DNA of 34,578 bases, taken from assembly GCA_012521615.1 (NCBI GenBank), contig JAAYMA010000025.1:1-34578 (forward strand), read 5' to 3'. The notes under the pieces are model-generated. The model saw nothing but the letters and a program-made list of their open reading frames with translations. It ran no database searches and was not told the origin of the DNA. Positions 1 through 34,578 of the stretch are shown here, piece by piece; the first letter of the stretch is position 1; every line of letters begins with the position of its first letter. Both the position numbers and the translations under genes were made by a program. Source of the DNA: Clostridiaceae bacterium (lineage in GTDB: Bacteria; Bacillota; Clostridia; DSM-8532).

Positions 1-49
1 GAAAGATTCAGAAACAGAATATTGCATGTTATGGCTTAAATATGTACAT

Positions 50-87
50 AAAAACTGGCAGATAACCTAAATTGATCATCTGCCAGT
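50..87 (-). terminator. Rho-independent terminator (minus strand)
   Basis: A perfect 10-bp inverted repeat (ACTGGCAGAT at 54-63, ATCTGCCAGT at 78-87) is followed, reading the minus strand, by a TTTTTA run. It lies about 130 bp beyond the tRNA terminator, which implies either read-through or a separate short minus-strand transcript across 88-218. Confidence 0.65.
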
Positions 88-97
88 AATCCACGGG

Positions 98-202
98 CTA
101 TTTCATTTTACTTAGTTCAACCCCAATATTTGACGTAGAACCAATATTTATCGTGATAGATTCCGATAATACTATAGATAAACATATAATGGCGAGAGAC
201 AT
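98..202 (-). other. Possible 34-codon hydrophobic ORF between two terminators
   Basis: An ATG at 202 opens a 34-codon frame that ends with TAG at 98-100, just before the terminator at 50-87. The first half is hydrophobic (begins MSLAIICLSIVLSES) and the second half polar. There is no Shine-Dalgarno sequence in front of the ATG, so translation is doubtful. A TTGACA in the preceding terminator stem lies 18 bp from TATTTT and could act as a weak promoter for a short RNA here. I do not recognise the peptide. It could equally be non-coding RNA or chance. Confidence 0.15.
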
Positions 203-218
203 AGAAAGACAAAAATAG

Positions 219-250
219 AAAAACGAGTTGACTTATGTCAACTCGTTTTT
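219..250 (-). terminator. Terminator of the tRNA operon
   Basis: A 14-bp perfect inverted repeat (219-232 with 237-250, loop TTAT) has A-runs and T-runs at both ends, so it can stop transcription in both directions. It begins directly after the CCA end of tRNA-Glu and ends the minus-strand tRNA transcript. Confidence 0.85.
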
Positions 251-251
251 G

Positions 252-326
252 TGGTGACCCCAAGGGGATTCGAACCCCTGTTACCGCCGTGAAAGGGCGG
301 TGTCTTAACCTCTTGACCATGGGGCC
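252..326 (-). tRNA. tRNA-Glu (anticodon TTC)
   Basis: The minus strand folds into a full cloverleaf. The acceptor stem pairs GGCCCCA with TGGGGTC (one G-U), the discriminator is A, and the 3' CCA is encoded (252-254). The anticodon arm is CCGCC-CTTTCAC-GGCGG, giving anticodon TTC for glutamate. The T arm is AGGGG-TTCGAAT-CCCCT. It is the second gene of a two-tRNA operon, only 5 nt after the tRNA-Met gene, with a terminator immediately downstream. Confidence 0.95.
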
Positions 327-331
327 ATATT

Positions 332-408
332 TGGTAGCGGCGGTAGGATTCGAACCAACGACACTGCGGGTATGAACCGCATGCTCTAGCCAACTGAGCT
401 ACGCCGCC
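332..408 (-). tRNA. tRNA-Met (anticodon CAT), elongator type
   Basis: The cloverleaf starts GGCGGCG and ends CGCCGCT-A-CCA, with the CCA encoded. The anticodon arm TGCGG-TTCATAC-CCGCA gives CAT. The first acceptor pair is G-U, not the unpaired C-A of initiator tRNA, and the anticodon stem lacks the three consecutive G-C pairs of an initiator, so this is the elongator form. A CAT anticodon can also belong to lysidine-modified tRNA-Ile2, but the body resembles elongator Met. The T stem (GTTGG against CCTAC) has a U-U mismatch at its middle pair. Confidence 0.9.
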
Positions 409-441
409 ATATCGTTGCCGCTTTTTTTGCGGCGCTATTAC

Positions 442-470
442 ATAATAGCAGAAGCAGAATGGCTCGTCAA
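442..470 (-). promoter_or_regulatory. Promoter of the tRNA-Met/Glu operon
   Basis: On the minus strand TTGACG (465-470) and TATTAT (442-447) are separated by exactly 17 bp, close to the sigma-A consensus. Transcription would start about 25-30 nt before tRNA-Met. The short leader contains a GCCGC/GCGGC hairpin with an A7 loop (about 416-432). Confidence 0.8.
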
Positions 471-510
471 GTGTTTTTTGAAAATTTCTTTATAAGCAAT
501 TCATATTTTC

Positions 511-540
511 TTGATAAATTTTTTCCAAGTGTGATATTCT
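511..540 (+). promoter_or_regulatory. Candidate sigma-A promoter with extended -10
   Basis: TTGATA (511-516) is followed 18 bp later by TATTCT (535-540), which carries the upstream TG of an extended -10 (532-533). It lies about 47 bp before the DUF6062 start and diverges from the tRNA promoter. Confidence 0.45.
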
Positions 541-587
541 ATATTCATTGATAGAATAATCGATAATAAACTTAGGAGTTTTCCACA

Positions 588-1367
588 ATGAAAGAAAGAA
601 TATATACAATTCCCATAAATGATGCCTTTGATCAGGATACAGAGTGTCCGCTCTGTATATGTGAAAGAAAACTGGAAAATGATGCCCTTGAATATACACT
701 TGGTCCGTCAATGATGGAGCCTGACTCGAGAATTGAAACCAACGAAAAAGGATTTTGCCATGAACATTTTACGAAACTTTTCAATTTCGGACAGAATAAA
801 CTTCCTCTTGCACTTATGATTGACACACATTTGATGGAACAGGTCGAAGAACTTGAAAAGATATATAATAAACAAAAAGGTCGAATAATGAGGGAAAGCA
901 AAAAAAATGTCCTGGAATCTGTCCTGGATACCGTATCGGGTAAGAAAAAAGCCTCTGGAAAAATAGTGGATGTTTTTGTCGAAAAACTTGATTCTTTAGA
1001 ACAGACATGTGCTGTTTGTGACAGGTTCAGGGCGAATATGGAAAAGCTGCTTGACAATACTCTATATTTGTATGATAAAGAACCTGAATTCAAGAAAAAG
1101 TTCTTAAAGTCAAAAGGATTTTGCCTAAAACACTTAAAAGCACTGCTTAAAAAGGCTGGAGAACAATTTTCTCAGCCTAAACAGGCTGAACTGCTTCTGA
1201 ACCTTATACCCCTCGAATTAGAGGCTTTAAAGCGCGTTCAGGTAGATGTACATCATTTTACAAAAATGTTCGATTACCGGAATAAGGATGCGGACTGGAA
1301 GAATTCAAGGGATGCAGTGCCCAGGAGCATTGAAAAAATATGCGGTCCCTGTGAATTGCAAAAATAA
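588..1367 (+). CDS. DUF6062-type zinc-knuckle protein
   Basis: This 259-residue protein appears to match the clostridial DUF6062 family, whose function is not known. It has no signal peptide or membrane segment, so it should be cytoplasmic. It has an internal duplication of a metal-binding pattern: CxxC at C20/C23 with a GFCxxH motif (C57, H60), and again CxxC at C141/C144 with GFCxxH (C179, H182). A third CxxC pair (C252, C255) sits at the very C-terminus. Between the two halves is a charged, helical, lysine-rich stretch (about 85-135). The start has AGGAG 9 nt upstream. It precedes mazG by 124 bp. Some databases label such proteins as ABC transporter proteins, which nothing in this sequence supports. 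The family name is from memory; the repeated Cys/His pattern is seen directly. Confidence 0.8.
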   Translation: MKERIYTIPINDAFDQDTECPLCICERKLENDALEYTLGPSMMEPDSRIETNEKGFCHEHFTKLFNFGQNKLPLALMIDTHLMEQVEELEKIYNKQKGRIMRESKKNVLESVLDTVSGKKKASGKIVDVFVEKLDSLEQTCAVCDRFRANMEKLLDNTLYLYDKEPEFKKKFLKSKGFCLKHLKALLKKAGEQFSQPKQAELLLNLIPLELEALKRVQVDVHHFTKMFDYRNKDADWKNSRDAVPRSIEKICGPCELQK

Positions 1368-1491
1368 AAGAAACAATCTGCAGATATATGCTGAAACTTT
1401 ATCATAAAGAATGCGGCAAGATAACTCGGTTTATACAAAAATAAAAAATGTCAGAAACTGATTTAAAGCGGCAGAAAGGGAAGTAAGCAAC

Positions 1492-2283
1492 ATGAAGAAA
1501 GACAGATACACATACCAGGATTTATTAAAAATCATGGAAATTTTAAGGTCTCCCGAAGGATGTCCCTGGGACAGGGAACAGGATCATGAAACATTGAAAA
1601 GATACCTTATTGAAGAAGCTTATGAAGTTTTGGAGGCAATAGACCAGAAAAAACCGGAAAAATTATGTGATGAGCTGGGTGATCTTCTTCTCCAGGTGGT
1701 GTTTCATGCTCAGGTTGCCAAGGAAAATGGGCAGTTTGATATGGATGATGTAGTCCATGGTATCAGCTCAAAAATGGTAAGCCGTCATCGCCATGTTTTC
1801 GGCGGCGAAGAAGCCGAGACGGCAGATGACGTAATGAAAATCTGGGAAGACGTAAAAAAAGAAGAGAAAGGATTTAAGACCTATACTCAGACACTTAAGG
1901 ATGTTCCTCCTAATCTTCCTGCTCTTATGAGAAGCTATAAAGTTCAGCAAAAGGCTGCACGCGTAGGTTTTGACTGGGATGACATTGAGGATGCATTCAA
2001 GAAAATCGAGGAGGAAGCCCTGGAACTTAAAGAAGCCTATAAAAATGGCAGCAAGGCTGATATGGAAGAAGAACTTGGAGACCTTCTTTTTGCAGTGGTC
2101 AATGTTTCACGGTTCATGAAAGTGCAGCCCGAACTGGCTCTTTCAGCTACTGTGAACAAATTTATAAGAAGGTTCGAATATATTGAAGAAAAGGCAAAAG
2201 AGCAGGGAAAATCTCTGGATGAAATGTCTCTTGAAGAGATGGATGATTTGTGGAATTTGTGCAAGAAAAACGAGAATGAATAA
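1492..2283 (+). CDS. mazG: Nucleoside triphosphate pyrophosphohydrolase MazG
   Basis: MazG hydrolyses (d)NTPs to the monophosphate and pyrophosphate and is thought to clean the nucleotide pool and temper the stringent response. At 263 residues it has the full two-domain length. Both all-alpha domains show the Mg-binding EExxE...ExxD pattern: EEAYE at 41-45 with DELGDLL at 60-66, and EEEALELKEA at 173-182 with EELGDLL at about 193-199. The GCPWDREQ motif (23-30) is typical of the family. The B. subtilis counterpart YabN also carries an N-terminal methylase domain, which is absent here, so this is the E. coli-like short form. It opens the conserved mazG-rqcP-yabP-yabQ-divIC cluster. The ribosome binding site is a modest GGGAAG. 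Confidence 0.95.
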   Translation: MKKDRYTYQDLLKIMEILRSPEGCPWDREQDHETLKRYLIEEAYEVLEAIDQKKPEKLCDELGDLLLQVVFHAQVAKENGQFDMDDVVHGISSKMVSRHRHVFGGEEAETADDVMKIWEDVKKEEKGFKTYTQTLKDVPPNLPALMRSYKVQQKAARVGFDWDDIEDAFKKIEEEALELKEAYKNGSKADMEEELGDLLFAVVNVSRFMKVQPELALSATVNKFIRRFEYIEEKAKEQGKSLDEMSLEEMDDLWNLCKKNENE

Positions 2284-2306
2284 TAAAGTTATAAGGGGAG
2301 AAATCA

Positions 2307-2546
2307 ATGCGAATTGATAAATTCTTAAAGGTCAGCCGTATTATAAAAAGAAGGACTTTGGCAAATGAAGCATGCTCAAAAGAAAGAGTGACCATCAACG
2401 GAAAAATTGCCAAGCCGGGTACAGAAGTAAAAGTGGGAGATATTGTCGAAATCCGTTTTGGAGAAAATATTACCCGTATAAAGGTTTTAAAATTATCAGA
2501 GCATGTTAAAAAAGAAGAAAGTGCGCAAATGTACGAACTCCTGTGA
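2307..2546 (+). CDS. rqcP: S4-domain ribosome quality-control factor RqcP (YabO)
   Basis: This is a 79-residue S4 RNA-binding protein starting MRIDKFLKVSRIIKRR, the hallmark of the YabO/HslR family. In Firmicutes RqcP binds stalled 50S subunits with RqcH and assists C-terminal alanine tailing of stuck nascent chains. The S4 fold covers about residues 1-55, with the family pattern NEAC...VTINGKIAKPGTEVKVGD. The start follows mazG by 23 bp with AAGGGGAG about 6 nt upstream, so the two are probably cotranscribed. Gene order matches B. subtilis yabN-yabO. The stop codon lies in the loop of the terminator hairpin that follows. Confidence 0.93.
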   Translation: MRIDKFLKVSRIIKRRTLANEACSKERVTINGKIAKPGTEVKVGDIVEIRFGENITRIKVLKLSEHVKKEESAQMYELL

Positions 2547-2566
2547 AATCAGGAGTTTTTTATTTT
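2536..2566 (+). terminator. Terminator overlapping the end of rqcP
   Basis: AACTCCTG (2536-2543) pairs with CAGGAGTT (2550-2557) and is followed by a T-rich run. The TGA stop of rqcP (2544-2546) is in the hairpin loop. It separates the housekeeping genes mazG-rqcP from the sporulation genes yabP-yabQ. Confidence 0.85.
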
Positions 2567-2583
2567 GTGATTTCTATGTAATG

Positions 2584-2613
2584 GTAATAAGGTCCAAGGC
2601 TTGTGCATAAAAA
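2584..2613 (+). promoter_or_regulatory. Possible sigma-E-like promoter of yabP
   Basis: GTAATAA (2584-2590) and CATAAAAA (2606-2613), 15 bp apart, loosely resemble the mother-cell sigma-E pattern. In B. subtilis yabP and yabQ depend on sigma-E, and the terminator just upstream implies a separate promoter. The match is weak. Confidence 0.3.
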
Positions 2614-2671
2614 TCAAAGGGCGGAGTATTAAAGTATCCGGCTTAAAAGGATTGTTCAAGGAGGTGCTGCT

Positions 2672-2962
2672 ATGGCTGAGGAACGTAAGGTTTATGAACA
2701 GCGCTCGCAAAACATAATTCTCAAGGATCGAAGACGGCTTATGATATCTGGAGTAAATCAAGTTGAGAGCTTTAACGAGGATTGCATCGTACTGGATACT
2801 GAACTTGGAATTTTGATAGTAAGAGGAATGGGAATGCATATTAATAAATTTAATGTAGAGACATCAGAGATAGATGTTGAGGGAGATATAGGCGCATTTG
2901 AATACCTGGACAATGGTGCACCTCAAAGAAAAGGAGGCTTCTTCTCGGGGCTTTTCAGATAG
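2672..2962 (+). CDS. yabP: Sporulation protein YabP
   Basis: This 96-residue protein has the YabP/YqfC fold seen in spore formers; B. subtilis YabP is made in the mother cell and is linked to spore coat and cortex morphogenesis. The conserved core is RRRLMISGVNQVESFNE followed by ILIVRGMGMHINKFN and GDIGAFEY. It is basic at both ends, with no membrane segment. The start has a strong AAGGAGG 7 nt upstream. It is followed 13 bp later by yabQ, the usual partner. A terminator upstream suggests this pair has its own promoter. Confidence 0.93.
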   Translation: MAEERKVYEQRSQNIILKDRRRLMISGVNQVESFNEDCIVLDTELGILIVRGMGMHINKFNVETSEIDVEGDIGAFEYLDNGAPQRKGGFFSGLFR

Positions 2963-2975
2963 AGGGGCTATAAAT

Positions 2976-3452
2976 ATGCAAAATCACGTAATGTATGAAC
3001 TGACAGTATTTGGTGGAGCTGGAGCTGCCGGAATACTCATAGCTTTTTTATATGACCTTTTCAGATTAAAGCGCCGGTTTATAAGAACCAAAACTGCATT
3101 GATCCATATAGAAGATATAATATACTGGATATGTGCAGCAATTATTCTGTTTTTGTCTTCCTATATTTTAAGCAGTGGAGAAACCAGGGGTTATTTTTTT
3201 ATTGGGACCATAACAGGCGCTCTTACATATGCAGGGTTATTTAGTAAGCCGGTCATATGGCTTCTTACCCAAATTATAAGGATAGTGCTTTGGCCAATAT
3301 ATAAGATTGTAATGTTTCTCAGGCCTGTTTTTCGTATTATGAATCTCAAGTGCAGACGGGTGATGGGAAAAATAAAATACCTGGGTGCACTTGAAGGATA
3401 CAGGTTTCGGGTAAATTTTATGCGCTTGCGCAATACTTTTACGAAAAAATAA
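2976..3452 (+). CDS. yabQ: Spore cortex biosynthesis membrane protein YabQ
   Basis: YabQ is a mother-cell membrane protein needed for the spore cortex in B. subtilis. This 158-residue version has three or four hydrophobic segments: about 8-27, 45-65, 70-92 and 95-115. The basic segment LYDLFRLKRRF after the first one is typical of the family, and the C-terminal 40 residues are strongly basic. The open frame extends upstream to 2898, inside yabP, but the ATG at 2976 is preceded by AGAGGGG 8 nt away and gives the normal family N-terminus, so I use it. Confidence 0.88.
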   Translation: MQNHVMYELTVFGGAGAAGILIAFLYDLFRLKRRFIRTKTALIHIEDIIYWICAAIILFLSSYILSSGETRGYFFIGTITGALTYAGLFSKPVIWLLTQIIRIVLWPIYKIVMFLRPVFRIMNLKCRRVMGKIKYLGALEGYRFRVNFMRLRNTFTKK

Positions 3453-3518
3453 ACTGGAAACATAAGGTCATCAAATTATGTATATATGGACTAAAAACTG
3501 TTACGGACTGGAGTAATG

Positions 3519-3527
3519 TGGTATAAT
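3519..3527 (+). promoter_or_regulatory. Extended -10 promoter of divIC
   Basis: TGGTATAAT (3519-3527) is a perfect extended -10 element 46 bp before the divIC start. The -35 region is poor, as is common when TGn is present. Confidence 0.5.
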
Positions 3528-3573
3528 CTGAATATACAGATATTCTTTACTAAAGAAAAAAGGTGATCAGTTC

Positions 3574-3858
3574 ATGGCTGGACGAAAGACAAGAAAAGGC
3601 TGGTGGATGATGCCGCTACTGGCGTTTATGCTTCTGTACGGCGCTATTACTTATACATCACAGTCAGAGGAACTATATTTGATTAACCTTAAGATAACAG
3701 AGCTTGAACAGAAAATTGAGAAAGAAAAAGAGATAAAAAGAAATTTGCAGAAGCAGAAAGAGGAAATCTCCAGTGAGGAGAGTATTGAAAAGCTTGCCCG
3801 TGAAAAACTTGGAATGGTCAAAGATGGAGAGAAAATTTTTATAGATATAAATAAATGA
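3574..3858 (+). CDS. divIC: Septum formation initiator DivIC (FtsB-like)
   Basis: This 94-residue bitopic protein has a short basic cytoplasmic end (residues 1-10), one transmembrane helix (about 11-28) and an extracytoplasmic leucine-zipper coiled coil (about 33-70). It ends in the family motif SIEKLAREKLGMVKDGE. DivIC pairs with FtsL and DivIB in the divisome and helps switch on septal peptidoglycan synthesis. It closes the mazG-rqcP-yabP-yabQ-divIC cluster. The ribosome binding site is AAAGGTGA. A palindrome follows at 3869. Confidence 0.92.
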   Translation: MAGRKTRKGWWMMPLLAFMLLYGAITYTSQSEELYLINLKITELEQKIEKEKEIKRNLQKQKEEISSEESIEKLAREKLGMVKDGEKIFIDINK

Positions 3859-3868
3859 TTATTATTGA

Positions 3869-3896
3869 TACAGGGGACACAGAACTGTCCCCTGTA
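3869..3896. repeat. GGGGACA palindrome (REP-like) between convergent genes
   Basis: TACAGGGGACA (3869-3879) pairs perfectly with TGTCCCCTGTA (3886-3896) around a 6-nt loop. No T-run follows on either strand, so it is not a classic terminator, although it lies between the convergent ends of divIC and ldh. The GGGGACAG core recurs at 27315-27321. Confidence 0.6.
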
Positions 3897-3916
3897 CTAT
3901 TGCTGTCATATTAATA

Positions 3917-4873
3917 TCAGATTTTCAGTTCCTTTATAACAGCCTTTAGCGTCTCAGCTGATTTATGCAGCAACTTATATTCTTCGTCACTCAAAGGCAC
4001 TTCCAGAACCCTTTTTTTGCCGCTTCGGCCGACAATGGTAGGAACGCTTATAGATACATCATTTAAACCGTATTGTCCATCCATAATGCTTGAGACCGTA
4101 AGTATGGAGTTTTCATCCCTTACAATTGTCTCAGCAATCCGTTCGACGGCAAGAGCTACTGCAAAATATGTTGCGCCTTTTGCATTAATAATTTCGTAGG
4201 CAGAGTTTTTGACTTGTTCAAAAATCATTTGTCTGTTTTGATGATCTTTGCAGCAGCCACAGGAATCGCAATACATATCTATTGGCATTCCGGCAATGGA
4301 AGTAAGGCTCCAGGCAGCGAGCTCGGTATCCCCATGTTCACCCAGTATATACCCATGCACATTACGGGCATCTACTCCTGTATGCTCTCCGAGCAGGTAT
4401 CTGAAACGGGCAGTGTCAAGAACAGTGCCCGAGCCCATAACTTTGTCCGCCGGAAAACCTGACAGCTTCCAGGTGACATAGGTCAAAATATCCACCGGGT
4501 TGGTCACTACCAGCAAAATCGTATCCTCGGGACTATTGTATTTAATGACATTACTGATTATATCCCTGAAAACCTCAGTGTTTTTGTGGACCAGATCTAT
4601 TCTGGTCTCACCTTCTTTCTGGTTCGCCCCGGCAGTGATAATTATCAAATCCGAACCCTTGCTGTCTTCATAAGTGCCCTGATAAATTTTAGCCGGCTTG
4701 GCGAAGGGAATTCCATGATTCAAATCCATCACTTCGCCGCGGGCTTTTGTTTCGTTAATATCGATGATTACCAGTTCGGAAAAAAGACCGTTGAGCATAA
4801 GTGTGTATGCCGTGGTGGATCCTACAAAACCTGCGCCTATAATTGTAGCCTTATTGACATCTTTTTTTATCAT
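3917..4873 (-). CDS. ldh: L-lactate dehydrogenase
   Basis: It reduces pyruvate to L-lactate with NADH, a fermentative electron sink. The 318-residue chain has the Rossmann motif GAGFVGS (13-19), a substrate loop with Q85 and R91 (in NQKEGETR), the proton-relay pair D153 and H180 (GEHGD), and R156. Glutamine at position 85 marks lactate rather than malate specificity. A Cys cluster CDSCGCC (202-208) sits in a surface loop. The frame stays open to an ATG at 4918 inside glnS, but ATG 4873 has AAGGGCGG 7 nt upstream and gives the standard N-terminus. It follows glnS by 31 bp and is probably cotranscribed with it. Clostridial enzymes of this type are often activated by fructose-1,6-bisphosphate; that is family knowledge, not visible here. 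Confidence 0.95.
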
Positions 4874-4904
4874 TTTTCTACCGCCCTTCATAAACCTGCT
4901 TCTG

Positions 4905-6581
4905 TTATTTTGAAGCAATTTTTGCCCAAGTATCTTTTAATCCGACGGTTCTGTTAAAGACCAATGCATCAGGTCTGCTGTCTACATTATCAACACAGAA
5001 ATAGCCCAAACGCAGGAACTGGAACTTTTCTTCAGGTTGTGCTTCTTTCAGGGATGGTTCCAGTTTGCAATTCTTCAGTACGATAAGGGATTCAGGGTTT
5101 AGATTATCCTTGAAATCCCCGCCTTCCGGAACATCGTCCGGATTTTCAACATTGAACAGCATGTCGTAAAGACGTACTTCAGCATCAATTGCATGTTTGG
5201 CTGAAACCCAGTGTATTGTGCCTCTGACCTTTCTGCCGTCGGGGGATTCACCGCCGCGGGAGGCAGGATCATAGGTCGCACGGATAAGGGTTACTTTTCC
5301 GTTTTCATCGGTCTCATAGCCTGTACATTTTATAAAGTAGGCATTTTTAAGCCGTACTTCCCCGCCAGGTTTAAGCCTGAAATATTTTCTGGGCGGATCT
5401 ATCATAAAGTCGTCTTCTTCAATATAAATATCCCTGGAAAAAGGAACTTTACGGGTGCCTTTTGAAGGATCTTCAGGGTTATTCTCCACATCGAACTCTT
5501 CAACCAGATCCTCAGGGTAGTTTTCAATAACAACCTTAACAGGTCTTAAAACAGCCATCCTTCGATCTGCAACTTTATTTAAGTGATCCCTTACACAATG
5601 CTCCAGAAGCCCCCAGTCAACAACACTGTTGGTCCTGGAGATTCCTATCAGATCTATAAAGTTACGAATGGATTCGGGTGTAAAGCCACGGCGCCTTAAA
5701 CCGCTAAGGGTAGGCATTCTGGGATCGTTCCAACCTGAAACATAACCTCCTTCAACAAGTTCACGCAATTTGCGCTTGCTGAGTACTGTATGGGTGATGT
5801 TCAGCCTTGCAAATTCATACTGACGAGGCGGGTTGGGTATTTCTAATTTTTCAAGGAACCATTCGTATAAAGGTCTGTTGTTTGCAAATTCAATGGAGCA
5901 AAGGGAATGGGTTATACCTTCAATTGCATCCTGCAAAGGATGTGCAAAATCATACATGGGATATATGCACCATTTGTCCCCCGTTCTGTGATGGGGCTCT
6001 TTTTTGATGCGGTAGATAACCGGATCCCTGAAATTTATATTAGGGGAAGCCATATCTATTTTGGCCCGCAGAACTTTTTCGCCGGATTCAAATTCGCCGT
6101 TCTTCATGCGTTCAAACAAATCCAGATTTTCTTCAATGCTTCTGTTCCGCCATGGACTTTCTTTTCCGGGCTCAGTCAGAGTGCCGCGATATTCACGGAT
6201 TTGGTCAGCGTCAAGATCATCTACATATGCCAGCCCCTTTTTAATCAGCTCAACGGCATAATCGTAGAGTTTGTCAAAATAATCAGAACCGTAGTATACG
6301 CGGTCGCCAAAATCAAATCCCATCCATTTTATATCTTTTATAATAGCATTGACATACTTGACATCTTCTTTTTCGGGATTGGTATCGTCAAAGCGAAGAT
6401 TACACTTCCCGCCATATTTTTCGGCTATTCCAAAATCGATGCACATTGCCTTTGTATGCCCTATATGAAGATAACCATTGGGTTCGGGCGGGAAACGTGT
6501 TTGTATCTCTTTCACGCGTCCTGTTCTCAAATCTTCTTCAACTATTTCTTCAATAAAGTTTTTGGATTTTTCTTCTGCCAT
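4905..6581 (-). CDS. glnS: Glutaminyl-tRNA synthetase
   Basis: GlnS charges tRNA-Gln directly with glutamine. The 558-residue protein has the class I signatures: HIGH at 39-42 in YLHIGHTK, and the KMSKS equivalent VLSKR (266-270). The two beta-barrel anticodon-binding domains follow (about 335-550), with [10 protein letters not shown] at the barrel entry. Many Firmicutes lack GlnS and use GatCAB, so its presence is informative, though it is common in this clostridial group. A GTG at 6590 is in frame, but AAGAGGCG abuts it. ATG 6581 has correct spacing to that sequence, so I use it. A good promoter is at 6653-6681. No T-box leader was seen. Confidence 0.96.
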
Positions 6582-6652
6582 ATTATCCACGCCTCTTATC
6601 TAATATTTGGGTAAAACCCTTCAATTCGCTAAATTATTAGCTTTTATTGGTT

Positions 6653-6681
6653 ATTATAAGCCAGAATCTGATTAAAGTAAA
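6653..6681 (-). promoter_or_regulatory. Sigma-A promoter of glnS-ldh
   Basis: Reading the minus strand, TTTACT (6676-6681) is followed after 17 bp by a perfect TATAAT (6653-6658). This gives a leader of about 65 nt before the glnS ATG and makes glnS-ldh a transcription unit separate from argCB. Confidence 0.7.
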
Positions 6682-6713
6682 CATGGCTGACTTAATGAAA
6701 TCAAGTGTTTGAG

Positions 6714-7622
6714 TTACAGTAATTTCTCCCTCTCATGATAAGGGTGCATGGTTTTGGTTATCATTGTTCCTATACCTTTATTGGTGAAAATCTCAAGTAA
6801 AATACAATGGGGGATACGACCATCTATAATATGGGATCTTTTAACGCCGTTTTCAACAGCACGGACACAGCCCAGTACTTTGGGAATCATGCCGCCGACT
6901 ATGGTGCCTTCCTGTATGAGTTTTTGAACCTCGTCACTGGTAATGGCATACAGTATTTCGCCATCAGATGTTCTGACACCTTCGACATCGGTCAGAAGAA
7001 TAAGTTTTTCAGCTTTCAAGGCAATTGATAGCTCGGCTGCAACAGTATCTGCATTAATATTGTAACTTTGACCGTTTTCATCAGTACCTACGGGTGCAAC
7101 AACAGGAATGTACTGGTCTTTTGCCAGAAGTTCAAGGGCATGGGTGTTTATGCTGGTGATTTTTCCGACATATCCCAGGTCAACTTTCTGACCGTCAATT
7201 TCTTCATAATGTTTTTCGCATTGGATGAGCATGTCGTCCACACCACTGATGCCTATAGCCTTTCCGCCTTTCTGGTTAATTAAAGAGACAATTTCCTTGT
7301 TGGTTTTTCCAACCAGAACCATCTGAGCTATTTCCATGGTTTTGGCATCAGTTTTCCTAAGTCCGTTAATAAATTCCGATTCTATATTAAAAGACTTAAG
7401 AGCCTTTGAGATATCAGGACCTCCGCCATGTACAATAACAGGGTTTAAGCCAATATATTTCAATAGTGTAATATCTTCTACAACACAATTTTTAAGCTCC
7501 TCTGTAATCATGGCACTGCCGCCGTATTTTATAACTACTGTTTTTCCGGCCAGTGCCTGTATATAGGGCAGGGCTTCTATTAATATTTCTGCTTTTTTTA
7601 TTATTTCAGAATAGTTAACCAT
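6714..7622 (-). CDS. argB: Acetylglutamate kinase
   Basis: ArgB phosphorylates N-acetylglutamate with ATP, step two of arginine synthesis. This 302-residue protein has the amino-acid kinase landmarks: KYGGSAM (32-38), HGGGPD (65-70), the substrate loop with [10 protein letters not shown] (about 188-197) and the lysine-bearing GGMIPKV (about 242-248) near the nucleotide site. The N-terminal helix (about 3-25) is the extension that in hexameric, arginine-inhibited enzymes interlaces dimers, so feedback inhibition is plausible. The start has AAAGGT upstream. It follows argC by 87 bp on the same strand. Confidence 0.96.
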
Positions 7623-7709
7623 TTTATTCTACCTTTCATTGTTTTCTTCATTTTCAGGACATTTATTCAGAACATCCATTATAGAATTAATTATTTATAT
7701 ATACAAGAT

Positions 7710-8753
7710 TTATATATACATGGAAGGATTCAAAAGACCCTCAGTTTCATCAAAACCTGCCATTATATTCAGAACTTGTACAGCCTGACCTGCTGCACCT
7801 TTTCCCAGGTTGTCCAGGGCTGACACAATTATAAGTTTGTTAAGCCTATGGTCTACAGTAACACCTATATCGACAAAATTGGAGCCAACTACGTTTCTGG
7901 TCTCAGGTTGAATTCCTTCTGGAAGTATTCTTACAAAGGGATCATTTTTATAATAATCATTATATATTTCCAATATATCGCAGGTTTTAAGATCATCTTC
8001 TATTAAGTCAAGATAGCAGGTGGCCATCATTCCGCGTTTCATGGGCGCCAGATGGGGGGTGAACGAAACAAGTACTTCCTGCCCGGCCAAAAGGGATAAT
8101 TCCTGTTCAATTTCGGGAGTATGGCGATGGTTTGCTAAGCCGTAAACTTTATAATTACCTTCGGTTTCGCAATAAGAGTAGTAAAGATCCGATTTCCTTC
8201 CTGCACCGGAAACCCCTGAAACAGCATCAATTATAATACCTTTGGGTGAAGCTATTTTATTTGCCAGAGCAGGGGCTATTGCCAAAATGGAGCAGGTAGG
8301 ATAACAGCCGGGAACTGCTGTCAATGAAGCTGTTTTTATCTTTTCCCTGTTAATTTCAGGAAGACCGTATACGGCGTTTTCTGCAAGATAAGGAGATTTA
8401 TGCTGAACTTTATACCACTGTTCATATACCTTAATATCCCTGAAGCGGAAATCACCACTGTTGTCAATAACACGTTTTCCTTTGGACAGAAGTTTTGGTA
8501 CAACTTCTCCCGATACTCCATGGGGAAGCGCAGTGATGAAAAAGTCGGCTTTATCCGATATTTCATCAATATCAAGAGGTTCGCATGTTTTGTCAAAAAT
8601 TCCTCTTAAAGACTGATAAACTGAAGAGTAAGGCCTTCCGGCAAAAGTATTGGATACTACCGTTGCTATTTCAATGTCTTTTCTTAAGGCGATGAGCCGC
8701 ACAATTTCGGCACCTACGTAGCCGGTTGCTCCTATAATTCCTAATTTAAGCAT
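7710..8753 (-). CDS. argC: N-acetyl-gamma-glutamyl-phosphate reductase
   Basis: ArgC reduces the ArgB product to the semialdehyde with NADPH, step three of arginine synthesis. The 347-residue protein has the Rossmann motif GATGYVGAE (8-16), the catalytic cysteine C150 in AVPGCYPTCS, and the conserved VSGVSGAGRK region. The frame is open to an ATG at 8831, adding 26 residues with no family resemblance. ATG 8753 is preceded by GGGGGT and gives the normal N-terminus MLKLGIIGATG. argC-argB is a usual bacterial pair; argJ and argD are not in the window. An 18-bp palindrome sits just upstream. Confidence 0.96.
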   Translation of the reverse strand: MLKLGIIGATGYVGAEIVRLIALRKDIEIATVVSNTFAGRPYSSVYQSLRGIFDKTCEPLDIDEISDKADFFITALPHGVSGEVVPKLLSKGKRVIDNSGDFRFRDIKVYEQWYKVQHKSPYLAENAVYGLPEINREKIKTASLTAVPGCYPTCSILAIAPALANKIASPKGIIIDAVSGVSGAGRKSDLYYSYCETEGNYKVYGLANHRHTPEIEQELSLLAGQEVLVSFTPHLAPMKRGMMATCYLDLIEDDLKTCDILEIYNDYYKNDPFVRILPEGIQPETRNVVGSNFVDIGVTVDHRLNKLIIVSALDNLGKGAAGQAVQVLNIMAGFDETEGLLNPSMYI

Positions 8754-9304
8754 AACTAAACCCCCAATTGTATTATTACTCTTATAAGAGTAAATAATTA
8801 ATAAACTGCGGGTATACCGGACCTGCAGCATTAAGCACCATCCAGAATAAATTTGTTTGGTTTGCTTAATAATAAAGTAATATAAAGGTATAATAATAAG
8901 TAAGCTTTACCAGCAGTTATAAACATCGATATTATTAAAAAATGTCTATATAGTAAAACTGACTAAAAATAATCAGCAACTGTTTTGTTTAGGTCAGCAG
9001 GCAAAATTCAATTTTTTAATTTATATATTAAACATTCTTTAAATGAAGGTTTTAAACAAATTTTTGCTACTGTGAATACAGTGTTTATAATTATACATTT
9101 TGATGCATAAAAATTCAACATTTAAATTTTATGGCTCAAATAACTTATATTGTGGCTCTGGTTTGTGTAAAATTGCTTATGCAAAGTAGCTAAAAGCAAA
9201 AAAAAATTTTTGGTTATTAATTGGGTAGTTTAAATATTTGCTTTAATGTTACAGTAATATTGAAACAGATGCAGTGCATCGAGAATTTGGGAGGGATAAC
9301 TTAA
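8754..9304. other. 551-bp non-coding divergent region (argC / msmX)
   Basis: This AT-rich stretch separates two divergent genes. I see no ORF with a ribosome binding site, no tRNA and no T-box. It contains an 18-bp palindrome near argC (8776-8793) and a small inverted repeat GATGCA-g-TGCATC (9268-9280) 25 bp before msmX. Several TATAAT-like strings occur (for example 8888-8893 on the plus strand), but none has a convincing -35 at the right distance. The length suggests long leaders or regulator sites for both genes. Confidence 0.6.
8776..8793. promoter_or_regulatory. 18-bp perfect palindrome in the argC leader
   Basis: TTACTCTTATAAGAGTAA is a perfect dyad 23 bp upstream of the argC ATG. The position suits a repressor operator. 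It does not match the ArgR/AhrC box well (consensus near TGAAT-N4-ATTCA), so the protein that might bind is unknown. Confidence 0.45.
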
Positions 9305-10417
9305 ATGGCTAGTGTAACACTTAAGAATGTTTACAAGGTATATCCGGGAAATGTGACAGCGGTCAGTGACTTTAATATTGAAATCGAAGACAAAGAGTTT
9401 ATTATTCTGGTCGGTCCTTCCGGTTGCGGAAAGACTACAACTCTGAGAATGATTGCAGGACTTGAGGAAATTACTTCGGGGGAATTGTACATAGGGGACA
9501 AGCTATGTAATGACGTTGCCCCTAAAGACAGAGATATAGCAATGGTTTTCCAGAACTATGCTCTGTATCCTCATATGACTGTATTTGACAATATGGCATT
9601 CGGTCTGAAGCTCAGAAAAGTACCTAAGGATGAAATAAAGCGAAGAGTTCATGAAGCGGCAAGAATTTTGTCAATAGAACATCTCTTGGACAGAAAACCG
9701 AAGGCTCTTTCCGGTGGACAGAGACAGCGTGTTGCTCTCGGTCGTGCTATAGTTCGTGAACCTAAGGTGTTCCTCATGGACGAACCTCTTTCCAACCTGG
9801 ACGCCAAGCTCAGGGTTCAGATGAGAACCGAGATTTCAAAACTCCATCAAAGACTGCAGACCACATTTATCTACGTTACCCATGACCAGACAGAAGCTCT
9901 TACAATGGGTACCAGAATAGTTGTTATGAAAGACGGATTTGTACAGCAGATTGACAGTCCTCAGAAGCTTTATGATGAGCCTGTTAACCTCTTTGTTGCT
10001 GGCTTTATCGGCAGTCCTCAGATGAACTTTGTTAACGTTGTAGTTGAAAAAGAGGATGACAAAGTTTATCTGAAATTTGCTAAAGACAAGCTCGAAATTC
10101 CTGCATACAAGGGTAAAGTTCTTGAAGAGCAGGGCTATGTGGGCAAAGAAGTTATTCTTGGAATTCGTCCAGAAGATATTTATGATGAAGATACCCCACA
10201 TACCAGTGATTGTACCAGCACATTAGGTGCGGACATTGAGGTTACTGAGAGACTCGGTTCAGAGACTTTCCTCTATGGTCTGATTAATGACGTTAACTTC
10301 ATAGCACGTGTAAGTCCGAAGTCTACAACTCAGCCTGGAGATAATGTAAGATTAATATTTGACATGGCTAAAGCTCATATCTTTGATAAAGAAACTGAAA
10401 AAGCCATTGTTCACTAA
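9305..10417 (+). CDS. msmX: Multi-sugar ABC transporter ATPase (MsmX/UgpC type)
   Basis: This 370-residue ATPase energises carbohydrate ABC importers on the cytoplasmic face. Motifs in order: Walker A GPSGCGKTT (37-45), Q-loop Q83, signature LSGGQ (135-139), Walker B VFLMDE (155-160) and switch H193. Residues from about 235 form the OB-type regulatory domain of the MalK/UgpC subfamily (GIRPEDI is typical). No permease or binding-protein genes are adjacent, and it is framed by its own terminators. That suggests a stand-alone ATPase shared by several sugar transporters, as MsmX is in B. subtilis. GGGAGGG lies 8-9 nt before the ATG. The exact partners cannot be read from this window. Confidence 0.9.
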   Translation: MASVTLKNVYKVYPGNVTAVSDFNIEIEDKEFIILVGPSGCGKTTTLRMIAGLEEITSGELYIGDKLCNDVAPKDRDIAMVFQNYALYPHMTVFDNMAFGLKLRKVPKDEIKRRVHEAARILSIEHLLDRKPKALSGGQRQRVALGRAIVREPKVFLMDEPLSNLDAKLRVQMRTEISKLHQRLQTTFIYVTHDQTEALTMGTRIVVMKDGFVQQIDSPQKLYDEPVNLFVAGFIGSPQMNFVNVVVEKEDDKVYLKFAKDKLEIPAYKGKVLEEQGYVGKEVILGIRPEDIYDEDTPHTSDCTSTLGADIEVTERLGSETFLYGLINDVNFIARVSPKSTTQPGDNVRLIFDMAKAHIFDKETEKAIVH

Positions 10418-10430
10418 TACACTGCTAATA

Positions 10431-10457
10431 ACGAGGGGACATCAGGTCCCCTTGTTT
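10431..10457 (+). terminator. First terminator after msmX
   Basis: A 10-bp stem (ACGAGGGGAC with GTCCCCTTGT, 10431-10440 and 10446-10455) with a 5-nt loop is followed by a broken T-rich run. Confidence 0.75.
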
Positions 10458-10477
10458 GATTTTGCGGGAGTTTATAC

Positions 10478-10502
10478 AGGGCGGGGAAACCTGCCCTTTT
10501 TG
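10478..10502 (+). terminator. Second, tandem terminator after msmX
   Basis: AGGGCGGG (10478-10485) pairs with CCTGCCCT (10490-10497) around a GAAA tetraloop, followed directly by TTTT. With the previous hairpin it forms a tandem terminator, suggesting strong transcription of msmX. Confidence 0.85.
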
Positions 10503-10537
10503 CCGTTTGTAATTTTATCAGCATTACTTATGTTATG

Positions 10538-10566
10538 TTGCGGTAAAATGTGGAATAATATATATA
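10538..10566 (+). promoter_or_regulatory. Candidate promoter of the Asp23-fusion/sigH unit
   Basis: TTGCGG (10538-10543) and TATATA (10561-10566) are 17 bp apart, about 39 bp before the TTG start at 10605. Confidence 0.4.
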
Positions 10567-10604
10567 ACTGCTTAGACCTTACATTATAAAACGGAGGGAA
10601 TTTA

Positions 10605-11432
10605 TTGCGATTAGTAGCTTTTGTTGGCCCAAGCGGAACAGGTAAAAGTCACCGTGCTTTGTGGATTGCGCATGAAAATGGGCTTGATTATATAATTGAT
10701 GATGGTCTTCTGATACATGAAAACAGGATTGTTGCGGGCAAATCTGCCAAAAAAGCGCCTTCCAGGCTGGCTTCTGTGAGGGTTGCGCTTTTTACAGACA
10801 ATGATCACAGAGCTGAAGTTAAGCAAGCCATACAGGAGAAAAAACCCAGAGGTTTGCTGATTTTGGGAACCTCTGACAAGATGGTGGACAGGATAGCTGA
10901 AGTACTTGAATTAGGACCTTTTGACAAACGAATATATATAGAGGATGTGGCGAGCAGATACGAAATTGAGCTGGCCCAAAAAACAAGGATTAACCAGGGC
11001 AAGCATGTAATCCCGGTGCCAGCGGTTCAGCTTAAGAAACAGTTTTCGGGCTATTTTCTGGATCCTTTACAGATATTCAGACGGAAAGGCAAAGGCTCTT
11101 TCCAGAAAATTGGCGAAAAAGCAGTTGTCCGCCCCACTTTCAGCTATTATGGAAATTATACCATTTCGGATTATGCTATTTACCAGGTTGTGAATCATAT
11201 TATTAAGGGCATGCCTGAAATGGAACGTGTGTCAAGGTTCAGAGCCAATAATGAGCCTGATGGACTTTATATAGACATGGATGTTATAATGGTTTTTGGT
11301 TACAACTTAGCTGAAGCTGTTCGTTCAGCCCAGAGAACAATCATAAAAGAACTCGATCGATTTGCCGGTTTCAATGTTAACAGACTGAATATTTATATTA
11401 AAAACCTTGTGCTTAAAAAAACCAAGAATTGA
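10605..11432 (+). CDS. P-loop NTPase fused to an Asp23/Gls24 domain
   Basis: The 275-residue protein joins two parts. The N-terminal part has a clean Walker A motif, GPSGTGKS (8-15), in a compact NTPase-like region to about residue 130 that includes RGLLILGTSDK. The C-terminal part (about 185-272) matches the Asp23/Gls24 (DUF322) fold, with TISDYAIYQVVNHI, a mid-domain DGLYIDMDVIMVFG and the terminal amphipathic helix pair. Asp23 proteins are alkaline-shock or envelope-associated factors in Gram-positives; the role of the fused form is not known to me. The start is TTG with ACGGAGGG 7 nt upstream. It lies 37 bp before sigH and is probably cotranscribed with it. No membrane segment is visible. 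The nucleotide bound and the output are open questions. Confidence 0.8.
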   Translation: MRLVAFVGPSGTGKSHRALWIAHENGLDYIIDDGLLIHENRIVAGKSAKKAPSRLASVRVALFTDNDHRAEVKQAIQEKKPRGLLILGTSDKMVDRIAEVLELGPFDKRIYIEDVASRYEIELAQKTRINQGKHVIPVPAVQLKKQFSGYFLDPLQIFRRKGKGSFQKIGEKAVVRPTFSYYGNYTISDYAIYQVVNHIIKGMPEMERVSRFRANNEPDGLYIDMDVIMVFGYNLAEAVRSAQRTIIKELDRFAGFNVNRLNIYIKNLVLKKTKN

Positions 11433-11469
11433 ATACATCTCTGGACAAGCAGTATTCAGGGAGGCAATC

Positions 11470-12135
11470 ATGAAACAAGCAGATCTTTCTAATAAGGAAG
11501 ACCAGAAAAACTATTGTGATTATGCCAATATGGAAGATGAAGAGGTTATAGCCTACGCCCGCTCGGGCTGCACCCGGGGAATGGAGTATTTAATCGAAAA
11601 ATATAAACCCCTTGTACGAGCAAAAGCAAGGAGTTATTTCCTGGTGGGGGCAGACCGGGAAGACATTGTACAGGAGGGCATGATAGGTCTATTTAAGGCT
11701 GTCAGGGATTATGATGATGAAAAGTGTATCCCTTTCAGAGCCTTTGCAGATATGTGCGTCACAAGGCAGATAATAACTGCTGTAAAAACGGCAACGCGTC
11801 AAAAGCACATACCTCTTAATTCTTCCATATCGCTGAGCAGAAGGATGTATAACGATGAATCCAGCAAGGAACTTTCCGAGGTAATAGAGGAAGTTTCAGT
11901 TGCAAATCCTGAGGAGCTTGTAATAAGTAAAGAAGAGGTCAATGTGATAGAGAACAGGATTATGGAACTATTAAGCCCGTTTGAGCAGCAGGTTCTGTCC
12001 AGATATCTTGTGGGCATAGCTTATCAGGATATTGCAAAACAACTGAAAAGACCTGTTAAATCAATAGATAATGCACTTCAGAGGCTTAAAAGAAAAATAG
12101 AAAAATTTCTGAAAACCATGGATGAGGAATATTGA
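11470..12135 (+). CDS. sigH: RNA polymerase sigma-H factor (Spo0H)
   Basis: SigH directs early stationary-phase and sporulation transcription. The 221-residue protein has sigma region 2 (about 36-105), including RAKARSYFLVGADREDIVQEGMIGL split over 50-74, the -10 recognition part RQIITAVKTATRQKH, and region 4 (about 165-215) with the helix-turn-helix DIAKQLKRPVKSIDNALQR. These stretches match B. subtilis SigH closely. The open frame begins at 11407 inside the upstream gene, but ATG 11470 has GGGAGG 6 nt before it and the expected length. Sigma-H genes usually sit near rpmG-secE-nusG; here the neighbours are the Asp23-fusion gene and a hemerythrin. Confidence 0.95.
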   Translation: MKQADLSNKEDQKNYCDYANMEDEEVIAYARSGCTRGMEYLIEKYKPLVRAKARSYFLVGADREDIVQEGMIGLFKAVRDYDDEKCIPFRAFADMCVTRQIITAVKTATRQKHIPLNSSISLSRRMYNDESSKELSEVIEEVSVANPEELVISKEEVNVIENRIMELLSPFEQQVLSRYLVGIAYQDIAKQLKRPVKSIDNALQRLKRKIEKFLKTMDEEY

Positions 12136-12139
12136 CAAA

Positions 12140-12163
12140 ATGCCTGTTGAAATCAACAGGCAT
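12140..12163. terminator. Hairpin after sigH, possible terminator
   Basis: ATGCCTGTTGA (12140-12150) is the exact reverse complement of TCAACAGGCAT (12153-12163). There is no T-run on the plus strand. On the minus strand it is followed by TTTT. It may be a weak terminator or a protective 3' end hairpin for the sigH mRNA. Confidence 0.45.
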
Positions 12164-12193
12164 ACCTAAAATGTGCTAAAAAGGAGGTAAAGT

Positions 12194-12283
12194 ATGTTAA
12201 GGTATCAGTGTGGTTTTTATTATATAAAAAAATTGTCGAAAAAGCAAGAATTATATAAGCACAGGAAGCTGACATCATGGTAG
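12194..12283 (+). CDS. Candidate small basic protein, 29 codons
   Basis: This short ORF lies between the sigH hairpin and the hemerythrin gene. It has one of the best ribosome binding sites in the window, AAGGAGGT ending 5 nt before ATG. The predicted 29-residue peptide starts MLRYQCGFYYIKKLSKKQEL, is rich in Lys and aromatic residues, and has one cysteine. I do not recognise it. A 12-bp direct repeat, GTTAAGGTATCA, overlaps its start (12196-12207) and recurs just after its stop (12286-12297). It could be a real small protein, a leader peptide for the hemerythrin gene, or a decayed gene start. The strong ribosome binding site is the only positive evidence of translation. Confidence 0.4.
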   Translation: MLRYQCGFYYIKKLSKKQELYKHRKLTSW

Positions 12284-12323
12284 TAGTTAAGGTATCAATT
12301 TTAATTTCAGGGGAGGTATGGCC

Positions 12324-12749
12324 ATGGTAATTAAGTGGAATGACAAATATTCTTGCTTCGATGAAACAATAGACGCACAGCATAAGAAGCTTATTGATAT
12401 GATCAATGAAATCAACGAACTGGCAGAGCTTGATGATGGATACGACCGTTATGATGACATTGTAAGAATATTTGAAGGGCTTAAAGATTATGCTGTATAC
12501 CATTTTAGCTATGAAGAAAAGATGTTTGAAGAGAACGGATATGATTCCTTTAATACCAAAATTCAGAAACTTGAACACAATGGCTTTGTGAAGAAACTTG
12601 AATCAATCGATCTATATGAGATTGACGAAGACCAGATTGGTGCAGTCAGGGATCTTCTGGATTTCCTCAGCAAATGGCTGGATCATCATATTCTTGATGT
12701 AGACATGAGATTTGGTGAATTCTTAAGAGAAAAACATGAGAGACCTTGA
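12324..12749 (+). CDS. Bacteriohemerythrin
   Basis: This is a single-domain, 141-residue non-heme di-iron protein of the hemerythrin family, which binds O2 reversibly and in anaerobes is thought to sense or sequester oxygen. The ligand set is complete: H20 (DAQHKKL), H60 and E64 (YHFSYEE), H85 (LEHNGF), H121/H122 and D127 (LDHHILDVD). It has no signal peptide or fused sensor domain, so it is soluble and cytoplasmic. Two in-frame ATGs exist. The first (12318) is only 1 nt from GGGGAGG and the second (12324) is 7 nt away, so I use the second. Its stop codon overlaps the -35 box of the next promoter. Confidence 0.93.
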   Translation: MVIKWNDKYSCFDETIDAQHKKLIDMINEINELAELDDGYDRYDDIVRIFEGLKDYAVYHFSYEEKMFEENGYDSFNTKIQKLEHNGFVKKLESIDLYEIDEDQIGAVRDLLDFLSKWLDHHILDVDMRFGEFLREKHERP

Positions 12750-12774
12750 CAAAATATAGTATAATAATTATAAC
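12746..12774 (+). promoter_or_regulatory. Promoter of the zapA operon
   Basis: A perfect TTGACA (12746-12751) is followed by 17 bp and TATAAC (12769-12774). The -35 overlaps the hemerythrin stop codon (12747-12749). The leader to the zapA start is about 90 nt. Confidence 0.75.
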
Positions 12775-12869
12775 TTGGTTTCTGTTAAGAACGTTTCTGA
12801 TATTATTTGAGGATAGATATAATTAATGAATATACTTAAGAAAAGGAAGCACAGAGTGGAGCTGATAGC

Positions 12870-13295
12870 TTGGCTGAAAAAAATAACAGGCAAAAAAACA
12901 AGGTAACGGTTTACATAGCTGGAAACGAATATGTGATAGCAGGTCATGAAACTCCTGAGTACATACAGAAAGTTGCTTTGTATGTTGATCAAAAACTTCG
13001 TGAGATTACTCAGAAAAATCATTTCCTAAGTACTTCAATGGCCTCTATTTTGGCTTCTGTCAATATGGCTGATGAAGTATTCCGTATGAGGGAGAGATTG
13101 GAAGAATCAGAAAAGGAACTGGCAGAACTTAAAAGAAAGTATAAGCAAAATAATGAAGAACTTCAGCATCTGAAAATGGAGAATGACATGCTTAAAAAAA
13201 GGGAAACTCAGCTTCAGATCGAGCTTACAAGGAGAGAAACTGAAATAAAAGAAGTGAGAAATACAATTAATGCTATGAACAGAAAAAACCAATGA
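12870..13295 (+). CDS. zapA: Cell-division protein ZapA
   Basis: ZapA cross-links FtsZ filaments at the division ring. In this 141-residue protein the N-terminal ZapA head (about 10-60) shows NKVTVYIAGNEYVIAGHETPEY split over 10-31 and the conserved KVALYVDQKLREI, followed by a long coiled coil (about 70-140) rich in Glu, Lys and Leu. The coiled coil is longer than in the roughly 85-residue B. subtilis ZapA. The start codon is TTG, chosen because GGAG lies 8 nt upstream and no ATG or GTG is available in frame nearby. It heads an operon with the next two genes (gaps of 16 and 9 bp). Confidence 0.9.
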   Translation: MAEKNNRQKNKVTVYIAGNEYVIAGHETPEYIQKVALYVDQKLREITQKNHFLSTSMASILASVNMADEVFRMRERLEESEKELAELKRKYKQNNEELQHLKMENDMLKKRETQLQIELTRRETEIKEVRNTINAMNRKNQ

Positions 13296-13311
13296 GTAAT
13301 GGAGGCATACT

Positions 13312-13968
13312 ATGTTTGATCAAATGATTTCCTGGGGAGAGCTAATAACTGTAGTTCTGTTTATTTTAGGCTCAGCACTCCTTTTTTATTTGATACTTGC
13401 AATTTCCAATATTCTGAAGGTTATCAGGAATATAAATCAGATCCTTGAAACAAATAAGGACAATATTCAAAAATCTATTGAAAAACTTCCCGAAATTACC
13501 GACAATACCGCAAAAATAACCGGGATGGTAAAAGATAACATAGAAAGCATTCAGGACGTAGTTAAGGATGTAGGCAAAATATCTGAAACGGTAAGAGATG
13601 GAGTAGAGACCATTCAAAAAGATATTCTGCTCAAAGTAAAATCAATTTTAGATATTATTGATACCATCAGAAAATATTTTGAGAAAAGGAAAGAAATAAG
13701 CAAAAAGAAGAAAAAAGGAGCAGGAACGGTTTACAGGTATAAATATAAGCCTGACCAGGACAAGCCTGATGAAGTGGAAATTGTCACAACAGAAGGACAA
13801 GATGAAATTCCGTATGAAGAATATGTAGAAATAAAATCCGAAGGCAAGCCCGATGATTCGGACAGCACTGAAAAAACAGATGTAAGGCCTGAGGATGCAA
13901 AAACCCGTGATACTTCAAACAATATAGAAAACATCAAAAATGATACATCAACAACAGAGGAAGGCTAA
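13312..13968 (+). CDS. Membrane-anchored coiled-coil protein (DUF948-like)
   Basis: This 218-residue protein has one N-terminal transmembrane helix (about 10-34), then a long amphipathic helix (about 38-130) with repeated valine, isoleucine and aspartate spacing like DUF948/YtxG-type or apolipoprotein-like proteins. A lysine cluster follows (about 124-136, ISKKKKKG), then a disordered, acidic tail (about 150-218) rich in Asp, Glu, Ser and Thr. No enzyme motif is visible. It lies between zapA and the U32 gene, with GGAGG 7 nt before its start. A scaffold or surface-stress role is possible but not shown by the sequence. The family assignment rests on overall pattern only. Confidence 0.75.
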   Translation: MFDQMISWGELITVVLFILGSALLFYLILAISNILKVIRNINQILETNKDNIQKSIEKLPEITDNTAKITGMVKDNIESIQDVVKDVGKISETVRDGVETIQKDILLKVKSILDIIDTIRKYFEKRKEISKKKKKGAGTVYRYKYKPDQDKPDEVEIVTTEGQDEIPYEEYVEIKSEGKPDDSDSTEKTDVRPEDAKTRDTSNNIENIKNDTSTTEEG

Positions 13969-13977
13969 CGACAAGAT

Positions 13978-16422
13978 ATGAGAAAACATAAATTTGAGCT
14001 GCTTGCGCCTGCAGGCAGCTTTGAATCACTTAAGGCTGCAATTCAAAATGGTGCTGACGCTGTTTACTTAGGCGGCGGTAAATTTAATGCAAGGATAAAT
14101 GCAGATAATTTTACAGGGGAAGACCTTGCAAAAGCAATTGATTATGTCCATGAACGGGGAAAAAAGATATATATAACCTTAAATACTCTGTTAAAGGATG
14201 AGGAACTGAATCAAGCCCTTGAGTTTGCCCGATATATCTACCACCAGGGTGCTGATGCAGTTATAATACAGGATTTGGGGCTGCTCAGGCTTCTTAATAA
14301 ATATTTGCCTGATCTTGAGATACATGCCAGCACCCAGACCACAACCGTTGACCACAGGACCATATCAGAGCTTGAAAAACTTGGTGTAAAACGGGTGGTT
14401 CTGGCCAGGGAACTATCCTATGACGAAATAAAAAACATTTCATTGAATTCCAATATAGAGTTGGAAGTATTTGTCCACGGAGCTTTGTGTGTATGTTATT
14501 CCGGACAGTGTCTAATGTCCAGCTTTATCGGAGGCAGAAGCGGAAACAGGGGGCTTTGTGCCCAGCCCTGCAGATTGCCCTATTCTGTTTTGGATGATAG
14601 CGGAAAATATTCAATGTCCTCTTATATTTTAAGTACTCGTGATCTATCTGCTATAGATTTTTTGCCACAACTGAGAGCCGCAGGTATTTCATCCCTTAAA
14701 CTTGAAGGGAGAATGAAATCTCCTGAATATGTTGCTGTGGTCACATCAGTTTACAGAAAATATATAGATTTATTGGAAGCAAATCCCAATACGGAATATC
14801 GGGTAGAAGACCAGGACAGAAAAAAATTATTGCAGGCCTTCAGCAGGGGCGGATTTACAAACAGTTATCTGGAAAATAACCGGAACCCTGCCGGCTTCAT
14901 GTATCCAAAGTATCCCAAAAACCAGGGAGTTCTGATCGGGAAAGTAGTGGATATAAAGCCGCCTTATGTAAAGATTGCCCTTGAAGAGGACATAAAAATG
15001 GGCGACGGGATAGAGATACATCATGGAGAGGGGCTACCCGGAAGTCTTATTGTAACGGATATTATGATAGACAATAAGCATGAAAGGGAAGCTTTTAGCG
15101 GAAGTTCCCCCTGGGTGGGCGATGTAAAAGGTTTTGTCAAAAAAGGAAGCAAAGTGTACAGGACTTTGTCAAAAGCATTGTTTGATGAAGCCAGAACCAG
15201 CTATGAAGGTCCCGAGGAAAAGCTTGTTCCGCTTCATATGCACATTACTCTGAAAATCGGGGAAAAAGCAGTTCTTGAAGCGAAAGATATTGAAGGCAAC
15301 TCAGTTTGTGTCAGGTCGGATATAACAGCTGAGGAGGCCATAAACCGGCCCCTTGATGAAAAGCGGATAAAAGAGCAGCTCCAGAAGACAGGAAATACTC
15401 CTTATTATCTACATTCTCTGGATTTGGATACAGATAATAAGAGCATAATACCCATTTCGGCACTAAATGAGCTTCGCCGCAGTGCCCTCGAAAAAATAAG
15501 CGAAATAAGAAGATTGAAGTCAAAGAGAAATATTGAGTTTGACAGAGAGTTCGACAAAAATATTTATAACTCTTCACAGACCCGAAAGAATAATAAAACC
15601 CTTGAGCTTTCAGCATTTTTCTATGAGTTCCCTGAGGATTTAACGGATTTTGATAAAATTGTTTCAAGGGTATATCTCCCTGTCAGCAATGAAGAAGAGC
15701 TGGACAAGGCTAAAAAAGAGTTCAGCGGTCAGATTTTTCTTTGGACTTACCCTGTGCTTAAGGATGCTGAGCTTGACTGGACAATAAAAAATCTCTGTGA
15801 AGTTTCAGAATATTTTGACGGAATAACTTATGGAAGTTTAGGGGCATTGAAGGTTTTTAAAGAAGCTTTTCCCGAGAAAATGCTTTGCACGGAATACAGT
15901 ATGAATATATTCAATAATGAGGCTTTAAGGCTGCACAAAGAGCTGGGGGCAGAAACCGCTGTATTATCACCCGAACTTACGCTCCTTGAGGCAGAGAAAC
16001 TTTCTTGTCAGGGATTGAAACTGGAGGCTGCAGTATTCGGAAGATTTCCGCTTATGGTTATGGAAAACTGTCCTTCAGGTGCCGATAAGGGATGTTCAGG
16101 ATTATGTGAAAAATGCAGCAGGAGAGATGGGTATCTGAAAGACAGAAAGGGCAAAATTTTTCCTTATGTCAGAAACCCCTTGTTTGGAAGAACCCAGATA
16201 TTTAATTCCAACACATTATTTATGGATGATACAGAAAGCCTTGAAAAGACCGATTTTTCATTGCTCAGGCTCATTTTCACAAAGGATAATATGGAATACG
16301 GAAACAAAATCGCGAATTATTTCTATAACAGAATAAAGGACAAAGGATACAGAGATGACCAATTGGTTAGGAAAATCAAAGAAAAAGGATATACTAAAGG
16401 TCATTGGTTCAGAGGTGTGTGA
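13978..16422 (+). CDS. U32 family protein with DUF3656 domain (RlhA-like)
   Basis: The 814-residue protein has an N-terminal U32 TIM-barrel (about 5-250), starting FELLAPAGSFESLKAAI and carrying the U32 signature FVHGALCVCYSGQC with further cysteines in RGLCAQPC. A DUF3656 region follows (about 380-500), and a C-terminal repeat of the U32 type holds a second Cys cluster, NCPSGADKGCSGLCEKC (about 701-717). U32 proteins were first called collagenases, but E. coli RlhA, with this architecture, is needed for hydroxylation of a 23S rRNA cytidine, and its relatives act on tRNA uridines. RNA hydroxylation with an Fe-S site is therefore likelier than proteolysis. It is longer than RlhA because of the C-terminal half. 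It is third in the zapA operon. Confidence 0.88.
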   Translation: MRKHKFELLAPAGSFESLKAAIQNGADAVYLGGGKFNARINADNFTGEDLAKAIDYVHERGKKIYITLNTLLKDEELNQALEFARYIYHQGADAVIIQDLGLLRLLNKYLPDLEIHASTQTTTVDHRTISELEKLGVKRVVLARELSYDEIKNISLNSNIELEVFVHGALCVCYSGQCLMSSFIGGRSGNRGLCAQPCRLPYSVLDDSGKYSMSSYILSTRDLSAIDFLPQLRAAGISSLKLEGRMKSPEYVAVVTSVYRKYIDLLEANPNTEYRVEDQDRKKLLQAFSRGGFTNSYLENNRNPAGFMYPKYPKNQGVLIGKVVDIKPPYVKIALEEDIKMGDGIEIHHGEGLPGSLIVTDIMIDNKHEREAFSGSSPWVGDVKGFVKKGSKVYRTLSKALFDEARTSYEGPEEKLVPLHMHITLKIGEKAVLEAKDIEGNSVCVRSDITAEEAINRPLDEKRIKEQLQKTGNTPYYLHSLDLDTDNKSIIPISALNELRRSALEKISEIRRLKSKRNIEFDREFDKNIYNSSQTRKNNKTLELSAFFYEFPEDLTDFDKIVSRVYLPVSNEEELDKAKKEFSGQIFLWTYPVLKDAELDWTIKNLCEVSEYFDGITYGSLGALKVFKEAFPEKMLCTEYSMNIFNNEALRLHKELGAETAVLSPELTLLEAEKLSCQGLKLEAAVFGRFPLMVMENCPSGADKGCSGLCEKCSRRDGYLKDRKGKIFPYVRNPLFGRTQIFNSNTLFMDDTESLEKTDFSLLRLIFTKDNMEYGNKIANYFYNRIKDKGYRDDQLVRKIKEKGYTKGHWFRGV

Positions 16423-16442
16423 ATGGTCAGGTAATTTATTAT

Positions 16443-16508
16443 AATTATAACTATAAACTGAACATAACCGGAACTATAACTATGACTGGAACTAATAACT
16501 ATAACTGC
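16443..16508. repeat. Degenerate ~6-bp tandem repeat (AACTAT-like)
   Basis: Between the U32 gene and dut, short units such as TAACTA, GGAACT and ATAACT follow one another about ten times with variation. The stretch reads as tandem copies of AACTAT/AACTGG. It is not coding in any long frame. It may be a decayed microsatellite. Confidence 0.6.
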
Positions 16509-16542
16509 AAGTACGAGCGGTTAGCAGGGGTGAAAATCTATA

Positions 16543-17061
16543 ATGATAGACGTTTATGTTGAAACTTTACGGGAAGATATTACTCTGCCCTTTTATGCAA
16601 ATCCTTACGATGCAGGAATGGATGTTTGTGCAGCTGAAGATGTAATGATTAAGCCTGGTGAGACGGTGATTATTCCTACAGGCCTTAAGTTTGCAATACC
16701 TGAGGGCTATGAGATACAGGTAAGACCAAGGAGCGGGATCAGCTACAGAACACCGCTCAGGATTTCCAATTCGCCGGGCACAATAGATGCAGGATACAGG
16801 GATGAGCTTGGGATAATTATGACCAATACCTCCCCTGAGATCAATAAGGAAGATAATAGTGAAATCAGCGGGGATAATAAAGAAATTTTCACTTTGGATA
16901 CGAAAGGCAATAAAAAAGGAATATATTTAATAAAAAAAGGGGAGAGGGTGGCTCAGTTGGTTCTTGCCCAGGTACCCCGGATGAATCTTATTAAGGTAGA
17001 TTCGGTATCCGGCATAGGTTCTAACAGGGGTGGAGGATTTGGATCTACCGGAGTCAAGTAA
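16543..17061 (+). CDS. dut: dUTP diphosphatase (trimeric dUTPase)
   Basis: Dut hydrolyses dUTP to dUMP, keeping uracil out of DNA and feeding thymidylate synthesis. All five family motifs are present in the 172-residue chain: I YDAGMDVCA (22-30), II RPRSGIS (61-67), III NSPGTIDAGYRDELGIIM (76-93), IV KKGERVAQLVL (131-141), and V RGGGFGSTG (162-170). An acidic, polar insert (about 98-126) separates motifs III and IV and accounts for the length above the usual 145 or so. AGGGGTGA precedes the ATG. It lies 47 bp before the peptidase gene. Confidence 0.95.
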   Translation: MIDVYVETLREDITLPFYANPYDAGMDVCAAEDVMIKPGETVIIPTGLKFAIPEGYEIQVRPRSGISYRTPLRISNSPGTIDAGYRDELGIIMTNTSPEINKEDNSEISGDNKEIFTLDTKGNKKGIYLIKKGERVAQLVLAQVPRMNLIKVDSVSGIGSNRGGGFGSTGVK

Positions 17062-17108
17062 GTTAAGCAGACAGAATATAGTAACAACTGTATTTATGGA
17101 GGTAAGAA

Positions 17109-18236
17109 ATGATTAACAGACAAAGACTTGTTGATGAATTTGTAAGCCTGGTCGGGATTGACAGCCTGAGTAAAAAAGAGAGGAAAATGGCCGATTATTT
17201 ATTACAAAAACTTAAAGATATGGGTTTTAAGCCTTACGAGGACGATACAGGCAAAAATATAGGCGGAGATGCGGGTAATGTAATATGTAGGGTAAAAGGC
17301 AGCAAAGAAAGACCTGCACTGCTTCTGATGGCACATATGGATACGGTGGTGCCCGGGCTGGACAAAAAAGCAGTTATTGACGGTGACATTATCAGAAGTG
17401 ACGGCTCGACAATCCTGGGAAGTGACGATGCTTCGGGGATTGCAATAATTCTGGAAACAATAAAATCTTTAAAAGAAGACAATATGGAGCATGGGGACAT
17501 ATATATTGCCTTTACAGTATGTGAGGAAGGCGGACTTTTAGGTGCAAAGAATCTTGACCTGTCAAAGCTGCCTGTAGATTTTGCTGTGATTCTGGATGAA
17601 GGAGGTCCCATTGGCACTGCTGCAGTAAAAGCTCCATACTATAACAGATTTAAAGTTACTTTCAAAGGCAAGGCTGCTCATGCCGGAATTGAACCTGAAA
17701 AGGGTATAAGTGCTATAATGATGGCTGCCAAAGCTATGGCCAGTATGCCCCATTTCGGAAGAATTGATGATGAAAGCACGTCAAATATAGGTATTATTCA
17801 TGGTGGGGAGGCAAGAAATATAGTTTGTGATGCATGTACTATAGAAGGAGAAGTACGCTCCATAGAAAAAGACAGAATTGATAGTCTCACCAATGAAATT
17901 TTGGAGCATTTTAAGAAAACTGCAGAGGAAATGGGAGGCACTACAAGGATAGAAGTCGAAACCGAGTATCCGGGCTTTATTATCGACGAAAATGCACCCA
18001 TTATCGAGCTTCTTAAAAAAGCATCAGAAACTTCTGGAATTCCTCTGAATTTAGTTTCAACAGGCGGGGGCAGTGATACAAATATAATCAATGACGCCGG
18101 CATACCTGCAGTAAATATAAGTGTAGGAATGGAAAAAGTACACAGTACTGAGGAATATGTGCGTATATCCGATATGGAAAAGGCATGCCACTTTTTAACG
18201 GCCATTATTAAGGCAGCTTATTCATATAATTATTGA
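17109..18236 (+). CDS. M20-family peptidase (peptidase T-like)
   Basis: The 375-residue zinc exopeptidase has the M20 metal and catalytic residues: H76 and D78 (AHMDT), D106 (GSDDASG), the general base within E139/E140 (CEEGG), D163 (DEGG) and H345 (VHSTEE). The lid or dimerisation domain lies at about 178-290 (KAAHAGIEPEKG). It is closest to the PepT-like/YqjE group, which removes N-terminal residues from small peptides; true PepT specificity for tripeptides is not provable here. A strong GGAGG lies before the ATG. The last 29 bp overlap tail-to-tail with the OmpA/MotB-like gene on the other strand. Confidence 0.9.
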   Translation: MINRQRLVDEFVSLVGIDSLSKKERKMADYLLQKLKDMGFKPYEDDTGKNIGGDAGNVICRVKGSKERPALLLMAHMDTVVPGLDKKAVIDGDIIRSDGSTILGSDDASGIAIILETIKSLKEDNMEHGDIYIAFTVCEEGGLLGAKNLDLSKLPVDFAVILDEGGPIGTAAVKAPYYNRFKVTFKGKAAHAGIEPEKGISAIMMAAKAMASMPHFGRIDDESTSNIGIIHGGEARNIVCDACTIEGEVRSIEKDRIDSLTNEILEHFKKTAEEMGGTTRIEVETEYPGFIIDENAPIIELLKKASETSGIPLNLVSTGGGSDTNIINDAGIPAVNISVGMEKVHSTEEYVRISDMEKACHFLTAIIKAAYSYNY

Positions 18237-19125
18237 TGATTTGCTGAACCTGTGAATCCTTGATATTTATTGATATCTGTATACGCCTGTTTTTTGATTT
18301 CGCAGCCTCGTTTACTTCTTCCACAAGTGGTCTGAATTCTGAAAACCCGGATGCCTGGAAATACCGGCCATAATTTCTGCTCAGCACCGGGTTTTCTTCC
18401 ATCATAGTATTTATGACTGCTATTGCCCTTTGACATGAGAGGGTATAGTTATTCTGGAATGTATCATCTGAGTCTGCATAACCCGAAATGATAATTGAGT
18501 CAATGCTGTTTCTTATATCAGGGTTGGCGAGAATATTTTCAAAAGCATAGGCAAATCTGTTAAGCATTTTTTTGCCATTGGCAGAGATTTCGCTTGAACC
18601 TTTTGCAAAAAGCAGGCTGCTTTGAACAACAAGGTTTGCATTGTCATCGATTGTGACCAGGGGCTCTTTTACGGAAGAAAATGAATTGCCCAGTTCAAGC
18701 TCGATGGAGTTTTTAACTTCTTTTAAAAGATTTAGGCGAAGCAGAGATATCTGCTCAAGCTGATTTTTTACAGAATCCAGCTCTTTTTCTTTTTGTGCCA
18801 GCGCTGTTCTGTCCTTGTCAAGCTGTGTCTTAAGTCCCTGTATATGCTTTTCACTGTCGGAAATGATTTTTTCAAGATCAGCCATTTCTTCTTTCTTTAT
18901 TGCCAGTTGTCTGTTAATGTTGTCCAGCTCTTCTTGTGCGCTGGAGAGATATAACCGGGTTTCATTGAGCTGATTATCCCAAATTCTGGCCGAAACAATC
19001 TGTTTTATCGCCAAAATAATTATAAAGAAAAAGAGCACCAGCACCAGAGAAGACATTACATCAGTAAAAGAAGGCCAGAAATGTTCTTCATCCTGCACGA
19101 ACTGATGTCTTCTTGTATATCTCAT
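18208..19125 (-). CDS. MotB/OmpA-type stator subunit, ZorB-like
   Basis: The 305-residue protein has a short basic N-terminus, then FWPSFTDVMSSLVLVLFFF (16-34), a single transmembrane helix (about 19-43) with a lone aspartate (D22) at the place of the proton-carrying Asp of MotB. A coiled coil follows (about 45-140), then a C-terminal OmpA-type peptidoglycan-binding domain (about 165-290) with LLFAKGSSEI, SGYADSDD, NNYTLSCQRA and NRRIQISI. The WPSFTDVMSS pattern resembles ZorB of Zorya defence systems and related non-flagellar stators. The gene overlaps the upstream channel gene if the GTG at 19137 is used. Because AAGGAG abuts that GTG, I prefer ATG 19125. It overlaps the pepT-like gene tail-to-tail. 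Confidence 0.85.
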   Translation of the reverse strand: MRYTRRHQFVQDEEHFWPSFTDVMSSLVLVLFFFIIILAIKQIVSARIWDNQLNETRLYLSSAQEELDNINRQLAIKKEEMADLEKIISDSEKHIQGLKTQLDKDRTALAQKEKELDSVKNQLEQISLLRLNLLKEVKNSIELELGNSFSSVKEPLVTIDDNANLVVQSSLLFAKGSSEISANGKKMLNRFAYAFENILANPDIRNSIDSIIISGYADSDDTFQNNYTLSCQRAIAVINTMMEENPVLSRNYGRYFQASGFSEFRPLVEEVNEAAKSKNRRIQISINIKDSQVQQIINNYMNKLP

Positions 19126-19133
19126 TTCTGTAT

Positions 19134-20219
19134 TCACTCCTTTTCAATCCTGGCTACGGCAGCTTCCGTATAGTTAAGAAGCCTGTCAGGGATTTCATTG
19201 ATTGTTTTTAAGTAGATTGCTCTGTCCTGGTTCGCGTCATCAATTTTTTTGGACAGCTCTGACAATAAGCTGTTCATAGCTTCACACCACTGACTGTAGT
19301 TTTTTAATTCAAGGAAGAGGTTTTTAAATTGCCCTGAACATTCTCCTATTAATATACTGCTGGTATTAAATGCGTTTGATGTTTTATCCAGGGCCTGATT
19401 AAAGGACGAGATTAAATTTTCGGCCTGCCAGAGATTTTGTCTTAATTCTTTGTTGAAACTTGTCAGAAATGATAACTCCCCTGTGTAGTCAGTTACTGTT
19501 TTTGAGAACAGGGCTACAGTATTTGACAAGGTTTGGGATATAACCTGTATTTCAGCCTTTTCTTTTTTATTTTGATTTTCCAGGATTTCTCCGGCTATTC
19601 TAATGTCCAGGAACTCTTCAAGCTGGGAAATAAAAAGACTTTTGGCTTTATGAGCGCTGACAAAAGTGGTTATACAGGTAAATGCTATTGAAAAGCCGGT
19701 CCCAAAAAGGCTGGTAAGAAAAGCTACCGACATGCCCTTGAAAGAGGATACAAGGAGTTTGAGAGTGGTAGCTCCGGCTTCGGACATAAGAGTTTCAGCT
19801 GTTGTCTGGGACATCATATTTCCAATATCCCCAACGGCTGAAGTTAGACCAAGGAATGTTCCAAACAGACCCAGGGTAATCATCAGGCCGTTTACCTTTC
19901 TTAAAAAATTTTCACCGGTATTACAGGGTTTCAAAAAAGCTTCGATACCCAGATCAATGATTGCGGGAGTGTTTATATCATTAATACCGCCAATCAAACC
20001 TTCTTTATATTCCTCCACAATCCACCCAAGCATGTCTGATTTAAACTCACTTATATCACCGTCACAGAATGCGGCAAGTTCCTGGGATAGGGATATGTAG
20101 CAGCGCCGGACAAGTATGTTTACATAGAAACCTATTATAAAAACAATTGTAATAAACACTGTTATGATGAAACCCGAAAGGCCCATCTGACTGTAAAGTG
20201 ATGCCAGGGTAGTGAACAT
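19134..20219 (-). CDS. MotA/TolQ/ExbB-type channel subunit with long tail, ZorA-like
   Basis: The 361-residue membrane protein has three hydrophobic segments: about 14-37, 108-130 and 163-188. The second contains GLFGTFLGL (117-125), the pore motif of the MotA/TolQ/ExbB superfamily. A roughly 170-residue helical cytoplasmic tail follows (190-361). Flagellar MotA has four TM helices and no such tail; the three-TM-plus-tail layout is that of ZorA. With the downstream MotB/OmpA-type partner it should form a pentamer-dimer ion-driven motor in the membrane. The start has a strong AAGGAGTG upstream. There are no flagellar, Tol/Exb or Zorya effector genes adjacent; the upstream neighbour is nfnB across a terminator. 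Confidence 0.85.
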   Translation of the reverse strand: MFTTLASLYSQMGLSGFIITVFITIVFIIGFYVNILVRRCYISLSQELAAFCDGDISEFKSDMLGWIVEEYKEGLIGGINDINTPAIIDLGIEAFLKPCNTGENFLRKVNGLMITLGLFGTFLGLTSAVGDIGNMMSQTTAETLMSEAGATTLKLLVSSFKGMSVAFLTSLFGTGFSIAFTCITTFVSAHKAKSLFISQLEEFLDIRIAGEILENQNKKEKAEIQVISQTLSNTVALFSKTVTDYTGELSFLTSFNKELRQNLWQAENLISSFNQALDKTSNAFNTSSILIGECSGQFKNLFLELKNYSQWCEAMNSLLSELSKKIDDANQDRAIYLKTINEIPDRLLNYTEAAVARIEKE

Positions 20220-20562
20220 AATAACACTCCTTCTTTCCGGAAACTAAAGGCATCGCCCTTTTATTCCTTAACTGAAAGTTTAAAATGCAAAATTACCCGT
20301 GTAGTGGACAAGCTGCGCAAAATATATATATTTATCTCTTGAGGAATATAGAACGCTGATATTTGGGATTTCCTGTGACGGCTTATATATGGACCTTTCC
20401 TGAGAAAAAAGCCCCGGCAAAATCAGCTGTAGGACAGGGCAATAAAAAAGCCAACCAAAAGAAAAAGCCATGGAAAAGGCATTGTGCCTTATATGGCTTT
20501 TTTATGAAATATATTTAACTCTTTCGGGTTAAAACCGGACTTTTATACATGTTAAAAAACAT
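20220..20562. other. 343-bp intergenic region, nfnB to ZorA-like gene
   Basis: It contains the terminator of the nfnAB operon (20462-20503) and, nearer the ZorA-like gene, about 240 bp of leader or promoter sequence. I found no convincing ORF and no -35/-10 pair of good quality. A small palindrome TTTCCGGAAA (about 20235-20244) precedes the ribosome binding site. I could not match any known riboswitch. Confidence 0.5.
20462..20503 (-). terminator. Terminator of nfnAB
   Basis: AAAAAGCCAT (20462-20471) pairs with ATGGCTTTTT (20493-20502), with an inner AAGGC/GCCTT stem. T-runs occur on both strands, so it can act in both directions. Confidence 0.8.
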
Positions 20563-21954
20563 TTATGAGTTTTTGGATTGAATATATTCATGGATAGCTT
20601 TAGCTGCAGTTTTGCCGGCTCCCATTGCCAATATAACAGTTGCCGCGCCGGTTACAGCATCACCGCCTGCAAAAACGCCTTCCCTGCTTGTTTTACCGTT
20701 TTCATCAGCTACAATACAGCCCCGGCTATCGGTTTCCAGACCTTTTGTAGTGCTCCTTATAAGAGGATTTGGTGATGTTCCTATGGCAATAATTACTGTG
20801 TCCACATCCAGAATATGTTCAGTTCCGGGCTTTGGAACAGGACTGCGTCTTCCTGAGCTGTCGGGCTCATCCAGTTCCATTTGAACACACTCAAGACCTT
20901 TTACCCAACCGTTATCATCCCCCAGAATGCGGGTAGGGTTAGTTAACAGTTTAAAAATAATCCCCTCTTCTTTTGCATGATGAATTTCTTCAAGCCGGGC
21001 AGGCATCTCTTTTTCTGAGCGTCTGTAAACTATGTAGACTTTTTCAGCTCCCAGTCGTATTGCACTTCTTGCAGCGTCCATTGCAACATTTCCGCCACCA
21101 ACAACAGCCACATTTTTGCTTCTCATTATGGGAGTGACGGCATTTTCTTTGTATGCTTTCATTAGATTGATACGCGTAAGGTATTCATTTGCTGAATAAA
21201 CCCCGTTCAGATTCTCACCGGGTATATTCATAAAGGCAGGAAGTCCCGCACCTGAACCTATGAATACTGCGGAAAAACCTTCGTCAAAAAGCTCATCAAC
21301 GGTCAAAGTTTTGCCAATAACCATATTTGTGCGAATTTTAACACCCTGAGCCAAAAGTCCGTCAATTTCTTTCTGCACCAGTTTCTTAGGAAGTCTGAAT
21401 TCGGGAATACCGTATACCAGTACTCCACCGGCAGTATGAAAGGCTTCAAAAATTGTAACATCGTAACCTGATTTTACCAGATCACCTGCACAGGAAAGAC
21501 CTGCAGGACCAGAACCGATTACGGCTACTTTTTTACCATTAGATTCAGAGTTTTCAGGTTCTTTTTTCAAGTTTTTCATTGCCCAGTCGGCGACAAAGCG
21601 TTCAAGGCGACCTATTGCTACTGGTTCACCTTTTATACCACGAACACATTTTTGTTCACATTGTGATTCCTGTGGGCACACTCTTCCGCACACTGCGGGA
21701 AGACTATTGGTCTCTTTGATTTTGTTATATGCTTCCTCAAATTTTCCTTGAGCTGTTAAAGTTATAAATTCAGGTATTTTCACTTGCACCGGACAACCTG
21801 ATGTGCATGGTCTATGCTTGCAGTTAAGGCAGCGCTGAGCTTCTTCGACAGCCATTTCTTCAGTATAGCCCAGAGCCACTTCTTCAAAGTTTTGTCTTCT
21901 TATTTCAGGATTTTGTTCAGGCATAGGTACTTTTTTCAGTGACATATTAGGCAT
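20563..21954 (-). CDS. nfnB: NfnB: bifurcating ferredoxin:NADP+ transhydrogenase, large subunit
   Basis: The 463-residue flavoprotein resembles the glutamate synthase small subunit. The N-terminal region binds two [4Fe-4S] clusters (CLNCKHRPCTSGCPVQVKIP at 42-61, then CGRVCPQESQCEQKC). A first Rossmann motif, GSGPAGLSCAG (about 147-157), binds FAD and a second, GGGNVAMDAARSA (about 287-299), binds NADPH. Paired with NfnA it makes the electron-bifurcating complex that couples exergonic transfer from reduced ferredoxin to NADP+ with NADH use. A plain GltD role is unlikely because no GltB gene is present and the partner is NfnA. The start has AGGAGG 8 nt upstream, inside nfnA, and overlaps the nfnA end by 8 nt, indicating translational coupling. 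Confidence 0.93.
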   Translation of the reverse strand: MPNMSLKKVPMPEQNPEIRRQNFEEVALGYTEEMAVEEAQRCLNCKHRPCTSGCPVQVKIPEFITLTAQGKFEEAYNKIKETNSLPAVCGRVCPQESQCEQKCVRGIKGEPVAIGRLERFVADWAMKNLKKEPENSESNGKKVAVIGSGPAGLSCAGDLVKSGYDVTIFEAFHTAGGVLVYGIPEFRLPKKLVQKEIDGLLAQGVKIRTNMVIGKTLTVDELFDEGFSAVFIGSGAGLPAFMNIPGENLNGVYSANEYLTRINLMKAYKENAVTPIMRSKNVAVVGGGNVAMDAARSAIRLGAEKVYIVYRRSEKEMPARLEEIHHAKEEGIIFKLLTNPTRILGDDNGWVKGLECVQMELDEPDSSGRRSPVPKPGTEHILDVDTVIIAIGTSPNPLIRSTTKGLETDSRGCIVADENGKTSREGVFAGGDAVTGAATVILAMGAGKTAAKAIHEYIQSKNS

Positions 21955-22789
21955 TTGCTATACCTCCTAATCTGCACAGATGTTCCTCGGCTTTCCTTTC
22001 GTAGCCTTTGTACATGGAGAGCCGGCGTATAAGCTCATCAAAATCCACTTTATGGCCGTCGAAATCCGGACCGTCCACACAGGCAAATCTGATTTTTCCA
22101 TCTACAGTTACGCGGCAGCCTCCGCACATTCCTGTTCCATCTATCATTATTGGATTGAGGCTTACAATGGTTTTGATCCCGTACTGTTTTGTCAGATTGC
22201 AGACCGCCTTCATCATAACAGGAGGTCCTATTGCTATAACAGCGTCATAAGCATTTCCTTCGTCAAGCAGTTTTTTCAGAACATCAGTAACAAAACCTTT
22301 TGTTCCGTTTGATCCGTCATCGGTGGTGACCACAAGTTTATTGGCGACTTTTGACATTCTGTCTTCAAGAATAATAAGGTCTTTGTTTCTGAACCCTGCA
22401 ATAACATGGACTTCGCTGCCTATGCCGCTTAGCTTTTTGGCCTGCGGATAGGCTATAGCTGTGCCCAGCCCGCCTCCTATTACAGCGGCTTTTTTTATAC
22501 CCTCCAATTGGGTGGGTTTTCCCAAAGGCCCAACAAAATCAAGAAGACTGTCTCCAGCGTTTAGGGAACCCAGAATTTTTGTGGTTGCACCCACTTCCTG
22601 AAATATAATAGTTACCGTTCCTTTTTCCCGGTCATAGTCGGCAATAGTCAAGGGTATGCGTTCCCCTTCCTCATTTACGCGCAGCATTATAAACTGGCCG
22701 GGCTCGGCCTTTTTTGCTATGTATGGAGCTTCAATCTCAAGCAGTTTTACTTGAGAGTTCAAAACTTCTTTTCTAATAATTTTATACAT
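21947..22789 (-). CDS. nfnA: NfnA: bifurcating ferredoxin:NADP+ transhydrogenase, small subunit
   Basis: This protein of about 280 residues belongs to the dihydroorotate dehydrogenase electron-transfer subunit/ferredoxin-NADP reductase family. It has an N-terminal FAD-binding barrel (RIPLTIADYD), a central NAD-binding fold (GGGLGTAIAYP), and a C-terminal [2Fe-2S] site with CGGC plus a further Cys in RFACVDGPDFDGH. NfnA binds NAD(H) and carries the second FAD. Two start codons are possible: ATG 22798, only 2 nt from GAGGAGG, and ATG 22789, 11 nt away. I chose 22789 because it gives the common N-terminus MYKI. It is the first gene of nfnAB, divergent from spoVB. Confidence 0.92.
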   Translation of the reverse strand: MYKIIRKEVLNSQVKLLEIEAPYIAKKAEPGQFIMLRVNEEGERIPLTIADYDREKGTVTIIFQEVGATTKILGSLNAGDSLLDFVGPLGKPTQLEGIKKAAVIGGGLGTAIAYPQAKKLSGIGSEVHVIAGFRNKDLIILEDRMSKVANKLVVTTDDGSNGTKGFVTDVLKKLLDEGNAYDAVIAIGPPVMMKAVCNLTKQYGIKTIVSLNPIMIDGTGMCGGCRVTVDGKIRFACVDGPDFDGHKVDFDELIRRLSMYKGYERKAEEHLCRLGGIANA

Positions 22790-22872
22790 TCTGTTCATTT
22801 CCTCCTCGTGTTAATTTCTCTTCCCTGAAACACATCCAGAAACTGAAATATTTGGTACGGACAGCATGTATA

Positions 22873-22901
22873 ATTATACTTTTTTCTATTATAAGTTATA
22901 A
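22873..22901 (-). promoter_or_regulatory. Candidate nfnAB promoter
   Basis: On the minus strand TTATAA (22896-22901) is followed after 17 bp by TATAAT (22873-22878). The -10 lies in the palindrome TATAATTATA (22869-22878), so a TATAAT also reads toward spoVB on the other strand. Confidence 0.5.
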
Positions 22902-23025
22902 ATATACAAACCTCAATTCGTTGATTATGTTTAACAACAATTTATTCAACAATATCCACAAAAGGACATATCTCAGAAAAAAATCTCATAAAATGAATGG
23001 ACATATATATTCCGGGAGGATTTGG

Positions 23026-24570
23026 ATGGCAAAACGCTCACTAAAATATAACACGGCCATACTTTCCGTAACAGGATTTATTGTTAAAGTCATCGGTTTC
23101 TTTTATAGAATTTTTATAGCCAACAGTATAGGTTCTGAAGGATTAGGTTTGTACCAGCTGGTCACACCCATATATTCCTTACTTGTATTGGTATTGGCTG
23201 CCGGAATACAAATAGCAGTATCCCGTTTCACTGCTGAGGAGACATCAAAAAAAGCGGAAAAAGGTATGAGGATAGCCAATTTGTCTGCAGCTATGGCTTT
23301 GACAGCAGGTATAATTGTATGCGCAATTCTTCTGATGAATATTGATACATTGGTATTTTCTTTTACCGGAGATGAAAGAACCAGAAGATCATTAATCTAT
23401 ATATTGGTTTTAGTTCCTCCCATAGCTGCAGCCTCGGCATATAAGGGTTATTTCTACGGACGTCAGGAAATGATTCCAAACTCAGTTGCCCAAATACTCG
23501 AACAAGTATCCAAACTTGTTTTTGTAGTTTTACTGTATGATTCATTTAAAGGTAAGGGCGTTGAAAGCATGTGTCTTCTGGCTGTCATGGCAATGCTTTT
23601 TGGAGAGGTGGTCAATGTCTCTACCGTATTTATAGTATTTTTAAGCAGGAAAATTAGAATAAAGAGCAAATACCATACTGCCAGGACCAGCGGGATAAAG
23701 ACCGTGAAAAAAATATTCAAGGTTGCGGCTCCTATTTCATTAAACAGACTGATACTCTCAGTAATCGGAACTGCAGAAAGTCTGGTAATACCCAGAAGAT
23801 TGGTTCTTTATGGCTATAATATGCAGGAAAGTTTGAAAACCTTTGGAAGATTAAGCGGTATGGCCGCTCCTTTAGTCTTTTTTCCTTCCATGCTTCCGGG
23901 GGCACTGGCCACTGCACTGGTGCCTGCCATTGCAAGCGCCTTTGCCTCAAAAAAATATTATGTAGCGAATAGACAAATTTCCCAGTCTATAAAAGTAACC
24001 CTGACAATGGGACTCATTTTTACTTCCTTCTTTGCCTGCTGCAGCCGTGAAATTGCAGAGCTTATATATCCGGGGCAGGAAGTGGGCAAGATACTTTATA
24101 TTCTATCATTTACAGGTGTGTTTATATACCTTCAGCAAACCATGCTGGGGATACTTAACGGTCTTTCCCGCGAAAAGACCATACTTATCAATACTCTTAC
24201 CGGAAGTATAGTAAGATTTGTTTTAATATGGTTTCTTATGCCGCTTTACGGAATTGAAGGCTATGTGTTCTCGTCTATAGCAGGAAGTATAATAGTGGTT
24301 ATTCTGAATTTTAGGGAAATCATCAAGATAACAGGCATTTCCCTTGATATAAGGGAATGGCTTTTAAAACCTGTTGTAAGTGCTTTACTCGGATCATTTA
24401 TTGCAATACTTTTAAAGAATCTGTCTGTATTTTTGCCCGCAGCTTCAAAGCTGCGACTTGTCTTCAATAGCGGAATTTCTTTCCTTACAATAGTTCTGGT
24501 CTTTTTTCTGACAGGTGTAATAAAACGCGATGATATAGCAAGGTGGACAGGAAAAAGAATAATAAAATAA
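23026..24570 (+). CDS. spoVB: SpoVB-type polysaccharide/lipid flippase
   Basis: The 514-residue membrane protein of the MATE/MVF superfamily has about 14 hydrophobic segments. SpoVB is needed for spore cortex synthesis and is thought to flip lipid-linked peptidoglycan precursors. Family features include GLGLYQLVTPIYSLL near TM2, YKGYFYGRQEM between TM4 and TM5 and LFFPSMLPGALATALVP-like text mid-protein. The open frame begins 58 codons earlier (22852), but that extension is Asn/Lys-rich and unlike the family. ATG 23026 has GGGAGGA 6 nt upstream and fits the usual length. Other MurJ/MVF-type exporters are possible alternatives, but the overall pattern favours SpoVB. Confidence 0.88.
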   Translation: MAKRSLKYNTAILSVTGFIVKVIGFFYRIFIANSIGSEGLGLYQLVTPIYSLLVLVLAAGIQIAVSRFTAEETSKKAEKGMRIANLSAAMALTAGIIVCAILLMNIDTLVFSFTGDERTRRSLIYILVLVPPIAAASAYKGYFYGRQEMIPNSVAQILEQVSKLVFVVLLYDSFKGKGVESMCLLAVMAMLFGEVVNVSTVFIVFLSRKIRIKSKYHTARTSGIKTVKKIFKVAAPISLNRLILSVIGTAESLVIPRRLVLYGYNMQESLKTFGRLSGMAAPLVFFPSMLPGALATALVPAIASAFASKKYYVANRQISQSIKVTLTMGLIFTSFFACCSREIAELIYPGQEVGKILYILSFTGVFIYLQQTMLGILNGLSREKTILINTLTGSIVRFVLIWFLMPLYGIEGYVFSSIAGSIIVVILNFREIIKITGISLDIREWLLKPVVSALLGSFIAILLKNLSVFLPAASKLRLVFNSGISFLTIVLVFFLTGVIKRDDIARWTGKRIIK

Positions 24571-24642
24571 ACTTAAAATTTAAAGAAAAATTTAGAAATA
24601 TAAAGTATTTGACAGTTAATTAAAAATAAATGCCAAATAAAT

Positions 24643-24659
24643 AGTCAAAGAAAGTCAAA
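24643..24659 (+). promoter_or_regulatory. CtsR-like operator, upstream copy
   Basis: AGTCAAAGAAAGTCAAA is a tandem heptad pair matching the CtsR pattern (RGTCAAA-NAN-RGTCAAA). It lies upstream of the -35 region of hsp20. Confidence 0.75.
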
Positions 24660-24694
24660 ATCAAGATTGAGTTTTTCGATTGTATGATTTAGAA

Positions 24695-24700
24695 TATAAT
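24695..24700 (+). promoter_or_regulatory. -10 box of hsp20 promoter
   Basis: This perfect TATAAT lies between two CtsR-like operators. The -35 at 16-17 bp spacing is a weak TTTTTC/TTTTCG. Transcription would start inside or next to the second operator. Confidence 0.55.
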
Positions 24701-24703
24701 CAA

Positions 24704-24720
24704 GGTCAAAGAAAGTCAAA
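24704..24720 (+). promoter_or_regulatory. CtsR-like operator, downstream copy
   Basis: GGTCAAAGAAAGTCAAA matches the CtsR tandem-heptad pattern even better than the upstream copy. It covers the expected transcription start 4 bp after the -10, the right place for repression. Confidence 0.8.
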
Positions 24721-24759
24721 ATCAATAAACAATTTTGAATTTTATGGAGGTGTTGCTCA

Positions 24760-25209
24760 ATGTTCAGTTTAGTTCCTCATTCCTGGAGACGTGGCATCTT
24801 ATCAAGAAAAGATGATTTCTTTGGAATAGACAGATTCTTTGAAGATTTCTTTAGAGATCCTTTCTTCAGCAGATGGTCAGCTATGACAAGTCCTATTCGT
24901 ACAGATGTCAGAGAGACAGAAAAGGAATACATTATAGAGGCTGAAATGCCGGGAGTTAAAAAAGAGGATATCATAATAGACCTTAAGGACAATGAATTAA
25001 CTCTTGGCGTAGACGTGAAAAATGAGACCAATAAGGAAGACAACGGCTATATCTGCAGGGAGCGCCACTTAGGATCCTACAGGAGAAGTTTCCATGTAGG
25101 CAATATTGACAATGAGAATGTAAAAGCAAGTTACAAGGATGGCCTTCTTACAGTTATTCTTCCTAAAGACAACAGACAGGATAAAGGAAGAAGAATTAAA
25201 ATAGATTAA
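24760..25209 (+). CDS. hsp20: Small heat-shock protein Hsp20
   Basis: The 149-residue alpha-crystallin-type holdase binds unfolding proteins without ATP. It has a Phe/Arg-rich N-terminal arm (1-42), the alpha-crystallin domain (about 45-138) with IEAEMPGVKKEDI, LTLGVDVKNE and the hallmark YKDGLLTVILPK (125-136), and a short basic tail. A strong GGAGG precedes the ATG. It is a single-gene unit with its own terminator. The two CtsR-like operators indicate heat-shock derepression by CtsR; the ctsR gene itself is not in this window. Confidence 0.95.
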   Translation: MFSLVPHSWRRGILSRKDDFFGIDRFFEDFFRDPFFSRWSAMTSPIRTDVRETEKEYIIEAEMPGVKKEDIIIDLKDNELTLGVDVKNETNKEDNGYICRERHLGSYRRSFHVGNIDNENVKASYKDGLLTVILPKDNRQDKGRRIKID

Positions 25210-25246
25210 ACTTCTGCTCCTTTCAGAATAGCTGTTATAATAATAC

Positions 25247-25280
25247 AAAGCTGACGGAAAACTGTGCGTCAGCTTTTTTA
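25247..25280 (+). terminator. Terminator of hsp20
   Basis: AAAGCTGACG (25247-25256) pairs perfectly with CGTCAGCTTT (25267-25276) and is followed by a T-run. Confidence 0.9.
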
Positions 25281-25303
25281 TGTTTGCCCTGTAAGTACTG
25301 ATA

Positions 25304-25333
25304 TTGTATTTTTGTTATAATATATTCTATAAT
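25304..25333 (+). promoter_or_regulatory. Candidate promoter of the PHP/prfA unit
   Basis: TTGTAT (25304-25309), an 18-bp spacer and TATAAT (25328-25333). The leader to the PHP gene would be about 150 nt and contains a small TTTACATT/AATGTAAA inverted repeat (25441-25461). Confidence 0.4.
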
Positions 25334-25489
25334 CTCAATTTAAAGGTTTATATCTTCTTGCATGCAAAGTTACTTAATGTATAATTGTATTGTCGCTTTT
25401 TATTTAGGAATAATTATTATAGATATTTATATATCAGTATTTTACATTGCGAAAATGTAAATTAATTAATTTGGAACAGGAAGTGCAAA

Positions 25490-26206
25490 ATGAGATTGAT
25501 AGCAGATTGTCATCTTCATACTACTGCCAGTGGCCATGCTTACAGTACTATTGGGGAATACGCAAATGAGGCAGCAAAAAAAGGGCTTGAACTAATTGCC
25601 ATGACCGATCATGGACCTAAAATGCCCGGCACCAGCAGTATTTTACATTTCGAGAACCTGAAGATAATACCTGACAGTATGTGCGGTGTTGAAATACTTA
25701 AAGGTATGGAAGCAAACATAATTGATTATGATGGTTCTCTGGACACCGGAAATCTTGATGTTTCCAGACTGCAGGTGTTAATAGCCAGTTTTCATGATGT
25801 ATGCCTGCCCAGTATGGGTAAGGAAGAAAACACGAAAGCTATGATTAATGCCATGAAAAACAGGTATGTCAATATTCTCGGTCATCCTGATGACAGCAGG
25901 GTTGAGGTCGATTACAGGGAACTGGCAAAGGCAGCTGCAGATTATGGTGTTTTACTTGAGGTAAATAACTCCTCTCTAAGACCCACTTCTTTCAGGCTGA
26001 ATGCCGCTGAAAATTATGAGAAATTACTTGAAGAGTGTGAAAAATATAAGGTATATATAATAATAAACAGTGACTCGCATATTCACACAGATGTGGGCGA
26101 ATTTGCCGAGGCGCTGGAGCTTATAAAAAAATTTAAATATCCGGAAGAATTGATAGCGAACGCAAATATATCAAGGTTAAAAGAGAGGCTTAATTTAAGG
26201 AGATAG
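25490..26206 (+). CDS. PHP-domain phosphoesterase (YcdX-like)
   Basis: This is a 238-residue trinuclear-metal phosphoesterase. The ligands are in family order: H8 and H10 (DCHLHT), H16, D40/H41 (TDHG), E74, H102 (SFHD), H132 (GHPDD), and D195/H197 (SDSH). This arrangement is that of YcdX-type phosphatases rather than the histidinol phosphatase or DNA polymerase PHP domains. The natural substrate is not known. It has no signal peptide, so it is cytoplasmic. AGGAAG precedes the start. Its stop is 5 bp before prfA, and the prfA ribosome binding site lies inside its last codons, so the two are cotranscribed. Confidence 0.9.
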
Positions 26207-26211
26207 ACTGT

Positions 26212-27288
26212 ATGCTTGAAAGACTTGAATCAATTGAAAACCGTTTTGAAGAATTGAATATGAGGCTGGCAGATCCAAGTGTCATCAACGATCAGGAACA
26301 GTATACGAAACTTATGAAAGAGCATTCCGAGCTTTCTGAGATTGTTGAAAAATATCGTGAGTACAAAAACTATGTGAAAAATCTTGAAGAAGCGAAATTA
26401 TTACTGGAAGAAAACGATGATAAAGAATTTGAAGAAATGCTTCAAAATGAGATAAAGGATGCCCGGGCCGGAATTGAAAGGACAGAAAGGGAGCTAAAAA
26501 TTCTGCTTATGCCCAAGGACCCAAATGATGAAAAAGATGTCATTATCGAAATCAGGGCAGGGGCAGGAGGAGATGAAGCAGCGTTGTTTGCTGCTGAACT
26601 TTACCGTATGTACACCCATTATGCTGAAAAAAAAGGCTGGTCCTACAGCATAATTGATTCAAACCCTACTGAAATTGGAGGATTTAAAGAGGTTATATTT
26701 GAGATTGAAGGCAAGGGGGCATACAGCCGACTGAAATTCGAAAGTGGTGCCCATCGTGTCCAGAGGGTTCCAACAACTGAATCAAGCGGGAGAATACATA
26801 CATCTACCGCAACTGTGGCAGTTCTGCCTGAAGCAGATGATGTACCTGAAGTTGAGATTAAACCTGGTGATATTGAAATAGATACATTCAGAGCGTCAGG
26901 CGCGGGAGGACAGCACGTCAATAAAACCTCCTCAGCCATTCGTATAACCCATCTGCCCACTGGAATTGTTGTAACCTGCCAGGACCAACGATCACAGCTG
27001 AAAAATAAAGAGAAGGCAATGAGGGTTTTAAAAGCAAGGCTCTATGAAAGAGAAATGATGAAACATCAGTCCGAACTGGCTGAAAACAGAAGAAGCCTTG
27101 TAGGTACAGGTGACAGAAGTGAAAGAATAAGAACCTACAATTTCCCGCAGCGGAGAGTGACTGATCATCGGATAGGAGTTTCAATTTATAATATTGAGCA
27201 GTTCATGGATGGAGATATTGATGAAATCATTGATCAGCTCATTACGACAGATCAGGCTGAAAAATTGATGGGAAACGGTGAGGAGTAA
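26212..27288 (+). CDS. prfA: Peptide chain release factor 1
   Basis: RF1 reads UAA and UAG stop codons and triggers peptide release. The 358-residue protein has the N-terminal helical domain, a PCRF domain (about 60-175, [12 protein letters not shown]), and the catalytic GGQ at 232-234. The stop-reading tripeptide is PTT (187-189, in [10 protein letters not shown]), of the RF1 P-x-T type and not the SPF of RF2. GGQ methylation normally needs PrmC; prmC is not adjacent here. The start has AAGGAG about 9 nt upstream. A terminator inside a repeat-like element follows. Confidence 0.96.
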
Positions 27289-27305
27289 GAAGCCCGCAAG
27301 ATGCT

Positions 27306-27437
27306 TAAGGGACAGAGGGGACAGGGGATGGTTCCGGTCGCGCAGGGAAAACAGGAAACGATAGTGTTTCCTGTTTTTTGTCGTGTCTCACCTTTGGGCT
27401 TTTGCAGGATTAGACACCGGAAACAACCCCTGTCTCA
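27306..27437. repeat. Repeat-like element with long imperfect inverted ends
   Basis: The arms 27320-27338 and 27416-27434 are inverted copies matching at 17 of 19 positions (GACAGGGG at the outer end, TTCCGGT at the inner). Inside lies the prfA terminator. The left flank has a tandem GGGACAG/GGGGACAG motif shared with the palindrome at 3869. It resembles the GGGACAG family of dispersed palindromes seen in clostridia. Confidence 0.55.
27348..27379 (+). terminator. Terminator of prfA
   Basis: AAACAGGAAAC (27349-27359) pairs with GTTTCCTGTTT (27366-27376) around a 6-nt loop and is followed by TTT. Confidence 0.85.
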
Positions 27438-27442
27438 GTTTT

Positions 27443-28117
27443 CTAAAATTTATATTTCAGATTGCGCCCGAAAAGAGGATAGGGTATGACAAAAACTTGT
27501 ATGCCGCTGGCATAGGGGGATATAGTGTATAGTGGATAGAAAATGGCAATCCCGTCCTTGGTGAGGTAATAATTCTTCTCATCGAAATGTTTTGCTATAT
27601 TATTTTTCAGATTGTCAAAATAATCGGCTTTCCCGGCAAACTTTCTGCGCCTTGCCTCACCTTCAATGAATTCCAGTATAAAGTATTTGTAATTAAAACC
27701 TTTGTTAAACAGGGAAGACAGCTCCATCTGCCTGCTGTTTTTCATGTCCCAGGTATATGAAGTACGGGTTGTCGTACCATGGGCACCGCCAGTAAATTCA
27801 TAGACATCAATGTACAAGCTGATAAAAGGTTTTTTGCAATATGTTACTTCAAAAACTTGATTGAATACATAGCTATAGAATGGAAAGCCTTGTGCCTTGG
27901 ATGAATTGTAGTGTTTTACAGCTTCACGGTAGAGTTTCGATGAGGCATATCGGTAATTACTACGTGCTTTTTGTCTGTAAAAGGTATTAAATATCATACT
28001 GTTGGGGTAATTAGAAGGCATAATATAAGGATAGTCGATTTCTATATCGACCATCTGTGTTCTGTCATAATATAATTTATCCTTAATGGTTTGGGCTTTT
28101 ATAAAATCACATTTCAT
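27443..28117 (-). CDS. DUF3298 (RsiV/PdaC-like) protein lacking a signal peptide
   Basis: The 224-residue protein matches the DUF4163-DUF3298 architecture found in RsiV (lysozyme-binding anti-sigma factor) and PdaC. The N-terminal half begins with a strand pattern VDIEIDYPYI and has FYRQKARSNYRY. The centre has the family hallmark DVYEFTGGAHGTTTRTSYTWD split over 114-134, and the C-terminal half has FIEGEARRRKF, LTKDGIAIFYPLYTISPYASG and VIPYPLF. RsiV and PdaC carry a membrane anchor or signal; none is present here. ATG 28117 is used because AGGTGG lies 6 nt upstream; a GTG at 28132 has none. It probably stays in the cytoplasm or is a domain cut from a larger protein. No sigma factor gene is adjacent. 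Confidence 0.8.
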   Translation of the reverse strand: MKCDFIKAQTIKDKLYYDRTQMVDIEIDYPYIMPSNYPNSMIFNTFYRQKARSNYRYASSKLYREAVKHYNSSKAQGFPFYSYVFNQVFEVTYCKKPFISLYIDVYEFTGGAHGTTTRTSYTWDMKNSRQMELSSLFNKGFNYKYFILEFIEGEARRRKFAGKADYFDNLKNNIAKHFDEKNYYLTKDGIAIFYPLYTISPYASGIQVFVIPYPLFGRNLKYKF

Positions 28118-28316
28118 AGCATACCACCTCACATCATTTTATTAAGGTGATACGCATTTAGTGCAAGTCCGCTACTTGTTCTGTTTTTTCTCTACCATGC
28201 CGGAAATGGCAGCAGATAATGAAAATTCCCTTGATATGCATTATTCAGATACTTAATATAACTGAAATTATCTGGGGAGAAAATAGAGAATTGCTTAAAA
28301 TAAATGGAAATACAGA

Positions 28317-28784
28317 CTATTTGTTCCACATATTATAAGGGTGACGTATAAGATTGGCATTATAATATCTGGGGTCAGATGTGACTTCCTTTCCAATCCA
28401 GTGAGGTTTTTCAAAAGGTTGACTGCTGTCTTCAAGTTCAATTTCAGCTATTACCAGCCCCTGATTTTCGTCCAGGAACTCATCTACCTGCCATGTGAAT
28501 CCTTTATAAGTCAGTGTGTACCGATACTTTCTTACTATAGGTTTCTTGCATAAAGACAATAAAACTTCAGCATCAGATAAAGGTATGGGATATTCGAACT
28601 CATAACGCTCCAAATCATTTTTCCTGCTTTTAATGGTTAAAAAAGCACTGTCATCACATATTCTTACCCTGACAATCCTGTCGGGATCATCAGACAAATA
28701 TCCCTGACTGTAAAAACTTCTGACAGCGCCTTTTTTATAATCACTATTAGTAACTAAGAATTTACGTTCAATTTCCAGAGCCAT
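28317..28784 (-). CDS. CYTH-domain triphosphate tunnel phosphatase
   Basis: The 155-residue protein begins MALEIERKFLV, the ExExK signature of the CYTH/triphosphate tunnel metalloenzyme fold. Further tunnel residues appear in RVRICDDSAFLTIKSR, ERYEFEYPIP and AEIELED near residue 115. Members hydrolyse inorganic tripolyphosphate or thiamine triphosphate, or make cAMP. Small clostridial members such as the characterised C. thermocellum enzyme are tripolyphosphatases, so that is the likeliest activity here. Pyrophosphatase or CHAD fusions are absent. AGGAA lies about 9 nt before the ATG. The 30-bp gap after the DUF368 gene suggests cotranscription. Confidence 0.88.
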   Translation of the reverse strand: MALEIERKFLVTNSDYKKGAVRSFYSQGYLSDDPDRIVRVRICDDSAFLTIKSRKNDLERYEFEYPIPLSDAEVLLSLCKKPIVRKYRYTLTYKGFTWQVDEFLDENQGLVIAEIELEDSSQPFEKPHWIGKEVTSDPRYYNANLIRHPYNMWNK

Positions 28785-28814
28785 ATTCTTTGTTCCTGCT
28801 TTTCTAAAAGTCTT

Positions 28815-29672
28815 TTAATTATTTTCGAATTTGGACAAGGATTTAATAGCTATGAATCCTAAAATAAATGCAGCTACGGACATAAGGACAAAACCTGCCC
28901 ACCAGATTGCATCCGCACTTGCAGGAATTGCGGGTAATATTTTATCCTGGAAAATTTCAGTTGTGGAGCCTATAACAAATCCTATGATCATACAATAAGT
29001 CTGATGCGGGAATGTGTTTAAGGTCCATTCAATCGGTTTCGTTATCAGAAAAACTCCGATCAGCGTCGCAATTCCCAATAATCCGATATAGACAATATCA
29101 AATTCTGTTATTGCCGCAAGCATGTCATCATACATACCAAGTACCAGAAGCATATGGGAGGTACTGATGCCCGGAAGCACCAAAGCCAAAGCAATTACAA
29201 TACCTGTAATGAGTAACATCAAATAATGGGTAAAGCCCGAACCGGAGCCAATATTGACACTTCCTTCGGGAATAAATCCAATAAATATCACAATGAGAAA
29301 ACCTAACAAAAAATAAATAGCTGAAGATATTCTTAATGGAGATTCCTTTGTCTTCTTATATAGAGCAGGAATGCCGCCGGCTACTGCACCTATGAAAAAC
29401 ACCGATACAGGTAGCGGAAAATTCTCCAGCATCCATTTAATTATGAACGAAAGGGAGCAAATACCTAAGCCCGCTCCAATACAAAACTTCAGTAAGAATA
29501 ATATATTGCTTTTGATGTCTTTAAAGAAATTACTGATTGAACCAATCAACCTGTCATATATGCCTAGCAGGATGGCCATGGTACCGCCACTTACACCTGG
29601 AACACTCATAGATGAGCCTATGGCATATCCTTTTAATATTATAGTTAAGTCATCTCTATACCTGTTTTTCAT
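28815..29672 (-). CDS. DUF368 membrane protein (PopT-type undecaprenyl-phosphate translocase)
   Basis: The 285-residue polytopic protein has about eight hydrophobic segments and an internal repeat of the family motif: GYAIGSSMSVPGVSGGTMA (15-33) near the N-terminus and ALALVLPGISTSHMLLVLGMYD (about 156-177) in the middle. DUF368 proteins, for example PopT of Staphylococcus aureus, were recently shown to recycle undecaprenyl phosphate across the membrane, returning the lipid carrier for wall polymers. The start has GAGGAG 9 nt upstream. It leads a minus-strand pair with the CYTH gene. Confidence 0.9.
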   Translation of the reverse strand: MKNRYRDDLTIILKGYAIGSSMSVPGVSGGTMAILLGIYDRLIGSISNFFKDIKSNILFLLKFCIGAGLGICSLSFIIKWMLENFPLPVSVFFIGAVAGGIPALYKKTKESPLRISSAIYFLLGFLIVIFIGFIPEGSVNIGSGSGFTHYLMLLITGIVIALALVLPGISTSHMLLVLGMYDDMLAAITEFDIVYIGLLGIATLIGVFLITKPIEWTLNTFPHQTYCMIIGFVIGSTTEIFQDKILPAIPASADAIWWAGFVLMSVAAFILGFIAIKSLSKFENN

Positions 29673-29728
29673 CTGCTAAAACTCCTCTTTGGTAAGTACT
29701 ATCAAAAATTTGGATATAACATTAACAT

Positions 29729-29756
29729 ATTATAATAAGATTGTATGCCCCTGCAA
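29729..29756 (-). promoter_or_regulatory. Candidate promoter of the DUF368/CYTH unit
   Basis: TTGCAG (29751-29756), a 16-bp spacer and TATAAT (29729-29734) on the minus strand. The spacer contains CATACAAT, a good match to a sigma-E -10, so mother-cell expression is an alternative. Confidence 0.5.
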
Positions 29757-29866
29757 CTATTTTTCCCGATGAAATGATTTCTTTGTTATTCCCAATAAAT
29801 CTGTACAAGCATAGTATGTTAGTAGTATGCAAAAAGTAAGTTTCATTTATAATCGGGGGCAATATT

Positions 29867-30379
29867 ATGAAAATCCGCAATCTGAGCTTTTTCTCAAATA
29901 TAATTCTTTCTAAAACGCCTGAAGCAAAGGCTGAAATAGCAGGAGGTCCTCTCGCACCCAATATAAGAGGTACGGTTAATTTTTATCCGGTATATAACGG
30001 CACGTTAGTGACAGCTGAAATTTATAATTTACCCAGAATGGCACCTGGTCAGGGTTCAAGACCTCCAATCGGACCTTTTGGTTTTCATATACATGAAGGA
30101 AATACATGTACTCCGGGAAATCCTCAGGATCCGTTCAAAATGGCAGGGGAACATTTCAATCCAAAAGGCCTGCCGCATCCATTACATAGCGGGGATATGC
30201 CTGTACTGTTTTCGGACAGCAATGGTTATGCTTTCCTGGCTTTTTATACTGACAGATTTACCCCAAGTCAGGTAATAAACAGAACAGTAATTATTCATGA
30301 GAATCCTGATGATTACAGATCCCAGCCAGCAGGAAATGCAGGGAAAAGACTTGCATGCGGGGTGATTATGCCTCAGTAA
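29867..30379 (+). CDS. Cu/Zn superoxide dismutase-family protein
   Basis: The 170-residue protein carries the full ligand set of a Cu/Zn SOD. Copper ligands are H74, H76 (GFHIH), H96 (GEHFNP) and H144 (IIHENPDD). Zinc ligands are H96, H104, H107 and D110 (HPLHSGD). It also has the active-site arginine R161 and the disulphide pair C81/C164 (RLACGVI). The zinc loop is shorter than in eukaryotic enzymes. There is no signal peptide, whereas most bacterial SodC proteins are exported. A copper/zinc enzyme in the reducing cytosol of an anaerobe is unusual, so it may use an unconventional export route or have another role. GGGGGC lies before the ATG. No neighbour suggests an operon. Confidence 0.88.
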   Translation: MKIRNLSFFSNIILSKTPEAKAEIAGGPLAPNIRGTVNFYPVYNGTLVTAEIYNLPRMAPGQGSRPPIGPFGFHIHEGNTCTPGNPQDPFKMAGEHFNPKGLPHPLHSGDMPVLFSDSNGYAFLAFYTDRFTPSQVINRTVIIHENPDDYRSQPAGNAGKRLACGVIMPQ

Positions 30380-30402
30380 CAGATTATCAATACCAAAGAA
30401 AC

Positions 30403-30486
30403 TGCGGACGCAAGGTTTCCCTTCCCAAAACAGCCTTCTTCCTTTGAAGCATTGGGCTGATGTTCAGGAGTATCCTTGCGCCCGCA
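30403..30486. other. Structured intergenic element, possible RNA
   Basis: A 13-bp outer stem (30403-30415 with 30474-30486, 12 pairs, GCAAGG/CCTTGC core) encloses an inner CAGCC/GGCTG stem and a CTTC/GAAG hairpin. It lies after the SOD gene and before the convergent end of the alcohol dehydrogenase gene. No T-run follows. A related string, GCAAGGTTTACC (30573-30584), recurs about 160 bp away beside GCAAGGTTTCCC (30410-30421). Confidence 0.45.
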
Positions 30487-30588
30487 TTTGGATATGATGT
30501 TCAGATTCTATATACATCAGCAGTAAAAGTTGTTATGCAAAAAGCGCAGCCCGAGGAGGCAGGACATCGGAGGCAAGGTTTACCGTCC

Positions 30589-31758
30589 TTATAGTGCGAG
30601 CTTGTAGATGTTGATAACATCCTGCTTGTTCAGCTTTTTAAACTGGCCGACAGTAACTGTGTCAGACTGTGTACACTTATCTGCCATTTCTTCCAGCCTT
30701 GTATCGTCTATGCCGGCCTGCTTCAATCTGACCGGAAGACCTATTGAGCTGAAGAAATTCTCAAGAGCAGAGATTCCCTTAAGTGCCATTTCTTCCATAT
30801 CAAAAAAGTTGTCGTCTACGTTCCATACCCTTTTGGCAAACTGGGCAAACCTGGAAACATCCTCTTTATAAACATATTTCATCCATGCAGGGAACACTAT
30901 TGCCAGACCTGCACCATGGGCGATATCATAAATGGCGCTTATTTCATGCTCAATATTGTGAGAACCCCAGTCGCCAATTCTTCCTGTATTCAGAAGGTTA
31001 TTATGGGCGATTGTGGACGCCCACATGATTTCAGCTCTTGCATTGTAATCGGCAGGATTGGCTATGGCTTTTGGAATATTTGATATTACAGTTTTAAGGG
31101 TTGCCTCAATCAGTCTGTCAGTCAGCTCTACATTTTTGGTCTTTGTAAAATACCTCTCCAGGAGGTGGGCGATGATATCTGCAGCTCCGCAGGCAGTCTG
31201 ATAATCAGGCAGGGTAAAGGTAAGTTCAGGGTTCAATATGGAGAATTCAGGATACATAATATCAGATGTAAGACCTAATTTATGCCAGCCATCCTCATTT
31301 GTTATTACTGCACTGTTACTGGCTTCACTGCCTGCCGCCGGGATAGTCAGTACAGTCCCAACGGGAAGGGTTTCTTTTGGCTCAGCCTTGCCTGTAAAGA
31401 AGTCCCAAACATCTCCATCATAGGGAACTCCCACACCTATGGTTTTTGCAGTATCTATAGCACTGCCGCCACCTACGGCGAGGATGAATTTAATATTATT
31501 TTTCCTGCAGATATCTATTCCTTCATGGACCAGCGAAAGCCTCGGGTTGGGCTGGACACCCGGAAGCTCAATTACTTCTACGCCTGCATCTTTCAATGAT
31601 TTCATAACTCTGTCATAGAGACCGGTCTTTTTGATTGAGCCTCCACCGTAAACCATGAGCACCTTGTTGCTGTACTTGATTGTTTCCTGTCCGACACGGT
31701 TTTCGGTGTCCTTTCCAAAAATGATTTTTGTGCGGTTTTGAAATACAAAATTATCCAT
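30589..31758 (-). CDS. Iron-dependent alcohol dehydrogenase (butanol dehydrogenase/YqhD type)
   Basis: The 389-residue group III dehydrogenase reduces aldehydes to alcohols with NAD(P)H. It has the nucleotide site GGGSAIDTAKTIG (about 97-109) with YGGGSIKK upstream, the metal region GAADIIAHLLERYF with Asp and His ligands, and AHGAGLAIVFPAWM with two further His positions. It is closest to the clostridial butanol dehydrogenase and E. coli YqhD group; substrate range cannot be told from sequence. GGGGGT lies 6 nt before the ATG. It is a single gene convergent with the SOD gene and divergent from rfbF. Confidence 0.93.
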   Translation of the reverse strand: MDNFVFQNRTKIIFGKDTENRVGQETIKYSNKVLMVYGGGSIKKTGLYDRVMKSLKDAGVEVIELPGVQPNPRLSLVHEGIDICRKNNIKFILAVGGGSAIDTAKTIGVGVPYDGDVWDFFTGKAEPKETLPVGTVLTIPAAGSEASNSAVITNEDGWHKLGLTSDIMYPEFSILNPELTFTLPDYQTACGAADIIAHLLERYFTKTKNVELTDRLIEATLKTVISNIPKAIANPADYNARAEIMWASTIAHNNLLNTGRIGDWGSHNIEHEISAIYDIAHGAGLAIVFPAWMKYVYKEDVSRFAQFAKRVWNVDDNFFDMEEMALKGISALENFFSSIGLPVRLKQAGIDDTRLEEMADKCTQSDTVTVGQFKKLNKQDVINIYKLAL

Positions 31759-31838
31759 AGATATACCCCCTTGGTATTATGAAAGTAAATGACCTGTACT
31801 AAGTGCATCCGTTTATTCATATATAACATTTACTAATA

Positions 31839-31868
31839 ATATTACCTCCTGAAAGGCCTGTTAAACAA
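31839..31868 (-). promoter_or_regulatory. Candidate alcohol dehydrogenase promoter
   Basis: TTGTTT (31863-31868), an 18-bp spacer and TAATAT (31839-31844) on the minus strand. An unused AGGAGG (31846-31851 as CCTCCT on the plus strand) lies in the spacer and has no start codon at normal distance. Confidence 0.35.
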
Positions 31869-31966
31869 CGTTATTTTATGCAGTATTCCCGTGCCGTCCT
31901 CACCTTTCGACTTTAAAAACATAAGCTATTAATATAAGTACAAGCATAAGAAGATGGAGGAACATT

Positions 31967-32740
31967 ATGAAGGTAGTGATTCTCTGCGGTGGCAGGGGAC
32001 TGAGAATGAATGAGATTACAGAAGATATTCCCAAACCTTTAGCTTCTGTATGTGGAAGGCCGATGTTGTGGCATATCATGAAAATCTATAAACATTATGG
32101 TTTTGATGAGTTTATCCTGCTTTTAGGGTACAAAGGCCACAAAATTAAGGAATATTTCTTGGACTATAAGTGGAGGGATCATAGTTTTGTTCTGAATACA
32201 AAAACCAACGATGTAAGGCTCCTTGAGGAAAGTGAGGACTGGAATATCACTTTTCTGGATACAGGTTTGGAAACCTTGACGGGCAGCCGTATAAAAAGAG
32301 CCCGGAAGTATATAGGAAATGAAACCTTCATGGCTACATATGGGGACGGTCTGTCAGATATAGATTTAAACAAGCTTTTGGCCTATCACCGGGAAAAGGG
32401 GAAGATTGCCACTGTAACAGGGATAGATAAAAAGACTCAGTATGGAACTTTGACCATAGAAAATGGTATAGCTAAATCATTCAGGGAAAAGCAGAGTTCC
32501 AGCGGTATTATCAATGGGGGATTCTTTGTTTTCGAACCTCAAATTTTTGATTACCTGAATGATGATACCAATTGCATTTTGGAGCGCGAACCGCTTGAGA
32601 TGCTCGCAGCAGAAGGAGAATTGGCTGTTTACATGCATGATGGCTTCTGGACTGCCTGCGATACATATAATGATATTTTAAAGCTGAACAAAGTATGTGA
32701 AAGGGGAGAAAAACTGTGGAAAGTGTGGGAGACAGAATGA
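31967..32740 (+). CDS. rfbF: Glucose-1-phosphate cytidylyltransferase (RfbF-like)
   Basis: It makes CDP-glucose from CTP and glucose-1-phosphate, the entry to CDP-deoxysugars of surface glycans. The 257-residue protein has the nucleotidyltransferase signature [10 protein letters not shown] (7-16) with PKPL, then [22 protein letters not shown] with the metal aspartate, and [10 protein letters not shown]. These blocks are closest to RfbF rather than to dTDP- or UDP-glucose enzymes. AGATGGAGG precedes the ATG. The stop overlaps the start of the next gene (ATGA at 32737-32740), so the two are translationally coupled. Confidence 0.9.
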
Positions 32741-33717
32741 GTTTCTGGAAAAACAAAAATGTTTTCATTACTGGCTGTACTGGTTTTTTGGGAAGCTGGC
32801 TTGCAAAGGAACTTGTAAATAAAGGTGCCAATGTAACGGGACTCGTACGGGACAGAATTCCCCAATCAAATCTATATGATGGAGATGAGTATAAAAAAAT
32901 AAATTTTGTATTTGGTGAGCTTGAGGATGAAGCTTTGCTGGAAAGAGCTCTGGGCGAATATGAGATTGACACAATATTCCACGTAGCAGCCCAGGCAATT
33001 GTTGGAGTTGCCAACAGAAATCCGCTTGCCACTTTTGAAGCAAATATCAGAGGTACATGGAATGTACTTGAAGCGGCAAGGAGAAGTCCTTTAACAGAGA
33101 GAATAGTAGTGGCATCCAGCGATAAAGCCTATGGCGATCAAAAACAGCTTCCTTATGATGAGACCATGCCCCTCTGTGGGAAACATCCCTACGATGTATC
33201 CAAAAGCTGTGCAGATCTGATAAGTCAGGCCTATCATAAGACTTATGGGCTGCCTGTTTGTATAACTCGCTGCGGCAATCTTTATGGCGGCGGGGATTTA
33301 AATTTTAACAGGATAATTCCCCAGACCATAAGAAGTGTAATACATGGAGAAGCGCCTGTAATCAGAAGTGACGGCACTTTTATAAGGGATTATTTTTATG
33401 TGGAAGATGCGGTGAAAGCATATCTGCTTTTGGCTGAGAAGATGAATGAATTGGGCCTTGAAGGTGAGGCTTTTAATTTCAGTAATGAAATTCAGATCAC
33501 TGTTCTTGAGCTTGTAAACAAGATACTTAAACTCATGGGAAGCAACCTTGAGCCCGTGATATTGAACCAGGGTTCCAATGAAATCAGACATCAATATCTG
33601 TCTGCAAAAAAAGCAAGGGAAATTCTTAACTGGAAGCCTGTCTACACCATAGAAGAGGGGCTTGAAAAGACTATAGCCTGGTACAAGGATTTTTTTGATC
33701 AGGAGCTGGTTTTGTGA
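32737..33717 (+). CDS. rfbG: NAD-dependent sugar-nucleotide epimerase/dehydratase (CDP-glucose 4,6-dehydratase-like)
   Basis: The 326-residue extended short-chain dehydrogenase has the NAD motif TGCTGFLGS (12-20), SSDKAYG (127-133) and the catalytic Y152-x3-K156 (YDVSK). Next to rfbF, the likely reaction is CDP-glucose to CDP-4-keto-6-deoxyglucose. It is somewhat shorter than the roughly 360-residue enterobacterial RfbG, and GDP-mannose-type dehydratases are relatives, so substrate is an inference from context. A GTG at 32716 is in frame, but ATG 32737 has GGGAG 5 nt upstream and overlaps the rfbF stop as ATGA, so I use it. It overlaps the next start as GTGA. Confidence 0.85.
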
Positions 33718-34578
33718 GAGCAAGTGTGATTATTCCTTCATATAACGCAAAAGAAAGGTTAGAGCTCAATCTTCGTGCCCTTAACGAGCAAAGTTATGAT
33801 GGAGAAGATGTGGAAGTCATTGTCATAGACAATGGTTCCACTGATGATACCATGCAGCTTCTTGACAATTTCAAGCTTAAATATCCTATGAAAGTTATAC
33901 GTATAGAGGGTAACAGGGGTATTGCCTATGGCCGGAATGCAGGTATTTTTGAAGCCAAAGGGGATATTTTAATATTTCATGACAGTGATATGATTGCATC
34001 CAGAGATTTTATAAAAAATCATACAGAGATGCATACAGAGTCCGGTATTGTAGCATGCGGTGTTTTTTGGAAAAGAATCTTCACTTTTTTCTATAAAGCT
34101 TTCAGCCCTTATCAGCTCTACAGTTTTGAAAGAATAATGAGCGAAAAAGGAATGCCTGAATTCTATAAAGAGGATACTCAGATATTGAAACCCGGAAAAG
34201 TAACAGCTGAGGAGCTCATGCCATGGAGCTTTGATCTGGACTTTGGATTTATAGAGGATTTGAAAGAGATTGTTAAAAAACACGGCAAAGCCCTAACAGG
34301 CTATTATTTGCCCTGGAGATTTTTCATCACCAATAATCTTTCGGTTGAAAGAAAAAAGGTCATGGATGTGGGAATGTTTGATAATAACATTGTCAGATAC
34401 GGTTATGAGGATTATGATTTGGGGGTGCGCCTTTACAAATCAGGCTGCAAATTCGTTATGGCAGACCATATCATAAGTCTTCACCAGGAACACCCTGGCA
34501 ATTACAAGCCCGATGATCTTTTTATTAATATCAATTATATGTGCGAAAAGTATAACAATATATATTTTATCGATGTAC
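33714..34578 (+). CDS. Family 2 glycosyltransferase, 3' end cut by window
   Basis: An uninterrupted reading frame of 288 codons starts with GTG at 33714 and runs off the window end without a stop. The N-terminus [19 protein letters not shown] is the GT-A nucleotide-sugar fold, with [10 protein letters not shown] following. The metal DxD is DSD at 90-92 (IFHDSDM). A second acidic motif, [11 protein letters not shown] (230-240), matches the galactosyltransferase C-terminal type, and an HxxH-like HQEH is at 257-260. It probably transfers a sugar to a surface glycan using the product of the rfbF-rfbG route or another nucleotide sugar. The start overlaps the rfbG stop (GTGA), with AGGAG 8 nt upstream. 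No signal or TM segment is visible in the part present. Confidence 0.85.

Follow-up and report, generated by a model that had tools for sequence, protein, structure and literature searches.

A widely conserved clostridial protein family that joins a P-loop domain to an Asp23 domain, with sigH as its neighbor in one bacterial family

What does a protein that combines a P-loop with an Asp23/Gls24 domain do, and does its position directly before sigH say anything about its function? This question is raised by a gene of a Clostridiaceae bacterium (assembly GCA_012521615.1, contig JAAYMA010000025.1), which we analyzed within a window, i.e., the whole stretch of 34,578 nucleotides, and compared with its relatives in the same bacterial family, class, and phylum. 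The features of the locus are summarized in Table 1.

Table 1. Positions of the fusion gene, its parts, and the adjacent elements in the window.
Feature	Position	Strand	Basis and remarks
Terminator-like hairpin in the interval from the upstream ABC ATPase gene to the fusion gene	10430..10456	+	Scan
GGAGGG ribosome-binding site	10593..10598	+	6 bases 5' of TTG; read from the sequence
P-loop/Asp23 fusion gene	10605..11432	+	275 aa, TTG start; ORF call, full-length relatives
N-terminal P-loop NTPase domain (predicted), residues 1–135	10605..11009	+	AlphaFold model, modest P-loop kinase fold matches
Walker A GPSGTGKS, residues 8–15	10626..10649	+	In 138/138 distinct relatives
Asp-Asp pair, residues 32–33	10698..10703	+	Invariant in 128/128 aligned sequences
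Conserved linker, residues 136–185 (KKQFSG, EK..RPT.SY.G)	11010..11159	+	Conservation; low pLDDT in both models
Asp23 domain, residues 186–270, alpha-beta-beta-alpha-beta	11160..11414	+	Pfam, structure model
sigH	11470..12135	+	ATG at 11470, 37 bp 3' of the fusion gene; NCBIfam NF006148

The preliminary description had recognized a P-loop and an Asp23 domain in a single protein, and both parts were confirmed. Besides the Walker A motif, the Pfam Asp23 model (PF03780) matched with an E value of 1.2e-6 and a score of 29.4 bits (cut-off 28). This match spans residues 215–268, i.e., positions 53–107 of the 108 in the profile, or half of it; the structure model places the whole domain at about residues 186–270, in agreement with its earlier designation as the C-terminal third. 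The AAA and ABC models of Pfam matched the front of the protein weakly. A separate Asp23-like protein of 147 aa (L215), which the Asp23 part of the profile matched weakly, is encoded elsewhere in the genome. The start codon was TTG in 20 and ATG in 10 of the 30 loci of the bacterium's own family, and a similar GGAGG precedes the same start in most of the relatives shown. The hairpin upstream of the gene is not significant alone, as one terminator-like site was found between 10300 and 13000 against 2.1 expected in shuffled sequences. In the same interval, there were eight sigma-70 promoter-like sites against 8.1 expected, and none lay directly 5' of the fusion gene.

The results of the searches for relatives indicated that the fusion is conserved, a point that the preliminary description had proposed to check. 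Full-length relatives occurred in 31 of the 32 genomes of the own family, with 60–82% identity. In the class sample, 163 of 291 genomes had a match at an E value of 1e-5, two of them weak, and 161 genomes were carriers of the full-length fusion; at the same threshold, all but one of the 163 contained a single copy. In the phylum sample, full-length relatives were present in 106 of 249 genomes, a count read by eye from the matches with E < 1e-55, one of which covers residues 1–181 only. The Asp23 domain was matched in all 82 relatives scanned (E 0.01). The Walker A motif was present in 126 of 126 loci and, in a larger set, in 138 of 138 distinct sequences; the Walker lysine, the loss of which had been raised as a possible objection to the earlier proposal, was therefore kept throughout. 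A profile of residues 1–185 matched 107 of the 249 phylum genomes (E 1e-3), and when these were compared by eye, 106 were the full-length carriers and the other was a P-loop stretch of 30 residues. Apart from that stretch, no standalone N-terminal domain was found in the 249 genomes at this threshold. Because the N-terminal domain was seen nowhere without Asp23, this P-loop domain normally occurs as a fusion, and the identity within the family, together with the retention of the whole protein across the class, places the reading frame far beyond chance. The phage collection contained no relative of the fusion protein, and the plasmid collection contained one, in a Monoglobus record.

The fusion protein thus represents a real, old, and widely conserved clostridial protein family. 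Roughly one in two of the sampled clostridial genomes has a single copy of this enzyme-like protein with some 30 invariant residues, and, judging by the searches made, the family apparently has no prior study: no paper among the literature matches listed describes the fusion. One candidate, PMC11244957, had appeared to combine Walker A with Asp23/Gls24 and was rejected; in the part of its text that produced the match, “Walker A” is the name of an author.

We also analyzed how conservation is distributed along the protein. Among 106 distinct sequences, the mean conservation was 0.65 for residues 2–135, 0.71 for residues 136–188, and 0.42 for residues 189–275, and the numbers of positions conserved at 95% or more were 26, 17 (of 53), and 0, respectively. 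Over 128 sequences, 30 positions in residues 1–185 were invariant, including K14, S15, D32, D33, K49, R128, H134, and R176. Since the conservation lies in the P-loop domain and the linker while the Asp23 domain drifts, the front would be the active part and the tail scaffold-like. The AlphaFold model of residues 1–185 had a mean pLDDT of 84–97 in blocks up to residue 130. Taken together, the models were confident for residues 1–130 and for the greater part of the Asp23 domain; confidence was poor for residues ∼136–185, the most conserved part. That this linker is highly conserved yet poorly modeled suggests a segment that becomes ordered upon binding.

The structure models point, at a modest fold score, to a P-loop NTPase fold for the N-terminal domain. 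The best comparison gave a Z score of 6.6 with an rmsd of 3.6 over 123 aligned residues, a level that is common by chance; the entries with the highest Z scores were P-loop proteins, and the matches listed were mostly P-loop kinases (Clp1, adenylate kinase, T4 polynucleotide kinase, and thymidylate kinase). Foldseek returned no match for this domain with E < 1e-3. When solved structures were searched by sequence, 12 matches with E values up to 1 were obtained, and these were P-loop-level, designed, or unrelated proteins only, the best (E 5.8e-4) being a designed protein. No canonical Walker B was identified in the fusion protein. The invariant pair D32–D33 lies outside the classical Walker B position, but its conservation suggests that a metal-binding or catalytic role is likely. 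The modeled Asp23 domain resembled the C-terminal domains of cation diffusion facilitators (Z 11.1, rmsd 2.1, 80 aligned residues). Membership in the HPr kinase family (PF07475) was also considered, as the stretch from the P-loop to the Asp-Asp motif looked HprK-like, and was not adopted, as three control P-loop families scored the same or higher. The HprK profile alignment covered 33 columns only, with probabilities of 70–75, and the profile comparisons, all of them weak and limited to the P-loop, gave 75 for HprK, 79 for adenylate kinase, 76 for shikimate kinase, and 85 for the ABC ATPase MsmX. HprK was absent from the fold matches listed for the N-terminal domain, which excludes nothing.

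Our best reading, which we hold tentatively and rate as somewhat short of probable, is that the protein is a cytosolic, housekeeping-type, NTP-dependent (kinase-like) enzyme or switch, with assembly driven by its Asp23 domain and with no relation to sporulation. Nucleotide binding is strongly suggested by the invariant Walker A motif, through which the N-terminal domain would bind ATP or GTP. The Asp32–Asp33 pair probably holds a metal ion, and the conserved linker of 50 residues probably closes over the site once a substrate or a partner has bound. As an assembly module, the Asp23 domain would form a dimer or filament, and the nucleotide state and assembly would thereby be coupled. We lean slightly toward kinase-like phosphotransfer rather than a switch alone, given that nucleotide and polynucleotide kinases are the nearest folds and that invariant charged residues occur in the linker; this is no more than a lean, since the profile comparisons place HprK, adenylate kinase, shikimate kinase, and MsmX at the same distance. 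Assembly by way of the Asp23 domain is proposed by analogy with one distant relative, as PMC6954212 describes filaments of S. aureus Asp23 in vitro and AmaP holding Asp23 at the membrane. In B. subtilis, YqhY affects acetyl-CoA carboxylase, according to PMC5437119. Either role could be transferred to the fusion protein only with experiment. A bolder form of the reading appears distinctly improbable: the protein would be the first member of a class of enzymes whose NTP-driven, kinase-like P-loop domain controls an Asp23 filament, i.e., a nucleotide-gated clostridial scaffold, with a substrate new to P-loop kinases. The fusion offers a handle on the function of Asp23 domains, in that the attached nucleotide-binding domain could be inactivated through a single lysine.

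The gene neighborhoods outside the own family bear on a second reading, in which the protein is a P-loop enzyme that acts on nucleic acid or nucleotides, similar to a polynucleotide kinase, in repair or RNA turnover. Using Pfam, we tallied the nearest neighbors that encode 150 aa or more and lie no farther than 1.2 kb away. The upstream neighbors included Rex-type genes (CoA-binding plus Put_DNA-bind_N) in 9 of 39 cases, HhH-GPD in 4, YtxC in 4, YebC in 3, and PNPase in 2; downstream, OGG_N occurred in 8 of 38 cases, DHODB Fe-S in 5, DUF6062 in 4, and a glutamate dehydrogenase-type gene in 3. Two orders recurred, with gene names assigned partly by eye, beyond Pfam: Rex, the fusion gene, and a DNA glycosylase; and, in a large group, PNPase, the fusion gene, an unnamed protein, and glycyl-tRNA synthetase. 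The recurrence of the DNA glycosylase neighbors (downstream and upstream) and of PNPase, as well as the weak fold matches to Clp1 and to the polynucleotide kinases of T4 and C. thermocellum, are consistent with this reading. However, the neighbors may reflect inherited gene order, the Rex-type (9/39) and oxidoreductase (5/38) genes recur too, and fold scores of this size often arise by chance. We consider an enzyme of nucleic acids or nucleotides rather unlikely. A homologue flanked by Rex and an OGG-type DNA glycosylase was seen in many gut clostridia (loci L067–L127). In Monoglobus pectinilyticus, the order is aconitase, isocitrate dehydrogenase, Rex, the fusion homologue, DNA glycosylase, and aldolase.

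The public annotation of this M. pectinilyticus homologue is “Asp23/Gls24 family envelope stress response protein.” It accords with a third reading, in which the protein, like S. aureus Asp23, is linked to envelope stress or the membrane and is regulated by its P-loop domain. The presence of the Asp23 domain in every relative scanned argues for this, and the AmaP model matched weakly in 50 of the same 82. However, the annotated name derives from the domain, and the envelope-stress idea itself was taken from the name of the Asp23 family; this domain is less conserved than the other parts of the protein; and the nearest-neighbor families that recur in the tables shown include no gene for the envelope or for lipids. 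An envelope role is, in our view, fairly improbable.

We next consider the position beside sigH. The identity of the downstream gene as sigH and its distance, as given in the preliminary description, were confirmed: it matched the NF006148 equivalog model with 307.5 bits against a cut-off of 208 (3.7e-92), and the genome has no other close SigH gene, the next match having 28% identity. In 29 of the 30 own-family loci, which cover most genera, sigH is the next gene downstream and has the same orientation; the gaps are often < 60 bp, so co-transcription is likely in this family. At the exception (L030), 1,476 bases follow the fusion gene; one further match in the family yielded no locus. The surrounding order (9305–16422), comprising an MsmX-type ABC ATPase, the fusion gene, sigH, zapA, a DUF948-like protein, and a U32 peptidase, is preserved in most own-family loci with enough flank, and such a cluster is an unusual home for sigH. 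In the loci of this genus, a bacteriohemerythrin gene (12318–12749) lies between sigH and zapA; it was not found at four loci of a sister genus (L058, L059, L061, and L062). Farther downstream, a dUTPase-like ORF (16543–17061) has, as seen by eye, what seems to be an acidic insert of ∼30 residues before the last motif.

Outside the own family, searches with phmmer, using the SigH of the window as the query (E 1e-10), found sigH near the fusion gene in 0 of 61 loci (flanks up to 5 kb), 0 of 16 loci of a second set (flanks up to 1.5 kb), and none of 40 loci drawn from 39 further families (f2 contributing two; flanks of ∼4 kb if the contig is long enough), sets that overlap in genomes. The preliminary description had treated a loss of this linkage in most homologues as evidence against its proposal, and such a loss is what the three sets contain. 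The adjacency is the local gene order of one bacterial family and no clue to function, and a functional guess drawn from that family would be misguided.

A relationship with sporulation was examined through the SpoIVA ATPase (PF09547), present in 206 of the 291 class genomes. Both genes occurred in 116 genomes, the fusion only in 45, spoIVA only in 90, and neither in 40, i.e., spoIVA was found in 116 of 161 carriers and 90 of 130 non-carriers. No association was detected: the odds ratio was 1.15 (Fisher p 0.61, uncorrected for phylogeny), in a comparison limited by draft genomes and shared ancestry. The 45 carriers without spoIVA include the full set from two families, f39 (10 carriers) and f42 (7 carriers). 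A link to sporulation is not supported, and the fusion protein appears to stand outside the sporulation programme. Of the earlier idea of a nucleotide-dependent switch tied to sporulation, the nucleotide part is likely to hold, as argued above, and the sporulation part fell away. A switch acting on SigH or on the entry into sporulation, at least in the own family, where sigH is next door and probably co-transcribed, is very unlikely in view of the absence of sigH from the neighborhoods in all three outside sets and of the distribution of spoIVA.

Three known systems are closest to the fusion protein. It shares its C-terminal domain with the Asp23/Gls24 family (PF03780, DUF322), whose members S. 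aureus Asp23 and B. subtilis YqhY and YloU are small single-domain proteins, whereas the fusion has 275 aa and a private, conserved P-loop domain and linker ahead of Asp23. With the P-loop kinases (adenylate, shikimate, and polynucleotide kinases, and HPr kinase), it has the Walker A motif and the P-loop fold in common. In the profile alignments, shikimate kinase and HprK, like the fusion protein, carry Asp residues shortly after strand 2, and these residues are catalytic in both enzymes. The fusion differs from these kinases in that the similarity is confined to the P-loop and strand 2, none of their lid or substrate motifs was recognized in it, and it adds the conserved linker and the Asp23 tail. 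The modeled Asp23 domain has the same fold as the C-terminal domain of the cation diffusion facilitator MamM, a match of fold only with 12% identity, and, unlike MamM, the fusion protein has no membrane domain.
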